Assembly (NCBI RefSeq): GCF_016907475.1
Contig: NZ_JAFBCA010000001.1
Location: forward strand, 1,612,001 to 1,676,000
Length of the DNA: 64,000 bases
Source of the DNA: Nocardioides cavernae
Lineage (GTDB): Bacteria > Actinomycetota > Actinomycetes > Propionibacteriales > Nocardioidaceae
Direction of reading: 5' to 3'
Part shown: piece by piece, positions 1-64,000 of the stretch
Position numbering within the stretch: position 1 is the first letter of the stretch
How the letters are laid out: each line of letters opens with the position of its first letter
Position numbers and translations under genes: made by a program
The notes under the pieces: generated by a model
Database searches by the model: none
Told to the model about the DNA's origin: nothing
Seen by the model: only the letters and a program-made list of their open reading frames with translations

Positions 1-959
1 CCGAGGCCGGCGGTCGACATCACCCGGGTCCGCTGGGGCTCCACGTCGAGCAGGCCCGTGCCGAGGAAGAGCTCGGTGCCCAGGCCGGACAGGGACCAGT
101 GGAGCCGGCGCACCTCGGCGGGCGACAGCTTCGCGCCGGGCAGCACCACCAGGGCGTCGGCGCCGTGGTCGTGGGCCGCCGTCGAGGAGGCCTGGAGGCC
201 CACGTAGACCGGCACGTCGCCCTCCACCGGGGTCTTGGACGCACGGGTGAGGCAGGCCGCGACCACCTCGTGGGTGCCGCTCGCCCGGAGGTGTGCCACA
301 GCCTCCCGGACGTCGCGCGGGCGGCCGGCCAGCACGACGCGCGGGAGGGGACGGCGTACGCCGGCGACGAACGGCAGGGCGCTGGCGACGGTGAAGCCGG
401 CCACCAGCGCGGCGAGGGCCAGCGGGTCGGCGTGCCACACCAGCGGCGAGACCGCCAGGGTGAGCACGGCCGTGCGGGCGCCGGCGGCGAGGACCACGCC
501 CAGCCGGGCGCCACGGGACTGCCCGAGCGCCTGGCGCCGGTAGCGACCCGACACGGCGAGCAGCGGCGGCCACGCCAGGGCCGTCGCGATCGCGGCGGGA
601 AGCTCGAGCCGGCCCTGGGACACCGACACGGCGGCGAGTCCCAGCGCGAGCACGAGGTCGAGGACGAGCGCCGGCCACATCGGGGCCGGCCGGGTGGCCC
701 TCCGCTGCGGCAGCTCCGGGACGACGGTCGCGACGACCGGCTCCGGGACGGCCGTCGGCACGAGCACGGCCGCGTCGACGAGCGGCAGGGTGGTGACCCC
801 TCGCGGGCGGGGGATCTGCCTGTCCAGCAGGCCACCGTCCGCAGTGACGACGTCGGCCACCATGTCGGCCACCCTGTCCGCCACGTCGGTCACCGGGTTC
901 GGTGCCACGACAGGCACCACCCCGGACACCATGTCGGTCACGACCTGCGTCATTCCCAT
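1..959 (-). CDS. Polyprenyl glycosylphosphotransferase (exopolysaccharide initiating sugar transferase), N-terminal part; runs off the left edge
   Basis: Reading frame open from an ATG at 959 to the window edge, about 319 residues. The start has a strong purine ribosome site (GGAGGGGGG) directly upstream. After about 80 hydrophilic residues there are four to five hydrophobic segments, then a Rossmann-like stretch starting with LPRVVLAGRPRDV and a region reading LVVLPGAKLSPAEVRRLHWS ... GTGLLDVEPQR. This is the usual N-terminal half of WbaP/EpsE-like enzymes that load a sugar-1-phosphate onto undecaprenyl phosphate at the membrane. The catalytic C-terminal bacterial sugar transferase domain must lie beyond the window, so the enzyme class is inferred from the N-terminal half only. 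It lies downstream of, and on the same strand as, a two-component pair. Confidence 0.75.
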   Translation of the reverse strand, partial: MGMTQVVTDMVSGVVPVVAPNPVTDVADRVADMVADVVTADGGLLDRQIPRPRGVTTLPLVDAAVLVPTAVPEPVVATVVPELPQRRATRPAPMWPALVLDLVLALGLAAVSVSQGRLELPAAIATALAWPPLLAVSGRYRRQALGQSRGARLGVVLAAGARTAVLTLAVSPLVWHADPLALAALVAGFTVASALPFVAGVRRPLPRVVLAGRPRDVREAVAHLRASGTHEVVAACLTRASKTPVEGDVPVYVGLQASSTAAHDHGADALVVLPGAKLSPAEVRRLHWSLSGLGTELFLGTGLLDVEPQRTRVMSTAGL

Positions 960-1346
960 CAACCCCCCTCCGGGACACCGCCCAAGGCGCCCCGTTGCTG
1001 ACCTTGCAGCGAGCCTAGGAACGCCCACCGGGTGGGGCATGCCGCAAATGAGCGAAAGCCGTGCACACCCGGGAGATACCCATTCAGAGGGATGGGCAGT
1101 TCCGGCCGGCCGGACCTACTCTCGAAGAGGTGCACCAAGCACTGGTTCGCTCTTCTCGGGCCAGCCCCGCACTGGCCGCCTCCTGGTGGCCGCTGGCGTG
1201 ACGCGGAACCCCACGCTTCGTCACCCGGAACCGATGCGAACCAGTGGCGGCGGTCGAGGTCCCCCTCCTCGACCGCCGCTTCCGCGTGCACGCCGTGGCT
1301 CCCCAGCCGGCGCGTGGCTCGGCACCCGTCCGTCGAGCCGGTGGGC
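960..1346. other. Intergenic region upstream of the sugar transferase gene
   Basis: 387 bases without a credible ORF. It holds the upstream region of the minus-strand sugar transferase. Visible elements are CCGCAAAT at 1042-1049, inside a segment (1039-1064) resembling one in the other gap of this cluster (3664-3689), and a GGG/CCC-rich imperfect dyad around 1076-1096. No clear -10/-35 pair was found. Confidence 0.5.
1039..1064. promoter_or_regulatory. Shared motif copy 1 (CCGCAAATnnGnnAAAG)
   Basis: The segment contains CCGCAAAT followed by AAAG and matches 3664-3689 at about 17 of 26 positions. It sits 80-105 bases upstream of the sugar transferase start. Each gap in this regulator/exopolysaccharide cluster has one copy, which suggests an operator for one of the local LuxR-type regulators. 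This is inference from two copies only. Confidence 0.35.
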
Positions 1347-2030
1347 TCAGGCGCCGACCTTCCAGCCGACCTGGTTGGCCATCCCGACGGCGGCGAGCTG
1401 CGAGGAGACCTCGAGCTTGCCCAGGATCGACTTCACCTGGGTGCGGACCGTCGCCTCCGACACCACGCTGTCCTGGGCGATCGCCCGCACGGTGCGACCC
1501 TCGATGAGGGCGCCGAGCACCTGCCGCTCGCGCGGCGTGAGCAGGTCGAGGCGGCGGCGTACGTCGTCGTGGGCCTGGCGGTCGCGGGCCCAGGCCTCGA
1601 GCAACGACTCGAGCTCCTCGCGCGTGACCACCGGCAGCCCCTGGTGCAGCCGCCGCACGGTGGCGAGCGCCTGCTGGAGGGCACCGGTCTTCGACAGCAC
1701 CTTGCGTGCCCCGAGCCGCATGCACGCTCCCCAGCGCCCGACGTCGTCCGACGCCGTCAGCACCACGACGTTGGCGTTGGCCCGGGCGAGCGGCGCGACG
1801 AGGTTCATCCCGTCGCCGAACCGGCCGAGGTCGAGGTCGAGCAGGACCGTGCGGGGGTTGGCCCGCAGCGCGAGCGACCTCAGCGTGGCCATCGACCCGC
1901 CCTCGTCCGGCGGCTCCAAGCGTCGTACGTCGTAGCCCTCCAGGGAGAGGGCGAGCTCGAGCGACTCCGCGAAGAGCACGTGGTCGTCGATGATCAGGAC
2001 CCGGTGCTCACCCCGAGACGCGCCAGGCAC
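1347..2030 (-). CDS. NarL/FixJ-type response regulator
   Basis: 227 residues. An N-terminal receiver has the acidic pair in LIIDDH, a likely phosphoacceptor Asp65 in TVLLDLDLG, the conserved Thr in VVVLTASDD and a Lys in RKVLSKTG. The C-terminal LuxR-type helix-turn-helix reads LTPRERQVLGALIEG ... TVRTQVKSILGKLEVSSQ. The start overlaps the end of the upstream histidine kinase by 23 bases, so the two are co-translated partners. The next gene on the strand is the exopolysaccharide sugar transferase, making control of polysaccharide synthesis a reasonable but unproven role. Confidence 0.9.
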   Translation of the reverse strand: MPGASRGEHRVLIIDDHVLFAESLELALSLEGYDVRRLEPPDEGGSMATLRSLALRANPRTVLLDLDLGRFGDGMNLVAPLARANANVVVLTASDDVGRWGACMRLGARKVLSKTGALQQALATVRRLHQGLPVVTREELESLLEAWARDRQAHDDVRRRLDLLTPRERQVLGALIEGRTVRAIAQDSVVSEATVRTQVKSILGKLEVSSQLAAVGMANQVGWKVGA

Positions 2031-3510
2031 GGCCGTCCTCCATCGTCAGCTTCGGTGCGGTCAGACGGGTCGTGCCCAGGTCGTTCTCCGGCGAGCGCCG
2101 GGCCGAGGGCAGCGAGATGACGAACGACGATCCGGCGCCGTCCCGGTCGGCCAGGCGCAGCGAGCCACCCGCCTCGGTCATCAGGCGCTGGGCCACGTTG
2201 AGCCCGATGCCCTCGCCCTTGGAGGTGGTGCCACGCTTGCCCCAGTCGAAGATCTGCGGCCGCTGGTCCCGAGGGATCCCGCGACCGAAGTCGGTCACCG
2301 TGATGTCGACCGTCTCCTCGTCGCGCCGCATGACCTCCACGACACTCTCGTCGGTGCCACCGTGCTTGGCGGCGTTGTCCACCAGGATGTTGAGCACCTC
2401 GGCGAGAGCGTCGAAGGGAGCCCGGACGACGTCGCCGGTGGAGTGCAGCTCGACGTGGCGGCCCTTGAGCCGCTGCAGGTCGAGGATCTGGGTCAGCGCG
2501 TCGTCGAGGCGCAGGTCGGCGGTCTGCGGGCCGGTGCCGGCGAGCATCCGCTCCATCCGGTCGAGCTCACGCCGGAGCGACGCCCACAGTCGTTCGCGCG
2601 TCTCGCTGGTGAGGTCCTCACGGTCGAGCAGGGCCGATCCGGTGACCAGCCCGGCGATCGTGCTCCGCAGCTCGTGCAGCTGCGCGCGCTGCTCGCGGCT
2701 GGCGTCGACGAGCACGTGCTCGAAGGAGTTGATGCGTCGCCGTTCGTCCTCGAGGTTCCGGCGCAGCGTGGCCCACGCGATCCCGAGCCAGGCGGCACCG
2801 GCCGCCGTGCGGGCGAGCCACAGGGCGGCGTCGACGCTGCCGCCGGCGAGCCCGGACGGGGGGACCAGCTGGCCGAGGACGACCACGCCCACCGTGGCGA
2901 GGAGCAGTGCGCTCATCGCTCGTGACGCCGCGCGTTGCTGCAGCACGAGGACCGCGGACAGCAGCTGGGTGCAGAGCAGGACCCCGATGAGCAGCTGCAT
3001 CTGCGTCGACGGCGGCTGGACCCGCGGGAACTGGAGCAGCAGGTGGCCCGCTGCCACGAGTCCCAGCCCGAGGCCGATGACGAAGGTCTCGTCGGCGACG
3101 CGTCGGACGCGCTCGGGGGCCAGGAGCGGGACGACCACCCCGAGCATCCCGGCCGTGCCGACCGCCAGCATGAGCAGCTGAACGGTCGCCCCTCGAGGTG
3201 GCGTGCTGTGCAGCGCGATGAGCGTGACGACGAGGGCCTGCGCAGCCACGAGCGCGCCCGTCGCCACGATCCAGCCTGCCACCGCACCGGCGTGTCTGCG
3301 CCACGTGACGAGCGCGGTGCAGCCGGCGGCGGCGACGAAGACGCCGCTGACGACCCCCTCGCCCAACGACGGCACCGTCGACGCCGACGGCGGCGACCAC
3401 CATGCGTGATCTGTCCCCGACCCGATCCACACCAGGACGAGGAACGAGGCGAGCCCCATGATCCCCGTCCGGCACCTGTGGCGCGTGTCCCCCCTGCAGA
3501 ACCCCAGCAT
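2008..3510 (-). CDS. Membrane sensor histidine kinase
   Basis: 500 residues. The N-terminal half carries about seven hydrophobic segments (residues 17-245) and no recognisable extracytoplasmic domain. A short coiled region leads to the phosphoacceptor His279 in QLHELRSTIAG, then a HATPase domain with N box (NILVDNAAKHGG, Asn379), G1 (DFGRGIP) and G2 (GEGIGL) motifs. It would phosphorylate the overlapping downstream response regulator. ATG 3510 is used because GGGGGG lies about 9 bases upstream; ATG 3459 (MGLASFL) is a possible shorter start. The signal sensed is unknown. Confidence 0.88.
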   Translation of the reverse strand: MLGFCRGDTRHRCRTGIMGLASFLVLVWIGSGTDHAWWSPPSASTVPSLGEGVVSGVFVAAAGCTALVTWRRHAGAVAGWIVATGALVAAQALVVTLIALHSTPPRGATVQLLMLAVGTAGMLGVVVPLLAPERVRRVADETFVIGLGLGLVAAGHLLLQFPRVQPPSTQMQLLIGVLLCTQLLSAVLVLQQRAASRAMSALLLATVGVVVLGQLVPPSGLAGGSVDAALWLARTAAGAAWLGIAWATLRRNLEDERRRINSFEHVLVDASREQRAQLHELRSTIAGLVTGSALLDREDLTSETRERLWASLRRELDRMERMLAGTGPQTADLRLDDALTQILDLQRLKGRHVELHSTGDVVRAPFDALAEVLNILVDNAAKHGGTDESVVEVMRRDEETVDITVTDFGRGIPRDQRPQIFDWGKRGTTSKGEGIGLNVAQRLMTEAGGSLRLADRDGAGSSFVISLPSARRSPENDLGTTRLTAPKLTMEDGRAWRVSG

Positions 3511-3930
3511 TTCGTGCTACCCCCCTGCGGTACAGCCCAAGTTGTTGTCGAGACGCGTCGGCTGCTTCCCAAAGCTGCCGAGCGCGACGTGCGTCTGACG
3601 TGTGAGTCAGGCTCTCGGCTGAGAGTGCAACTCACGGTGCGGGGGGTCCAATGATTCTGTGGTCGTACCGCAAATAGGGCAAAGGCGGTCTGGTCCGCCG
3701 TTCGCAGGACTCGTACAGGCTTCGTCAAGGACCCCTTCAGGTCGCCCCCAGCGGGGCCCGAGCAGGCGGCGATTTCCCCTCAAGGGGGTAGCCGCCCGCG
3801 AGAGCCTCGCTGCGGGTGCGGAAGACGCGGACAGGTCGCGTCCCCAAATATGTGCACGTTCGCCAAGGGCTGGACGTGTGGAGGCGTGCGACGGACAGGC
3901 TGGAGCGGCCGGCAAGCGGGAGGAGGCCTC
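3511..3930. other. Divergent intergenic region between the histidine kinase and the LuxR-type regulator
   Basis: 420 bases with no credible gene. It should carry promoters for the kinase/regulator pair (minus) and the LuxR-type gene (plus). It contains the second copy of the CCGCAAAT motif (3664-3689) and an imperfect dyad TTTCCCCTCAAGGGGGTA at 3774-3791. That dyad resembles, on the opposite strand, the dyad at 1076-1096 in the other gap. Confidence 0.5.
3664..3689. promoter_or_regulatory. Shared motif copy 2 (CCGCAAATnnGnnAAAG)
   Basis: CCGCAAAT plus AAAG in the same relative spacing as 1039-1064. It lies 154 bases upstream of the kinase start and 242 upstream of the divergent LuxR-type gene. 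It is a possible operator or extended promoter element. Confidence 0.35.
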
Positions 3931-4707
3931 ATGAGCGTGCCAGGTCCGGTCTGGGTGCTGTCGCCGCACCTCTTGGTCGCGCAGGCGGTCACGGCCGCGC
4001 TGCGCTCGGTCGGGGTACCGGCCGAGACCCGGAGGTGGGAGTCGGTGGTCGACGACGAGGGCTCGCCCGTGCCCGTGGCGTCACGACCAGCAGTGGTCGT
4101 CGCCATCGTCGACGGGGTTGACAACTCTGCCGTCGTCGGTCATGTCGAGGCGCTCGCCCAGCCGGGCGACGCGCGCGTGGTGGTCGTGAGCTCCCCCGAC
4201 ACCTCGACCCGGTGGGGCGGACTGCTGTCCAACGACGCCGTCGACGTGGTGACCGTGACGACCTCGGTGTCGCAGCTCGCCGACGTCGTCCAGCGCCTCA
4301 CCGCAGGCACCTCCTCGATGGACCCGGAGGAGCGAGCGGCCCTGCGCACCTCGTGGGCCATGGACCGCGACCGGCGCCTCCACGTGCGCGACCAGCTCGA
4401 GTCGCTGTCGCCGCAGCAGCGGCGGGTGCTCGAGCTCCTCGCCTCCGGGCGGCGGGTCGCGGAGGTCGGCGTCGAGATGGGTGTCGCGGAGGGCACCGTC
4501 CGCAGCCACGTCAAGGCGCTCCGCGCCAAGCTCGGCGCATCCACGCAGCTCAAGGCGGTGGCGATGTTCCACCAGGCCTACGACGCCACAGGAGGCGGCG
4601 ACCTCGTGCCCAGGCCCCGAGGGGCGGGTGACGATCCGGGCGACGACCCGGGTCATCACGCCGGCCGGGACCGGAGCGGGGAGAAGGTGGGCGCCACCCG
4701 TCGATAG
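3931..4707 (+). CDS. LuxR-family regulator with a degenerate receiver-like domain
   Basis: 258 residues from ATG 3931, chosen because GGGAGGAGG lies 5 bases upstream; the frame stays open to 3850 but has no comparable site. The N-terminal part (VWVLSPHLLVAQAVTAALRS) follows the receiver pattern but lacks the acidic pair and a clear phosphoacceptor, so it is probably a pseudo-receiver. The C-terminal helix-turn-helix is clear: LSPQQRRVLELLASG ... GTVRSHVKALRAKLGASTQ. A 45-residue Gly/Asp/Arg-rich tail follows. It is divergent from the kinase/regulator pair, and phosphorylation-independent control of the neighbouring cluster is inferred. Confidence 0.8.
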   Translation: MSVPGPVWVLSPHLLVAQAVTAALRSVGVPAETRRWESVVDDEGSPVPVASRPAVVVAIVDGVDNSAVVGHVEALAQPGDARVVVVSSPDTSTRWGGLLSNDAVDVVTVTTSVSQLADVVQRLTAGTSSMDPEERAALRTSWAMDRDRRLHVRDQLESLSPQQRRVLELLASGRRVAEVGVEMGVAEGTVRSHVKALRAKLGASTQLKAVAMFHQAYDATGGGDLVPRPRGAGDDPGDDPGHHAGRDRSGEKVGATRR

Positions 4708-4710
4708 GCT
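4705..4710 (+). promoter_or_regulatory. -10 element TAGGCT, leaderless-type, upstream of the ORF at 4717
   Basis: TAGGCT ends exactly six bases before ATG 4717. A transcript started at the normal distance would therefore begin at that ATG. The spacing recurs at many starts in this window. Confidence 0.5.
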
Positions 4711-4716
4711 GGCGCC

Positions 4717-4776
4717 ATGACCTCACCCCACGACGAGCCTCGCTGCGCTCCCCTCGCCGCAGGGACCCCGAGATGA
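4717..4776 (+). CDS. Possible 19-codon leader ORF upstream of cysQ
   Basis: ATG 4717 opens a 19-codon frame (starting MTSPHDEPRC, one Cys at residue 10) whose TGA overlaps the cysQ ATG as ATGA. A TAGGCT box six bases upstream suggests the mRNA starts at this codon. Translation of the peptide would bring ribosomes onto cysQ, which has only a weak ribosome site of its own. Leader ORFs upstream of sulfur-metabolism genes are known in mycobacteria, but here there is a single cysteine. Whether it is translated is not shown by sequence alone. Confidence 0.35.
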   Translation: MTSPHDEPRCAPLAAGTPR

Positions 4777-5543
4777 TCGATCCCACGACGCTCGACGACC
4801 ACGCCTTCGCCGTCTGGGCGGCCGAACGGGCCGGCTCGGTGCTGCTCGACGTACGCGCCGGGGCCGCGGCCGACGGTCTGGAGGGCAAGGCGCTCAAGGA
4901 CGCGGGCGACGCCGCCGCGCAGGCTGAGCTCGACCGGATCCTCACCCAGCACCGTCCCGACGACAGCGTGCTGTCCGAGGAGGCGTCCGACGACAAGTCA
5001 CGGCTGACCGCCCGACGCGTGTGGATCATCGACCCCCTCGACGGCACCCGCGAGTTCTCCGAGCCGCCGCGCGACGACTGGGCCGTGCACGTCGCCCTGT
5101 GGGAGGACGGCGAGCTCGTGGCGGGCGCGGTCGCCCAGCCCGCGCTGGGGGAGACGTTCAGCACCGGCCGCCCCAGCGTGGTGCCGCCGCGCACCTCGGA
5201 GCGCCCCCGCATCGCCGTCTCGCGGAGCCGTCCGCCGGCCTTCGTCGAGGCCCTCGCCGCCGACCTCGACGCCGAGCTGGTGCCGATGGGCAGCGCAGGC
5301 GTGAAGGTGATGAGCGTGGTGCGCGACATCGCCGACGCCTACGTCCACGCCGGCGGGCAGTACCAGTGGGACAACGCCGCCCCGGTGGTCGTCGCCCGCG
5401 CCGCCGGCCTGTACTGCAGCCGCGTCGACGGCTCGCCGCTGGTCTACAACGAGGACGACACCTCGCTGCCGGACCTCATCGTCTGCCGTCCCGAGCTCGC
5501 CGAGCAGATCGTCGACTTCGTCCGCCGCCACGGCACCGCCTGA
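4773..5543 (+). CDS. cysQ: 3'(2'),5'-bisphosphate nucleotidase CysQ
   Basis: 256 residues of the inositol-monophosphatase superfamily. Metal-binding motifs are in order: SEE at 68-70, DPLDGT at 87-92 (IIDPLDGTREFSE) and WDNAAP near 199-204. The REF sequence after DPLDGT is typical of CysQ. The enzyme hydrolyses 3'-phosphoadenosine 5'-phosphate to AMP in sulfate assimilation and is Mg-dependent and Li-sensitive in characterised members. The start ATG overlaps the stop of a short upstream ORF. No other sulfate-assimilation gene is adjacent, though cystathionine enzymes occur later in the window. Confidence 0.9.
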   Translation: MIDPTTLDDHAFAVWAAERAGSVLLDVRAGAAADGLEGKALKDAGDAAAQAELDRILTQHRPDDSVLSEEASDDKSRLTARRVWIIDPLDGTREFSEPPRDDWAVHVALWEDGELVAGAVAQPALGETFSTGRPSVVPPRTSERPRIAVSRSRPPAFVEALAADLDAELVPMGSAGVKVMSVVRDIADAYVHAGGQYQWDNAAPVVVARAAGLYCSRVDGSPLVYNEDDTSLPDLIVCRPELAEQIVDFVRRHGTA

Positions 5544-5565
5544 ACGTCCGGCACTCGGGAACTGC

Positions 5566-5880
5566 TCAGTGGACGAGCTTGAGCCCGATGATGCAGCCGA
5601 CCAGCCCGGTCAGCAGCACGGCCTTGACCACCGAGAACGCCTCGGTGCCGGTGACCATCGCGACGACGACTGTCAGCACGGCGCCGATGCCGACCCACAC
5701 GGCGTACGACGTGCCGACGGGCAGCGTGCGCATGGCATAGCCGAGCCCACCCATGCTGAGGGCGAGCGCCACCAGGAAGGTGGCGGTCGGCACGGGACGG
5801 GTGAGGCCGTCGGAACGGCCGAGGGCGGTGGCCCAGACGGCCTCCAGCACTCCGGACAGGACGAGCACGAACCAAGCCAT
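5566..5880 (-). CDS. SMR-family exporter, Gdx/SugE (guanidinium) type
   Basis: 104 residues, the standard SMR length, with four hydrophobic helices. The first helix has the essential Glu in LSGVLEAVWATALG, and the third has LPVGTSYAVWVGIGA. It resembles SugE/Gdx guanidinium exporters more than QacE/EmrE. ATG 5880 (MAWFVLVLSG) is chosen because GAGGAG lies six bases upstream; the in-frame ATG at 5886 is too close to it, and the longer frame to 6030 adds a non-family extension. I saw no guanidine riboswitch in the upstream 130 bases. Confidence 0.85.
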   Translation of the reverse strand: MAWFVLVLSGVLEAVWATALGRSDGLTRPVPTATFLVALALSMGGLGYAMRTLPVGTSYAVWVGIGAVLTVVVAMVTGTEAFSVVKAVLLTGLVGCIIGLKLVH

Positions 5881-6007
5881 GGCCATCTCCTCGACGGCCG
5901 TCTTGTCGCTGTCCGGGTACGGCTCCCTCGTCCGGGTGCCCACGTCGCGGGGCAGTGTCGACGATATCGGCTTGCGGCACGGGGCCGCGACTTGCCAGCG
6001 TGGGGCC

Positions 6008-6418
6008 ATGACCTCCTTCGTCTCGCACACGACCGTCGACTGCCGCGATGCCTACACGCTGTCGGAGTGGTGGAAAGCCCTCCTCGGCTACGTCGACGTC
6101 GAGGGCGACCCCAACGAGCCGGGGCACGAGGAGTGCATGGTCCTCGACCCGGACACCGGGCACAGCATCCTGTTCATCGAGGTGCCCGACGCCGACCTGC
6201 CGGCGAAGCGGATCCACTTCGACCTGCGCCCGCGGGAGGGCAGCCGCGACGACGAGGTGGAGCGGGTCCGCGGCCTCGGCGCGAGGGAGGTCGCCGACCA
6301 GCGCGGCCAGTACGGCCCCGGCACCGGGTGGGTCGTGTTCGCCGACCCGGAGGGCAACCAGTTCTGCATCCTGCGCTCGCAGGCGGAGGTGGACGCGGGT
6401 CCACCCCCGCCCGCGTGA
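6008..6418 (+). CDS. VOC/glyoxalase-like domain protein
   Basis: 136 residues with two beta-alpha-beta-beta-beta units typical of the vicinal oxygen chelate fold: TTVDCRDAYTLSEWWKALLG at the start and TGWVVFADPEGNQFCIL near the end. Substrate is unknown. CAGCGT lies six bases before ATG 6008, consistent with a leaderless mRNA. The frame extends upstream to 5753 but overlaps the SMR gene and carries no family sequence. It is one of four VOC-type genes in the window. Confidence 0.82.
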   Translation: MTSFVSHTTVDCRDAYTLSEWWKALLGYVDVEGDPNEPGHEECMVLDPDTGHSILFIEVPDADLPAKRIHFDLRPREGSRDDEVERVRGLGAREVADQRGQYGPGTGWVVFADPEGNQFCILRSQAEVDAGPPPPA

Positions 6419-6449
6419 GCGTGACGGCGTACGACGCCGGGTCAGCGCG

Positions 6450-7958
6450 TCACTGCGCCAGCGCGTAGGCCGCGCAGCCGATCAGCTCCATGCTGACGGT
6501 CAGCCGGTCCATGCTGATGTTCTTCTCGATGGTGTCCTCGGGCGAGTGGTAGGGCGGCTCGAGCAGCGCCGGCGTCTCCTCGCCTCGCCAGGAGAAGTTG
6601 GCCGAGGCGATGCCGACCTCCTGGAAGGACTGGTGGTCGCTGGCGCCGCGCTGGGTCACCGGTGAGAGCTGCGGGTCGTAGCCGAGCCGCTGGGCGGCCG
6701 CCGTGACCTGGTCGGTCGTGGGGTTCCCGGTGCCCGAGAACGACAGCTGCCAGTAGCGGGTCGCCGGGCTCCAGCTGGTGCCCACCATGTCGTTCTGGAA
6801 GACGCCGCGGATCCGGTCGCGCTCGGCCTGCGGGAGCTGGGCGACGTGGTGGCGCGACCCGATCAGGCCCTGCTCCTCCGAACCCCACAGCGCCAGCCGG
6901 ACGGTGGCGTCGGCCTTCGGCATCCGGCGGAGGACCCGGGCGAGCTCGAGCGTCAGCACGGTGCCGGAGCCGTCGTCGTTGGCCCCGGGCGCGCCGATGA
7001 CCGAGTCGTAGTGGCCGGAGATGTAGACCAGGGGGCCCGTGGCGCCCGCTCGGCCGGGGATCTCGGCCAGGACGTTGTTGCTGGTGAGGCCGCGATGCGA
7101 GGTCGTGCCGATCGTCAGGCGCAGCGGACGCACCGAGAGGTCCTCGCGCAGCAGCCGCTTCTGCACCTGCGCCACGCCGAGGACGGGGATGGTCGCGACG
7201 GGCGTCCAGGGCGGCGGGGTCGTGCCCGTGGTCGGCACCAGCCGGGGCGACGTTGCGGACGCGCGGCGGGGGTAGGCCAGGTCGGCCGGCAGCAGGACGA
7301 CGGCCGCGGCCCCGCGCCGCTGCGCCTCGAGGACGAACGCCGCCCGCAGGTTGACGCGGGTCGCGGGGTCGGCGTCCTGCGCGTCGTCGGCGAGGACGAC
7401 GGCTCCGGTCACCGCGGCCGGGTCGGCGGGCCACGCCGGTGCGGTCGCAGCCTTGACGTCGACCACGCGGCCGGTGACCGGGGCGGCGTCGAGACCGGCG
7501 TCCGGCGATGCCCCGGCCTGCCAGCAGATGTCGTCGGGCAGCTGGCCGTCGGGGTCGCCGATGTCGGCGAGGAACTTGTCCGCGACGGCGAAGGGCTCGA
7601 GCCGGACGTCGCTGCAGCCGGCGCTGCGCAGCGAGGTGACGGCGTACTCCGCGGCCGCCCTCTCCGAGGCGGTGCCGCCGATGCGCGGCCCGATGCGCTC
7701 GGAGAGGACCCGCAGGTCGGCCAGCGCGCGTGAGGGGCGGATGCCCGAGACGACCTGGCGGTCGCGGACGGCGAGAGCGGGGCCGCGGAGGGCGCCCGGG
7801 CGGGTCGCGTCGGCAGCCCAGGCGGGCTGGCCGGCCGCGACGACCGCGACACCGCCTGCGGCGCCGGCGAGAAGCTTGCGGCGGCTGAGGGTGGGGGTAT
7901 GGGTGGGGGTCTGGTGGGTGGGCAGGGTGGCGTGGTCGGGTCCCGAGATGTGATCCAT
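6450..7958 (-). CDS. Tat-exported M28-family metallopeptidase
   Basis: 502 residues. The N-terminus has a twin-arginine signal (SRRKLLAGAAGG, hydrophobic core, then AWA before the mature part). The zinc-peptidase ligands are visible: GHYDSV, GANDDGSG, GSEEQGL, QNDMVG and YHSPEDT. A protease-associated-like insert lies between residues about 140 and 290. It is predicted to act outside the cytoplasm as an aminopeptidase-type enzyme with two zinc ions. A TAGGTT box lies eight bases before the ATG. It is convergent with the VOC gene. Confidence 0.88.
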   Translation of the reverse strand: MDHISGPDHATLPTHQTPTHTPTLSRRKLLAGAAGGVAVVAAGQPAWAADATRPGALRGPALAVRDRQVVSGIRPSRALADLRVLSERIGPRIGGTASERAAAEYAVTSLRSAGCSDVRLEPFAVADKFLADIGDPDGQLPDDICWQAGASPDAGLDAAPVTGRVVDVKAATAPAWPADPAAVTGAVVLADDAQDADPATRVNLRAAFVLEAQRRGAAAVVLLPADLAYPRRASATSPRLVPTTGTTPPPWTPVATIPVLGVAQVQKRLLREDLSVRPLRLTIGTTSHRGLTSNNVLAEIPGRAGATGPLVYISGHYDSVIGAPGANDDGSGTVLTLELARVLRRMPKADATVRLALWGSEEQGLIGSRHHVAQLPQAERDRIRGVFQNDMVGTSWSPATRYWQLSFSGTGNPTTDQVTAAAQRLGYDPQLSPVTQRGASDHQSFQEVGIASANFSWRGEETPALLEPPYHSPEDTIEKNISMDRLTVSMELIGCAAYALAQ

Positions 7959-8026
7959 GACATCCGAACCTATGTGTCCGCCTCGCGGACGGTAAAGGGT
8001 CGAAAGTCGGACCCTGCACGTACGGC

Positions 8027-8056
8027 GGCCCGGCGGAGCGGGTGCTCTGCCGGGCC
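8027..8056 (-). terminator. Hairpin downstream of the secreted protein gene
   Basis: GGCCCGGCGGAG (8027-8038) and CTCTGCCGGGCC (8045-8056) pair over 12 bases with one mismatch around a six-base loop. It lies just past the stop of the minus-strand gene at 8085. There is no T-tract, as is common for actinobacterial terminators. Confidence 0.45.
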
Positions 8057-8084
8057 GTGCGTGAGGTGCGTGGAGGTGCGTGGG

Positions 8085-8768
8085 TCAGGAGACCCAGGTG
8101 CGCCAACCGAAGCCGTTGGCCAGGTACTTGGCGTCAGCCTTGACCGTGAACGACCAGTACCAGGTGCCGCCGCGGCGGGGCAGCCGGACCTTGTACTTGC
8201 CCTTGTTGTCGGTCTTGATCGTCTTGAACTTCTTGTAGCCCTTCTTCTCCTTCTTGGAGACCTGGATGACGATCTTCTTCTTGGCGTAGTCCGGCGTGAC
8301 CTTGCCCTTGATCACGAAGCCCGAGCTGGGGCGGGTGATCTTGCGCGCGACGCCGATCGTGAAGGGCGCGGACTCGCTGGGCGTGTAGTTGTCGGCGTAG
8401 GCGTCCTGCACGGGGTCGGTGTAGCCGCTGTAGACGACCTTGTAGCTGGTGTTCATCTGCGGCTTGACGTCGTAGAACGACGCGTAGGTGTTCTCCGCGG
8501 TGGCGACCGGGACCCACGCGGCCGAGCCGGCCTCCTGCGCCATCAGCGTGACGGTGCCGTCGGCGCTGCCGGGGGAGTAGCCGTCGGAGCTGGACAGGTC
8601 GACCGAGACGTAGAAGTCGTCGCCGTACTCGACCTGGGCGGCGCTCGGCGTCGCGGTGGTGGTGGTGGTCCAGGTGTCGGCCGCCTGGCTGGGCGCGGCG
8701 ATGGCGATCGGCGCCAGGCCGAGCAGTCCAGCACTGACGGTGCCGGCGATGAGACGAGTGGTGCGCAT
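8085..8768 (-). CDS. Secreted protein with Ig-like beta-sandwich repeats
   Basis: 227 residues from ATG 8768. A Sec signal peptide (MRTTRLIAGTVSAGLLGLAP ... AAPSQAAD) is followed by two beta-rich regions. The first resembles bacterial Ig-like repeats (YGDDFYVSVDLSSSDGYSPG; DGTVTLMAQE). The second is lysine-rich (KKKIVIQVSKKEKKGYKKFK) and ends in GTWYWSFTVKAD, the pattern of actinobacterial surface-associated Ig-like domains. GAGAGGA lies upstream of the ATG. No catalytic residues are visible; a wall-associated or adhesive role is possible. Confidence 0.75.
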   Translation of the reverse strand: MRTTRLIAGTVSAGLLGLAPIAIAAPSQAADTWTTTTTATPSAAQVEYGDDFYVSVDLSSSDGYSPGSADGTVTLMAQEAGSAAWVPVATAENTYASFYDVKPQMNTSYKVVYSGYTDPVQDAYADNYTPSESAPFTIGVARKITRPSSGFVIKGKVTPDYAKKKIVIQVSKKEKKGYKKFKTIKTDNKGKYKVRLPRRGGTWYWSFTVKADAKYLANGFGWRTWVS

Positions 8769-8964
8769 GTCCCCGTTGTTCCTCTCAGGAGAAAGATCTG
8801 GCCGCCCGGCAACGCCGGGCGTTGAGGTGGTGCTACCCCTGAGCCGCACGGGACAAACCCCTCGTCCCCCGCGCGCCCGTGTCCGGCAGCCCCCGTAGAC
8901 TTTCATCCTCCCCCACCTCCTGCCCATGTGGGGGCTCTTCCGCGTGCTCTCGAAGGGATCCCCG

Positions 8965-11900
8965 GTGCCGTCCACGCCCCTCGCCGCCGTCGCCAAGCGT
9001 GTCGTCGCCACCCCTACGCTGGGTGGTGCCCTCGCTGACGCCGCGGTGCAGTCCTCCCTCGACCTCACCGGCCCCGGCGCCGTGCGGCCCTTCGTGGTGC
9101 ACGGGCTGGTCGAGCGCGGGCGCACGGTCCTGGCCGTCACGGCGACCTCGCGCGAGGCGGAGGACCTCGTCGAGGAGCTCGCCGACCTCGTCGACCCCGA
9201 TTCCGTCGCCTACTACCCAAGCTGGGAGACGCTGCCCCACGAGCGCCTCAGCCCCCGCAGCGACACGGTCGGCCGCCGACTGGCCGTCCTGCGGCGCCTG
9301 CGCCACCCCGGGACCGACGCCGCCAACGGTCCGCTCAAGGTGGTCGTCGCTCCCATCCGCAGCCTGCTGCAGCCCCAGGTGGCCGGTCTCGCCGACATCG
9401 AGCCGGTCGAGCTGGCCTCAGGTGACACCCGGCCGCTCGACGAGGTCGTGCGCGGCCTGGCCGGCGCGGCGTACAGCCGGGTCGACATGGTCGAGCGCCG
9501 CGGCGAGTTCGCGGTCCGCGGCGGGATCGTCGACGTCTTCCCGCCCACCGAGGAGCACCCCCTGCGGGTGGAGTTCTGGGGCGACGACGTCGAGGACATC
9601 CGCTCGTTCTCCGTCGCCGACCAGCGCACCGTCGAGACGGTCGCCCGGCTGTGGGCGCCGCCGTGCCGCGAGCTGCTGCTCACCGACGACGTACGACGCC
9701 GCGCCGCCGGGCTGGGCCAGGCGCACCCGCAGCTGCTCGAGCTCACCGACAAGATGGCCGCTGGCATCGCCGTGGAGGGCATGGAGTCGCTCGCGGTCGC
9801 GCTGGTCGACTCGATGGAGCTGCTCGTCGACCTGATGCCGGCCGACACCACCGTGCTGGTCCTCGACCCCGAGCGCGCCCGCACCCGCGCGCACGACCTG
9901 GTCGCGACGAGCGAGGAGTTCCTGGGCGCCTCGTGGGCCGCGGCCGCCGGTGGCGGCACGGCCCCGATCGACCTCGGCGCCGCGTCCTACCGCGAGATCG
10001 CAGACGTCCGGCTGCACGCCCTCGGCCTCGGTCACGCGTGGTGGACGGTCAGCCCCTTCGGCATCGACACCGACGACGTGCCCGACGCCGGTCTTGAGTC
10101 AGCCGGCGTGCCGAGCCGGACCCTGCCCACCCATCCCGCCGAGGCCTACCGCGGCGACCTGCAGCAGGCCGTCGACGACATCCGCGGCTGGATCACCGAC
10201 GGGCTCGACGTCGTGGTCGTGCACGCCGGGCACGGACCTGCCGAGCGGTTCGTCGAGCTGCTGGGGGAGAACGACATCGCCGCCCGCCTCGTCGAGGAGG
10301 GCGACACCGCCGGGCCCAACGTCGTGACCGTGACGTGCGGCCACCTCGTGCACGGCATCGTCGACGACGAGGCGCAGGTCGCTGTCGTCACCGGCGACGA
10401 CCTGTCGGGGCAGAAGACGTCCACCCGCGACATGCGCAAGATGCCCGCGCGGCGCAAGAAGCAGATCGACCCGCTCGAGCTGAAGGCCGGCGACTACGTC
10501 GTGCACGAGCAGCACGGCGTCGGCCGCTTCGTGGAGATGAAGCAGCGCGAGATCGGTGGCGCGGTGCGCGAGTACCTCGTCCTGGAGTACGGCCCCAGCA
10601 AGCGCGGCGGGCCCAACGACATGCTCTACGTCCCGGCCGACACGCTCGACCAGGTCACCCGCTACGTCGGCGGCGAGAACCCCAGCCTCGACCGCCTCGG
10701 TGGCGGCGACTGGACCAAGCGCAAGAACAAGGCGCGCCGCGCGGTCCGCGAGATCGCGGCTGAGCTGATCAAGCTCTACGCCGCCCGGCAGGCGACCAAG
10801 GGCCACGCCTACGGCCCTGACACCCCGTGGCAGCGCGAGCTCGAGGATGCGTTCCCGTTCACCGAGACGGTCGACCAGCTGACCACGGTCGACGAGGTCA
10901 AGGCCGACATGCGCAGGGTCGTGCCGATGGACCGGCTCGTCTGCGGCGACGTCGGCTACGGCAAGACGGAGATCGCGGTGCGGGCGGCGTTCAAGGCGGT
11001 GCAGGACGGCAAGCAGGTCGCGGTGCTGGTGCCCACGACGCTGCTCGTCACCCAGCACCTGTCGACGTTCTCCGAGCGGATGAGCGGCTTCCCGGTGGTC
11101 ATCAAGGGCCTCTCGCGCTTCCAGACCGACAAGGAGGCCAAGGAGGTCGTCGCCGGCCTGGGCGACGGGTCGATCGACATCGTCGTCGGCACCCACCGCC
11201 TGCTCAACCCCGACATCAGGGTCAAGGACCTCGGCCTGATCATCGTCGACGAGGAGCAGCGCTTCGGCGTCGAGCACAAGGAGCAGATGAAGCGGATGCG
11301 CACGTCGGTCGACGTGCTGTCGATGAGCGCGACGCCGATCCCCCGCACGCTCGAGATGGCGGTCACCGGCATCCGTGAGATGTCCACGATCACCACCCCG
11401 CCCGAGGAGCGGCACCCGGTCCTCACCTACGTCGGCGCCTACGAGGACCGGCAGGTCGTGGCGGCGGTGCGCCGCGAGCTGCTGCGCGAGGGCCAGGTCT
11501 TCTACATCCACAACCGGGTGCAGTCGATCGAGAAGGCCGCCGCCCGGATCCGCGAGCTCGTGCCGGAGGCCCGCGTCGCGACCGCCCACGGCCAGATGAA
11601 CGAGCGCCAGCTCGAGCAGGTGATGCTCGACTTCTGGGAGAAGCGCTTCGACGTGCTCGTCTGCACGACGCTGGTGGAGTCGGGCCTCGACGTCTCCAAC
11701 GCCAACACGATGATCATCGAGCGCTCCGACACCCTCGGCCTCTCGCAGCTGCACCAGCTGCGCGGTCGCGTCGGTCGCTCGCGGGAACGGGCCTATGCCT
11801 ACTTCCTCTACCCGGCGGAGAAGCCGCTGACCGAGACCGCCCACGAGCGGCTCGCGACGCTGGCCCAGCACTCCGACCTCGGCGGGGGCATGGCCATCGC

Positions 11901-12549
11901 GATGAAGGACCTCGAGATCCGCGGCGCGGGCAACCTGCTCGGCGGCGAGCAGTCCGGCCACATCGCCGACGTCGGCTTCGACCTCTACGTCCGCCTGGTC
12001 GGCGAGGCGGTCGCCGACTTCAAGGGCGGCGCCGAGGAGGAGCTCGCCGAGGTCCGCATCGAGCTCCCGGTCGACGCCCACCTCCCGCACGACTACATCC
12101 CCAGCGAGCGGCTGCGCCTCGAGATCTACAAGCGGCTGGCCGAGGTGCGCACCGACGCCGACGTCGACGAGGTCCGCGCCGAGTTGCTCGACCGTTACGG
12201 CAACCCGCCCGAGGTCGTGGAGTCCCTGCTCGTCGTGGCGCGCTTCCGGGCCCGGTGCCGCCAGGCAGGGGTCCGCGAGGTGACGGTGGCCGGCAAGTAC
12301 GTCCGGTTCGCGCCGGTCGACCTGCCCGAGTCGCGCGTCGTACGCCTCCAGCGGCTGCACCCGAAGAGCGTCGTCAAGGCGCCGGTCAGCACCATCCTCG
12401 TGCCGCGGCCGCAGGGGACCGGGTTCCCCGTGCGCCCGGTGGCAGGCGTGGCCCTGCTTGAATGGGCCCGCGCCGTGATCGACGATGTGGTCGACCCGCC
12501 CGCGCCCGCGCCCAGCCCGGCCAGCGTCGACCAAGGAGTGACCCCGTGA
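8965..12549 (+). CDS. mfd: Transcription-repair coupling factor Mfd
   Basis: 1194 residues. The N-terminal UvrB-like module includes YYPSWETLPHERLSP. The CarD-like RNA polymerase-interaction domain is near residues 505-600 (LKAGDYVVHEQHGVGRF). The RecG-like motor has Walker A GDVGYGKTE near 661, DEEQRFG near 761, and SATPIPRT. A C-terminal TRCF domain follows. Mfd displaces stalled RNA polymerase and recruits UvrA. GTG 8965 is preferred because GAAGGGA lies six bases upstream; ATG 8926 is in frame but has no ribosome site. The stop overlaps the GTG of the next gene. Confidence 0.96.
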   Translation: MPSTPLAAVAKRVVATPTLGGALADAAVQSSLDLTGPGAVRPFVVHGLVERGRTVLAVTATSREAEDLVEELADLVDPDSVAYYPSWETLPHERLSPRSDTVGRRLAVLRRLRHPGTDAANGPLKVVVAPIRSLLQPQVAGLADIEPVELASGDTRPLDEVVRGLAGAAYSRVDMVERRGEFAVRGGIVDVFPPTEEHPLRVEFWGDDVEDIRSFSVADQRTVETVARLWAPPCRELLLTDDVRRRAAGLGQAHPQLLELTDKMAAGIAVEGMESLAVALVDSMELLVDLMPADTTVLVLDPERARTRAHDLVATSEEFLGASWAAAAGGGTAPIDLGAASYREIADVRLHALGLGHAWWTVSPFGIDTDDVPDAGLESAGVPSRTLPTHPAEAYRGDLQQAVDDIRGWITDGLDVVVVHAGHGPAERFVELLGENDIAARLVEEGDTAGPNVVTVTCGHLVHGIVDDEAQVAVVTGDDLSGQKTSTRDMRKMPARRKKQIDPLELKAGDYVVHEQHGVGRFVEMKQREIGGAVREYLVLEYGPSKRGGPNDMLYVPADTLDQVTRYVGGENPSLDRLGGGDWTKRKNKARRAVREIAAELIKLYAARQATKGHAYGPDTPWQRELEDAFPFTETVDQLTTVDEVKADMRRVVPMDRLVCGDVGYGKTEIAVRAAFKAVQDGKQVAVLVPTTLLVTQHLSTFSERMSGFPVVIKGLSRFQTDKEAKEVVAGLGDGSIDIVVGTHRLLNPDIRVKDLGLIIVDEEQRFGVEHKEQMKRMRTSVDVLSMSATPIPRTLEMAVTGIREMSTITTPPEERHPVLTYVGAYEDRQVVAAVRRELLREGQVFYIHNRVQSIEKAAARIRELVPEARVATAHGQMNERQLEQVMLDFWEKRFDVLVCTTLVESGLDVSNANTMIIERSDTLGLSQLHQLRGRVGRSRERAYAYFLYPAEKPLTETAHERLATLAQHSDLGGGMAIAMKDLEIRGAGNLLGGEQSGHIADVGFDLYVRLVGEAVADFKGGAEEELAEVRIELPVDAHLPHDYIPSERLRLEIYKRLAEVRTDADVDEVRAELLDRYGNPPEVVESLLVVARFRARCRQAGVREVTVAGKYVRFAPVDLPESRVVRLQRLHPKSVVKAPVSTILVPRPQGTGFPVRPVAGVALLEWARAVIDDVVDPPAPAPSPASVDQGVTP

Positions 12550-13214
12550 GCAAGACCCGCCTGATGACGGCTGCGACGACAGCCATCGCAGGACTGCTGT
12601 TGACCGGATGCGGCAGCGCCAACCCCGGTGTCGCGGTCAAGGTCGGCGACGAGGAGATCTCGACGCGCCACGTCGACGCGGTGACGGCCAACTACTGCAC
12701 GGCGGTCGGTGAGCTCGAGTCCGCGGTGCCGATGGGCTTCGTGCGCCAGTACGTCGTCCAGCTCCTGACGCTGCGCTCGCAGGCCTCGCAGATCGCCGAC
12801 GACTACGGCGTCGAGCCGGGCACGGCCTACTTCACCGACGTCGCCCAGCGAGAGGCCACCGCGAGCACCCAGCCCGAGGAGGTCCAGGACGACTACGTCG
12901 AGCTGGCCTCGACCTCGGCCTACGCCCAGGACATCGTCGACCAGGTCGGGCGGATCGTCCTGGAGGACCAGGGCGTCACGGACCCGACGGCGGAGCAGAC
13001 CACCCAGGCCGGCGTCGACGTCTTCAGCCAGTGGCCCAACACGCACGACCTCGAGATCGACCCGCGCTTCGGCCTGCGCACCGTCGACGGCGTGCTGTCC
13101 CCGGTCGACACCAGCACCTCGGTCGCGGTCGGCGACACCGCCAAGGCGGGCATGTCGACCGAGCCCGACCCGGCCTTCGCCGAGACGCTGCCGGTCAACC
13201 ACCGCTGCGGCTGA
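12546..13214 (+). CDS. SurA N-terminal-like lipoprotein
   Basis: 222 residues from GTG 12546, overlapping the mfd stop and preceded by AAGGAG. The signal peptide ends in a lipobox (LLLTGC), so it should be lipid-anchored outside the membrane. The mature part begins VAVKVGDEEISTRHVDAV, the pattern of SurA/PpiC-type chaperone N-terminal domains. No parvulin domain follows. A SurA-like lipoprotein between mfd and mazG recurs in actinobacteria. A chaperone role for exported proteins is inferred from the family. Confidence 0.8.
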   Translation: MSKTRLMTAATTAIAGLLLTGCGSANPGVAVKVGDEEISTRHVDAVTANYCTAVGELESAVPMGFVRQYVVQLLTLRSQASQIADDYGVEPGTAYFTDVAQREATASTQPEEVQDDYVELASTSAYAQDIVDQVGRIVLEDQGVTDPTAEQTTQAGVDVFSQWPNTHDLEIDPRFGLRTVDGVLSPVDTSTSVAVGDTAKAGMSTEPDPAFAETLPVNHRCG

Positions 13215-13218
13215 TCCC

Positions 13219-13614
13219 ATGACCGCCCCTGCGCCCAGGACCTCGGCCATGGAGGAGTTCGCCGACCAGATGCGGGTCCTCCAGCGCGAGTGCGCGTGGA
13301 AGCGGGAGCAGACCCACACCTCGCTGATCCCCTACGTGCGCGAGGAGGCCGAGGAGGTCGTCGAGGCGATCGAGTCGGGCGACCCTGCCGCGCTGTGCGA
13401 CGAGCTGGGCGACCTGCTGCTGCAGGTCGTCATCCACGCGGTCATCGCGGAGGAGGCGGGCGACTTCACCCTCGACGACGTGGCCCGCGGGGTCATCGCC
13501 AAGATGGAGCGGCGCAACCCCCACGTCTTCGGTGACGCCGTGGCGACCGACACCGCCGAGGTGATGCGGCTGTGGAACGCCGCGAAGGCTGCCGAGAAGG
13601 CCGAGAAGGGCTGA
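13219..13614 (+). CDS. mazG: MazG-type nucleotide pyrophosphohydrolase
   Basis: 131 residues with one MazG domain. The helical metal-binding motif is visible as EEAEEVVEAIESGD followed by CDELGDLLLQVVIHA. MazG enzymes hydrolyse nucleoside triphosphates to monophosphates plus pyrophosphate (house-cleaning of non-canonical dNTPs). Escherichia coli MazG has two domains (about 263 residues); this one has a single domain, so it should work as an oligomer. It starts five bases after the lipoprotein gene and probably shares its mRNA. Confidence 0.88.
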   Translation: MTAPAPRTSAMEEFADQMRVLQRECAWKREQTHTSLIPYVREEAEEVVEAIESGDPAALCDELGDLLLQVVIHAVIAEEAGDFTLDDVARGVIAKMERRNPHVFGDAVATDTAEVMRLWNAAKAAEKAEKG

Positions 13615-13639
13615 CCTGGCCCCGATCGGAGCCCGAACG

Positions 13640-14362
13640 TCATGAGGACGGGTCGTCCTGACGACCATCGGCCATGACGTCCTCGGCTCCGGCCCGGAGG
13701 CGGTCGGTGTCCATCACGTCGCGCGCCACCATCGCCCCCAGGGACAGCCGAGTGGGCTCCGGGACGAAGGCGCCGACGTAGGTCTCGTCGAGGCGACCGG
13801 TCGCGGCGACCAGCGCCACCGCGTCGACGTAGGCCGTGCGCACGTCGTCGAACCTGTTCCGCAGCGAGCGCTCGGTGTCGGGAGGGACGTCGGTGGCGAG
13901 CGCGACGAAGGCCTCCATGCGGCCGACGAGGACGCCGACGTCCGCACCACGGTCGACCAGGTGGCCGACGAGGCTCACGTGTGTCTCCGCCATCGCCACC
14001 ACGAGGTCGCCGGGGTCGGACCCCCGTGCCGGGAGGCGCAGGCCGTCGGGCGGGTGGAAGTGGACGTCGCTCGGGGAGTCGATGACGTACGACGTCGGGT
14101 CGGCGCGCCACTGCGACGGCAGCACGCCGAACTCGCGGCGGAAGGCGCGGGCGAAGACGTCGTAGCCGGTGAAGCCGCAGTCGGCGGCGATGTCCTGAAG
14201 GGTCCGGTCGGTCGCGATCATGAGGTGCGCAGCCCGCTCGAGAAGCACCCGGCCGCGGAACCGGGGCGCCGACTCGCCCGCGACCCGGCCCGACTCGTCG
14301 GCGTCAGCGGCGCCGTCGACCCAGGCCCTGAAGTGGTCGGCGGCGGTGGGCGGGTCGGTCAC
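13640..14362 (-). CDS. AraC-family regulator with N-terminal DNA-binding domain
   Basis: 240 residues from GTG 14362, which overlaps the stop of the upstream exported-protein gene (GTGA). The AraC helix-turn-helix region is N-terminal: LMIATDRTLQDIAADCGFTG, then FARAFRREFGVLPSQWR. The C-terminal 120 residues (VAMAETHVSLVGHLVDRG ...) are helical and resemble DinB-like or ligand-binding domains of similar regulators. No ribosome site is visible, so translational coupling is likely. It is convergent with mazG, 25 bases away. Confidence 0.75.
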   Translation of the reverse strand: MTDPPTAADHFRAWVDGAADADESGRVAGESAPRFRGRVLLERAAHLMIATDRTLQDIAADCGFTGYDVFARAFRREFGVLPSQWRADPTSYVIDSPSDVHFHPPDGLRLPARGSDPGDLVVAMAETHVSLVGHLVDRGADVGVLVGRMEAFVALATDVPPDTERSLRNRFDDVRTAYVDAVALVAATGRLDETYVGAFVPEPTRLSLGAMVARDVMDTDRLRAGAEDVMADGRQDDPSS

Positions 14363-15771
14363 CGTCGCGTGACGAGCCGGGCCCGCGGCTCGGGGAAGTC
14401 GAAGCCAAGCAGGACGAGGCCTCCCGGCGTCACGAACGCGCCCGCCGGGCGGCCGAGGTCGAGACCCGGCAGACGCGCGGTCCGGCCGTCGGGGTGCAGC
14501 CTGCGCACCCGCGTCACGATGGGTGCCTCGCTGTCGCCCGCGGACGGATCGCCAGAGGCGCGCACGCCCCAGACGACGACACCGCGACCGCGGTCGTCCA
14601 CCAAGGCGGTCGGTCCGTGCACGACGGTGACGTAGAGGTCCTCCCACGCGACGCGCCCGAAACCCTTTACCGGGCCGAGTCGGCCGCGCCGGTCCCACGG
14701 CCTGCCAAAGCCCTCGAACTGATTCGTGTCGATGGAGGTCCAGGTGACGTAGGAGTCGCCGCGGGCGTCGGTGGCGATCGATGCGAGCCCGTAGGGGCCG
14801 GAGCGGACGACCGTCTCGCGGCTGAGCGAGCCACCGGCCCGCCACACGCGGCCCACGAGCTCGTTGCCGCCGTTGATGCTGTCGTAGCGGGTCCACAGGA
14901 CGCGGGCGTCCTGGCGCGCGTCGAGCGTCAGGACCGGGCCGGAACTCTCGAGGCCGGGCCGCTCGGCCGTCGGTCCCCGGTCGATCGTGCGTCGTGCGGC
15001 GATGCGACCGCTCGTGGTCACCCGGACCACCTCGATCCCGACGGACGAGCCGATGCCACCGATCGGCACGCCTGCGACCCAGAAGGCGCGGTCACCGGTC
15101 GCCACGGTCGCGGTGCCGCCGGTCATGCCGAGGTCGGTGACAGGGGAGAGGGACCCGTCCGGTCGCACCCGGCGCAGCAGCATCAGCGGCGGGGCTGTCC
15201 CGCCGGACGCGTCGAGCCGCGGCTGCAGCCACGTGACGACGGCCGTGCCGTCGGGGGTCATCGCCACGTCAGAGATGCCTGTCTCGGAGCCCTCGCCCCA
15301 GACGAGCTGCGCGGGCGTCGGAGCCCCGCGGCGCGGGACCCGGAGCACCCACGGTCGGTAGCCGGCGGTCTCCTCGCGGTACTCCGTCCAGCCGATCACC
15401 AGGTCGCCGGCGTCGTCCATCGCCACCCGGAGAGTGTCGACGGAGTGGGTCGACGAGTAGGCCGTCCGTGGCGGCCCCAGCCGCCCGTCGCGACGGACCT
15501 GCCGGACACGGACGTCGGTGCGCACGACCGGGTCCTCCCAGGGCTCGGGCGGCGGTGCCACGACGGTCCGCGACAGCCACGCCACGACCGTGCGGCCCGC
15601 CCCGTTGACGGCGTACGTCGGAGCGGTCGAGGTGGTGTCCTCGCGCGGGTCGAGCACCTTCGGTCGGGACCAGCCATCCGCGGGCCGGGCGACCGACGTG
15701 GGCGAGACCGTGGTCGTGACGAGGACGAGCAGCGCTGCCACGAGCAGGCGGACGACTGGTCGAGCGAGCAT
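14359..15771 (-). CDS. Exported beta-propeller-like protein of unknown function
   Basis: 470 residues with a signal peptide (MLARPVVRLLVAALLVLVTT ... ARP). The mature sequence has repeated blade-like strands of the type VAMDDAGDLVIGWTEYR, VAMTPDGTAVVTWLQ, ATDARGDSYVTWTSID and LVDDRGRGVVVWGV. This suggests a secreted propeller of about six blades. No enzyme motif was recognised. Its stop overlaps the start of the AraC-type regulator, so the two are probably co-transcribed. Confidence 0.7.
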   Translation of the reverse strand: MLARPVVRLLVAALLVLVTTTVSPTSVARPADGWSRPKVLDPREDTTSTAPTYAVNGAGRTVVAWLSRTVVAPPPEPWEDPVVRTDVRVRQVRRDGRLGPPRTAYSSTHSVDTLRVAMDDAGDLVIGWTEYREETAGYRPWVLRVPRRGAPTPAQLVWGEGSETGISDVAMTPDGTAVVTWLQPRLDASGGTAPPLMLLRRVRPDGSLSPVTDLGMTGGTATVATGDRAFWVAGVPIGGIGSSVGIEVVRVTTSGRIAARRTIDRGPTAERPGLESSGPVLTLDARQDARVLWTRYDSINGGNELVGRVWRAGGSLSRETVVRSGPYGLASIATDARGDSYVTWTSIDTNQFEGFGRPWDRRGRLGPVKGFGRVAWEDLYVTVVHGPTALVDDRGRGVVVWGVRASGDPSAGDSEAPIVTRVRRLHPDGRTARLPGLDLGRPAGAFVTPGGLVLLGFDFPEPRARLVTRR

Positions 15772-15819
15772 GGGGACCCCCGTCCTCGGACCCGGTGCGG
15801 GTCCTCGGGCCGAGAGTAG

Positions 15820-17223
<1,404 letters not shown>

Positions 17224-17241
17224 GCAGGCACACTTGCCTGC

Positions 17242-17865
17242 ATGCCTTCCCAGCGCCGCACTCCTCGGGCCGGGCCCGGCGGATCGCGCGGCCCGCGGCA
17301 GGGCTCCAGCACGCACCCCGGCGCCCGCGGCTCACGGCCGCGGGCAGCCGGGACGCGCACGACGTCCTCACGGACCGCTGACCCGGTCGCCGAGGCGTCG
17401 CGTCCGGCCGCTCCGCGCAGCGCCGCGCGTCGTCCGCGCTTCACGGGCCGCGCCGCGGTGCTGGTGCTCGTGCTCGCGGTGCTGACCGTGTCCTACGCGT
17501 CGTCGCTGCGGGCCTACCTGCAGCAGCGGTCCCACATCGGCGACCTCAAGGTGCAGATCGCCGAGCGCGAGGCCAGCATCAACGACCTCGAGCGGGAGAA
17601 GAAGCGCTGGGACGACCCTGCCTACGTCAAGGCGCAGGCCCGCGCACGGTTCGGCTACCTGATGCCCGGCGAGGCCGGCTTAGAGGTGATCGGACCCGAC
17701 GGTGCGCCGCTCGAGGCGCAGGCCTCGCTCAACGACCCCGACGACGTGATCAAGACCGTGCCCACGGCCTGGTGGACATCGGCGTGGGAGTCGATGGAGC
17801 TGGCCGGAAACCCGCCGCCGCCCGAAGAGGAGCCGGTCGACCTCGTCGACGGGACCAAGCAGTGA
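17242..17865 (+). CDS. ftsB: FtsB/DivIC-type cell division protein
   Basis: 207 residues. A basic, Pro/Ala/Arg-rich cytoplasmic N-terminus (about 67 residues) precedes a single membrane segment (AAVLVLVLAVLTVSYASSL). An extracytoplasmic coiled coil follows (HIGDLKVQIAEREASINDLE) with the family motif WDDPAYVKAQARARFGYLMPGE. It belongs to the septum formation initiator family, which bridges FtsQ and FtsL in the divisome. Leu147 is encoded by TTA (17680-17682), very rare in such GC-rich genomes. A CACACT box lies seven bases before the ATG. The stop overlaps the next GTG. Confidence 0.9.
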   Translation: MPSQRRTPRAGPGGSRGPRQGSSTHPGARGSRPRAAGTRTTSSRTADPVAEASRPAAPRSAARRPRFTGRAAVLVLVLAVLTVSYASSLRAYLQQRSHIGDLKVQIAEREASINDLEREKKRWDDPAYVKAQARARFGYLMPGEAGLEVIGPDGAPLEAQASLNDPDDVIKTVPTAWWTSAWESMELAGNPPPPEEEPVDLVDGTKQ

Positions 17866-18395
17866 GCGACGACGAGACCCCCCGCGACAACCCACGCATC
17901 GACGCAGCCGACGAGGCCGTGATCCGCGCCCAGCTCAAGCGCCGGCCCCGCGGCATCGACTCGATCGGCCACCGGTGCCCCTGCGGCAACCCCGACGTCG
18001 TGACCACCGAGCCGCGGCTCCCCAACGGCACGCCGTTCCCGACGACCTTCTACCTCACCTGCCCCCGGGCGGCCTCTCGCATCGGCACCCTCGAGGGCAC
18101 CCACGTGATGAAGGAGATGCAGGAGCGGCTCGGAACCGACGAGGAGCTCGCGGCGGCCTACCGCGCGGCGCACGAGCGCTACCTGGAGTTCCGCGCCGAG
18201 GTGGGGGAGCGGGCGGGGCTCGACGTCCCCGAGATCGACGGCATCAGCGCGGGTGGCATGCCCGACCGGGTCAAGTGCCTCCACGTCCTCGCCGGCCAGT
18301 CGCTCGCCATGGGGCGCGGGGTCAACCCGCTCGGCGACGAGGTCCTCGACCGGCTCGGCGACTGGTGGGCGTCGGGACCGTGCGTCGAGCGCTGA
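17862..18395 (+). CDS. DUF501 family protein
   Basis: 177 residues from GTG 17862, overlapping the ftsB stop (GTGA). The family features are the HRCPCGNPDVVTTEPRLPNG segment with paired cysteines, FPTTFYLTCPRA and MPDRVKCLHVLAGQSLAMG. DUF501 proteins are conserved in actinobacteria next to ftsB and ppx; the function is unknown. The Cys/His residues could bind metal. Part of the last codon run overlaps the start of an intergenic repeat. Confidence 0.88.
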   Translation: MSDDETPRDNPRIDAADEAVIRAQLKRRPRGIDSIGHRCPCGNPDVVTTEPRLPNGTPFPTTFYLTCPRAASRIGTLEGTHVMKEMQERLGTDEELAAAYRAAHERYLEFRAEVGERAGLDVPEIDGISAGGMPDRVKCLHVLAGQSLAMGRGVNPLGDEVLDRLGDWWASGPCVER

Positions 18396-18510
18396 CCGGG
18401 CACCTCCTCGCGCTACAGGCCGGTGACCGGGCACTTCCTCGCGCATGACGGGTGGTGCCGTGCGAGGAAGTGCCCGGTCGGCACCTCTCAGCGCGAGGAA
18501 GTGCCCGGTC
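18394..18510. repeat. Four-copy palindromic repeat between DUF501 and ppx genes
   Basis: GACCGGGCACTTCCTCGC occurs twice in direct orientation (18394-18411 with one mismatch, 18425-18442) and twice inverted (18462-18479, 18493-18510). The copies can fold into long hairpins. The first begins inside the DUF501 stop codon. This could be a REP-type element or act as a terminator or mRNA end stabiliser. Confidence 0.75.
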
Positions 18511-18524
18511 GGCATGATGTGGGC

Positions 18525-19457
18525 ATGCCTGGAATGAGCCAGACCGTCGCGGCCGTCGACTGCGGGACCAACTCGATCAAGCTCCTCATCGGCACCGTGC
18601 GCGACGACGGGCAGCTCGACGTGGCGCTGCGCGACTCCCGCGTCGTACGCCTCGGGCAGGGCGTCGACCGCACGGGCGTGCTGGCCGACGAGGCGCTGGA
18701 GCGCACGTTCGCGGCGATCGACGAGCTCGCCGGGATGCTCCACGACCACGGCGTCCCGCCCGGGCGGGTCCGCTTCTGCGCGACGTCGGCGACCCGCGAC
18801 GCGAGCAACGCGGCCGTCTTCGCCGAGGGCGTACGCCGTCGCCTGGGCATCGAGCCGGAGGTGCTGTCCGGCGACGAGGAGGCCGCGCTGGTCTACGCCG
18901 GCGCGATCGCCGCGCAGGTCCCGATGCCGCCCGAGCCGGTGCTCGTCGTCGACATCGGCGGCGGGTCGACCGAGCTGGTGCTCGGGCAGGGCGAGGCCCG
19001 GCAGGCAGTCTCGATGGACATCGGGTCCGTGCGCCTCCACGAGCGCCATCTCCACACCGACCCGCCGACCGCCGAGGAGGTCGCGGCGTGCGTGGCCGAC
19101 ATCGACCGGCACCTCGACGGCTCCGGGATCCCGCTCGACCGCGCCCGCACCGTCATCGGCACCTCCGGCACGATCAAGACGATCGCGTGCGGCGTGCTGG
19201 GCCTGGCCTCCTACGATCGCGAGGCCTTCGACCAGGCCGTGCTGCCCAACGCCGCCACCGCCTCCTTCGTCGACGACCTGCTCGCGCTGACGGTCGAGGA
19301 GCGGCGCGCGCTGCCCTACATGCACCCCGGGCGCGCCGACGTCATCGGCGCAGGCGCCCTCATCTGGTGCCGTGTCCTCGACCGCGTGCCGGTGATCGAG
19401 CACGTCGTCTCCGAGGCCGATATCCTGCACGGCATGGCCGCCGCGATCGCCCGATGA
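18525..19457 (+). CDS. ppx: Ppx/GppA-family exopolyphosphatase
   Basis: 310 residues of the ASKHA fold. N-terminal phosphate loop AAVDCGTNSIKLLI, second motif VLVVDIGGGSTELVLG, and the catalytic Glu region GDEEAALVYAGA. Enzymes of this family split phosphate from polyphosphate or convert pppGpp to ppGpp; this short form lacks the C-terminal HD-like domain of the long E. coli type. ATG 18525 has CATGAT six bases upstream (leaderless spacing); ATG 18534 is an alternative. The stop overlaps the next ATG. Confidence 0.9.
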   Translation: MPGMSQTVAAVDCGTNSIKLLIGTVRDDGQLDVALRDSRVVRLGQGVDRTGVLADEALERTFAAIDELAGMLHDHGVPPGRVRFCATSATRDASNAAVFAEGVRRRLGIEPEVLSGDEEAALVYAGAIAAQVPMPPEPVLVVDIGGGSTELVLGQGEARQAVSMDIGSVRLHERHLHTDPPTAEEVAACVADIDRHLDGSGIPLDRARTVIGTSGTIKTIACGVLGLASYDREAFDQAVLPNAATASFVDDLLALTVEERRALPYMHPGRADVIGAGALIWCRVLDRVPVIEHVVSEADILHGMAAAIAR

Positions 19458-20278
19458 GCGAACCGGTCCTCCTCCCGCACCCGGTCGTGGGAGGCGCCTT
19501 CACCAGCCCGGTCGCGCCCGGGGCCGGCTGGCCCGACGACCCGGCGGCCGCGGACACCCCGGTCGCGCGCGACGCCGACGACGTACGACGACTCGCGCAC
19601 GGTGTGCCGCTGGCCGAGCTCGACGCCCGGGTGAGCGTGTGCGCGGCGTGCCCCCGGCTGGTGGCCTGGCGCGAGGGCGTCGCCGTCGAGAAGCGGGCGT
19701 CGTTCGCCGACCAGCCCTACTGGGGTCGCCCGATCTCCGGCTGGGGTGATCCCGAGCCCTCGCTGCTGATCGTCGGTCTGGCGCCGGCCGCCAACGGCGG
19801 CAACCGCACCGGGCGGATCTTCACCGGCGACCCGAGCGCGGACTGGCTCTTCGCCAGCCTGCACCGCACCGGCTGGGCCGTGCAGGAGACCAGCCAGCAC
19901 GCCGGCGACGGCCAGCGCCTCGTCGACGCGCGGATGGTCGCGACCGTTCGATGCGCACCGCCCGAGAACAAGCCCACCGCGGTCGAGCGCGACACGTGTG
20001 CCCCGTGGATCGCCGCGGAGCTGGCGCTGCTGCCGACGGTGCGGGTCGTCGTCGCGCTCGGGTCGTTCGGCTGGGACGGCGCCGTGCGCTCGCTGGTCGC
20101 TGCGGGGGCGCCCGCGCCGTCGACGCGGCCGAAGTTCGGCCACGGCGCGGAGGTCGCCCTGGGCGACGTCACGCTGGTCGGCTGCTACCACCCCTCGCCG
20201 CACAACACCTACACCCGACGGCTGACGCGGGAGATGACGGACGACGTCTTCGTGCGCGCGAGGGCGCTGACAGAATGA
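19454..20278 (+). CDS. udgB: Uracil-DNA glycosylase family 5 (UdgB type)
   Basis: 274 residues. The active-site segment GLAPAANGGNRTGRIFTGD and the C-terminal HPSPHNTYTRRLT loop identify the thermophilic/actinobacterial UDG families 4/5; Ala after GLAP and the lack of a catalytic Asp or Glu there favour family 5. Four cysteines likely to hold a 4Fe-4S cluster lie in VCAACPRLVAW, VRCAPP and DTCAPW. It should remove uracil, hypoxanthine or similar bases from double-stranded DNA. ATG overlaps the ppx stop. Confidence 0.87.
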   Translation: MSEPVLLPHPVVGGAFTSPVAPGAGWPDDPAAADTPVARDADDVRRLAHGVPLAELDARVSVCAACPRLVAWREGVAVEKRASFADQPYWGRPISGWGDPEPSLLIVGLAPAANGGNRTGRIFTGDPSADWLFASLHRTGWAVQETSQHAGDGQRLVDARMVATVRCAPPENKPTAVERDTCAPWIAAELALLPTVRVVVALGSFGWDGAVRSLVAAGAPAPSTRPKFGHGAEVALGDVTLVGCYHPSPHNTYTRRLTREMTDDVFVRARALTE

Positions 20279-20282
20279 CTGG

Positions 20283-20801
20283 GTGACCCTCCACGCCATC
20301 ACCGTCCTCGGCCACGACCGTCCCGGCATCATCGCCGAGACCACCGACAAGCTCGCCGGGCTGGGCCTCAACCTCGAGGACTCGACGATGACCCTGCTGC
20401 GCGGTCACTTCGCGATGATGCTGGTGTGCGAGGGCTCGGCCGCCGACGCTGAGATCGAGCAGGCCCTGGCGCCGCTCACCGACGACGGCAGCCTCACCGT
20501 GACCGTCCGCGAGGTGCCTGCCGGGCGCACGGAGACCAGCGACGCGACGGCGTGGGTGCTGTCGGTGCACGGCGGCGACCGCCCCGGCATCGTGTCCGCC
20601 GTCGTCGCGGTGATCGCGGGCGTCGGCGGCAACATCACCGACCTCACCACCCGCCTGGCCGGTGACCTCTACCTGCTCGTCGCCGAGGTCGACCTGCCGG
20701 CCGGGGCCGACGTGGCCGCAGTCGAGGGCGAGCTGTCCCGCGTCGCCGCCGACCTCGGTGTCGGGGTCACGCTGCGCGCCGCCGAGACCGACGAGCTCTG
20801 A
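20283..20801 (+). CDS. Tandem ACT-domain protein (GcvR-like)
   Basis: 172 residues containing two ACT domains: ITVLGHDRPGIIAETTDKLA at the start and LSVHGGDRPGIVSAVVAVIA from about residue 95. Each has the glycine-rich turn used for amino-acid binding. GcvR of E. coli has the same architecture and modulates the glycine cleavage activator; the ligand here is unknown. Start codon is GTG 20283 with CAGAAT six bases upstream. It sits between udgB and peptide deformylase. Confidence 0.85.
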   Translation: MTLHAITVLGHDRPGIIAETTDKLAGLGLNLEDSTMTLLRGHFAMMLVCEGSAADAEIEQALAPLTDDGSLTVTVREVPAGRTETSDATAWVLSVHGGDRPGIVSAVVAVIAGVGGNITDLTTRLAGDLYLLVAEVDLPAGADVAAVEGELSRVAADLGVGVTLRAAETDEL

Positions 20802-20811
20802 GCGCGCCCGC

Positions 20812-21369
20812 ATGAGCCTGAACCCCCGGGTCCTGGAGTGGACCGAGACCGACCTCGGCGTGGCCGGGGAGCTGCGCGAGGTCGTCCGCGCCCCTGCGGC
20901 CGTCCTGTCGACCCTCGGCGAGACGGTCGATCCGACCTCGCCCGACGTCGTACGACTCGCCGCCGACCTCGTCGCCACCATGCGCGTCTCGCCGGGCTGC
21001 GTCGGGCTCGCCGCGCCCCAGGTCGGGGTGGGCGCCAGGGTGTTCTGCGTCGACGTGTCCGAGCACCCCAAGACCCGCGACCACCACGGCACCTTCGTGC
21101 TGTGCAACGCCGAGGTCGTCGCCGGCAGCCGCAACGAGAAGGCGCGCGAGGGCTGCATGTCGGTCCCCGACTTCACCGGCGACGTGAAGCGCCCCAGCCG
21201 CGTCGTCGTACGCGGCCAGCTGCCCGGCACCGGCGAGGAGGTCGAGCTCGAGGCCGAGGCCTTCGAGGCGCGGGCGCTGCAGCACGAGATCGACCACTGC
21301 GACGGGCTGCTCTTCCTCGACCGCGCGGCCGGCGCGCACGCCGTCTACGCTCGCAAGACGTACCTCTGA
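20812..21369 (+). CDS. def: Peptide deformylase
   Basis: 185 residues with all three family motifs: GLAAPQVG, EGCMSVP (metal-ligand Cys) and QHEIDHCDG (two metal His and catalytic Glu). It removes the N-formyl group from nascent proteins. ATG 20812 (MSLNPRVLEW) is chosen because the longer frame to 20662 overlaps the ACT gene. The N-terminal about 30 residues before VLSTLGETVD are longer than in E. coli, as is usual in actinobacteria. Confidence 0.93.
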   Translation: MSLNPRVLEWTETDLGVAGELREVVRAPAAVLSTLGETVDPTSPDVVRLAADLVATMRVSPGCVGLAAPQVGVGARVFCVDVSEHPKTRDHHGTFVLCNAEVVAGSRNEKAREGCMSVPDFTGDVKRPSRVVVRGQLPGTGEEVELEAEAFEARALQHEIDHCDGLLFLDRAAGAHAVYARKTYL

Positions 21370-21387
21370 CCTGGCTCCCAGGTCGCC

Positions 21388-21461
21388 GCCCCGGTATCCC
21401 AACCGGTAGAGGAAGCGGTCTTAAAAACCGCACAGTCTGGGTTCGAACCCCAGCCGGGGCA
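21388..21461 (+). tRNA. tRNA-Leu (anticodon TAA), short variable loop
   Basis: 74 nt fold as a cloverleaf: acceptor GCCCCGG/CCGGGGC, three-base D stem TCC/GGA with an 11-base Leu-type D loop (CAACCGGTAGA), anticodon stem GCGGT/ACCGC with loop CTTAAAA (anticodon TAA at 21422-21424), T arm CTGGG TTCGAAC CCCAG, discriminator A. CCA is not encoded. The variable region is only five bases (ACAGT), unlike the long arm expected of leucine tRNAs, although the D arm has leucine architecture. Confidence 0.9.
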
Positions 21462-21483
21462 CTCTCGAGCAAGGGGGACGACG

Positions 21484-22761
21484 ATGCGCGTACGACGACT
21501 GGCCGCGGCCACCTGCCTGGCGGTGACCGTCCTCGCACCCGGACCGGCGACCGGCCACGCGGCCGTCGCCACCTGTGACGGTCGCGCGGCCACGATCGTG
21601 GGGACCGACCGCGACGACGAGCTCACCGGGACGCCCGGGGACGACGTGATCGCCGGTCTCGGCGGCCAGGACGCCATCGACGGTGGCGGCGGGAACGACG
21701 TCCTGTGCGGCGACGCGGGCGCCGACCTGCTCACCGGCGGTCCTGGAGACGACCGGTTGTACGGCGGTGACAACGGCCTCGTCCCGCTCTTCGAGAGTGA
21801 GCCCGAGCCGGGCCGGGACACGCTGGTCCCGGGGCCCGGCAACGACCTTGTCGACGTCGGCGTCAACACCGTGCTGCGCGACGACGGCTACAACAGCCCC
21901 GACACGATCGACTACTCCGCGTCGGCGGGCGGCGTGACCGTCGACCTGGTCAGCGGCGTCGCGACCGGCGAGGGCAACGACACCGTGGTCGTCGCTCAGC
22001 TCCCTCCCGTGTCCGGCGCGGTCGTCGAGCTCCTCGGCTCCGGCCACCCCGACCACCTGCTCGGCACCGAAGGCCCCGACCAGCTCGTCGGCAACGGCGG
22101 CGGCGACCGGATCGAGGGCCGCGGGGGCGACGACCTCCTGATGAACGCCTGGGACGCCTACAAGTACGACGGCACGCGCGGCGAGTCCTACGACGACCAC
22201 TTCGACGGGGGAGCCGGCGACGACTTCCTCGACTCGACCGGCGGCACCGACGTGCTGCTCGGCGGTGACGGCAAGGACCACGTCCGCAAGGAGGGCGGCT
22301 CCGGCACGCTCGACGGTGGCGCGGGTCGCGACGAGCTCGAGGTCTACCTGAGCTCGGGCCGCCACCGCCTCGTCGGCGGCCCGGGCCGCGACGAGGTGTC
22401 CCTGGACGTGCTCCGCAGCGGCGCCCGGGCGCGCGGGGTGATGGACCACGCCCGCGAGCGCTTCGTGGTCCGCCTCTCGCAGCGACGACCCGTGCGCGCC
22501 GCGATCCTCGACGTCGAGCGCGTCGTGATGCCCGTCAACCCCGGCACCTGGACATACCTCGGCACCCCGGGGGACGACCGCGTCGTCGGCGCGAGGTCGT
22601 ACACCGGGAAGGGCAGGGGCGGTGACGACGTCCTCATCGGGTCGTACGCCGACGACGTGCTGCTGGGCGGCAAGGGGCGGGACCGGGTCGTCGGCGGTCG
22701 CGGTGAGGACCGCTGCCGCGGCGAGGACCTGGTCGGCTGCGAGCTGCGGGGCGCATCCTGA
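21484..22761 (+). CDS. Secreted RTX-like calcium-binding repeat protein
   Basis: 425 residues with a signal peptide (MRVRRLAAATCLAVTVLAPG ... AAVA). The mature part has many hemolysin-type nonapeptide repeats (GGxGxDxLx): TGTPGDDVIAGLGG, DGGGGNDVLCGDAGADLL, GNGGGDRIEGRGGDDLL and others to the C-terminus, which ends in two cysteines (EDRCRGEDLVGCELRG). Such repeats form calcium-binding parallel beta rolls. No protease or lipase domain is attached, so it seems to be a stand-alone roll. AAGGGGG lies six bases before the ATG. Confidence 0.85.
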   Translation: MRVRRLAAATCLAVTVLAPGPATGHAAVATCDGRAATIVGTDRDDELTGTPGDDVIAGLGGQDAIDGGGGNDVLCGDAGADLLTGGPGDDRLYGGDNGLVPLFESEPEPGRDTLVPGPGNDLVDVGVNTVLRDDGYNSPDTIDYSASAGGVTVDLVSGVATGEGNDTVVVAQLPPVSGAVVELLGSGHPDHLLGTEGPDQLVGNGGGDRIEGRGGDDLLMNAWDAYKYDGTRGESYDDHFDGGAGDDFLDSTGGTDVLLGGDGKDHVRKEGGSGTLDGGAGRDELEVYLSSGRHRLVGGPGRDEVSLDVLRSGARARGVMDHARERFVVRLSQRRPVRAAILDVERVVMPVNPGTWTYLGTPGDDRVVGARSYTGKGRGGDDVLIGSYADDVLLGGKGRDRVVGGRGEDRCRGEDLVGCELRGAS

Positions 22762-22801
22762 GAAGTTCCTTAGACGGGAACAGCGCGCCCTCGGTCCACG
22801 T

Positions 22802-22828
22802 TTGAACACATGTCACCCCGGCTAGAGT
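22802..22828 (+). promoter_or_regulatory. Candidate sigma70-type promoter of the BI-1 gene
   Basis: TTGAAC (22802-22807) and TAGAGT (22823-22828) are separated by 15 bases, slightly short of ideal, in an otherwise GC-rich gap upstream of ATG 22907. Confidence 0.45.
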
Positions 22829-22906
22829 GAGGTGACACGACAGGCGTCGTCACCGCGACGACGTCGACCCTCCGGAACCTCCGGAGGCGGCCTCCAAGGA
22901 GAGACC

Positions 22907-23776
22907 ATGAAAAGCAACAACCCTGTCTTCGCCCGTTCCGAGGAGTTCAACCGAGCCTCCTCCAACTCCTACGGCAACCAGACCTACGCCGCCGGCGGCT
23001 CGTCCTACCCCGGCTACGGCGACGCCGGCACCGACCCCTCGACCTGGGGCACCGGCACGCCCGGCCAGGTGGACCAGGGCCGGATGACGGTCGACTCGGT
23101 GGTCCAGAAGACAGCCATCTCGATCGCCCTCGTCTTCGCCACCGCCTTCGCCACCTGGTGGTTCATCGGCGACATCGTCGACGTGAACGGTGTCAGCCAG
23201 GACGCCTACAGCCGTGCGCTGACGCTGTCGATGCTGGGTGCCGGTGCCGCGTTCCTGCTGTCGCTGGCGAACTCGTTCAAGCGCGTCATCAGCCCCGCCC
23301 TGGTCCTGGCCTTCGCGGCCGTGGAGGGCGTGGCGCTCGGCGCGGTCAGCAAGGTGTTCGACGCCCAGTTCGGTGACGGCATCGTGACCCAGGCCGTGCT
23401 CGGCACCTTCGCCGCGTTCGCCGGCACGCTCGCCGCCTACAAGTTCTTCGACATCAAGGTCGGCAACAAGTTCCGCACCTTCGTGATCGCGGGCATGTTC
23501 GGCATGGTGGGCCTCGGCCTGCTGTCGCTGGTGCTGAGCTTCTTCGGCATCAGCACCGGCCTCTTCGGCTTCGGCGCCCTCGGCCTCGTGATGGCGATCG
23601 CCGGCCTCGTGCTCGGTGTCTTCATGCTGATCCTCGACTTCGACTTCGTGGAGAACGGCGTCGCCGCCGGCCTTCCCGAGCGCGAGTCGTGGCGTGCGGC
23701 CTTCGGCCTGACCGTCAGCCTGGTCTGGATCTACACCAACCTGCTCCGGATCCTCGCGATCATGCGTGGCGACTGA
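22907..23776 (+). CDS. Bax inhibitor-1/YccA-family membrane protein
   Basis: 289 residues. A 70-residue Ser/Tyr/Gly-rich cytoplasmic N-terminus (FARSEEFNRASSNSYGNQTY) precedes seven hydrophobic segments. The late segment LILDFDFVENGV carries the paired acidic residues typical of the BI-1 pore or pH-sensor region. Actinobacterial members share the FARSEEF motif. The family forms calcium-leak-like channels; the function in actinobacteria is not established. ATG 22907 follows AAGGAG. A hairpin follows the stop. Confidence 0.88.
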   Translation: MKSNNPVFARSEEFNRASSNSYGNQTYAAGGSSYPGYGDAGTDPSTWGTGTPGQVDQGRMTVDSVVQKTAISIALVFATAFATWWFIGDIVDVNGVSQDAYSRALTLSMLGAGAAFLLSLANSFKRVISPALVLAFAAVEGVALGAVSKVFDAQFGDGIVTQAVLGTFAAFAGTLAAYKFFDIKVGNKFRTFVIAGMFGMVGLGLLSLVLSFFGISTGLFGFGALGLVMAIAGLVLGVFMLILDFDFVENGVAAGLPERESWRAAFGLTVSLVWIYTNLLRILAIMRGD

Positions 23777-23801
23777 TCCAGCCGATCCACTGATCCACTC
23801 C

Positions 23802-23839
23802 GCCGGCCCGCTCGAGCTCAGCTCGGGCGGGCCGTCGGC
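23802..23839. terminator. Bidirectional terminator-like hairpin
   Basis: GCCGGCCCGCTCGAGC pairs with GCTCGGGCGGGCCGTCGGC with one mismatch and one bulge around a three-base loop. It lies between the convergent BI-1 and SGNH-hydrolase genes. Confidence 0.6.
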
Positions 23840-23890
23840 ATTCTTGGGTGAGCGGTGCCCCACCCACGTTCCGCGGGCCGGGAATGTGGC

Positions 23891-24940
23891 TCAGGCACCG
23901 CCAGCAGCAGCCGAGTCGGTCGAGGTTTCCTCGGCGGCGTCCTCGTGCTCGCCCGGCGACTCGGCGTCGGTGGAGGGCCGGCGACGGCGGTGGCGGAGCT
24001 CGACCCAGCGGCCGCGGAGGCCGCGCTGGGTGCCGCCGACCTCGGTGCCGTCGACCTCGGTGCCGGGCGTACGAGCGGCGCGGACCGCTGCGGCCGCGAC
24101 CGGGAGGATGCCCTCGCGGCGGCGCGGCTCGGGCAGCGCCTCGTCCGCGGGAAGCAGGTCGAGGGCCGCGAGGCAGGAGGGGATGAGCACCGACGCGAGC
24201 TGCTTGTAGCCGTCGGCGGAGGGGTGGAAGCGGTCCGGCCCGAACAGCAGGGCCGGTGCGGCGTCGAACTCCGGGCCGAGGATGTCGCCGAGGGAGATCG
24301 ACCGGCCGCCGTTCTCGACGACGGTGATGGTCTGCGCGGCCGCCAGCCGGCGCGACCACTCGCGCGCCACCTGCTTGAGCGGCTGCGGGATCGGCCGGAT
24401 GGTGCCGAGGTCGGGGCAGGTGCCGACCACGACGGCCACGCCCTGCTCGCGCAGGCGTCGTACACCCTCGGCGAGGTGGCGCACCGACGCGGACGGCAGC
24501 ACGCTGTGGGTGACGTCGTTGGCGCCGATCAGCACGACGGCGAGGTCGGGGTGGGTGCCGAGGGCGGCGTCGACCTGCTCGGCCAGCGCGCTCGACTGCG
24601 CCCCGACCACGGCGAACGACCGCAGGTGCACCCGGCGGTCGGCCTGCGCGGCGACCCCCGTGGCGAGGTGGGCGCCGGTCGTCTCCTCGACGCGGTCCAC
24701 GCCGTAGCCGGCCGCGCTGGAGTCCCCGAGCAGGGCGATGCGGATCGCGGGACCCGGTCGGCCGCGGCCGTACCAGCCCGTCGCCTGCGGAGGTACGTCG
24801 TTGGCGTTGCCGATCAGCCGCCGCGCGATCTTCGCCTCGGCGACCAGGACCCCGTAGAGCCCGGCGCCGAGCACGGAGAGTCCACCGCCGCCCAGGGCCG
24901 CGGCCGATGCCAGCTTGCGTGCTGCTCCTGTTGCCCCCAC
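23891..24940 (-). CDS. SGNH/GDSL-type hydrolase
   Basis: 349 residues from GTG 24940. One N-terminal hydrophobic segment (signal anchor) precedes the hydrolase fold. Block I is ALLGDSSAAGYG (nucleophile Ser), block III VLIGANDVTHS (Gly/Asn of the oxyanion hole) and block V DRFHPSADGY (Asp/His). The last 80 residues are charged and low in complexity (RRRRPSTDAESPGEHEDAAE). It is probably a membrane-anchored esterase of unknown substrate. TAGCAT lies six bases before the start, so the mRNA may be leaderless. It is divergent from cbs. Confidence 0.83.
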   Translation of the reverse strand: MGATGAARKLASAAALGGGGLSVLGAGLYGVLVAEAKIARRLIGNANDVPPQATGWYGRGRPGPAIRIALLGDSSAAGYGVDRVEETTGAHLATGVAAQADRRVHLRSFAVVGAQSSALAEQVDAALGTHPDLAVVLIGANDVTHSVLPSASVRHLAEGVRRLREQGVAVVVGTCPDLGTIRPIPQPLKQVAREWSRRLAAAQTITVVENGGRSISLGDILGPEFDAAPALLFGPDRFHPSADGYKQLASVLIPSCLAALDLLPADEALPEPRRREGILPVAAAAVRAARTPGTEVDGTEVGGTQRGLRGRWVELRHRRRRPSTDAESPGEHEDAAEETSTDSAAAGGA

Positions 24941-25001
24941 GCCCCGATGCTACGCAACCGGCAGTGACGGCTACGGACGAGTAGAAGGCTAGATTGGCCC
25001 G

Positions 25002-26404
<1,403 letters not shown>

Positions 26405-26408
<4 letters not shown>

Positions 26409-26863
26409 GGCGCCCCACGACGCGGCTGGCCACGGGCCTGGTGGCCCTCGCCTGCCTCGGCGCCCTCGGGGCCTGCAGCAGCGACGACGCCAGCACCAGC
26501 AACGACGCCAGCACCAGCACCGACCCGGTCGAGGTGGAGGTCGGCAAGGCCTTCTCCTGGAACGGCTTCGACGTCGAGGACGGGTGGGAGCTCAACGGCA
26601 TCGAGCGCTCGGCCGGCCTCGAGGAGGTGACGACGCCCGAGGTGAAGGGCACGATCACCAACACCTCCGACGAGGAGCGGGCTGCGCTCTTCGAGATGGT
26701 GTTCTCCACCGACGGCTCGCCGGTGGCGACGCTCAGCTGCTCGGCCGCGACCATGGTCGCCGACCAGTCCCAGCAGTTCATCTGCCCGGGTCTCAGCACG
26801 ACGATGCCTGAGGACTACGACGCAGTCGTCGTCCAGGAGTTCCGCCGAGACACGTCCAGCTGA
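26405..26863 (+). CDS. Small lipoprotein of unknown function
   Basis: 152 residues from GTG 26405, overlapping the cbs stop. The signal peptide ends in a lipobox (LGALGAC) followed by a Ser/Asp/Thr-rich linker containing a tandem DASTSND-type repeat. The mature domain (about 100 residues) looks beta-rich, with two cysteines (LSCSAATMVADQSQQFICPG). No family was recognised. It is probably anchored to the outer face of the membrane. Confidence 0.7.
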
Positions 26864-26877
26864 CGTGGGGCACCGAC

Positions 26878-27657
26878 ATGGGTGACCTCTCCGGCGAGGT
26901 CATCCTCTTCCTCGTGCTGGCGGCGGTGGCCGCGGGCTTCGTGGACGCCGTGGTCGGCGGGGGCGGGCTGATCCAGCTGCCCGCGCTGCTGCTGGGGCTG
27001 CCGGGCGCATCGGTGGTGCAGATCGCGGCCACCAACAAGCTGGCGTCGTTCTGCGGCACCTCGATCAGCGCGGCGACGTACGTCCGGCGCGTTCGCCCCG
27101 ACCCGCGCACGTTCCTGCCGCTGATGCTCGCCGCCGGCCTCGGGTCGGCGGGCGGAGCCCTCGTCGCGTCGATGCTGCCGCGCAGCGCCTTCGACCCGAT
27201 CATCCTGGTCGTGCTGGTGCTCGTCGGCAGCTACGTGTGGTTCAAGCCGAGCGTGGGTGAGCTCACCAACCTCCGCTTCCAGGGTGGCAAGCACCTCACC
27301 GTCGTGGTGCTGACCGGCCTGACGATCGGCTTCTACGACGGCGCGATCGGGCCGGGGACCGGGTCGTTCCTGGTGTTCGCGCTGGTCGGCCTGCTCGGCT
27401 ACAACTTCCTCGAGGCATCTGCCAAGGCCAAGCTCGCCAACTGGGCGACCAACCTGGCTGCGCTCGCCGTCTTCATCCCCCAGGGCGCGGTCATCTGGGA
27501 CCTCGGGCTGGTGATGGCCGCGGCCAACGTGACGGGCGGCTACCTCGGCGCCCGGCTGGCCGTGGCGCGCGGCGCCCGCTTCGTCCGGGTGTTCTTCCTC
27601 GTCGTCGTCTCCGGCTTCGTCGTCCGGCTCGGCGGCGGTCTGCTCGGCTGGTGGTGA
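26878..27657 (+). CDS. TSUP-family (TauE/SafE) membrane transporter
   Basis: 259 residues with about eight hydrophobic helices in two related halves. Family signatures are VDAVVGGGGLIQLPALL in helix 1 and FYDGAIGPGTGSFLVFALV at the start of the second half. TSUP proteins export or import sulfite, sulfoacetate or related anions; the nearby cbs gene makes a sulfur substrate plausible but unproven. It starts 15 bases after the lipoprotein gene. Confidence 0.87.
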   Translation: MGDLSGEVILFLVLAAVAAGFVDAVVGGGGLIQLPALLLGLPGASVVQIAATNKLASFCGTSISAATYVRRVRPDPRTFLPLMLAAGLGSAGGALVASMLPRSAFDPIILVVLVLVGSYVWFKPSVGELTNLRFQGGKHLTVVVLTGLTIGFYDGAIGPGTGSFLVFALVGLLGYNFLEASAKAKLANWATNLAALAVFIPQGAVIWDLGLVMAAANVTGGYLGARLAVARGARFVRVFFLVVVSGFVVRLGGGLLGWW

Positions 27658-27673
27658 CGGTAGCCTCCACCTC

Positions 27674-28768
27674 GTGGGAGCGGTCTCGGCAGTCGACGGG
27701 TTCCAGAGGCGCCACCGGGTGCTCGGCTTCCCCATCGCGGTCGTCTACAAGTACTTCGACGACCAGGGCCCCTACCTCGCGGCGGCGCTGACCTACTACG
27801 CGTTCATCGCGATCTTCCCGCTGATGCTGCTCGGCACCTCGATCCTGGGCCTGATCCTTCGGGGCGAGCCGCAGTGGCAGGAGTCCATCCTCAACTCCGC
27901 GCTGTCGCAGTTCCCGATCATCGGCGACGAGCTCGGCCGCCCCGAGGGCCTGCAGGGCTCGGTGACCGGTGTCGTGATCGGTGCGCTCGCTGCCCTCTAC
28001 GGCGCGATGGGGCTCGGCCAGGCCCTGCAGAACACCCAGCACGTGGCGTGGTCGGTGCCGCGCAACAGCCGCCCGAACCCGTTCTACGCCCGCGTCAAGA
28101 CGCTGGGACTGCTCGTCACCGCAGGTGTGTCGCTGCTCGCCGTCACGGTCGTCTCCACCGTCGCCAGCACCACCGACGCCTTCACCGAGGTGATCGGCGG
28201 CGGTGTCAAGACGCTGCTCCCGGTGCTGACCGTGCTGGTGGTCGGGACCGGGCTGACCTACCTCTTCCGCTTCGCTGCCACCGGCCAGCACTCCTTCCTG
28301 CGGGCAGCGCCGGGCGGCTACACCCTGGCCGTCCTGTGGCAGCTGCTCCAGATCGGCGGTGCGGCCTACGTCGACCGGGTGCTGGTGAACACGTCCTCGA
28401 TGACCAAGACCTTCGGGCTCGTCCTCGGCCTCGTCGGCTTCCTCTACATCGGCGCCGTCATGGCCGTGCTGGCCACCGAGGTCAACGTGGTGCTGTCGCG
28501 CCGGTTGTGGCCGCGCGCGCTGCTCACCCCGTTCACCGACAACGTGCAGCTCACCGAGGCCGACCGCAAGGCCTACGCCCTCTACGCCCGCATGCAGCGG
28601 CACAAGGGCTTCGAGAAGGTGCTGGTGAGCTGGGACCCCGGCCCGGCGGAGCGCGCGAACGAACCCCCGGAGGAGCGCGGGAGCGCGCCCCCGGACGAGG
28701 GCGAGACCGAACGTGCAGGGCCCGCGAGCGAGTCTGCGGACGAGCCGTCGCCGCAGCGCCCGGCGTGA
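27674..28768 (+). CDS. YihY/BrkB-family membrane protein
   Basis: 364 residues from GTG 27674. Six to seven hydrophobic segments follow a short cytoplasmic start; the family motif AAALTYYAFIAIFPLMLL is at residues 36-53. The C-terminal 70 residues are cytoplasmic and rich in Glu, Pro and Ser. The family was once called tRNA-processing RNase BN in error; its role is unknown. TAGCCT lies seven bases before the start, fitting a leaderless mRNA. The stop overlaps the next GTG. Confidence 0.87.
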   Translation: MGAVSAVDGFQRRHRVLGFPIAVVYKYFDDQGPYLAAALTYYAFIAIFPLMLLGTSILGLILRGEPQWQESILNSALSQFPIIGDELGRPEGLQGSVTGVVIGALAALYGAMGLGQALQNTQHVAWSVPRNSRPNPFYARVKTLGLLVTAGVSLLAVTVVSTVASTTDAFTEVIGGGVKTLLPVLTVLVVGTGLTYLFRFAATGQHSFLRAAPGGYTLAVLWQLLQIGGAAYVDRVLVNTSSMTKTFGLVLGLVGFLYIGAVMAVLATEVNVVLSRRLWPRALLTPFTDNVQLTEADRKAYALYARMQRHKGFEKVLVSWDPGPAERANEPPEERGSAPPDEGETERAGPASESADEPSPQRPA

Positions 28769-29394
28769 CGTCGTACCTCACCATCGCCCGCGACGCGACC
28801 GCCGAGGTCGAGGACCGCGGGTCGCGGTTCCTCTGCACCCTGCGCCGGGTCGCGACCGAGGACGACGCCCGCGCTCTCCTCGCCGGACTGCGGCGCGAGC
28901 ACGGGGACGCCCGACACCACTGCTCGGCCTTCGTGCTGGGCCCGGACGGTGCGATCGAGCGCTCGTCCGACGACGGCGAGCCGGCGGGCACCGCCGGGGC
29001 GCCGATGCTCGACGTGCTGCGCGGTGCCGGGTTGAGCGACGTCGCCGCCGTGGTCACGCGCTGGTTCGGCGGCACGCTGCTCGGGGCCGGTGGCCTGGTG
29101 CGGGCCTACGGCGACGCCGTGCGCGGGGCAGTGGCGGAGGCCGGGGCGTTGCGCCGCTCGCTGCTCACCGAGCTGGCCCTGGACCTCGACCACGCCGACG
29201 CGGGCCGGGTCGAGGGGGAGCTTCGATCGCGCGGCGTCCTGGTCCTCGACGTGGCGTACGACGCCCGCGTGCGGCTGCTGCTCGCCGCCGCGCCGGACGG
29301 GGTGGAGCGGCTCGACGAGCTCGTGGCCGCCGCCACCGGCGGGCGGTCCCGGACCACCCCGGTGGGGGAGCGCTGGGTCGACGTCACCGACTGA
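28765..29394 (+). CDS. IMPACT/YigZ-family protein
   Basis: 209 residues from GTG 28765, overlapping the BrkB stop. The N-terminal UPF0029 (Impact) domain has HHCSAFVLG, SSDDGEPAGTAGAPMLDVL and the signature VTRWFGGTLLGAGGLVRAYGDAV. The C-terminal about 80 residues match the DUF1949-type ferredoxin-like domain. YigZ-like proteins are thought to bind nucleic acid or ribosomes, but no reaction is established. Confidence 0.9.
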   Translation: MTSYLTIARDATAEVEDRGSRFLCTLRRVATEDDARALLAGLRREHGDARHHCSAFVLGPDGAIERSSDDGEPAGTAGAPMLDVLRGAGLSDVAAVVTRWFGGTLLGAGGLVRAYGDAVRGAVAEAGALRRSLLTELALDLDHADAGRVEGELRSRGVLVLDVAYDARVRLLLAAAPDGVERLDELVAAATGGRSRTTPVGERWVDVTD

Positions 29395-29396
29395 CG

Positions 29397-29759
29397 TCAC
29401 GAACTCACGTCGCCGTCGACCTCGCCGTCGACGTAGACCCACCGGCCGGCCCGCTGCTCGAACCGGCTCACCTCGTGCATCGCGCCGCCCTCCCAGCTGG
29501 CGACGAACTCGACGGTGTCGGCCTCGGCGGCCAGGATCCGCAGCCCGGTCCACCGGGTGCTCGGGTCGGGACGCACGTCGTCGGGCCGGGTGCGCGGGTG
29601 CCAGGTGCGGAAGAGGTGGTCGGCGTCCCCGGTGACGAAGGCGGTGTAGCGCGAGCGCATCAGCTGCTCCGGCGTCGACGCCTGCGCCACGTTGGCGAGC
29701 AACGGGCCGCAGCAGGCGTCGTACGACTCGCTCCCGCACGGACAGGGGATGGTCAGCAC
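29397..29759 (-). CDS. YchJ-family protein with SEC-C-like zinc motif
   Basis: 120 residues from GTG 29759. The N-terminus CPCGSESYDACCGPLL is the SEC-C-like zinc-binding motif, followed by an NTF2-like domain with the family sequences LMRSRYTAFVTGD and LFRTWHPRTRP. The function of YchJ (UPF0225) is unknown. TATCGT lies seven bases before the start. It is convergent with the IMPACT gene, two bases apart. Confidence 0.88.
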   Translation of the reverse strand: MLTIPCPCGSESYDACCGPLLANVAQASTPEQLMRSRYTAFVTGDADHLFRTWHPRTRPDDVRPDPSTRWTGLRILAAEADTVEFVASWEGGAMHEVSRFEQRAGRWVYVDGEVDGDVSS

Positions 29760-29787
29760 GACGGTGACGATACTGGCCCCGTTTGTG

Positions 29788-29809
29788 TTGCGGTGTAATC
29801 ATGTAATGC
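29788..29809 (+). promoter_or_regulatory. AT-rich promoter/operator with tandem GTAATNAT repeats
   Basis: The bases just before ATG 29810 read GTGTAATCATGTAATGC, holding GTAATCAT and GTAATGCAT in tandem with TTGTGT about 15 bases earlier. This is an unusually AT-rich stretch for this genome. It could hold both the -10 element and an operator for the encoded protein. Confidence 0.35.
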
Positions 29810-30352
29810 ATGAAGACAGATGAGAGCCGTCGCGGTCGCCGCGGCGGGTGGCAGGTCGCCGACCTGCCGGACGCTTCCGACGCGTCCGAGTGGTTCCACG
29901 GGCGGCTGCCCGAGGCATGGTTCAGCGAGGTCGACGTCACCGTCGACCGCGAGGAGATCCTGGTCGTCGGCACCCTCGCCGGCACCGACGACGTCAACGG
30001 GGCCGAGGCGGAGGGCCGCATCGGCCGCTTCCGGTCCGAGACCAAGGCCGAGCGCATCGAGATCGCCCTCGAGGCCCAGGCCCGCTACCAGCGCAAGGTG
30101 TCGTGGGGGGTGCGGCTCGGCGACACCGAGGCGCTGTTCACCCACGTCGCCGCGCCGGTGATGACCCGGTTGCGCCAGCCCGAGCGCCGGGTGCTCGACA
30201 CGCTCGTCGACGCCGGGGTCGCCCGGTCGCGCTCCGACGCCCTCGCGTGGTCGGTGCGGCTGGTCGGCCAGCACGCCGACGAGTGGCTCGGCCAGCTGCG
30301 TGACGCGATGGGGGAGGTCGACAAGCTCCGCGGCGAGGGCCCGTCGCTCTGA
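29810..30352 (+). CDS. Conserved protein with a possible ribbon-helix-helix C-terminal domain
   Basis: 180 residues. The start MKTDESRRGRRGGWQVADLP is followed by a beta-rich acidic region. From residue about 115 comes RQPERRVLDTLVDAGVARSR then SDALAWSVRLVGQHADEW, which resembles a ribbon-helix-helix pattern (helix, SRSDA turn, helix). The tail is helical. I know of no characterised homologue. The AT-rich repeats immediately upstream would suit an autoregulator, but this is inference. Confidence 0.65.
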   Translation: MKTDESRRGRRGGWQVADLPDASDASEWFHGRLPEAWFSEVDVTVDREEILVVGTLAGTDDVNGAEAEGRIGRFRSETKAERIEIALEAQARYQRKVSWGVRLGDTEALFTHVAAPVMTRLRQPERRVLDTLVDAGVARSRSDALAWSVRLVGQHADEWLGQLRDAMGEVDKLRGEGPSL

Positions 30353-30385
30353 CGCCTCCTCGGTGGACGCACTAGGTTCCCCGCC

Positions 30386-30922
30386 ATGACGATCGAGCGG
30401 CCCGAGCCGTCCTTCAGCAACGACGAGGTCGGGATGCTGCGGTCCTACCTCGACCACTTCCGCGCCACGATCCGGCTGCAGGCGAGCGGACTGACGGACG
30501 AGCAGCTCGACCAGAGCCTCCCGCCCAGCGACCTGACGCTGGGCGGGATGCTCAAGCACCTCGCCTTCGTGGAGGACTACTGGTTCTCCTACAACCTGGC
30601 CGGCCGCGAGCCGTCCCCGCCGTGGGACACCGCTCCGTGGGGCGAGGACCCTGACTGGGACTGGCACAGCGCGGCCGGTGCGTCGCACGCCGAGCTCGAC
30701 GCGCTGCTCGTCGCCGCCATCGTCCGATCGGACGCCTGCCTGGACACGGCCCTCGCCGCCGACCCGGACCTCGGCCGGCTCGTCGCGCGTCCGCGTGACC
30801 CGGCCAAGGGCGAGACGGCGACGCTTCGCTGGGTGCTGGTCCACATGGTCGAGGAGTACGCCCGACACGCCGGTCACGCCGACCTCATCCGCCAGTGCGT
30901 CGACGGTGCGACCGACGTCTGA
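30386..30922 (+). CDS. DinB-family (DUF664) protein
   Basis: 178 residues forming the predicted DinB four-helix bundle, with metal-site histidines in GGMLKHLAFVEDYWF and HMVEEYARHAGHADLIR. In actinobacteria such proteins are putative metal-dependent, mycothiol-linked transferases. TAGGTT lies seven bases before ATG 30386, so the mRNA is probably leaderless. Confidence 0.87.
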   Translation: MTIERPEPSFSNDEVGMLRSYLDHFRATIRLQASGLTDEQLDQSLPPSDLTLGGMLKHLAFVEDYWFSYNLAGREPSPPWDTAPWGEDPDWDWHSAAGASHAELDALLVAAIVRSDACLDTALAADPDLGRLVARPRDPAKGETATLRWVLVHMVEEYARHAGHADLIRQCVDGATDV

Positions 30923-30961
30923 GCCGGCGTCCGCCCACGTCGAGCCGGGACAGTCCTCGGG

Positions 30962-31345
30962 TCAGTTCTCCTGGTGCAGGCAGAGCACGTTGCCGTCGGG
31001 GTCCTTGAACCACGCTGCCTTCTCGGCGCCCATCACGCACACGTGGTCGACGGTCTTGAGGTCCGGCAGGTCGTAGTCCTCGAAGACGACGCCGCGCTGC
31101 TCGAGGTCGCCGATCTCGGTGGTGATGTCGTCGACCTCGAAGCTCATCGCGGTGCTCTCCGACGGACGGCTGTCGGGGCGGGGGAGCAGGACGAGCGTGG
31201 AGCCGCCGTCCAGGGCGTACGTCGCGCTGCCCTCGTCGTTGGTGCCGGTGTAGTCGAGTCCCAGGGACTCGGAGTAGAACGTGCGGGCGCGGTCGACGTC
31301 GGTGACCGGCATCATCATCGCGACCGTGCGGTGCGTGAGCGCCAT
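30962..31345 (-). CDS. VOC/glyoxalase-family protein
   Basis: 127 residues with two VOC half-domains: MMPVTDVDRARTFYSESLGL and AAWFKDPDGNVLCLHQ. Substrate unknown. ATG 31345 has AAGGAGG upstream. It is divergent from the GNAT gene. Confidence 0.85.
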   Translation of the reverse strand: MALTHRTVAMMMPVTDVDRARTFYSESLGLDYTGTNDEGSATYALDGGSTLVLLPRPDSRPSESTAMSFEVDDITTEIGDLEQRGVVFEDYDLPDLKTVDHVCVMGAEKAAWFKDPDGNVLCLHQEN

Positions 31346-31441
31346 GGAGCGCCTCCTTCTCTGCTGGTCACCCCCAGTGTGCGCTCGCCCGGGCGCCGTC
31401 GGGAGACTGCTCCAGACCGGTCGGACGAAGAGGAGCACACG

Positions 31442-31924
31442 ATGGGCATCAGGGCGGCGACGGAGGCGGACTGGCCGGCGATCTGGCCGTTCTGGCGCGA
31501 CATCGTCGAGGCCGGCGAGACCTACGCCTACCCGCTCGGCGCCACGTCCGACCAGGCCCGGGGCTGGTGGTTCGACGGCAGCCGGGTGACGGTCCTCGAG
31601 GAGGACGGCAGCGTCCTCGGCTCCGCCAAGATGGGCCCCAACCGCCCGGGCCGCGGCGCCCACGTCGGCACGGCGTCGTTCATGGTCGCCGCCACCGCAC
31701 GCGGGCGCGGCGTCGGCCGGCGCCTCGCCGAGGACATGGTGGCGTGGCACCGCGAGCAGGGCTTCGCCGGCATCCAGTTCAACGCCGTGGTCGAGACCAA
31801 CACGGGCGCGGTCCGCCTGTGGCAGGACCTCGGCTTCACGATCGTCGGCACGGTGCCCGGCGCGTTCGAGAGCACCCGGCACGGCCGGGTCGGCCTGCAC
31901 GTGATGTACCTCGACCTGGGCTGA
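31442..31924 (+). CDS. GNAT-family N-acetyltransferase
   Basis: 160 residues. The acetyl-CoA loop is visible as VAATARGRGVGRRLAEDMV, and the C-terminal beta bulge region as NTGAVRLWQDLGFTIVGTVP. The N-terminus MGIRAATEADWPAIWPFWRD matches phosphinothricin-acetyltransferase-like members, but the substrate is not assignable. GAGGAG lies six bases before ATG 31442. It ends 41 bases before devR. Confidence 0.87.
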   Translation: MGIRAATEADWPAIWPFWRDIVEAGETYAYPLGATSDQARGWWFDGSRVTVLEEDGSVLGSAKMGPNRPGRGAHVGTASFMVAATARGRGVGRRLAEDMVAWHREQGFAGIQFNAVVETNTGAVRLWQDLGFTIVGTVPGAFESTRHGRVGLHVMYLDLG

Positions 31925-31965
31925 ACCACGCACGCGGAAGGCCTCGCGTCTGGTGGAATGTCCCC

Positions 31966-32616
31966 ATGGGCGACCCGATCCGCGTGTACCTCCTCGACGA
32001 CCACGACGTCGTGCGCGAGGGACTCACCTTCCTGCTCGAGCAGCAGGGGGACATCGTCGTCGTGGGCCAGTCCGCGTCCGCGACCGAGGCGACCGCACGC
32101 ATCCCGGCCCTGCGGCCAGACGTCGCCGTGCTCGACGCGCGCCTGCCGGACGGCTCGGGCATCGAGGTGTGCCGTGCCGTGCGGGCCATTGACCCGACGA
32201 TCAACGCGCTCATCCTGACGTCGTACGACGACGACGAGGCGCTGTTCGCGGCGATCATGGCCGGCGCCTCGGGCTACGTGCTCAAGGAGATCCGCAGCTC
32301 CGACCTGGTCACCGCGGTGCGCCACGTCGCGGCCGGCAAGTCGCTCATCGACCCGGCGATGACGGCGACCGTGCTGGAGCGGATCCGCAACGGCCCGGAG
32401 ACGCCCGACGAGCTGGCCTCGCTCACCGACCAGGAGCGGATCCTGCTCGGCCACATCGCCGAGGGGCTGACCAACCGGCAGATCGCCGAGCAGATGTTCC
32501 TCGCCGAGAAGACGGTGAAGAACTACGTCTCCAGCATCCTCGCCAAGCTGGGCCTCGAGCGTCGTACGCAGGCGGCCGTGCTGGCCTCCAAGCTCCTCGG
32601 CGACGCGCCGCGCTGA
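31966..32616 (+). CDS. devR: DevR/DosR-type response regulator
   Basis: 216 residues closely following mycobacterial DevR. Receiver: LLDDHDVVREG, phosphoacceptor Asp57 in PDVAVLDARLPDGSGIE, LILTSYDDDEA and the Lys in SGYVLKEI. C-terminal LuxR helix-turn-helix: LTDQERILLGHIAEGLTNRQ ... FLAEKTVKNYVSSILAKLG then ERRTQAA. In mycobacteria DevR controls the hypoxia/NO/CO dormancy regulon. The cognate kinase is 850 bases downstream on the opposite strand, and DosR-box-like sites lie beside the neighbours. It lacks most of the long C-terminal tail of the mycobacterial protein. Confidence 0.9.
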   Translation: MGDPIRVYLLDDHDVVREGLTFLLEQQGDIVVVGQSASATEATARIPALRPDVAVLDARLPDGSGIEVCRAVRAIDPTINALILTSYDDDEALFAAIMAGASGYVLKEIRSSDLVTAVRHVAAGKSLIDPAMTATVLERIRNGPETPDELASLTDQERILLGHIAEGLTNRQIAEQMFLAEKTVKNYVSSILAKLGLERRTQAAVLASKLLGDAPR

Positions 32617-32630
32617 GGTCCCCGTCGCGG

Positions 32631-32650
32631 TCGGGACCTTGGTCCCGGGC
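32631..32650 (+). promoter_or_regulatory. DosR-box-like palindrome 1 upstream of the DoxX-like gene
   Basis: TCGGGACCTTGGTCCCGGG contains GGGACC-TT-GGTCCC, matching about 15 of 20 positions of the mycobacterial DosR consensus TTSGGGACTWWAGTCCCSAA, with symmetric (compensated) changes. It lies about 90 bases before the DoxX-like start. It could also pair with GGTCCC at 32617 as part of a devR terminator. Confidence 0.6.
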
Positions 32651-32654
32651 GGCG

Positions 32655-32669
32655 GTGACCCGCGGCCCT
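32655..32669 (+). promoter_or_regulatory. DosR-box-like site 2 (weaker)
   Basis: GTGACCCGCGGCCCT is offset 22 bases (two helical turns) from the core of box 1. Tandem DosR sites are common in mycobacterial targets. It matches GGGACCTTCGGCCCT at 12 of 15 positions. Confidence 0.4.
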
Positions 32670-32738
32670 GATGCCGCGAGCGTGGCGGCGGGACTCTGGT
32701 GGTGACCCAGCAACCCACCACCCGAGGAGGAGATGACG

Positions 32739-33350
32739 ATGAACGTCATCCACCGCCAGCACCACATCACCGCCGAGGGCGTCACCACCTCCGAGACCGA
32801 AGAGGTTTCCCGGGTGGGCCTGTCCCGCGCCCTCGCCGCCCTGCGTATCGCCTTCGGAGTGACCTTCCTGTGGGCCTTCCTCGACAAGACCTTCGCCCTG
32901 GGCTTCGGCACCGGCGCGCAGTACGCCGAGGACGGTTCCCGCGCGGGGATCGACTTCATGGCCCAGGACGCCGCCTGGCTCAACGGCGGCAGCCCCACCG
33001 AGGGGTTCCTCACCTTCGGCGTACCCCCGGACAACCCCTTCCACGGGTTCTTCACCTCCCTCGCCGGGCAGACGTGGGTCGACTGGCTCTTCATGGCCGG
33101 CCTCCTCGGCGTCGGCGTGACCCTCCTGCTGGGGGTCGGGATGCGGATCGGCACGGCCGCCGGCGCCCTCATGTACGCCTTCATGTACGCCGCCGTCCTC
33201 CCCCTGGAGAACAACCCCGTCGTCGACGACCACCTCATCGGCGTGATCGTGATGGCCGTCCTCGCCTTCGGCGCGGCCGGCACCACGTGGGGGCTGGGTC
33301 GCTGGTGGAACCGCACCGGCCTGGTACGGAAGTACCCCGTCCTGCGATGA
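32739..33350 (+). CDS. DoxX-like membrane protein
   Basis: 203 residues with about four hydrophobic helices: LRIAFGVTFLWAFLDKTFAL, a second near residue 125 (WLFMAGLLGVGVTLLLGVGM), a third and a fourth (GVIVMAVLAFGAAG). The pattern and the GFGTG ... GWLNGG-like loop resemble DoxX / thiosulfate-quinone oxidoreductase subunits, which feed electrons into the quinone pool. ATG 32739 is eight bases from GAGGAGG; ATG 32733 is an alternative. Two DosR-box-like sites upstream suggest DevR control. Confidence 0.78.
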   Translation: MNVIHRQHHITAEGVTTSETEEVSRVGLSRALAALRIAFGVTFLWAFLDKTFALGFGTGAQYAEDGSRAGIDFMAQDAAWLNGGSPTEGFLTFGVPPDNPFHGFFTSLAGQTWVDWLFMAGLLGVGVTLLLGVGMRIGTAAGALMYAFMYAAVLPLENNPVVDDHLIGVIVMAVLAFGAAGTTWGLGRWWNRTGLVRKYPVLR

Positions 33351-33365
33351 CACCAGTCCCTCACC

Positions 33366-33396
33366 GGACCCGGCGCCTTCCCCCGGCGTCGGGTCC
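33366..33396. terminator. Terminator-like hairpin between the convergent DoxX-like and devS genes
   Basis: GGACCCGGCGCC (33366-33377) pairs with GGCGTCGGGTCC (33385-33396) with one wobble, around a seven-base C-rich loop. Confidence 0.55.
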
Positions 33397-33464
33397 TCTG
33401 GTGTGCGGGCTGGTGGGCAGGCTCGTGCGCCGGCGCGACCCGGCCTGACGCGCCCGCGTCGACG

Positions 33465-35126
<1,662 letters not shown>

Positions 35127-35567
35127 TCAGGCGAGCCGGCGCACGGGGAGGTGCTGCCACGGGTCCCAGCCGCCGCCGAGCTGGCGGCCGGTCACCTCGG
35201 TCCACGGGATGCGGACGACGAGGTTGCGCTGCCCGGTCGCCCACGGGTGCGGTTCCCAGGACCGGGCGATCTCCGCGAGCTCGTCCTGGTCGTCGACGAA
35301 GCTGCCGCGGCCGCGCACCACGACGCTCCAGCCGCGCTTGAGCTCGTAGTCGAACTGGTCGACCTCGAAGCACAGCTGCGCGCCGCGGCCGTAGGTCCCG
35401 AGCAGGCTGTAGGCGGTCGTGCGGATGAGGATCGACTCCCCGTCCACGGCGTAGTTCACCGGCACGATGTGGGGCCCGGTCGGCGTGCCGACCGCCACCC
35501 GGCCCGCGACGCCGGCCTTGAGCAGGCGCGCGCAGTCCTCGCGGGACAGGTCGTGGGTGGTGTGCAT
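35127..35567 (-). CDS. Pyridoxamine 5'-phosphate oxidase-fold protein
   Basis: 146 residues with a split-barrel flavin-binding fold: LLKAGVAGRVAVGTPTGPHI, VPVNYAVDGESILIRTT and CFEVDQFDYELKRGWSVVVRG. This group binds FMN or F420, and mycobacterial DosR regulons contain similar proteins. The substrate is unknown. AAGGAGG lies upstream of ATG 35567, and a DosR-box-like site is 53-70 bases before the start. It lies directly upstream of devS on the same strand, 48 bases apart. Confidence 0.85.
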   Translation of the reverse strand: MHTTHDLSREDCARLLKAGVAGRVAVGTPTGPHIVPVNYAVDGESILIRTTAYSLLGTYGRGAQLCFEVDQFDYELKRGWSVVVRGRGSFVDDQDELAEIARSWEPHPWATGQRNLVVRIPWTEVTGRQLGGGWDPWQHLPVRRLA

Positions 35568-35619
35568 GGGAGCCTCCTTCAGCTGGACTCCCAGCCTCGC
35601 TCGCGCGCAGGCCCGTCAG

Positions 35620-35637
35620 CAGGGCCGAAGGTCCCGC
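35620..35637 (-). promoter_or_regulatory. DosR-box-like site upstream of the PNPOx/devS genes
   Basis: On the minus strand the sequence reads GCGGGACCTTCGGCCCTG, containing GGGACCTTCGGCCC, close to the DosR consensus core GGGACTWWAGTCCC. It is 53 bases upstream of the PNPOx-fold gene start. Confidence 0.55.
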
Positions 35638-35716
35638 GCCACCCGGGTCCGGAGTCGGCGATCGGCATGGACTTCGAGCGCACTCGACGTTGTCGGACGG
35701 GTCTAGCGTGGAGGAC

Positions 35717-37123
35717 GTGACTGAAGCGATCCAGCAGGGCGGGCACCCCGCCCCCAGCACCCTCGGCCAGCTCCGCGAGAGCGGTCACCAGCTCAAGCCC
35801 CTGCGCCAGGAGCTCCGCGACAACCTGCTCGCGCGGCTGCGCGACGGGGTGGATCCGTGGCCGGGACTGCACGGCTTCGCCGACACCGTCATCCCGCAGG
35901 TCGAGCGGGCGCTGCTCGCGGGCCACGACATCGTGCTGCTCGGCGAGCGCGGCCAGGGCAAGACCCGGCTCCTGCGCTCGCTGGTCGCGCTGCTCGACGA
36001 GTGGACCCCGGTCATCTCCGGCTCCGAGCTCGGCGAGCACCCCTACGAGCCCGTCACCGTCACCTCCCAGCAGGCGGCGGCGACGTACGGCGACGACCTG
36101 CGGATCTCGTGGCGGCACCGCGACGAGCGGTACGCCGAGAAGCTCGCGACGCCGGACACGTCGGTCGCCGACCTGATCGGCGACGTGGACCCGATGAAGG
36201 TGGCTGAGGGGCGACACCTCGGCGACCCGGAGACGATCCACTTCGGCCTGATCCCGCGCAGCCACCGGGGAATCGTGGCGATCAACGAGCTGCCCGACCT
36301 CGCCGAGCGCATTCAGGTCGCGATGCTCAACGTGATGGAGGAGCGCGACATCCAGATCCGCGGCTACGTGCTGCGGCTCCCGCTCGACGTCCTCGTCGTG
36401 GCCAGCGCCAACCCCGAGGACTACACCAACCGCGGACGCATCATCACCCCGCTCAAGGACCGCTTCGGGGCCGAGATCCGCACCCACTACCCGCGCGAGG
36501 TCGAGCAGGAGATCGCGGTCATCGAGCAGGAGGCCCACCTCGTCGCCGAGGTGCCCGACTACCTGCTGGAGGTGCTGGCGCGGTTCACGCGTCACCTGCG
36601 CGACTCCCAGTCGGTCGACCAGCGCTCGGGCGTCAGCGCCCGCTTCGCGATCGCCGGCGCCGAGACCATCGCCGCGGCCGCGCTGCACCGCGCCACCACG
36701 CAGGGCGAGGTCGAGCCGGTGGCGCGGGTCGTCGACCTGGAGACCGCCGTCGACGTCCTCGGCGGCAAGATCGAGTTCGAGACCGGCGAGGAGGGTCGCG
36801 AGACCGAGATCCTCACCCACCTGCTCCGCACCGCGGTCGCCGAGACCGTGCGCGCGCACCTCGCCGGCATCGACCTGCGCCTGCTCGTGGAGGCCATCGA
36901 GGAGGGCGCCATGGTCAGCACCGGCGCCCGCGTCGGCGCCCGCGACTTCCTCGCCGGGCTGCCGGTGCTGGGGGAGTCCGACCTCTACGACGAGGTCTGC
37001 GACCGGCTCGGCGCCACCAACGACGGCGAGCGGGCGGCCGCGATCGAGCTCGCCCTCGAGGGGCTCTACCTCGCCCGCCGCATCGGCAAGGACACCGACG
37101 CCGGGGAGACCGTCTATGGCTGA
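35717..37123 (+). CDS. MoxR/ChlI-type AAA+ ATPase
   Basis: 468 residues from GTG 35717. Walker A is LLGERGQGKTRLL, Walker B region GIVAINELPDLAERIQ, sensor 1 VVASANPEDYTNRG, then PLKDRFGAEIRTHYP. The long insert between Walker A and B (RISWRHRDERYAEKLATPDT) is typical of the magnesium-chelatase-like group that pairs with vWA proteins. It probably remodels a target together with the next gene product. TAGCGT lies seven bases before the GTG, so the mRNA may be leaderless. The frame to 35690 lacks support. Confidence 0.88.
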   Translation: MTEAIQQGGHPAPSTLGQLRESGHQLKPLRQELRDNLLARLRDGVDPWPGLHGFADTVIPQVERALLAGHDIVLLGERGQGKTRLLRSLVALLDEWTPVISGSELGEHPYEPVTVTSQQAAATYGDDLRISWRHRDERYAEKLATPDTSVADLIGDVDPMKVAEGRHLGDPETIHFGLIPRSHRGIVAINELPDLAERIQVAMLNVMEERDIQIRGYVLRLPLDVLVVASANPEDYTNRGRIITPLKDRFGAEIRTHYPREVEQEIAVIEQEAHLVAEVPDYLLEVLARFTRHLRDSQSVDQRSGVSARFAIAGAETIAAAALHRATTQGEVEPVARVVDLETAVDVLGGKIEFETGEEGRETEILTHLLRTAVAETVRAHLAGIDLRLLVEAIEEGAMVSTGARVGARDFLAGLPVLGESDLYDEVCDRLGATNDGERAAAIELALEGLYLARRIGKDTDAGETVYG

Positions 37124-37166
37124 CCCGGTGTGGATGCGCGAGCAGTCGGGGACGAGGCCGCGGTGA
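37116..37166 (+). CDS. Possible 16-codon coupling ORF between the ATPase and vWA genes
   Basis: ATG 37116 lies inside the last codons of the ATPase gene; the frame reads MADPVWMREQSGTRPR and its TGA overlaps GTG 37163 of the vWA gene (GTGA). Such a bridge would hand ribosomes from one gene to the next. There is no independent evidence of translation. Confidence 0.25.
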   Translation: MADPVWMREQSGTRPR

Positions 37167-39160
37167 GCCGGTTCCGCAAGTACGACGGCGGCGACCCGCT
37201 CGCCCCGCCCGTCGACCTCGCCGAGGCGCTCGACGCCATCGGCCAGGACGTCATGGCCGGCTACTCGCCGGAGCGCGCGATGCGCGAGTTCCTGCGGCGC
37301 GGGGGCACCGACCAGGCCGGCCTCGACGAGCTCGCCCGCCGCGTCGCCGAGCGGCGGCGCGAGATCCTGGAGCGCAACGACCTCGACGGCACGATGCGCG
37401 AGGTCAGGGAGCTCCTCGACAAGGCCGTCCTGGCCGAGCGCGGGCAGCTGGCCCGCGACATCACGCTGGACGACGGCGACCGCGCGTTCCGGGAGCTCAT
37501 GCTCGACAACCTGCCGTCCTCCACCCCGGCCGCGGTGGGCGAGCTGTCGTCGTACGACTGGAAGTCCTCGGAGGCGCGCGAGGCCTACGAGGAGATCAAG
37601 GACCTGCTCGGCCGCGAGCTCCTCGACCAGCGCTTCGCCGGCATGAAGGAGGCGCTCGAGGGCGCCACCGAGGAGGACCGGCAGGCCGTCCAGGAGATGC
37701 TCTCCGACCTCAACGACCTGCTGGAGAAGCACGCCGAAGGCGGCGTCACGGACGAGGAGTTCCGTGACTTCATGGACAAGCACGGCGACTTCTTCCCCGA
37801 CGACCCGCAGGACATGGACGAGCTGCTCGACTCGCTCGCCCAGCGCGCGGCCGCTGCCCAGCGGATGCTCAACTCGATGACGCCCGAGCAGCGCCAGGAG
37901 CTGATGGAGCTCTCGCAGCAGGCCTTCGGGTCGCCGCAGCTGATGGAGCAGCTCTCGCGGATGGACGCCAAGCTCCAGGCCCTGCGTCCCGGGGAGGACT
38001 GGTCGGGCTCGGAGGGCTTCGAGGGCGATCAGGGGATGGGCCTCGGCGACGGCACCGGCGCGCTGCAGGACCTCGCCCAGCTCGACGCCCTCGCCGACCA
38101 GCTCGCGCAGTCGCACCACGGCGCGCGGATGGACGACGTCGACCTCGACGCGCTCGCCGGGCAGCTCGGCCCGGACGCTGCCGTGGCGGCAAAGACCCTG
38201 CAGGAGCTCGAGCGGGCGCTGCGCGACAGCGGCTACCTCAAGCGTGGCTCCGACGGCGAGCTGCGGCTCTCGCCCAAGGCGATGCGCCAGCTCGGCAAGG
38301 CGCTGCTGCGCGACGTCGCGGAGCGGATGAGTGGCCGGTCCGGAGCACGGGAGACGCGTACGACGGGACTCGCGGGCGAGCGGTCCGGGGCGACCCGGCG
38401 CTGGGAGTTCGGCTCCACCGAGCCCTGGGACGTGCCGCGCACGATCACCAACGCCGTGCTCCGGGACGGCGGCGCCTCACCGGTGCGCATCCAGGTCGAC
38501 GACATCGAGGTGGTCGAGACCGAGGCCCGCACGCAGGCCGCGGTCGCGCTGCTGGTCGACACGTCCTTCTCGATGGCGATGGACGGCCGGTGGGTGCCGA
38601 TGAAGCGCACGGCGCTGGCGCTGCACCAGCTGGTCCGGTCCCGCTTCCGTGGCGACGACATCCAGCTGATCGCCTTCGGCCGCCACGCGCAGGTGATGGA
38701 GATCGAGGAGCTGACCGCCCTCGACGCGCGGTGGGACAAGGGCACCAACCTCCACCACGGCCTGCTGCTCGCCAACCGGTTCTTCCGCAAGCACCCCAAC
38801 GCCCAGCCCGTGCTGCTGGTGGTCACGGACGGCGAGCCGACGGCGCACCTCGAGCCCGACGGTGAGGTGTGGTTCTCCTACCCCCCGCACCCCCTGACGA
38901 TCGCCCACTCGGTGCGCGAGCTCGACGCCGCCGCGCGGCTGGGAGCGCAGACCACGTTCTTCCGGCTCGGCGAGGACCCCGGACTGGCGCGCTTCATCGA
39001 CTCGATGGCGCGCCGGGTCGACGGACGCATGGTCAGTCCCGAGCTCGACGACCTCGGTGCCGCGGTCGTCGGGTCCTACCTCGGCTCGCGTGGGCCGGCG
39101 TCGTCGTACCGCGAGCACTTCGGCGACTGGTACGGCGGCGGCCGGGGGTTCTGGGTCTGA
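37163..39160 (+). CDS. vWA-domain protein, partner of the MoxR-type ATPase
   Basis: 665 residues from GTG 37163 (VSRFRKYDGGDPLAPPVDLA); GTG 37130 is also possible. The N-terminal 430 residues are helical and highly charged, with many Glu/Asp/Leu-rich stretches (LLEKHAEGGVTDEEFRDFMD). The C-terminal vWA domain begins near residue 455 with the MIDAS motif VALLVDTSFSMAMDGRWVPM, followed by DKGTNLHHGL and VVTDGEPT. The MIDAS binds Mg and the ligand. The organisation copies magnesium-chelatase-like MoxR/vWA pairs; the target is unknown. Confidence 0.87.
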   Translation: MSRFRKYDGGDPLAPPVDLAEALDAIGQDVMAGYSPERAMREFLRRGGTDQAGLDELARRVAERRREILERNDLDGTMREVRELLDKAVLAERGQLARDITLDDGDRAFRELMLDNLPSSTPAAVGELSSYDWKSSEAREAYEEIKDLLGRELLDQRFAGMKEALEGATEEDRQAVQEMLSDLNDLLEKHAEGGVTDEEFRDFMDKHGDFFPDDPQDMDELLDSLAQRAAAAQRMLNSMTPEQRQELMELSQQAFGSPQLMEQLSRMDAKLQALRPGEDWSGSEGFEGDQGMGLGDGTGALQDLAQLDALADQLAQSHHGARMDDVDLDALAGQLGPDAAVAAKTLQELERALRDSGYLKRGSDGELRLSPKAMRQLGKALLRDVAERMSGRSGARETRTTGLAGERSGATRRWEFGSTEPWDVPRTITNAVLRDGGASPVRIQVDDIEVVETEARTQAAVALLVDTSFSMAMDGRWVPMKRTALALHQLVRSRFRGDDIQLIAFGRHAQVMEIEELTALDARWDKGTNLHHGLLLANRFFRKHPNAQPVLLVVTDGEPTAHLEPDGEVWFSYPPHPLTIAHSVRELDAAARLGAQTTFFRLGEDPGLARFIDSMARRVDGRMVSPELDDLGAAVVGSYLGSRGPASSYREHFGDWYGGGRGFWV

Positions 39161-39190
39161 GGTCTGGTGTGGGTCGGTCCGCGTCGTTGA

Positions 39191-39318
39191 AGGTGGCGGC
39201 AGGTTGCACGCGATGAGCGGCTTGCGGAGCAATGTGCCGCCACCTCTGGGCTCGCGGGGGTCGAGGTGGCGGCAGATCGCAACTGACGAGTGGCTTTCGG
39301 AGCAATGTGCCGCCACCA
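39191..39318. repeat. Two tandem 55-bp repeats with GGTGGCGGCA terminal inverted repeats
   Basis: Copies at 39191-39245 and 39264-39318 share about 80% identity, including GGAGCAATGTGCCGCCACC at the right end. Each copy begins with GGTGGCGGCA and ends with its exact complement TGCCGCCACC, so each can fold into a hairpin. They fill the gap between the vWA and VOC genes. No ORF or transposase is associated; a REP or MITE-like element is possible. Confidence 0.8.
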
Positions 39319-39373
39319 CGGCAGTCCGGGCGGGAGGCTGGCGTCCCCGACTCGGTCGCCGGAGACTGGCGAG

Positions 39374-39745
39374 ATGCCCCGACTCGTGCAGGTGGCGCAG
39401 CGCGCCACGGACTTCGCCGCCACGACCGCCTTCTACGCCGACCTGCTCGGCGTGGCGCCGGTCGCCACGTTCGACCCGCCGGGGCTCGCCTTCTTCGACC
39501 TCGACGGCGTCCGCCTGCTGATGGACCGGGGCGCGCCGTCGGCGCTGATCTACCTGCCCGTCGACGACATCGACGCGGCCGTCGCGGGCCTGCGGGAGAA
39601 GGGCGTCGAGATCACGGGTGAGCCGCACGTGATCTTCCGCCACGACGACGACACGCTCGGCCCCGCCGGCACCGACGAGTGGATGGCGTTCTTCACCGAC
39701 CCCGAGGGCAGCACCGTCGGTCTCGTCGAGCAGCGCCGGCGCTGA
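39374..39745 (+). CDS. VOC/glyoxalase-family protein
   Basis: 123 residues; VOC half-domains MPRLVQVAQRATDFAATTAF and EWMAFFTDPEGSTVGLVE. ATG 39374 is the only start that leaves the upstream repeats untranslated; the frame is open to 39290. Function unknown. It is convergent with the NTF2-like gene. Confidence 0.83.
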   Translation: MPRLVQVAQRATDFAATTAFYADLLGVAPVATFDPPGLAFFDLDGVRLLMDRGAPSALIYLPVDDIDAAVAGLREKGVEITGEPHVIFRHDDDTLGPAGTDEWMAFFTDPEGSTVGLVEQRRR

Positions 39746-39749
39746 TGCG

Positions 39750-40181
39750 TCAGCGGGGGTCGGCCGCCTCCAGCATCCTCAGCAGCTCGGCCCCCATGTG
39801 CTCGATGACCGCCTGGAGCGCCTTGGCCGGACGCACCATCACGGTGAAGTCGACGATCCGGCCCTCGGTGTCCCAGGTGATCATGTCGACGCCCGACACC
39901 TGCAGGCCGCCGACCTCGGTGCGGAACTGCAGCACCGCCGAGTCCGCGCCGAGCCACTCCCGCTCGTAGGCCAGCCCCGGCCCCAGGACGGTGAAGGCGG
40001 CGGTGAGGTAGCCGACGACGGTCTCGCGGCCCTCCTGGGGGGTGTGCACGGCCGGGCTGCGGAAGACCGCTTCCTCGGCGATGAGGTCGCGCAGCCCGGC
40101 GGGGTCGCGGCTCTCGACGACGGCGTGCCAGCGCGCGAGCGCCGCCTCTGACATGGGGGTGGCCTCGGTGGGTCGGGACAT
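39750..40181 (-). CDS. NTF2-like (SnoaL-type) protein
   Basis: About 143 residues; alpha+beta barrel pattern LARWHAVVESRDPAGLRDLI, AEEAVFRSPAVHTPQEGRET and VDMITWDTEGRIVDFTVMV. Such proteins bind small ligands or act as isomerases or cyclases; no catalytic assignment is possible. Start 40181 is favoured by CACGAT seven bases upstream; ATG 40154 (MSEAALARWH) with GAGG eight bases upstream is an equally plausible shorter start. It is divergent from the MFS gene. Confidence 0.8.
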   Translation of the reverse strand: MSRPTEATPMSEAALARWHAVVESRDPAGLRDLIAEEAVFRSPAVHTPQEGRETVVGYLTAAFTVLGPGLAYEREWLGADSAVLQFRTEVGGLQVSGVDMITWDTEGRIVDFTVMVRPAKALQAVIEHMGAELLRMLEAADPR

Positions 40182-40228
40182 GCGCGTCATCGTGCCACCG
40201 GGCACCCGCGGTCTGACAGGGTCACCCC

Positions 40229-41449
40229 GTGCACCTCCGTGACCTGCCCCGCATCGTGTGGGCGCTCGCAGCGGCGCGCTTCGTCTCCTCGGCGGCGTCC
40301 TTCACGATGCTGTTCCTCACCCTCTACCTCACCGGACCCCGCGACGTCGGGACGGCAACGGCGGGGCTCCTAGCCGGCTGCGTCGGGGTCGGGGCGCTCG
40401 CCGGCAACTTCACCGGAGGGCGGTGGGGCGACCGGCTCGGGCACCGGCGGGTGCTGCTCGCTGCGTCGAGCTCGGGCGGCCTGCTGCTGATGGCGGTCCC
40501 GCTTCTGCCGGTCTGGCTGCTCCCCGTCGTGCTGCCCGTGTGCGCGTACCTCCTCGCGACCGGGTCCCTCTCGGCGGGAGCCCTCTCGGCAACGGCCGTG
40601 CCGCGCGGTGAACGTCGTACGGCGGTCGCGGTGGCGCGCGCGTCGTCCAACGCCGGCTTCGTCGTTGGGCCGCCGCTCGGTGCACTCCTGGTGTCGTGGA
40701 GCTACGAGGCCATGTTCGTCGTCGACGGCCTCGTGGTGGTGCTGATCCGGCTCGTTCTCAGTCGGGTTCTCCCGCCCGACACGTCGACCCCCGCGGCCGC
40801 GCCGACGGACGGTGGGCTGTGGCGGTCGGTGCGTGCCGACCGCGCGCTGCTGGTGCTGCTGGTCGGCGTGGTGCTCGTCGACCTGGTCTACCGCCAGCTC
40901 TACTCGACGCTCCCGCTGCACCTGCGCGACCAGGGTCAGCCGGTGTGGCTGTACGCCACGGTCATCGCGGCCGGCTCGGCCCTGATCCTCGTGCTCGAGA
41001 TCCCGGTGACCCAGTGGCTCAGCGGTCGCGGCGCACTCGGAATCGTGGCGACGGGCTACGCCCTGGTCGGGGTCGGCACCGCGATGTTCGCCCTGCCAGT
41101 CACGCTCACGTCGGTGCTGCTCGCGATGGTGGTGCTCACCGTCGGCGAGATCCTCTACAAGACCACCGCGACCGCCCACGTCCTCGACCAGGCGCCCGAC
41201 CACCTCGTCGGGCAGTACCAGGGCCTCTACACGGGCGCCGCGACCAGCGGCACGCTGCTCGCAGCCCCCGTCGGGACAGCGGTGTACGCCGCCGCGCCCG
41301 CGCTGCTGTGGCCGCTGATGGCTACGGTCGCGATGGCCGCAGCGGCCTTCGTGCTGCTCGCCCGGCGCGTCGAGAGCCTCAGTCGGCGAAGCCCGGGAGC
41401 GACTCCTCGAGGATCTCCCGGAACGGCACAGCGGCCCCGAGCTGGCTGA
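40229..41449 (+). CDS. MFS transporter
   Basis: 406 residues from GTG 40229 with 12 predicted helices. The helix 2-3 loop carries NFTGGRWGDRLGHRRVLLA, the MFS signature, and the central linker is near residue 190 (PPDTSTPAAAPTDGG). It resembles drug/metabolite exporters of the DHA type, with no substrate assignable. CAGGGT lies six bases before the start. The last 71 bases overlap the convergent ABC1-kinase gene, giving a basic tail (RRSPGATPRGSPGTAQRPRA). Confidence 0.85.
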   Translation: MHLRDLPRIVWALAAARFVSSAASFTMLFLTLYLTGPRDVGTATAGLLAGCVGVGALAGNFTGGRWGDRLGHRRVLLAASSSGGLLLMAVPLLPVWLLPVVLPVCAYLLATGSLSAGALSATAVPRGERRTAVAVARASSNAGFVVGPPLGALLVSWSYEAMFVVDGLVVVLIRLVLSRVLPPDTSTPAAAPTDGGLWRSVRADRALLVLLVGVVLVDLVYRQLYSTLPLHLRDQGQPVWLYATVIAAGSALILVLEIPVTQWLSGRGALGIVATGYALVGVGTAMFALPVTLTSVLLAMVVLTVGEILYKTTATAHVLDQAPDHLVGQYQGLYTGAATSGTLLAAPVGTAVYAAAPALLWPLMATVAMAAAAFVLLARRVESLSRRSPGATPRGSPGTAQRPRAG

Positions 41450-42737
41450 GCAGGCCGAGAGCGCCGAGCCAGGTGCGGTGGATGAGGAGGTAGGACGTCG
41501 GCAGGTTGAGCTTGGTGGCGAGGGTGAAGGTCTCGGCGCGGGGGTCGTTGATGCGCTCGAACTGCGTGCGCATCCACTCGCGGGTGAAGGTGAAGCGTTC
41601 CTGGTCGGCCGGCTCGACGAACGGCGCGAGGTAGGCGAGCAGCATCGCGGGATCGACCTCGATGCGGTCCTTGATGAACCCCTCCTCGCGGAGACCGGCG
41701 ACCAGCGACTCCTCGTCGGACTCCAGCGCGATGCGGATCAGCCGGCCCATCGCCTCGGGGAGCTGCCCCTGCGGCAACCGGGCGACGGCACCGAAGTCCA
41801 GGACGCCGAGCCGGCCGAGGCCGCCGTCGGGCCCCGGGATGACGCGGTAGTTGCCCGGGTGCGGGTCGGCGTGGAGCATGCCGGTGCGTCGCGGCCCCTC
41901 GAAGAGGAACCGGACGAAGAGCTCGCCGTAGTGGTCGCGCTCCTCCTGGGTGCCGTCGCGGATGACCTGCGCGAGGGAGTAGGCGGAGTCGAGCCACTCG
42001 GTCACGAGCACCTCGGTGCCGACGGTGACGACCGCGGGAACGACGATGTCGGGGTGGTCGGCGAAGGCCTCGGCGTACGCCGCCTGCGCCTCCGCCTCGA
42101 GGTGGTAGTCGAGCTCGTCGGCCGCGCGGTCCTGCAGCTCCGCGACGAGCGGCTTCAGGTCGATGCCGGGGAAGACCGGCGCGACCCCGCGCGCGACGCG
42201 GGCGATCTGGCGGAGGTCGGACATCAGCGCCTCGCCGGCGCCGGGGTACTGCACCTTCACGGCGACCTCACGGTCCTCCGTCGACTCCGAGCCGCCCGCG
42301 TGGTCGCGCCAGCGGCCGCGGTGGACCTGCCCGATCGACGCGGCCGCCGTCGGGGCGCCGTCGAGCCAGACGAGCCGTTCGGACCAGTCGTCGCCGAGGT
42401 GCGCGGTCAGCTGCTCGCGCACGGTCGCCGTCGGCATCGGGGGAGCGGAGTCCTGCAGAGCGGTGAGGTGCTCCCGGTAGGGCGCGCTGACCTCCTCGGG
42501 CAGGGCTGACTCCAGCACGCTGAGGGCCTGGCCGAACTTCATCGCACCGCCCTTGAGCTCACCCAGGGTGCGGAAGAGCTGCTCGGCGGTGCGCTGCTGC
42601 ACCTCGGTGAGCACCGCGTCGGCGGGCTTGCCCCCGAGCCGCTTGCCCAGCCCCATCGCCTGACGGCCGGCATAGCCGAGCGGGAGCGCAGCGAGTCGGG
42701 CCGTGCGCGCGGCAGCCTTGCGGGGGAGCTCGGTCAT
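41379..42737 (-). CDS. ABC1/AarF (UbiB-like) atypical kinase
   Basis: 452 residues. The family KxGQ motif is in GGAMKFGQALSVLESALPEE; the A-rich loop is TAAASIGQVHRG, the ATP lysine VAVKVQYPG, and the catalytic loop MLHADPHPGNYR with LGVLDFGAV. UbiB-like proteins are ATPases/kinases linked to isoprenoid-quinone or lipid metabolism. GACAAT then GGAGGC precede ATG 42737; the same 12 bases precede msrA at 55713. The 3' end overlaps the convergent MFS gene. Confidence 0.9.
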   Translation of the reverse strand: MTELPRKAAARTARLAALPLGYAGRQAMGLGKRLGGKPADAVLTEVQQRTAEQLFRTLGELKGGAMKFGQALSVLESALPEEVSAPYREHLTALQDSAPPMPTATVREQLTAHLGDDWSERLVWLDGAPTAAASIGQVHRGRWRDHAGGSESTEDREVAVKVQYPGAGEALMSDLRQIARVARGVAPVFPGIDLKPLVAELQDRAADELDYHLEAEAQAAYAEAFADHPDIVVPAVVTVGTEVLVTEWLDSAYSLAQVIRDGTQEERDHYGELFVRFLFEGPRRTGMLHADPHPGNYRVIPGPDGGLGRLGVLDFGAVARLPQGQLPEAMGRLIRIALESDEESLVAGLREEGFIKDRIEVDPAMLLAYLAPFVEPADQERFTFTREWMRTQFERINDPRAETFTLATKLNLPTSYLLIHRTWLGALGLLSQLGAAVPFREILEESLPGFAD

Positions 42738-42887
42738 GCCTCCATTGTCCCGGTCGACGCAATCGGGTTGCCACACCCGTTCCGACGCGGCGCGCCACCC
42801 GCGGTGATTCCCTGGAAAGTGGGGCGTGACCCGGGGCAGGTCCGCTCGTTGGAGGACTGGACGACCTCGACCCCTCGGGAGGACAAC

Positions 42888-44363
42888 GTGCGACCCAAGA
42901 CCCTGCTCGCCTGTGCAGCGAGCGTGCTCGCCGCCACCGCCACCTTCGGCGTCGGCGCGACCGCGCCGGCCGCTGGACAGGCCACCGCCCCGGCCGCCGA
43001 CCGGGCCAACGTCTCCGACTTCCTCGCCGGGCAGCTGAGCGGGCTGACCGGGCGGACGACGGTGATGGTGCACGGCACCTCGATCACAGCTGCCCGCGAG
43101 GCCGTCGCGGCCACCGGGATGCGGAAGACCGGCGAGTTCACCAGGATCGGCGTCGTCATCGCCGACGCCACCCGCAGCCAGGTCGACGCCGTCCGCAGCC
43201 AGGGCGGAGTGACGTACGTCGAGGGCGGAGCCCAGCCGATCGACTTCTTTCAAGAGACCTCCAACACCGCGACCCGCGGTGCGGAGGCAGCCGCCACCCT
43301 CACCGGCGCCGACGGCACGCCGCTGACCGGCAGGGGCGTGAGCGTCGCGGTCATCGACTCCGGCGTTGACCCGACCCACCCCTACTTCAAGGAGGCCGAC
43401 GGCTCGAGCGCCGTCGTCGCCAACCTCAAGGCGCTGTGCGAGCCGCTGACCGAGACCTGCTCGGTGCAGCGCGTGCCCGCCTTCGTCGACACCGACACCC
43501 TCTCCGTCGGCGGCCACGGCACCCACGTCAGCGGCATCGTCGCCGGCCGCCCGACCACGCTGACCGACGGCGGCAAGCTGCAGGGCGCTGCCCCCGGCGC
43601 CAAGCTGGTGTCGATCTCGACCGGCGCGGGCATCGTGATCCTCGGTGCCGACTCCGCGCTCAACTGGGTGCTCGAGAACCACGAGGCGCCGTGCGGCGCC
43701 GGCGTACCTGCGTCGACCTGCCCCCCGATCAAGGTCACCAACAACTCCTACGGCCCGAGCGGCGGCGGCGAGTTCGACCCCGAGTCGGCCACGGTCAAGC
43801 TCCAGCGCGCGCTTGCGGCCGAGGGCGTCGTCACGGTCTGGGCTGCGGGCAACGACGGCGGCGACGGCTCGACGAGCCTGACCAACCCGCCCGGGCAGGA
43901 TCCCACCGGCGGCATCCTCTCGGTGGCCTCCTACTACGACCAGGACACCGGCACCCGCGACGGCGTCGTCTCCGAGTTCAGCTCGCGCGGCCTCGCCACC
44001 GACTCCTCGACGTGGCCCGACGTCTCGGCGCCCGGTGAGAACATCACCTCGTCGTGCCGCCTGTACCTGGCGATCTGCTCGACGGGCCTGGACTTCCGCA
44101 ACGGTCCCGGCGCGCTCGACATCGGCACCTTCAACACCATCAGCGGTACGTCGATGGCGGCACCGCACATCGCCGGGATCGTCGCCCAGCTGTTCCAGGC
44201 CGACCCGACCGCGACGCCCGCCGAGATCGAGCGGGCGCTGAAGGTCTCGGCGCACAAGTTCACCGACGGAGCGGCCTACCAGTCCGGTCCGGTCGGCACG
44301 ACGTCGTACGACAAGGGCCACGGCCTCGTCGACGTCGTGGCGGCAGTCGCGGCCCTGGGCTGA
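42888..44363 (+). CDS. Secreted subtilisin-family (S8) serine protease
   Basis: 491 residues from GTG 42888, preceded by GGGAGG. A Sec signal peptide (ACAASVLAATATFGVGATAP) and an inhibitor-like propeptide (residues about 40-115) precede the catalytic domain. The triad is Asp in VAVIDSGVDPTHP (about 156), His in GGHGTHVSGIVAG (about 209) and Ser in ISGTSMAAPHIAG (about 421), with the oxyanion Asn in WAAGNDGG. The open frame to 42768 is ignored. It is predicted to be an extracellular protease activated by propeptide removal. Confidence 0.92.
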   Translation: MRPKTLLACAASVLAATATFGVGATAPAAGQATAPAADRANVSDFLAGQLSGLTGRTTVMVHGTSITAAREAVAATGMRKTGEFTRIGVVIADATRSQVDAVRSQGGVTYVEGGAQPIDFFQETSNTATRGAEAAATLTGADGTPLTGRGVSVAVIDSGVDPTHPYFKEADGSSAVVANLKALCEPLTETCSVQRVPAFVDTDTLSVGGHGTHVSGIVAGRPTTLTDGGKLQGAAPGAKLVSISTGAGIVILGADSALNWVLENHEAPCGAGVPASTCPPIKVTNNSYGPSGGGEFDPESATVKLQRALAAEGVVTVWAAGNDGGDGSTSLTNPPGQDPTGGILSVASYYDQDTGTRDGVVSEFSSRGLATDSSTWPDVSAPGENITSSCRLYLAICSTGLDFRNGPGALDIGTFNTISGTSMAAPHIAGIVAQLFQADPTATPAEIERALKVSAHKFTDGAAYQSGPVGTTSYDKGHGLVDVVAAVAALG

Positions 44364-44435
44364 GCACGGGCCCGGCTCGGGGCTGAAACCAGACCCCTCC
44401 AGGGATGGCCGTCGCGCGACAGGGGTGCGGCGGTG

Positions 44436-44474
44436 CGAGGCGGGCGGAGGCCGTGGGGTCTTCCGCCCGCCTCG
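44436..44474 (+). terminator. Terminator-like hairpin after the protease gene
   Basis: CGAGGCGGGCGGA (44436-44448) and TCCGCCCGCCTCG (44462-44474) are perfect 13-base complements separated by 13 bases. It lies 73 bases after the protease stop. There is no T-tract. Confidence 0.6.
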
Positions 44475-44516
44475 GTGTCTGCCCGCCCGCGATCGGTTTG
44501 CTGGGAAGGTGGGGCC

Positions 44517-44801
44517 ATGGAGATCGAGTTCGCCGGCGAGGTGGTCGAGTGGCGCGGGCCGGCGCCGTTCTTCTTCGTCGCCCTCCCGCCGGACGCGGCC
44601 GACCTCGTCGACGATGTGAAGGCCGACGTCGTCTACTGGGGCGTGGTTCCGGTCCGTGCGTGGATCGGCGACACGGAGTTCACCACCGCGATGTTCCCCC
44701 GGGAGGACACGTGGTTCCTGCCGCTCAAGGTCGCCGTTCGTCGCGCCGAGGACGTCGACCTCGGCCAGGTCGTCGACGTCCGGATGCAGGTCGGTCGGTA
44801 G
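44517..44801 (+). CDS. DUF1905-family small protein
   Basis: 94 residues, beta-barrel-like: MEIEFAGEVVEWRGPAPFFF, VALPPDAADLVDDV and FTTAMFPREDTWFLPLKVAV match DUF1905. The family often precedes a YdeI-type domain; here it stands alone. GGGAAGG lies upstream of ATG 44517. Its stop abuts the stop of the convergent Pcs gene. Confidence 0.85.
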   Translation: MEIEFAGEVVEWRGPAPFFFVALPPDAADLVDDVKADVVYWGVVPVRAWIGDTEFTTAMFPREDTWFLPLKVAVRRAEDVDLGQVVDVRMQVGR

Positions 44802-45560
44802 TCACCCGGTGGCCGGCACGGGGCGACCGCGTCGGAGGGTCAGGTGGAGGCTGAGGGCGACGTAGTAGGCGACGTAGGCCACCGAGATCGCCAGCCAGAC
44901 CGGGCTGGGGTCGGGGAGCTGGGCGACCAGGACGGCGTACCCGATCAGCCAGATGCAGGTGAGGACGAGCGTGGTCGACTGCAGCGTGGAGGTGCGGGAC
45001 GGGTAGACGTAGCCGACCGGGACGAAGACGAGGACCGCGCAGACCAGCAGGACGGCGGCGACCGCGGTGGTCTGCAGGTCGAGGACCACGACGTAGAACG
45101 CGGCGATGTTCCAGTAGCTCGGGAAGCCGAGGAACAGGTGGTCGTCAGTCTTGGCGTCGACCCGGCAGAACTGGTAGGCCGAAGCGAGCAGCGGGATCAC
45201 CGCGAGGACCGTCGCCGAGGGGCCCTCGCCCAGGTACCCCGCGCTCCACAGCAGCAGCATCGGCATGAAGGCGTAGGTGATGTAGTCGACGATGTTGTCC
45301 AGGAGCGCGCCGTCGAACGACGGGGCGTGCCGCTTCACCTGGACGTACCGCGCGAGCATCCCGTCCGTGCCGTCGACGACCATGGCGACCAGGAAGAGCC
45401 ACAGCGCCCGGACGGTGTCGCCCTCCATGACGGCGACGAACATCAGGAACGCCAGCACGACACCGGAGGCGGTGTAGGCGTGCACCAGCCAGGCGGCGAC
45501 GGTGTGTCGACGCTGCGTCAGGGCAGCCACGCGACTCCTCGGGTAGGGCGAATCGTGCAT
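44802..45560 (-). CDS. pcs: Phosphatidylcholine synthase (CDP-alcohol phosphatidyltransferase)
   Basis: 252 residues with about eight hydrophobic segments. The CDP-alcohol phosphatidyltransferase motif is VVDGTDGMLARYVQVK followed by FDGALLDNIVDYITY. The DIVDYxTY extension, the early VHAYTASGVVLAFL segment and the size match bacterial phosphatidylcholine synthase, which joins choline directly to CDP-diacylglycerol. ATG 45560 has only a weak ribosome site; the frame extends to 45968 without family sequence. A choline-independent activity of a relative cannot be excluded. Confidence 0.82.
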   Translation of the reverse strand: MHDSPYPRSRVAALTQRRHTVAAWLVHAYTASGVVLAFLMFVAVMEGDTVRALWLFLVAMVVDGTDGMLARYVQVKRHAPSFDGALLDNIVDYITYAFMPMLLLWSAGYLGEGPSATVLAVIPLLASAYQFCRVDAKTDDHLFLGFPSYWNIAAFYVVVLDLQTTAVAAVLLVCAVLVFVPVGYVYPSRTSTLQSTTLVLTCIWLIGYAVLVAQLPDPSPVWLAISVAYVAYYVALSLHLTLRRGRPVPATG

Positions 45561-45672
45561 GAGAAGCGGATCATGCCAGTCCCAGGTGCGATCAGGGACA
45601 ACCTCGGCGCGCGTTGCCGCGTCTCCATGTATGTCCCCGTCCCGGGGCCCGACGACAGAATGGACCAACACC

Positions 45673-46215
45673 ATGCGTAGGACCTTCCTGAGCGCCGCGA
45701 CCCTGGCGGTCTCTGCCCTCGCCCTGACCCAGGCCCTTCCGGCCAACGCCGACGGCATCGGGGTCTCCGACCCGAAGGACCTCGGCCACGGGGTCGACCT
45801 CCGGTCGGTGGAGGTCGAGCACAAGAACGCCAACATCGTCGTCACCACGACCCACACCGACCTGAGGCCGTCGTACAAGACGGGCTCGTCGGGCTCGGTC
45901 TTCCTCGACACCGACCCCGACGACCGCGGCCCGGAGTACCTCTTCGCCGGCGGCTTCTTCCTCGGCACCGACTACAACCTGCTCAAGGTCGACGGCTTCT
46001 CGGACTCCTCGCCCGAGCCCGTCGAGGGCTCCTACCGGATGCGGGTCGACTACGACGCCGAGCAGGTCCGGTTCCGGATCTCCCGCGAGGCACTCGGGTC
46101 GCCCGAGGAGGTCCGGGTCGCCGTGCGCGTCGCCGGCACGCGTCCGGACGGCACCAACACCCCCACCGACTGGCTGGGCAAGCCGCGCAGCTTCACCGAC
46201 TGGGTCGCGCAGTAG
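45673..46215 (+). CDS. Secreted protein of unknown function
   Basis: 180 residues with a signal peptide (MRRTFLSAATLAVSALALTQ ... ANADG). The mature part is beta-rich: VDLRSVEVEHKNANIVVTTT, GSVFLDTDPDDRGPEYLF and YRMRVDYDAEQVRFRISREA. This looks like a single jelly-roll-type domain. No enzyme motif was found. It is divergent from pcs. Confidence 0.75.
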   Translation: MRRTFLSAATLAVSALALTQALPANADGIGVSDPKDLGHGVDLRSVEVEHKNANIVVTTTHTDLRPSYKTGSSGSVFLDTDPDDRGPEYLFAGGFFLGTDYNLLKVDGFSDSSPEPVEGSYRMRVDYDAEQVRFRISREALGSPEEVRVAVRVAGTRPDGTNTPTDWLGKPRSFTDWVAQ

Positions 46216-46256
46216 GCCGTCCGGAGCCCGTTGCGGCGGGCGACGTGGACGGCGAC

Positions 46257-46598
46257 CTACTTGATCTCACGGACCTCCTGCGGCCATCCGCACCCCTCGG
46301 CGATCTTGCCCGCCCACATCTTCGCCGTCTCGAGGTCGGGGACGTCGACGATCGTGATCCCGCCGAGGTACTCCGTGGTCTCGACGTAGGGGCCGTCGGT
46401 GATCGTGATCGTGCCGCTCGTGGCGTCGGCGCTGAAGGCCTCGGAGCGGTCCTCCACGAGCCCGCCGGCGAACACGAGGGCGCCGGCGGCGTCGATCTCC
46501 CTCACCACCGCGCTGCTCGGCTCCACACGGGTCTGGTACCACTCGGCGGGGTGGTCGCCCACCCACTGCTGGTTGAAGTAGATGGCGTACATCGTCAT
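46257..46598 (-). CDS. YCII-related (DGPF-type) domain protein
   Basis: 113 residues; MTMYAIYFNQQWVGDHPAEW at the start and the family hallmark DGPYVETTEYLGGITIVD. YCII-like proteins have a dimeric ferredoxin-like fold and are often found with ECF sigma factors; none is here. ATG 46598 has AGGAGGAG upstream and lies two bases from the stop of the small ORF 46600-46710, which follows the BTAD regulator. Confidence 0.87.
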   Translation of the reverse strand: MTMYAIYFNQQWVGDHPAEWYQTRVEPSSAVVREIDAAGALVFAGGLVEDRSEAFSADATSGTITITDGPYVETTEYLGGITIVDVPDLETAKMWAGKIAEGCGWPQEVREIK

Positions 46599-46599
46599 G

Positions 46600-46710
46600 T
46601 CACTCCTCCTGTGCGGCCGCCCCGTGCGGCCCGTCACCACTCTGACGGACGAGCAGGGTCCGGATCGACACCCCCGCAGCGGTGATCGCGAACGTGCCGA
46701 CCACGCTCAC
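46600..46710 (-). CDS. Possible 36-codon ORF coupled to the BTAD regulator
   Basis: GTG 46710 overlaps the stop of the large regulator gene (GTGA), and its TGA ends one base before the YCII gene ATG. The product has a hydrophobic start (VSVVGTFAITAAGVSIRTLL) and an acidic tail (AAAQEE). Coupling at both ends argues for translation; codon third positions are GC-rich. No homologue is recognised. Confidence 0.35.
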   Translation of the reverse strand: MSVVGTFAITAAGVSIRTLLVRQSGDGPHGAAAQEE

Positions 46711-49700
46711 ACGTTGATCCTGTGAGAGTCCTGCAGACGCGCGATGAAGTCTGCGGCCTGGCTCTCGAACAGGTGGACCTCGCGCGCACGTGCGAGCGAT
46801 CGCGCTTCCTCGGCCGCCATCCGCACGCGGGACGTCGACGTGCCGGTGGCATGCATCAACCGAGCCTGCATGAGCCGGACGAAGCCCTCGGCGTAGCGCT
46901 GGCCGTAGGTGTCGATGGAGTCGAAGGCCCGGTCGAGGGCGTCCTCCGCGACGGCGGGGCGACCGCACACCAGGTACATCTCGGCAAGCAGGGCCAACCA
47001 GGTGGTGAGTCCGGACCGCGTGGGTTCGCGCAGGTGGGCGTCGATGAGGGCCTCGGCCTCGGCCGTCGCCTGCTCGGCATCCTGGCCCGTCAGGGCGCGG
47101 CTCCAGCACCTGCCGAGCCGCTGGTAGGCGCCGAGGAAGACGTAGGCGTGCTCCGGGTCTGCGGCGATGCCCCGGTCGGCCGCCCGCGCGGCCCAGTGCG
47201 TGTCGGACACCAGGGCCGCGGCGGTGACGGCGAACGACGACCACACCGTGACGTCGTAGGAGTGGTCTCCGGCATCCGCCTCGATCGACCCGAAGAGCGC
47301 GCGTCCCTCCGTGACCTTCCCGTGCAGCACGGTGTTGAGCGCCAGCATGGCCGGGGACAGGAGCTGGAGGTCGTGCCGCAGCGGCTCGTCGTCGTCCCAC
47401 GAGCGCGATCGCGTGCGCACGACCGCGTTGGACTCGCTCAGGAAGCGGTACGCGTCACCCACGTTGCCCACGTCCCACTGGTGGATGCCCCATGCGTGCC
47501 GTCCGTACGCCTGGACCACGGGGTCCTCGGACCGCTCGCCCTCGACGAGGAGCCGCCGCGCCAGGTCGCCGCTGCGGTCGAGCTGGATCGCCTGGGAGTG
47601 GGCAGCCCAGTGGGTGAAGAGGAAGTCGGCGGCCGCGCGCTCACGACCGAGCGCGCGGGCGACCGTCTCGGCGCGCTCGAGGAGGGCCGAGGTCGAGTCC
47701 GCGTCTCCCATGTACCCGGACTGCATGCCGATCACCGCGACGAGCTGCGACAGTGCCGACAGCTCGAGCTCGAGCAGCCCGGCCTCCCGGCTGATGGCTG
47801 CGGCGCCCTGGAGGTGAGTGGCGGCGGAGTCGAACGCCGATCGCGAGATGGCCCGGCGGCCGGCGCGGAGCAGCGCGGTGGTGGTGCGCTCGGCGTCCGC
47901 GAGCGGTCCGGCCAACCTGAGGTGATGGGCCAGCCGCTCGTCGTCGGACTCGTCCCGCGAGGGCGCGGTCTCCAGCGCACCTGCGATCTGCAGGTGGAAG
48001 CGCCCCAGCTCGACCGGTGAGGTGGACTGGATGACCGACTCGCGCACCAGGTCGTGGGCGAAGGCCAGGTTGAACGGCGTGCCGTTGGTCGTGAGCAGCG
48101 CCAGGGCGTCCGCGGGATCGAGCAACGCGATGCACGCCTCGACGTCCAGTCCCGACGCCCGGGCCAGGAGGCGCAGGTCGACCTCCCGGCCCATCAGGGC
48201 GGCGCGCTGGATCACCACTTGCGTGACCTCATCGAGGGTGCTCATCCGGTCACGCACGATGTCCCGCACGGTCGACGGGACGCCGCGATCGGCCTCACCG
48301 GCGTGTGCGCGGTTGCCGTCGGCCATCAGACGGGCGAGCTCGCGTACGAAGAACGGGTTGCCCTCCGTGCGTGCCTGGATGCTGCGGGCGATCGCCGCAG
48401 TGGGTGCGCGGCCCGTCTCCCGTCGGACGAGCTCTGCCACCTCCGCCGGCTGCAGCGGGCCGAGGTGGATCCGCTGGTGGTGGGCGAGCCGGCCCACGGC
48501 TGCCAGCGTGCGGCTCAGGTCGACTCCGGGGCGGGGTGCTCGATCACGCAGGATGCCCACGAGCAGCACGCGCGAAGGTTGCTGCGAGGCGACGTGCTTG
48601 AACATCTGCAAGGACGCGAGGTCGGCCCACTGCATGTCGTCGAGGACGAGCACGAGGGGACGCCCGGCAGACGCGCGTGCCACGAGGGAGACGGCCTGCT
48701 CGAACAGCCGGAACTGTGCTCCGCTGTCCGGCAGGACCGCGCCGCCCAGCACGCTGTCGTCGCCGGGTTCGAGCAGGCGCCCCAGCTCGCCCACGCCCGC
48801 CGCGGCCTGCACGTCGGGGGGCTGGTCGCGGCGCAGCTCGGTCAGGACCTGCGTCCACGGCCACAGTGCGGGGATGCCTTCATGGCTCAGGCAGCGCCCC
48901 CACGCCACGGTGGCGCCGTGCTGGGACGCCGCCTTGCCGAGCTCCTCGAGCAGCGAGGTCTTGCCTGCGCCCGGCTCTCCCTCCACGAGGACCAGAGACG
49001 CGTGCGCATCGATCGCCCGATCGAGGGACTGCATCAGCGTCCCGAGCTCCTCGGCGCGGCCCACGAGGCTGCTTGGGCCCGCTCCGTCGGCGTCGGACGG
49101 CGACCGCGGGTGTGGAGGAGTCGGGCCGACCGCCGTCGACGTCGAGGACGAGCGACTCGCCGTCCCCGCCGAGTCGGCAGCCTCTCCGAGGGCACGGGCG
49201 TGCGCGGCACGCAGGTCGTGACCCGGGGAGACGCCCAGCTCCTCGACGAGCCGGGTGCGGACGCCGTCCAGGACCGAGAGCGCCTCTGCCTGTCGGCCCG
49301 ACGCGGCGAGTGCGTCGACGAGGCTGGCTTGCACGGGTTCGTGCAGCGGTGCCATCCAGGCAGCAAGCCGAAGTGGCTGCACCACCCGTTCGGAGTGCCC
49401 CTGCGTCCGGGCGAGTGCAGCCGCCGAGACGCACGCGTCGAAGAACTCGTTGTCGAGGCCGGCGAACAGCGGCACCGCGGTCCTGCTGTGGGTGAGTCCG
49501 TCCCCGGCGGGTCCGTGCCACAGCGCGAGCGCACGGGCGTAGTCGTCCGAGGCGTCGTCCGGGCGGCCGGACGCCACGTGACGGCGCGCGCCCTCCACGT
49601 GGAGTCGGAAGTCGACCAGGTCCACGGCGCCGGGGACCGCGGACAGGATGTAACCGCCACCGCGGCGCTGGACGAAGGCCCCGGACTCGCGTACCGCGAG

Positions 49701-49967
49701 CGCCGGCTCCAGCACGCGCCGGATGGCGCCGACATACTTCTGCAGGATGTTGATGGCCGACCTCGGGACGTCGTCGTCCCACAGCAGGTCGATGAGCTCC
49801 GACACGCTCGTTGGCCTGCCGACCCGCGCGAGCAACAGCGCGAGCAGGTACTCCTGCTGGCGCGGCCCGAGGGCCAGCTCCGTGTCGTCACGCCAGACTC
49901 GCAGCGGGCCGAGGACCTGAAGGCGGACCTGGCCGGGCTCGTCTGCGTGCGTGCTGAACACGAGCAT
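46707..49967 (-). CDS. Large AfsR/SARP-like regulator (winged helix + BTAD + AAA ATPase + TPR-like)
   Basis: 1086 residues. N-terminal OmpR-like DNA-binding domain (VRLQVLGPLRVWRDDTELAL ... LIDLLWDDDVPRSAINILQK), BTAD helices (residues about 105-255), a linker, then an ATPase domain with Walker A LVEGEPGAGKTSLLEEL (about 330) and Walker B LVLVLDDMQWADLASLQ. The C-terminal 500 residues are alpha-helical repeats. No C-terminal LuxR helix-turn-helix is visible. It is divergent from the hydrolase/MFS/serine-repeat operon, its likely target. ATG 49967 has GAGGA upstream; the frame continues far upstream but there it is antisense to real genes. Confidence 0.88.
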   Translation of the reverse strand: MLVFSTHADEPGQVRLQVLGPLRVWRDDTELALGPRQQEYLLALLLARVGRPTSVSELIDLLWDDDVPRSAINILQKYVGAIRRVLEPALAVRESGAFVQRRGGGYILSAVPGAVDLVDFRLHVEGARRHVASGRPDDASDDYARALALWHGPAGDGLTHSRTAVPLFAGLDNEFFDACVSAAALARTQGHSERVVQPLRLAAWMAPLHEPVQASLVDALAASGRQAEALSVLDGVRTRLVEELGVSPGHDLRAAHARALGEAADSAGTASRSSSTSTAVGPTPPHPRSPSDADGAGPSSLVGRAEELGTLMQSLDRAIDAHASLVLVEGEPGAGKTSLLEELGKAASQHGATVAWGRCLSHEGIPALWPWTQVLTELRRDQPPDVQAAAGVGELGRLLEPGDDSVLGGAVLPDSGAQFRLFEQAVSLVARASAGRPLVLVLDDMQWADLASLQMFKHVASQQPSRVLLVGILRDRAPRPGVDLSRTLAAVGRLAHHQRIHLGPLQPAEVAELVRRETGRAPTAAIARSIQARTEGNPFFVRELARLMADGNRAHAGEADRGVPSTVRDIVRDRMSTLDEVTQVVIQRAALMGREVDLRLLARASGLDVEACIALLDPADALALLTTNGTPFNLAFAHDLVRESVIQSTSPVELGRFHLQIAGALETAPSRDESDDERLAHHLRLAGPLADAERTTTALLRAGRRAISRSAFDSAATHLQGAAAISREAGLLELELSALSQLVAVIGMQSGYMGDADSTSALLERAETVARALGRERAAADFLFTHWAAHSQAIQLDRSGDLARRLLVEGERSEDPVVQAYGRHAWGIHQWDVGNVGDAYRFLSESNAVVRTRSRSWDDDEPLRHDLQLLSPAMLALNTVLHGKVTEGRALFGSIEADAGDHSYDVTVWSSFAVTAAALVSDTHWAARAADRGIAADPEHAYVFLGAYQRLGRCWSRALTGQDAEQATAEAEALIDAHLREPTRSGLTTWLALLAEMYLVCGRPAVAEDALDRAFDSIDTYGQRYAEGFVRLMQARLMHATGTSTSRVRMAAEEARSLARAREVHLFESQAADFIARLQDSHRINV

Positions 49968-50165
49968 CCCGTCCTCGAGCGCTGACCGAAGGGTGATGCG
50001 GGAATCGTAGGCGAGGCGCACCCCGCCCGACCACGGTCGCGGGCCGGCCGACGAACGCTCGCGCGACTGGATTTCGGCTGAACGCCGTCCCCTTCGCCGT
50101 GCACGGATCGTCCACAACTCGTTGGTGAGGTGGGCTTCCCGCAGTCCCGACCCGGAAGGCCACCC

Positions 50166-50864
50166 ATGTCGCAACCCACTGTCGTCCTGGTCCACGGCGC
50201 CTTCGCCGACGCCTCGAGCTACGGTCCCGTCATCCGCCAGCTGCTGGGCGAGGGGATCAGGGTGCTCGCGCCCGCGGTGCCGAACCGTGGCCTCAACGAC
50301 GACGCGGCAGCGGTCTCGGCGGTCCTCGCGACCGTCGAGAGCCCGGTCGTGCTCGTCGGCCACTCCTACGGGTGCGCCGTGGCGACCGTCGCCGGCATCG
50401 CGGACAACGTGAAGAGCCTCGTCTACCTCGCAGGCTTCGTGCCCGACGCGGGGGAGGCCCTGGGTGAGCTGCAGGACCGCTTCGCACCGTCGGACCTGGC
50501 GACGGCACTGGTCCCGACGCCGATCGCCGGCGGCGTCGACCTCACGGTCGACGTCGAGAAGTTCCCCGCGGTGTTCGCCGCCGACGTCGACGCCTCGACC
50601 GCTGCGGTCCTGGCCGTGACCCAGCGGCCGCTGTCCGGAGCGGCGTTCGGCGACCCTGCTGGCGCCGCGGCGTGGAGGACCAAGCCGGCGTGGGGCGTCG
50701 TGGCCGCGCAGGACCACGCGATCAACCCCGATGTCCAGCGCTACGGCTACCAGCGAGCGGGTGTCTCGGCGATCGAGGTCGACAGCTCGCACCTCGTCAT
50801 GTTCGCCCAGCCGACGGTGGTCAGCGACCTGATCAGGAAGGCCGTCACCTCCGTCACCGAGTGA
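50166..50864 (+). CDS. Cytoplasmic alpha/beta hydrolase
   Basis: 232 residues. MSQPTVVLVHGAFADASSYG carries the HG oxyanion segment; the nucleophile elbow is VVLVGHSYGCAVA, the acid probably in AAQDHAINPD, and the catalytic His in VDSSHLVMFAQP. It resembles EstC-type esterases. GGAAGG lies upstream of ATG 50166. It is followed by an exported paralogue. Confidence 0.87.
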   Translation: MSQPTVVLVHGAFADASSYGPVIRQLLGEGIRVLAPAVPNRGLNDDAAAVSAVLATVESPVVLVGHSYGCAVATVAGIADNVKSLVYLAGFVPDAGEALGELQDRFAPSDLATALVPTPIAGGVDLTVDVEKFPAVFAADVDASTAAVLAVTQRPLSGAAFGDPAGAAAWRTKPAWGVVAAQDHAINPDVQRYGYQRAGVSAIEVDSSHLVMFAQPTVVSDLIRKAVTSVTE

Positions 50865-50942
50865 CGCGGGCCCAGGGCGCGGTTCCACAGTGCAGTGGAG
50901 CCCGCCGGGACTGCCCCCACCATCCCACCCAAGGAGACACCC

Positions 50943-51797
50943 ATGTTCCGCTCCAGCCGCCGGCTCCTCGCTGCGCTCGGCACCATCCTGGTGGCCGTCC
51001 TCGCCGCCACGCTCCTCACGTCCACCTCGCAGGCTGGGGCACCGTCGGCCTGGCCACCCCGGGTGGCCCACCCGGATCCGGGATCCGGACGGCCGACTGT
51101 GGTGATGGTCCACGGCGCCTGGGCTGACTCGTCGGGCTGGTACGAGTCCGCCGAGATCCTGCGCTCGCGCGGGCTCGACGTCATCGCACTGGCCAACCCG
51201 CTGCGCGGACTGGCCTCCGACACGGCGTACGTCCGCAGCGCACTGGAGACCATCGAGGGCCCTGTCGTCGTCGTGGCCCACTCCTACGGCGGTGCGGTCG
51301 TCACCGGCGCGGCCACGGGCCTGCCCAACGTCAAGGCACTGGTGTACGTCGCCGCCTTCGTGCCGGACGAGGGTGAGCCGGTCGGTGCCCTCAACGAGCT
51401 GAACCCGGGCAGCCTGATCAACGAGCAGGCACTCATCGTCCGACCGTTCTCGACCGGCACGGGGGGAGGGGCCGACCTGTACATCCGTCCCGAGATCTTC
51501 CGCGAGGCGTTCGCGGCCGACCTCCCGGCACGCACGGCCCGCCTCATGCAGATGACCCAACGTCCCCTGTCGGCGGCGGCGCTGGGTGAGCCGTCGGGCA
51601 CGCCGGCGTGGCGGACCATCCCGTCGTGGTACCTCCTGGCCACGCAGGACCGGACCATCCCGCCCGCCACCCAGCAGTTCATGGCGGCGCGCGCGGGGTC
51701 GACGATCGTCAGGGTGCGGTCGTCCCACGTGGCGATGCAGTCCCACCCGGAGTCGACGGCGGCCCTCGTCCTGGCCGCCGCGCGGACCGTCCGGTGA
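50943..51797 (+). CDS. Exported alpha/beta hydrolase, paralogue of the preceding gene
   Basis: 284 residues with an N-terminal signal (RRLLAALGTILVAVLAATLL). The mature part parallels the upstream gene throughout: VVMVHGAWADSSGWYES, VVVVAHSYGGAVVTGAA and VRSSHVAMQSHPE. AAGGAG lies upstream of ATG 50943. A tandem duplication with acquisition or loss of the signal peptide is inferred. Substrate unknown. Confidence 0.87.
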   Translation: MFRSSRRLLAALGTILVAVLAATLLTSTSQAGAPSAWPPRVAHPDPGSGRPTVVMVHGAWADSSGWYESAEILRSRGLDVIALANPLRGLASDTAYVRSALETIEGPVVVVAHSYGGAVVTGAATGLPNVKALVYVAAFVPDEGEPVGALNELNPGSLINEQALIVRPFSTGTGGGADLYIRPEIFREAFAADLPARTARLMQMTQRPLSAAALGEPSGTPAWRTIPSWYLLATQDRTIPPATQQFMAARAGSTIVRVRSSHVAMQSHPESTAALVLAAARTVR

Positions 51798-51824
51798 GGC
51801 GGGGCGAGTCGGGAGGAGGCCCGG

Positions 51825-53075
51825 ATGCACGAGCACGCCTACAAGGCCCAGTGTGACCTGGAGGAGAGGCGGCACCAGGCGCAGGCAGCCGAGCGGAGGG
51901 TCGCGCTGACGCTGTTCGCGCTCGCGCTCGGCACCTTCGCCATCGGGACCGGTGAGTTCGGCAGCAACGGGGTCGTCCAGCTGATCGCGACCGACCTGGA
52001 CGTGTCGGTGCCGACGGCCACCAACGCGGTGACGGCGTACGCACTGGGTGTCGTCGTCGGTTCTCCGGTCCTGACGATCGTCGCCGCGCGCCTCAACCGC
52101 CGCACACTGCTGCTGTTCCTCGTCGGCCTGTTCCTCGTCGGCAACATCCTCTCGGCGCTGGCCTCCGACCTCGGCCTGCTGGCGATCGCCCGGTTCGTCA
52201 CCGGCACCGTGCAGGGTGCGTACTTCGGTGCCGGGGCAGTGGTCGCGGCGTACGCCTACGGTCCGGGCAAGGGTGGCAAGGCGTTCGCGACGGTGATGGC
52301 CGGTCTCACCGTGGCGACGATCTTCGGTTCGCCCCTCGGGACCTTCATCGGCCAGCGGGTCGGGTGGCAGGCCCTCTACCTCGTGGTCGCCGCCACGGGC
52401 CTCGTGGCCGGTGTCGCGATCTGGTTCTTCGTCCCCCGTACCCCCGCCCTCGACGGAGGCTCGGTGACGACCGAGCTCGGTGCGCTGCGCCGGCCGATGG
52501 TGTGGGTGACCACGGCCATCGCCGCCCTCGGGATCTCGAGCATCTTCGCCGTCTACACCTTCATCGGGCCGTACATCACCGATGCGGTGGGGGCTGACGA
52601 GTCGTGGATCCCGGTCGCACTCGCCGTGTTCGGCCTCGGGATGGCGGTCGGAAACTGGGTCGGCGGACGGCTGGCCGACCAGTACGAGCACCGGGGCCTG
52701 GTGACGGGGTACGCCGGGGTGCTGGTGTTCCTCGTCGTCATCGGGCTGCGCGGCGACCAGCTGGCGGTCCTGCTTCCGTGTCTGTTCGGGGTGGGGGCGA
52801 CCACCATGATGGCCATCCCCACCATCCAGGTGCTCCTGACGAGGTACGCGCCCGAGGCTCCGACGCTGATGGGTGCCGTCAACCTCGCCGCCCTCAACCT
52901 GGCCAACGCGCTCGGCGCAGTGGGGGGCGCCCTGGCGCTGGGCGCCGGATGGGGCACGCTCTCGACGGCGTGGGCGGGACTCGCGTTGACAGCCGCGGGC
53001 CTGCTCCTCTTCGCCGTCACCGTCCCGCGAGCGGCGCCTCCTGCGATGACCGAGCCCACGCCGGCCGTGGCCTGA
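51825..53075 (+). CDS. MFS transporter (DHA1/AraJ-like)
   Basis: 416 residues with 12 hydrophobic helices after a 25-residue charged start. Helix 1 reads LTLFALALGTFAIGTGEFG, motif A region is VVGSPVLTIVAARLNRRTLL, and helix 5 has FGSPLGTFIGQRVGW. Similar to chloramphenicol/arabinose-type exporters. GGGAGGAGG precedes ATG 51825. The stop is 13 bases before the serine-repeat gene, so both are probably in one operon. Confidence 0.88.
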   Translation: MHEHAYKAQCDLEERRHQAQAAERRVALTLFALALGTFAIGTGEFGSNGVVQLIATDLDVSVPTATNAVTAYALGVVVGSPVLTIVAARLNRRTLLLFLVGLFLVGNILSALASDLGLLAIARFVTGTVQGAYFGAGAVVAAYAYGPGKGGKAFATVMAGLTVATIFGSPLGTFIGQRVGWQALYLVVAATGLVAGVAIWFFVPRTPALDGGSVTTELGALRRPMVWVTTAIAALGISSIFAVYTFIGPYITDAVGADESWIPVALAVFGLGMAVGNWVGGRLADQYEHRGLVTGYAGVLVFLVVIGLRGDQLAVLLPCLFGVGATTMMAIPTIQVLLTRYAPEAPTLMGAVNLAALNLANALGAVGGALALGAGWGTLSTAWAGLALTAAGLLLFAVTVPRAAPPAMTEPTPAVA

Positions 53076-53088
53076 CGAGGTGGCGGCG

Positions 53089-53388
53089 ATGTTGTCGTTG
53101 CGCTCCCGCGGATCCTTCCTGTCCATCTGCTCCGACGGGTCGATCCTCTCCGTCGGGTCGATCGGGTCGGTGTGCTCGGTCGGCTCGATCGGGTCGGCGT
53201 TCTCGATCGGCTCGATCGGCTCGGTCCTGTCGGTGATGTCCATGCTCTCGAGCCAGAGCAACTGCTCGGTGCTCAGCCATCGCAGCAACTGCTCCATCCT
53301 CTGCCGGGTGAGCAGCAGCTCGATCCTGAGCCACCGGGCGACGCGCTCGATCCTCGGTCGCCCGGTCCCGAAGCGGCGCGCGAGGTGA
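53089..53388 (+). CDS. Serine-triplet (XXS)n repeat protein of unknown function
   Basis: 99 residues from ATG 53089, five bases after GAGGTGG. From the initiator Met the sequence divides into triplets with Ser in the third place: 27 of the first 29 triplets fit (MLS, LRS, RGS, FLS, ICS, DGS, ILS, VGS, IGS and so on). First positions are mostly Ile/Val/Leu, second mostly Gly, Leu or Cys. The last 12 residues are basic (ILGRPVPKRRAR). Codon third positions are almost all G or C, so it is coding. The stop overlaps the GTG of the flavoprotein gene. A beta-solenoid is possible. I cannot assign a family or function. Confidence 0.8.
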   Translation: MLSLRSRGSFLSICSDGSILSVGSIGSVCSVGSIGSAFSIGSIGSVLSVMSMLSSQSNCSVLSHRSNCSILCRVSSSSILSHRATRSILGRPVPKRRAR

Positions 53389-55052
53389 CCACCAACGTCG
53401 ACGGCGCTCCAGGTGCGAGTGGTGGGGAGCCGAGGCTCACAGCTGAGCAGTTCCAACGTCTGGCTTCCTACGGAGTGCGCAGGACGGTGCAGGCGGGCCA
53501 GGTCCTGTACGCCACGGGGGACAGCTCGTACGACCTGTTCCTGATCGAGTCCGCCGCGGTCGACGTGGTGCGTGAGGCGAGCGTCAGCGAACATGAGCAC
53601 GTCGTCTACACGCGGACCGCGGGCGACTTCATGGGTGAGCTCAGCATCCTCACCGGGCAGACGGTCTATGTCACGGCCAGGGTTCGGGAGCCGGGCCTGG
53701 TCGTGCAGATCGGGGCTCGTGCGTTCCGCACCTCACTCGCTGAGCAGGTCGACATCGCGGACGTGCTGATCGAGGCGTTCAGGCTGAGGCGTCGCATCAT
53801 GCTCGACTCGGCGGGCAGCGCGCTCGAGATCGTCGGTCGGCCGGACACGGCCAGCAATCGTGCGTTGCGGACCTACGCGGCGCGCCTGCAGCTCCCGCAC
53901 TCACCCTTCGACGCGGACTCGGTGGCCGGTCAGTCCCTCATGGCCGCCTACGGCCTTGTCGATGAGGACCTGCCCGCCGCTGTCCTGTTCGACCGCGTCC
54001 TGGTCAGGGCGACGCCCCAGGACGTGGCCCGGGCCGTCGGGCTCACCTTCGAGCCGTCGGACCGCGACGTCGACCTCGTCGTGGTCGGCGCGGGGCCGGC
54101 TGGGCTCGCCGCGGCCGTGTACGGCGCGTCGGAGGGTCTGGTCACCGTGCTGCTGGATGCCCAGGGTCCCGGTGGCCAGGCCGCGACCACGTCGCGCATC
54201 GAGAACTACCTGGGGTTCCCCGGCGGGATCAGCGGCGACGACCTGACGCGGCTGGCGTTGGTGCAGGCGTTGAAGTTCGGCGCGCAGGTCTACGCGCCTT
54301 GCCATGTCGTGGGCCTGCGCGGCGAGCCGAGGGGCCCGGTCCTGAGCCTCGCGGACGGCAGCGAGGTGCGCGCTCGCGCCGTCATCGTCGCCACCGGCGC
54401 GCGCTACCGGCGCCTCGCCGTGGCGCGCTGGGACGAGTTCGAGCGGCGAGGGGCCATCCGGTACTCAGCGACCGAGCTCGACGTGGCGGGCTGCGAGTCC
54501 AGTCCCGTCACGGTCGTCGGTGGTGCCAACTCAGCGGGCCAGGCAGCGCTGTTCCTGGCCTCACGGGGATGCCGCGTCGATGTCCTCGTGCGCGGGGACC
54601 GCATCGCGAAGTCGATGTCCAGCTATCTGGTCGACCGTCTGGAGGCCCACTCCATGGTGACTGTCTGGACGAACGCCCATCTCCTGGAGCTGTGCGGCGA
54701 GGAGGACCTCGACGGGGTGGTCATCAGGGCCGACGGCGGCGCCTTGTTGGTGCGCGACTCCCGGGCGCTCTTCTGCTTCATCGGTGCCGAACCCGACACC
54801 GCCTGGATGAACGGGGTGACCCGTGACGGAGACGGCTTCGTCATGACGGACGTCGCCCTGGCCGCGGCCGATGCCGCGGACCCCGGCATGGCCCTCCTGC
54901 CCTACCAGACGAGCCTGCCTGGGGTGTTCGCCGCCGGCGACGTCCGGGCGGGCTCGATGAAACGTGTGGCCTCCGCCGTGGGCGAGGGAGCCAGCGCGGT
55001 GGCCTCCGTGCATCGCACGCTGGGCAGGTCCCGAGACCTCCCGACCCACTGA
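53385..55052 (+). CDS. cNMP-binding-like domain fused to a thioredoxin-reductase-like flavoprotein without CxxC
   Basis: 555 residues from GTG 53385, coupled to the previous stop. Residues about 20-140 match a cyclic-nucleotide-binding fold (QAGQVLYATGDSSYDLFLIE; GDFMGELSILTGQTVYVTAR), but the Arg of the phosphate cassette is not evident. From about 220 comes a two-dinucleotide flavoprotein: FAD motif LVVVGAGPAGLAAAVYGAS, GQAATTSRIENYLGFPGG, NADPH motif VVGGANSAGQAALFLA, and C-terminal GVFAAGDVRAGSMKRVASAV. The position of CATC in thioredoxin reductase is occupied by YSATELDVAG, so the disulfide is absent. NAD(P)H-dependent reduction of an unknown partner is inferred. Confidence 0.88.
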   Translation: MTTNVDGAPGASGGEPRLTAEQFQRLASYGVRRTVQAGQVLYATGDSSYDLFLIESAAVDVVREASVSEHEHVVYTRTAGDFMGELSILTGQTVYVTARVREPGLVVQIGARAFRTSLAEQVDIADVLIEAFRLRRRIMLDSAGSALEIVGRPDTASNRALRTYAARLQLPHSPFDADSVAGQSLMAAYGLVDEDLPAAVLFDRVLVRATPQDVARAVGLTFEPSDRDVDLVVVGAGPAGLAAAVYGASEGLVTVLLDAQGPGGQAATTSRIENYLGFPGGISGDDLTRLALVQALKFGAQVYAPCHVVGLRGEPRGPVLSLADGSEVRARAVIVATGARYRRLAVARWDEFERRGAIRYSATELDVAGCESSPVTVVGGANSAGQAALFLASRGCRVDVLVRGDRIAKSMSSYLVDRLEAHSMVTVWTNAHLLELCGEEDLDGVVIRADGGALLVRDSRALFCFIGAEPDTAWMNGVTRDGDGFVMTDVALAAADAADPGMALLPYQTSLPGVFAAGDVRAGSMKRVASAVGEGASAVASVHRTLGRSRDLPTH

Positions 55053-55062
55053 AGCGGACCGG

Positions 55063-55713
55063 TCAGGACGTCTCGGGGAACTTCACGCCGGTGTTGGCGT
55101 GGCAGCGGTAGCCGAAGGGGTTCTTCGCGAGGTACTGCTGGTGGGCGTCCTCGGCGTAGTAGTACGGCGTCTCGCCGGCGGGGCGGATCTCGGTGGTGAT
55201 CTCGCCGAGGCCGCGGCGGGCGAGCTCCTCCCCGTACACCTTGGTCAGCTCGCGGGCGGTCTGCTCCTGCTCGGGCGTGGTCCAGTAGATCGCCGAGCGG
55301 TACTGGGTGCCGACGTCGTTGCCCTGGCGCATGCCCTGGGTCGGGTCGTGGATCTCGAAGAACCTCTTCAGCAGGTCGGCGTACGACACCTTCGCGGGGT
55401 CGAAGACGACGCGGATGGCCTCGGTGTGGCCGGTGTGCCCGCTGCACACCTCGTCGTACGTCGGGTTGGGGGTGCTGCCGCCGGCGTAGCCGACCGACGT
55501 CGACCAGACGCCGGGGAGCTGCCAGTAGACCTCCTCCGCGCCCCAGAAGCAGCCGAGGCCGAGGACGGCGACCTCGAGGCCGTCCGGCACGTCGTCGCTG
55601 ACGACGGGGGTGTGCAGGACCAGGTGCTCGCCCAGGGTCCACATCTGCTGCTCGCGCCCCGGGAGCGCCTGGTCGGGGGTGGGCAGGGTGGTGGGCTTGC
55701 CGAATCCGAACAT
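55063..55713 (-). CDS. msrA: Peptide methionine sulfoxide reductase MsrA
   Basis: 216 residues. The active-site motif is [19 protein letters not shown] with the catalytic Cys; [34 protein letters not shown] and the C-terminal [19 protein letters not shown] are typical. It reduces methionine-S-sulfoxide using thioredoxin or mycoredoxin-type donors. GACAAT followed by GGAGGC precedes ATG 55713, as before the ABC1-kinase gene. It is convergent with the flavoprotein gene. Confidence 0.95.
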
Positions 55714-55876
55714 GCCTCCATTGTCGCGCGCCGGGCAAGGGACGCGCCCGCGTCTCGCCGGGGGTGCGCGGCACCGGTGGAACTTCGCGGTCTAGACGTT
55801 CGCGCTCTGGCTGATGTGGGACCGCCACGGCGGGAGGACGGTGAAGCGATCAGCAACACCGTCGAAAGGAATCATC

Positions 55877-56566
55877 ATGTCTTCACGTCGAACGGGTCGG
55901 CAGCTCCTCATAGCCACCCTCGTGGGGGTCCTGGTGGGGGGTGGCCTCATGGTCCTCACCCCGGCCGGGGCCGAGGTCAGCAGCGCCGTGGCCACCAACT
56001 GGAAAAAGATCTGGAAGCAAGAGCTCCAGCCGCAGGCAGACAAGCGGTACTACACCAAGAAGAAGAGCGACAAGAGGTACTACACCAAGAGCAAGAGCAA
56101 CGAGAGGTACTACGCCAAGTGGGACTCCGACGCGAAGTACGCGCTCAAGGGTTCGTCGTACACGAAGGCCGAGTCCGACGGGAAGTACCTCCCGAAGCAG
56201 GCACTCATCCGGGGCCAGTACGCCGCCATCGGCACGGGGGCAATGGGTGCCCGGGTTGGCGACAACATCACCTTCGGCGTGACGCTGTCGGCAGCCCCAG
56301 GGGTCAACTACCTCAACGCCGGGGCTGCGCCGACCGCCAACTGCCCCGGGACCGCCGCCGCCCCGAACGCCGCCGCGGGCCAGCTGTGCCTCTACGAGGT
56401 GTCGAACACCAACGCAGCAGTGCGCACCATCGTCAACGCGGGCACCGGTGCCGCTGGAGCGAGCGTCTTCGGAGCGATCGTGCACGTGACCGGCACCGCC
56501 GCGGGGGAGACGGTCGTCTTCGGCACGTGGGCCCTTCGCCCGGCTGCCATCGTCAGCGCGCCGTGA
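55877..56566 (+). CDS. Exported protein with tail-fibre-like Tyr/Lys repeats
   Basis: 229 residues from ATG 55877 (AAGGA upstream). A signal or anchor segment (LLIATLVGVLVGGGLMVLTP) is followed by five to six degenerate repeats of about 10 residues: DKRYYTKKKS, DKRYYTKSKS, NERYYAKWDS, DAKYALKGSS, YTKAESDGKY. The same pattern occurs in phage tail-fibre shafts, which form triple-stranded rods. The C-terminal 120 residues are beta-rich and Ala/Gly/Thr-rich with two cysteines. Its role is unknown; a surface fibre is one possibility. Confidence 0.75.
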   Translation: MSSRRTGRQLLIATLVGVLVGGGLMVLTPAGAEVSSAVATNWKKIWKQELQPQADKRYYTKKKSDKRYYTKSKSNERYYAKWDSDAKYALKGSSYTKAESDGKYLPKQALIRGQYAAIGTGAMGARVGDNITFGVTLSAAPGVNYLNAGAAPTANCPGTAAAPNAAAGQLCLYEVSNTNAAVRTIVNAGTGAAGASVFGAIVHVTGTAAGETVVFGTWALRPAAIVSAP

Positions 56567-56598
56567 GGAGCGGGTCGCCGCTCGAAAGATCAAGCCGC

Positions 56599-56633
56599 GA
56601 ACGGCCGCCGCACTGGGGGTGCGGCGGCCGTTC
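56599..56633 (+). terminator. Strong terminator-like hairpin
   Basis: GAACGGCCGCCGCAC and GTGCGGCGGCCGTTC are perfect 15-base complements with a five-base loop, 33 bases after the stop of the tail-fibre-like gene and upstream of metB. Confidence 0.7.
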
Positions 56634-56673
56634 CCCTGTCCGGGCCGAGAGCCGCGGGGTCTACCCTCGCCAT

Positions 56674-57834
56674 GTGACCCAGGAGCACCGCAACAAGTCC
56701 GGTTTCGACACGCGTGCGATCCACGCCGGCTACGAGCCCGACGCGATGACCGGGGCGGTCAACCCGCCCATCTACGCCAGCAGCACCTACAAGCAGGACG
56801 GTGTCGGCGGGCTGCGCGGCGGCTACGAGTACAGCCGCTCCGCCAACCCGACGCGTACGGCGCTGGAGGGCGCGCTCGCGGCCGTCGAGGACGGCGAGAA
56901 GGGGTTCGCCTTCGCCTCCGGCCTCGCCGCCGAGGACACCATCATCCGGGCGCTGACACGGCCGGGCGACCACGTGGTGATCCCCGACGACGCCTACGGC
57001 GGCACGCACCGCCTCTTCGACAAGGTCGCGAAGGTCTGGGGCACCGACCACAGCTCGGCGTCGGTCGCCGACACCGACGCCGTCGCCGCGGCGATCGAGC
57101 CCGGCCGGACCAAGCTGGTGTGGGTCGAGACGCCCACCAACCCGATGCTCACCATCGGCGACATCGAGGCGCTGGCCACCGTCGCGCACGACGCCGGCGC
57201 CCTGCTCGTCGTCGACAACACCTTCGCCTCGCCCTACCTCCAGCAGCCGCTCACGCTCGGTGCGGACGTGGTGGTGCACTCGACGACCAAGTACGTCGGC
57301 GGGCACAGCGACGTCGTCGGGGGAGCGGTCGTGGTGCGCGACCTCGAGCTCGCCGAGAAGGTCGGATACCACCAGAACGCCATGGGCGCGGTGGCGGGAC
57401 CGTTCGACGCCTTCCTGACGCACCGCGGCCTCAAGACGCTCGGCGTACGCATGGACCGCCACTGCGACAACGCGGAGCGGATCGTGGAGTTCCTCGACGT
57501 CGACCCGCGGGTCACCGAGGTGATCTATCCCGGTCTCGCGGCCCACCCCGGCCACGAGGTCGCGGCCCGCCAGATGAAGCGCTTCGGCGGGATGATCTCG
57601 TTCCGCGTCGCGGGCGGGCTCGAGCAGGCCCTCGCCGTCTGCGAGCGCGCCGAGGTGTTCACCCTCGGGGAGTCGCTCGGCGGTGTCGAGTCGCTCATCG
57701 AGCACCCCGGGAAGATGACCCACGCGAGCGTCGCGGGCACCGACCTCGAGGTGCCGGACGACCTCATCCGGCTCAGCGTCGGCATCGAGACCGTCGACGA
57801 CCTCGTCGCCGACCTCGACCGCTCCCTGGGCTGA
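56674..57834 (+). CDS. metB: Cystathionine gamma-synthase/lyase
   Basis: 386 residues of the Cys/Met metabolism PLP family. The PLP lysine is in VVHSTTKYVGGHSD; further motifs are FDTRAIHAGYEPDAMTGAV, YEYSRSANPTRTALE and SLGGVESLIEHPGKMTHA. Actinobacterial MetB often has both synthase and lyase activity and would complement cbs (25002) in transsulfuration. GTG 56674 has TACCCT six bases upstream, fitting a leaderless mRNA. The long upstream open frame is not coding. Confidence 0.92.
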   Translation: MTQEHRNKSGFDTRAIHAGYEPDAMTGAVNPPIYASSTYKQDGVGGLRGGYEYSRSANPTRTALEGALAAVEDGEKGFAFASGLAAEDTIIRALTRPGDHVVIPDDAYGGTHRLFDKVAKVWGTDHSSASVADTDAVAAAIEPGRTKLVWVETPTNPMLTIGDIEALATVAHDAGALLVVDNTFASPYLQQPLTLGADVVVHSTTKYVGGHSDVVGGAVVVRDLELAEKVGYHQNAMGAVAGPFDAFLTHRGLKTLGVRMDRHCDNAERIVEFLDVDPRVTEVIYPGLAAHPGHEVAARQMKRFGGMISFRVAGGLEQALAVCERAEVFTLGESLGGVESLIEHPGKMTHASVAGTDLEVPDDLIRLSVGIETVDDLVADLDRSLG

Positions 57835-57837
57835 GAC

Positions 57838-58155
57838 GTGGACGAGGCACCCGACCCCCGCTACCTCCTCGCGAACGAGCGGACCCTCCTCGCCTACGAA
57901 CGGACCGCGATCGGTCTCGTCGTGGCGGCCGTCGGCGCCCTCAACCTGCTGGACGGGACCTGGCCCAACGTCGCCCTGGGCATCGCCCTCCTGGCCGCGT
58001 CGGCGATGACCGCCGGCGTCGGCTGGCACCGCTACCGCCAGGCCGAGCGGGCGATCCGGGCGGGCACAGACATCCCCCCAGGGTTCGGCGTGCAGGTCGT
58101 CGTCCTCGCCGTGATCGCGATCATCGTGGTGGTCGCCCTGACGGTGCTGGTGTGA
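57838..58155 (+). CDS. DUF202 (YidH-like) small membrane protein
   Basis: 105 residues from GTG 57838. The family start RYLLANERTLLAYERTAIGL is followed by three hydrophobic helices. YidH/DUF202 proteins are inner-membrane proteins of unknown function. It begins three bases after metB and its stop overlaps the next GTG, so it belongs to the metB transcript. Confidence 0.88.
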   Translation: MDEAPDPRYLLANERTLLAYERTAIGLVVAAVGALNLLDGTWPNVALGIALLAASAMTAGVGWHRYRQAERAIRAGTDIPPGFGVQVVVLAVIAIIVVVALTVLV

Positions 58156-59558
58156 GCGCGGTCGTCTGCGTCGACTTCGGCTCGACGTTCACCAAGGCCG
58201 TGCTGGTGGACCGCACGACCGGCGAGCTCCTCGCCACCGCGAGCCACCCGACCACGCTTCCGGACGCGACCGGCACCGGTGACGTCCTCGACGGGTACGA
58301 CGCCTGCGTGGCCGCGCTCGCCGAGCAGGACCCGCACGCGGTCGACGCCGACGTGCTCGCCTGCTCCAGTGCCGGTGGCGGGCTGCGCATCGCGGTCGTC
58401 GGCAACGAGGAGCTGGTCACCGCCGAGGCCGGCCGCCGGGTTGCGCTCTCCAGCGGCGGCAAGGTCGTGCTGGTGCTGCACGGCGGGCTCGACGACACCA
58501 AGCTGGCCGGGCTCCGGGCGGCCGACCCCGACGTGGTGCTGCTCGTCGGCGGCACCGATGGGGGCAACGCCGAGGTGCTCGAGGGTGACGCCCGGTTCCT
58601 GGCCGACCAGCCGTGGCCGGGGCCCGTCGTGGTGGCCGGCAACGTCGAGACGCAGCCCCTGGTCGCGGAGCTGCTCGCCGGCTCGGGGACGCCGCACGTG
58701 CTCGCCGACAACGTGGTGCCGCGCATCGGCGTGCTCGCGCCAGGCAGCGCGCGCCGGGCGATCCGCGAGATCTTCCTGAGCCACGTCATCGGCGGCAAGC
58801 ACCTCAGCAGCCGCACCGACGCCCGCGGCCGCACGTTCACCTCGATGGTGCGCGGGGCGACGCCTGACGTCGTGCTGACCGGCGTCGAGCTGCTCGCGCG
58901 GGGCCTCGACGACCAGCACCGCGGGGCCGGTGACGTCGTGGTCGTCGACGTCGGCGGTGCGACCACCGACGTGCACAGCGTCGTCGAGCTCGACCCCGAG
59001 GACAGCGGTCTGGCCCGTGAGGTCGTCGCCACCACGCCGGTCACCCGCACGGTCGAGGGCGACCTCGGCATGCGCTGGTCGGCCGTCTCGACGGTCGAGG
59101 CCGCGGGCCGCGACGACCTGCACGCCGCCGCCGTACGCCGCCGTGAGCGGCCCGACCTCCTCCCGGACAGCTGCCCCGACCCGGCTGCCGAGCAGGACGC
59201 CGACCTCGACATCGCCGCAGCCGCCGTACGGATCGCCCTCGAGCGTCACGCCGGTCGGAGCAAGGTCGTGGTGAGCCCCGAGGGCCGCGTGGTCGAGCGC
59301 AGCGGCAAGGACCTCCGCGAGGTCGACCTCCTGGTCGGCTCGGGTGGCGTGCTGCGCCACGGCGGCCCCGACGCCGTACGCCGGGTGCTGGCGCCGGCCA
59401 CGGGTGACGCCTTCGAGGGAGGTTGGCAGCTGCCGCGCGACCCGCGCGTGGTCGTCGACCACGACTACGTGCTCGCCGCCGCCGGGCTGCTCGCCGAGGA
59501 GCACCCGGTGGCGGCACACCGTCTGCTAGGTGGCCTCAGGGCTGTGGGGGATCGGTAG
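58152..59558 (+). CDS. MutL-like (glutamate mutase L) ASKHA-fold ATPase
   Basis: 468 residues from GTG 58152. Phosphate 1 loop VVCVDFGSTFTKAVLVD; VLLVGGTDGGNAEVLEG; adenosine-side loop VVVVDVGGATTDVHSVVE; late LLVGSGGVLRHGG. These match the glutamate-mutase-associated MutL family, reactivase-like ATPases for B12-dependent mutases. No glutamate mutase subunits are nearby, so the client is unknown and may be another mutase or none. Confidence 0.85.
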   Translation: MSAVVCVDFGSTFTKAVLVDRTTGELLATASHPTTLPDATGTGDVLDGYDACVAALAEQDPHAVDADVLACSSAGGGLRIAVVGNEELVTAEAGRRVALSSGGKVVLVLHGGLDDTKLAGLRAADPDVVLLVGGTDGGNAEVLEGDARFLADQPWPGPVVVAGNVETQPLVAELLAGSGTPHVLADNVVPRIGVLAPGSARRAIREIFLSHVIGGKHLSSRTDARGRTFTSMVRGATPDVVLTGVELLARGLDDQHRGAGDVVVVDVGGATTDVHSVVELDPEDSGLAREVVATTPVTRTVEGDLGMRWSAVSTVEAAGRDDLHAAAVRRRERPDLLPDSCPDPAAEQDADLDIAAAAVRIALERHAGRSKVVVSPEGRVVERSGKDLREVDLLVGSGGVLRHGGPDAVRRVLAPATGDAFEGGWQLPRDPRVVVDHDYVLAAAGLLAEEHPVAAHRLLGGLRAVGDR

Positions 59559-59568
59559 CGTGAGCGAC

Positions 59569-60945
59569 GTGAGCGAGCAGAGCAGCCCCTCGGCCGACCC
59601 CCCGGGCGACCCTGAGGTGGAGTCGGGGCGGCGGCGGCTGTTCGCCGCCCTCGCCCGCGAGGAGGAGGGGCTTGCCGAACGCATCGCTGCCCAGTGGGCG
59701 CAGAGTCGTGCCGAGCGGCGGACCGAGCCGGCGTTCACCACCGGGCCCTCCAACTTCAGCCGCGCCCAGGTGCCGTGGGGCCTCGACCTCGCCGCCGCCT
59801 GGTCGTGGCGGCTCATCGCCATCGCGATCGCGATGCTCGGCCTGCTGTGGACCCTGCGCTTCTTCGCCGTCATCACCCTGCCGATCGCCATCTCGCTGCT
59901 GATCACCGCACTGGCCTCGCCCGTGGTCATCTGGTTGCGCCGGGTCGGGGTGCCGCGCGGCCTCGCGGCCGGCGTCGTGTTGCTCCTCGGCCTCGGCACG
60001 GTCGCGCTGCTGCTCACCTTCGTCGGCCAGCAGGTCGCCCAGGGGGCGAGCGACCTCTCCGACTCGGTGGTCACCGGCCTCGAGCAGGTGCGGGAGTGGC
60101 TGCGCACCGGGCCGTTCCACGTCTCGGACTCCCAGCTCGACGGCTACATCAAGCAGGTGCAGGCCGCCGTCTCCGGGAGCACGGGCGCCGACGGCATCTT
60201 CACCCGCGCCACCGAGGTCGGCACCGCCGTCGGCCACGTGGTCGCCGGCTTCTTCATCGTGCTGTTCTCCACCTACTTCTTCCTCGCCGACGGCGAGCGC
60301 ATCTGGTCGTGGCTGGTGCGCATCGCCCCCCGGGCCGCGCGCGAGCGCGTCGACGCCTCGGGCCGCGTCGCGTGGGTGTCGCTCACCCAGTTCGTGCGGG
60401 CCACGGTCCTCGTGGCGATCGTCGACGCGATCGGGATCATGCTGGTGGCCTGGTTCCTCGGCGTGCCGTTCGTGGTGGCCATCGGCGTGCTGGTCTTCCT
60501 CGGCGCGTTCGTCCCCATGATCGGTGCGACCGTGGCCGGCGTCGTCGCGATCCTGGTCGCCCTGGTCGACCAGGGGCCGTGGACGGCGCTGCTGATGCTG
60601 GGCGGGGTGATCCTGGTCCAGCAGATCGAGGGGCACGTGCTGCAGCCGTTCCTCATGGGCCGCTTCGTCTCGCTGCACCCGCTCGGCGTGATCGTGGCGA
60701 TCGGCTGCGGGGTGCTCGTGGCCGGCATCGCGGGCGCGCTGGTCGCCGTACCGCTCGCCGCGGCCGGCAACGCCGTCGCCCAGCACCTCTCCTCCTACAC
60801 CGACGTCGGTGAGGACGATCCCGACGACGCGCTCGAGGACGACATCGGGCCACCTCCCAACGAGGGCGACGAGGTCCACGACGACGGCCCGCTCGCGGGT
60901 CCGGACGCCCCCGACGACGACAACAAGGACGAGGACCGGGCATGA
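59569..60945 (+). CDS. AI-2E family membrane protein (TqsA/PerM-like)
   Basis: 458 residues from GTG 59569, with TAGCGT seven bases upstream; GTG 59560 is an alternative. An 85-residue cytoplasmic start precedes about seven hydrophobic helices in the AI-2E pattern, with PIAISLLITALASPVVIWLR and the late motif GHVLQPFLMGRFVSLHPLGV. The last 60 residues are strongly acidic (DEDRA end). The family includes transporters and Na/H antiporters; export of a quorum signal is not implied here. The stop overlaps the ilvA ATG. Confidence 0.87.
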   Translation: MSEQSSPSADPPGDPEVESGRRRLFAALAREEEGLAERIAAQWAQSRAERRTEPAFTTGPSNFSRAQVPWGLDLAAAWSWRLIAIAIAMLGLLWTLRFFAVITLPIAISLLITALASPVVIWLRRVGVPRGLAAGVVLLLGLGTVALLLTFVGQQVAQGASDLSDSVVTGLEQVREWLRTGPFHVSDSQLDGYIKQVQAAVSGSTGADGIFTRATEVGTAVGHVVAGFFIVLFSTYFFLADGERIWSWLVRIAPRAARERVDASGRVAWVSLTQFVRATVLVAIVDAIGIMLVAWFLGVPFVVAIGVLVFLGAFVPMIGATVAGVVAILVALVDQGPWTALLMLGGVILVQQIEGHVLQPFLMGRFVSLHPLGVIVAIGCGVLVAGIAGALVAVPLAAAGNAVAQHLSSYTDVGEDDPDDALEDDIGPPPNEGDEVHDDGPLAGPDAPDDDNKDEDRA

Positions 60946-62150
60946 CCGACGAATGCTCCCTGGCCGACATCGTCGCCGCGCGCGAGATGCTCGAGGGCGT
61001 GACGGTGACCACGCCGATGGAGGAGTCGCGCTGGCTCTCCGCGCTCGTCGGTGGACCGGTGTCGCTGAAGTGCGAGAACCTCCAGCGCACCGGCTCCTTC
61101 AAGTCCCGGGGCGCCTTCGTCCGCATCGCGCGCCTGTCCGCCGAGGAGCGAGCCAGGGGCGTCGTCGCGGCGTCCGCCGGCAACCACGCCCAGGGCGTTG
61201 CGCTCGCCGCCTCGACGCTCGGCATCAGCTCGACCGTCTTCATGCCCGAGGGGGCGCCGATCCCCAAGGAGAAGGCGACGCGCGGCTACGGCGCCCACGT
61301 CGTCTTCCACGGCCGCTACCTCGAGGACTCGCTCGCCCGGGCCCGCGAGTTCGCGGACGAGACCGGCGCGGTGCTGATCCACCCCTTCGACCACGTCGAC
61401 ATCGTCGCGGGGCAGGGCACGCTCGGGCTCGAGGTCCTCGAGCAGGCACCGGACGTACGCACGGTGCTGGTGCCCACCGGCGGTGGCGGCCTGCTCGCCG
61501 GGGTGGCGATCGCGGTCAAGGCGCTGCGCCCCGACGTACGCGTGGTGGGGGTGCAGGCGGAGGGTGCCGCGGCCTACCCGGGCTCGCTGGCGGCCGGCGA
61601 GCCGGTGCCGCTGGAGTCGATGAGCACGATGGCCGACGGCATCGCGGTCGGCCGGCCCGGTGACATCACCTTCGCGGCGGTGCGCGACCACGTCGACGAG
61701 ATCGTGACCGTCTCGGAGGAGTCGCTGTCCCGCGCGCTGCTCGCCCTGATCGAGCGGGCCAAGCAGGTCGTGGAGCCCGCCGGCGCGGCCGCCGTGGCGG
61801 CGCTGCTCGACAACCCGACGGGCTTCGAGACCCCGGCCGTCGCGGTGCTGTCCGGCGGCAACATCGACCCGCTCCTGCTCAGCAAGGTCATCCGCCACGG
61901 CCTCGCCGCGGCCGGTCGCTACCTCTACCTCCGCGTGTGCATCCCCGACCTGCCCGGCGGCCTGGCCTCCCTGCTCGCCGAGGTCGGTGCGGAGGGCGCC
62001 AACGTGCTCGAGGTCGCCCACGAGCGGATCTCGCCGTCGCTGACCCTCAACGAGGTCGAGGTGCGCATCCAGCTCGAGACCCGCGGCGAGGCGCACGCCG
62101 AGCACCTGATGGCCCGGCTGCGCGAGCGCGGCTACCGCATCGACAGCTGA
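60942..62150 (+). CDS. ilvA: Threonine ammonia-lyase (threonine dehydratase)
   Basis: 402 residues. The PLP lysine is in QRTGSFKSRGAFVRI, the substrate loop SAGNHAQGVALAA and the phosphate loop PTGGGGLLAGVAI. A single ACT-like C-terminal domain (LRVCIPDLPGGLASLLAEVG) gives the roughly 400-residue form. It converts threonine to 2-oxobutanoate, feeding isoleucine synthesis or threonine degradation. ATG overlaps the stop of the AI-2E gene. A long hairpin follows. Confidence 0.92.
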   Translation: MTDECSLADIVAAREMLEGVTVTTPMEESRWLSALVGGPVSLKCENLQRTGSFKSRGAFVRIARLSAEERARGVVAASAGNHAQGVALAASTLGISSTVFMPEGAPIPKEKATRGYGAHVVFHGRYLEDSLARAREFADETGAVLIHPFDHVDIVAGQGTLGLEVLEQAPDVRTVLVPTGGGGLLAGVAIAVKALRPDVRVVGVQAEGAAAYPGSLAAGEPVPLESMSTMADGIAVGRPGDITFAAVRDHVDEIVTVSEESLSRALLALIERAKQVVEPAGAAAVAALLDNPTGFETPAVAVLSGGNIDPLLLSKVIRHGLAAAGRYLYLRVCIPDLPGGLASLLAEVGAEGANVLEVAHERISPSLTLNEVEVRIQLETRGEAHAEHLMARLRERGYRIDS

Positions 62151-62173
62151 GCTCGTACGCCGTCAAACGCCGC

Positions 62174-62229
62174 GGAGCGGTGAGTGAGACAGGTTCTGCG
62201 GGCAGAAGAGCTGTCTCACTCACCGCTCC
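62174..62229. terminator. Perfect 19-bp inverted repeat between ilvA and greA
   Basis: GGAGCGGTGAGTGAGACAG (62174-62192) and its exact complement (62211-62229) enclose an 18-base loop that itself contains TTCTGC/GCAGAA. It sits between the convergent ilvA and greA genes and could terminate both. The extended perfect palindrome also suits a REP-type repeat. Confidence 0.7.
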
Positions 62230-62249
62230 GGCGGTGATCAGGGTGGCGC

Positions 62250-62741
62250 TCAGGCCTTGTAGGGCTCCGCGTCGACGATCTCGACCGAGAACTCCTTGCC
62301 GGTGGGCGCGGTGTAGGTGACCGTGTCGCCCTTGCTCTTGCCGTTGATCGCGGACCCGAGGGCGGTCTGCGGCGAGTAGACGTCGAGGACGTCGCCCTCG
62401 GAGAGGTTCTCGCGGGCGCCGAGGAGGAACTTCTCCTCGTCGCCGCCGTCGATGCGGGCGGTCACGACCATCCCGGGCTCGACGACGCCGTCGTTGGGCG
62501 GCGTCTCGCCGACCTCGGCCTTGCGCAGCATGTCCTCGAGCTGACGGATCCGGGCCTCCTGCTTGCCCTGGTCGTCCTTGGCGGCGTGGTAGCCGCTGTT
62601 CTCCTTGAGGTCGCCCTCGTCGCGCGCGGCGGCGATCTTCTCGATGATCTCCTGGCGCCTGGGGCCCTTGAGGTCGTCGAGCTCGGCCTGCAGCTTGTCG
62701 TAGGCCTCCTGGGTCAGCCAGACGGTGCCCTGGTCGGTCAT
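62250..62741 (-). CDS. greA: Transcription elongation factor GreA
   Basis: 163 residues: N-terminal coiled coil (YDKLQAELDDLKGPRRQEII) with the acidic tip region AARDEGDLKENSGYHAAKDD, then a C-terminal FKBP-like domain (ALGSAINGKSKGDTVTYTAP). It stimulates transcript cleavage in backtracked RNA polymerase. Length is standard. Confidence 0.95.
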   Translation of the reverse strand: MTDQGTVWLTQEAYDKLQAELDDLKGPRRQEIIEKIAAARDEGDLKENSGYHAAKDDQGKQEARIRQLEDMLRKAEVGETPPNDGVVEPGMVVTARIDGGDEEKFLLGARENLSEGDVLDVYSPQTALGSAINGKSKGDTVTYTAPTGKEFSVEIVDAEPYKA

Positions 62742-62920
62742 GTCGGTACTCCTGCTTCGCGTGGTACTGGATGCGGGTGTGCCTCAGCGCGACCGCATCT
62801 GGTCGGTGGATCTCTTCTTCCGTCCGGTCAGAGTCAGCGCGGCAGCAGACGTGGGCCAGCGCTGCCGGACGGGCAGGACATCAGGTTACCAAGCCGGGCT
62901 GAAAAGTGCAGGCCGACGGC

Positions 62921-63310
62921 TCAGCGCGGACGCGGCTGGTCGGGCGAGGTGCACCCGAGCTTCTCCACGGAGGTGGCGCGGCGCTCGGTGCGGATGACGA
63001 CCTCGTTGACCCCGTCGACCGGGGTGAAGGCGAGCTCGCCGACGGCCGTCTTGTCCTCGGCCAGGGCGCGTACGCGGCAGCTTGCCGCCACGCCGTCCTC
63101 CAGCTGGACGTCGACGCGCGCCTCGACCTGGTGGTCGCTCGTGACGTCGAAGGTGACGACCTCGGAGCGGACGTCGGGGCTGCCGTGGAACCACGCCGTC
63201 CAGCCCAGCCAGGTCAGTCCGACGACGGCGAGGACGACCGCGAGCCCGACGACTGCGGGACGCCGCCACCGGGCGGGGGCGCCGTAGCGGTCGGCGAGGT
63301 CGGTGGTCAC
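62921..63310 (-). CDS. DUF4307 membrane-anchored protein
   Basis: 129 residues from GTG 63310. Start MTTDLADRYGAPARWRRP, one membrane segment (AVVGLAVVLAVVGLTWLGWT) and an extracytoplasmic beta-rich domain with two cysteines. DUF4307 proteins recur next to mca in actinobacteria; function unknown. TACGCT lies seven bases before the start. It is divergent from mca, whose -10 box is 26 bases away. Confidence 0.87.
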   Translation of the reverse strand: MTTDLADRYGAPARWRRPAVVGLAVVLAVVGLTWLGWTAWFHGSPDVRSEVVTFDVTSDHQVEARVDVQLEDGVAASCRVRALAEDKTAVGELAFTPVDGVNEVVIRTERRATSVEKLGCTSPDQPRPR

Positions 63311-63348
63311 GCACAGAAGCGTAAGTCCCTCCTCCTAGACTCCAGACC

Positions 63349-64000
63349 ATGGCCCAGCCCCCCGCGGACCGGTCGCGCACCGGGCTCCGACTCATGCACG
63401 TCCACGCCCACCCCGACGACGAGTCGAGCAAGGGGGCCGCGTCGACGGCGAAGTACGTCACCGAGGGCGTCGACGTCCACGTCGTCACCTGCACCGGCGG
63501 CGAGCGCGGCTCCGTGCTCAACGCCAAGATGGACCGCCCGGAGGTCTGGGAGAACATCACCGAGATCCGCCGTGAAGAGATGCACCGCGCCCGCGACATC
63601 CTCGGCATCCGGCAGGACTGGCTCGGCTTCGTTGACTCCGGCTGGCCCGAGGGTGACCCGCTGCCGCCGCTCCCGGAGGGCTGCTTCGCACTCGTGCCGC
63701 TCGAGGAGGCCACCGAGCGCCTCGTACGGCTGATCCGCGGGTTCCGGCCCCACGTGCTGACGACGTACGACGAGCGCGGCGGCTACCCGCACCCCGACCA
63801 CATCCGCTGCCACGAGGTCTCCGTCGCCGCCTACCACGCGGCCGGCGACCCGGAGCGCTTCCCCGACGCGGGTGAGCCGTGGCAGCCGATGAAGCTCTAC
63901 TACCACCACGGCTGGAGCTGGGCGAAGACCAACGCCCTCCACGAGGCGATGCTCGCCCACGACCTCGAGTCGCCCTACGCCGAGCGGCTCGAGAAGTGGG
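63349..64000 (+). CDS. mca: Mycothiol S-conjugate amidase Mca, N-terminal part; runs off the right edge
   Basis: 217 codons visible from ATG 63349. LmbE-like zinc site: [17 protein letters not shown], with the third ligand region [20 protein letters not shown]. The sequence [14 protein letters not shown] favours Mca over the related deacetylase MshB. It cleaves mycothiol S-conjugates to mercapturic acids and GlcN-Ins in detoxification. TAGACT lies seven bases before the ATG (leaderless spacing). About 70-80 C-terminal residues are missing from the window. Confidence 0.92.

Follow-up and report, generated by a model that had tools for sequence, protein, structure and literature searches.

The window analysed here is a 64,000-nucleotide stretch of the Nocardioides cavernae genome (contig NZ_JAFBCA010000001.1, positions 1,612,001 to 1,676,000), and at 53089..53388 on its forward strand lies a gene encoding a 99-residue (XXS)n nonapeptide-repeat protein that runs from ATG 53089 to TGA 53388, stop included. 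These are the coordinates and length given for the open reading frame in an earlier note on this DNA, and both were recovered unchanged. The ribosome site claimed there was located as GAGGT at 53077..53081 (+) in the sequence upstream of the gene, which also has an alternative in-frame GTG start at 53080. The stop codon of a gene for an MFS transporter (51825..53075, +), whose nearest named models, Cmx/CmrA and AraJ, both score below their cut-offs, is 13 bases from the repeat gene start. Downstream, the predicted GTGA overlap with the next gene is present (GTG 53385, TGA 53386-53388), and domain matches indicate that this gene (53385..55052, +) encodes a flavoprotein with a cyclic-nucleotide-binding domain and a thioredoxin-reductase-like FAD/NAD(P) domain, in which S-A-T-E stands where the aligned thioredoxin reductase has its C-x-x-C. 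In PADLOC, PycTIR effector models respond to the cyclic-nucleotide-binding part as well (E 2.7e-6). Domain matches additionally identify two alpha/beta hydrolases of the Abhydrolase_6 type upstream of the transporter gene (50130..50864 and 50895..51797, both +), the second of which has an apparent N-terminal signal sequence by eye, and a BTAD/AAA transcriptional regulator (46707..49967, -) that is divergent from the operon.

Several other features were observed in the surrounding DNA. A gene resembling MsrA, a peptide methionine sulfoxide reductase, by eye (55063-55713, -) is convergent with the flavoprotein gene, and a gene of the same sequence cluster adjoins the flavoprotein gene in L169 as well. 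An open reading frame of 250 residues at 55814-56566 (+) contains short repeats of the YYTK/SD type (KRYYTKKKSDKRYYTKSKSNERYYAK...) and a hydrophobic segment near its N-terminus; by eye its repeats recall the stalk repeats of tail-fibre-like proteins. On the minus strand an open frame of 2297 residues (46707-53600) spans the whole cluster, and its downstream part, the portion scanned (46707-49967), matches known domains.

A recount of the repeat protein agrees with the claim that serine occupies 27 of the first 29 third positions. Overall, serine is found at 27 of the 33 third positions, all 27 within triplets 1-29, and makes up 30 of the 99 residues, while in 200,000 trials of residue shuffling the best of the three frames never held more than 20 of 33. 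GC content by codon position is 0.43/0.61/0.96, so the third codon positions are GC-rich as had been noted. In each of 20 pairs of relatives, single changes read in the sense frame are more often synonymous than not; the pairs are not independent, several having a member in common. The serine codons of the window gene comprise 15 TCG, 7 TCC and 8 AGC, and 9 switches of codon class occur among 555 conserved serine pairs of relatives. The serine position is the best conserved, with identity of 514/532 there, 442/512 and 480/512 at the other two triplet positions, and 428/590 in the tail. The alternative view is that there is no gene here, only a repeat at the DNA level or the complement of a reading frame on the other strand. 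It draws on the long open antisense frame (46707-53600) and on the much synonymous change that one antisense frame also shows; in one pair of the 20, L024-L056, that frame has 21 synonymous changes and the sense frame 20. The antisense frame is rich in synonymous change because its third positions coincide with those of the sense frame, whereas the sense frame has the highest synonymous fraction in every one of the 20 pairs, serine is kept through both codon classes, and promoter-like elements occur at the sense start in relatives. We consequently give this view almost no credence. Judged by these patterns of substitution, the repeat gene is under protein-level selection, and the earlier opinion that it is a real gene holds, with sense coding supported and the periodicity conserved in many genomes.

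Extent, neighbors and start-codon signals of the family

A single search returned 96 relatives at E<=1e-3, and a profile search retrieved at least 1041 database proteins at E<=1e-6. The periodicity of short (XXS)n proteins, which the earlier note had proposed to pursue with a profile, is thus conserved across many actinobacterial genomes. Within Nocardioides, the genus of the window, 30 of 147 sampled genomes match at E<=1e-20 and 46 at E<=1e-3, the matches weaker than E<=1e-20 being mostly short stretches that were not counted. Sampling of the class found matches at E<=1e-10 in 65 of 345 genomes, spread over 30 of 126 genera, and sampling of the phylum found matches in 16 of 346 genomes. There is nearly always one copy per genome, with two strong copies in G010 and G347. 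A scan of one genome per species confirmed at least 522 loci, and the best 80 of these, which were kept, are all Actinomycetota by title and include Nocardioides, Mumia, Terrabacter, Kribbella, Streptomyces, Kitasatospora, Acidimicrobiia and Solirubrobacteraceae; Streptomyces contributes 46 of the 80, which are not independent. Duplicate loci representing the same genomes (e.g. L004/L160, L005/L169 and L006/L164) were removed by sequence, leaving 113 distinct proteins of 121.

The repeat proteins scanned met no model of Pfam, NCBIfam, PADLOC or PHROG, in keeping with the earlier note, which knew of no characterised family with the triplet rule. A Pfam scan of the window protein returned nothing even at E<=5, none of three repeat proteins matches PADLOC, and the best E value among PHROGs is 0.016. 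None of 56 candidates from viral contigs was confirmed as a family member, and BLAST with the low-complexity filter on gave no match in phage records and matches to two Streptomyces plasmids among plasmid records. Literature searches by repeat peptide strings and descriptive wording, covering titles and the beginnings of abstracts, returned nothing relevant to the family. Several apparent matches were rejected. Fusions with PF14124 and PF04237 among the profile matches (P0153, P0171) look like read-through into neighboring genes, and profile matches among solved structures, the best being a CDC27 chain at E 0.0011, were judged Gly/Ser-rich or chance. The gene after an FtsZ-like gene in L002 (1303-2073; in its own genome G000:C1:2502344-2502514) has a low-complexity (SVG)n insert, and its match to the repeat family was taken as false. 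We are dealing almost certainly with a real conserved family that is actinobacterial, undescribed, patchily distributed and usually single-copy.

Members of the window type, defined by the motif SNCS[IV]LS, occur in six distinct genomes with known context (the window, L160, L164, L167, L169 and L007). The MFS gene is near the repeat gene in five of the six and the flavoprotein adjoins it in three. The five genomes with the MFS gene nearby all belong to Nocardioides and include the three with the adjoining flavoprotein; they also have two hydrolase genes and a gene for a BTAD-type regulator in the neighborhood, in varying order. The window-type gene of Mumia (L007) lies outside such an operon. 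An MFS orthologue (E<=1e-100) is present in 5 of the 147 genus genomes, precisely these five, always with the repeat gene within about 2 kb. The MFS gene is a steadier partner of the window-type gene than is the flavoprotein. The five operons, in which MFS identity is 79-92%, are related by descent and L007 lies outside one, so this linkage may be inheritance. The flavoprotein is found in 14 of the 147 genomes at E<=1e-100; G008 and G038 carry copies, and G030 a second copy, that show 63-64% identity and lie outside the repeat-gene neighborhood. Conserved linkage to the flavoprotein, raised earlier as a sign of a system, did not generalize: a close relative adjoins the repeat gene in two of the 80 named loci (L005 and L006), which rules out the flavoprotein as an obligate partner, and one distant relative lies about 2 kb from the repeat gene in L075.

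A partner common to all lineages was likewise ruled out by clustering the neighbors at 121 loci, where neighboring genes are approximate, having been called by a codon-score script, and taxon groups were assigned by hand from record titles. Among immediate neighbors, three clusters extend beyond a single taxon group, each covering two groups only, and 19 clusters do so within three genes on either side, the widest spanning three groups; the flavoprotein cluster spans two, the genus of the window and Herbiconiux. Synteny is otherwise lineage-specific, with miaB and a glutamate-type ABC cluster in some members of the genus and an EttA-like ABC ATPase near the repeat gene in some Streptomyces (all named by eye). 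In a second genus of the family (L184 and L185) the next gene, of about 230 residues, shares 4 bases with the repeat gene; its product in L184 has only weak matches, to families of the coiled-coil type.

Many members carry a promoter-like signature at the start codon. A -10-like hexamer, [TC]ANNNT, starts 11-14 nt before the start codon in 87 of 112 members, compared with 260 of 1286 control genes, and at 15-40 nt upstream it is rarer than in controls (19/112 versus 330/1286). These counts cover 112 distinct upstream regions with the window excluded, and the controls are genes from the same loci, whose starts are approximate because the genes were called by the codon-score script. The hexamer is present in 13 of 19 taxon groups, again assigned by hand, and in 21 of 34 named loci outside Streptomyces, and in only five of nine Nocardioides loci. 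The window copy and L004-L006 are without it, the window, L005 and L006 having a ribosome-site-like stretch in its place, which is consistent with uptake into an operon; the Mumia member L007, of window-type sequence, has the hexamer. No enrichment of stress sigma-factor promoters was detected upstream of the repeat genes. Given the position of the hexamer, most members look like self-standing leaderless genes, and leaderless expression of most of them is very probable.

The nine-residue unit and its uncharged core

The true repeat unit is nine residues, SxxSxxSxL, a super-period beyond the triplet rule of the earlier note. Among 113 distinct relatives the second residue after serine is identical to the residue three triplets later in 1269 of 2407 comparisons, where shuffling gives a fraction of 0.219 (z 37.7), while lags of 1, 2, 4, 5 and 7 triplets fall below expectation; for the first residue after serine a lag of two triplets is slightly above expectation. 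Members consist of some eight or more nonapeptides that follow the pattern S-[IV]-G-S-[VI]-G-S-[VA]-L, and the commonest residues in successive units are SLWSEDSVL, SIGSVGSVL, SIGSVGSVL, SIGSVGSAL, SVGSIGSAL, SAGSALSWL, STGSVLSAQ and SRWSVLSWR. Written as nonapeptides, the window protein has 11 units, of which the first nine hold 26 of 27 third-position serines, the tenth one of three and the last none. Units 1-6 read MLSLRSRGS FLSICSDGS ILSVGSIGS VCSVGSIGS AFSIGSIGS VLSVMSMLS and units 7-11 read SQSNCSVLS HRSNCSILC RVSSSSILS HRATRSILG RPVPKRRAR. Copy number in relatives seems to change by single nine-residue units, weak evidence because the anchor patterns share phase and the step is partly built in.

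The polarity of the units is uneven along the protein. In 301 of 307 proteins (2144 units; six were left out for a weak triplet score), D, E, K, R, H, N and Q together account for at most 4% at each of the nine positions of units 2-4, whereas position 5 is polar in 78% of cases in unit 0, and core positions that are uncharged in units 2-4 are often polar in the end units. The polarity pattern of the window protein delimits a 39-residue core free of these seven residues (residues 17-55; 53137..53253, +), followed by a polar and basic C-terminal part with units of the SNCSVLSHR type (53254..53385, +) that brings the net charge after the core to +9. This core would be the membrane-embedded or self-buried part of the protein. 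Across 112 proteins, L187 being dropped from the core, tryptophan and core-flanking charge statistics alone for an apparent frameshift, the uncharged core ranges from 22 to 64 residues with a median of 47. Tryptophan gathers at its ends, with 7 of 317 tryptophans in the first three quarters of the core, and basic residues likewise lie outside it, so that the ends are capped by tryptophan and charge. Net charge is positive before the core in 61 of 112 proteins and between the core and the C-terminal helix in 77 of 80; on either side of that helix the charge is nearly equal (means 1.9 and 2.05). Proline makes up 0.2% of the repeat residues and aspartate 1.3% (the latter in 113 proteins).

A hydrophobic C-terminal helix (Kyte-Doolittle >=1.3 over 17 residues) is present in 80 of the 113 distinct loci proteins and in 125 of 194 database relatives, and is absent from the window copy. 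An N-terminal hydrophobic segment was found in none of the 113 loci proteins, only six of which have room for one, and in 5 of the 194 database relatives; repeat-gene starts in the loci were placed at the nearest ATG or GTG, a choice that favors short N-termini and may miss N-terminal signals. A surface location accordingly finds no support in these proteins. Within the core the best 19-residue hydropathy window reaches at least 1.6 in 33 of 113 proteins and at least 1.3 in 111, and the peak of the window protein is 1.48. Two AlphaFold2 models contain no strand and are of low confidence (mean pLDDT 50 and 53), the C-terminal hydrophobic segment being the sole modelled stretch above pLDDT 70.

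Known repeat systems and rival explanations

Several known systems share part of this architecture. The His-Xaa-Ser repeat proteins (HxsA4, NCBIfam NF038313) also have serine at every third residue, and HxsA4 is the sole NCBIfam model that responds to the window protein (19.4 bits, E 0.0014); the best relative reaches E 9.5e-5 and the best score is 23.2 bits against a cut-off of 55. With this register, which yields such sub-threshold matches in five of five family members scanned, the repeat protein might have its serines modified in trans, in the manner of the His-Xaa-Ser repeat system or of peptides made on the ribosome and then modified. We consider such a role very unlikely, as the family has no histidine at the defining position and no modifying enzyme is common to the repeat-gene neighborhoods. 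Furthermore, the window genome has no match to HxsB (we take this to be model TIGR03978, labelled rSAM_paired_1) and one match to HxsC at 20.6 bits, far below the cut-off of 267.9, of a sub-cut-off kind also seen in 14 of 14 control genomes. A triplet repeat of a nucleophilic residue is also found in the Cys-Xaa-Xaa repeat bacteriocin, and bacteriocins of this sort are recognized through adjacent genes for maturation, immunity and export (PMC2674419), none of which is common to the repeat-gene neighborhoods.

The other comparisons concern the fold. The nine-residue unit is shared with the RTX repeats that form beta-rolls, which have a Gly/Asp-rich calcium-binding signature and type I export signals, both absent from this family. 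Collagen-like Gly-X-Y proteins and Gly-rich polyproline-II bundles, such as the snow flea antifreeze protein, have the same strict triplet period, but the small residue here is serine, there is almost no proline and a nine-residue period is superimposed. Left-handed beta-helix hexapeptide repeats also place aliphatic-Gly pairs in a short repeat, and differ from the family in period, which is 9 rather than 6 (a lag of three triplets, not two); neither they nor RTX repeats are matched in Pfam. The soluble triangular beta-solenoid proposed in the earlier note, or a two-sided one, could accommodate the nine-residue unit, as nine residues are half of the 18-residue coil of RTX beta-rolls and three-sided hexapeptide solenoids, and glycine often follows an aliphatic residue as in the hexapeptide repeats. 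Nevertheless, a soluble solenoid has outward positions whereas the central units have no polar-tolerant position, Pfam matches and a convincing solved relative are lacking, and the absence of strand from both models, uncertain as these are, gives the triangular form no support; we think a solenoid improbable. Somewhat less improbable, though still unlikely, is a self-assembling fibre or amyloid-like filament in the cytoplasm that excludes water, its core being buried by the stacking of copies instead of by lipid, and that most members would tether to the membrane. It would explain the triplet and nonapeptide periodicity, a core uncharged at all nine positions, window-type members without an anchor helix, and, for the little that it is worth given the shared anchor phase, the apparent variation by nine-residue steps. 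It fits poorly with tryptophan and basic residues that flank the core as in membrane proteins, with the C-terminal hydrophobic helix of 80 of the 113 members, and with models in which strands are absent, albeit at low confidence.

A putative membrane-embedded, serine-ribbed protein

The best overall explanation, to which we assign a probability of roughly 45%, is that these are membrane-embedded, self-associating serine-ribbed proteins. In this picture the bilayer would hold the uncharged core of 40-50 serine, glycine and aliphatic residues, which might form a hairpin, and the ends with their tryptophan and charge caps would rest at its cytoplasmic interface. A threefold helix making one turn per triplet would bring the serines onto one face, and this face may join copies by hydrogen bonds into homo-oligomers. 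Most members would add the C-terminal hydrophobic anchor, while the window copy, which has no anchor and sits in an operon with the MFS gene, two hydrolases and sometimes the cyclic-nucleotide-binding flavoprotein, may organize the membrane-bound transporter of that operon. The parts of this reading differ in strength. On composition and capping, membrane association of the repeat core seems about evenly poised: hydropathy is borderline, a content of one third serine is high for a membrane segment, the net charges before the core and beside the C-terminal helix favor no particular topology, and burial in a fibre or oligomer would give the same lack of charge. Self-association through the serines is a more tentative proposition, and a role with the transporter in the window subtype is doubtful. 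A fuller version of the membrane-embedded reading posits a new class of membrane protein with, in place of an alpha helix, a threefold-helix core (3-10 or polyproline-II-like) with one turn per triplet, separate serine, aliphatic and Gly/Leu faces, and packing by nine-residue steps into a serine-lined oligomer or pore, encoded mostly by leaderless stand-alone genes in Actinomycetota; taken whole, it is rather improbable.

Approximately a thousand database proteins thus obey a strict rule that none of the family libraries searched names, and neither of two AlphaFold2 runs gave a confident fold. The promoter-like signature at their start codons can be used at once to find members and express them. 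A core that lies in the membrane would make the family a sequence code for self-assembly there that differs from ordinary transmembrane helices, and a core that forms a fibre would make it a new natural repeat material.
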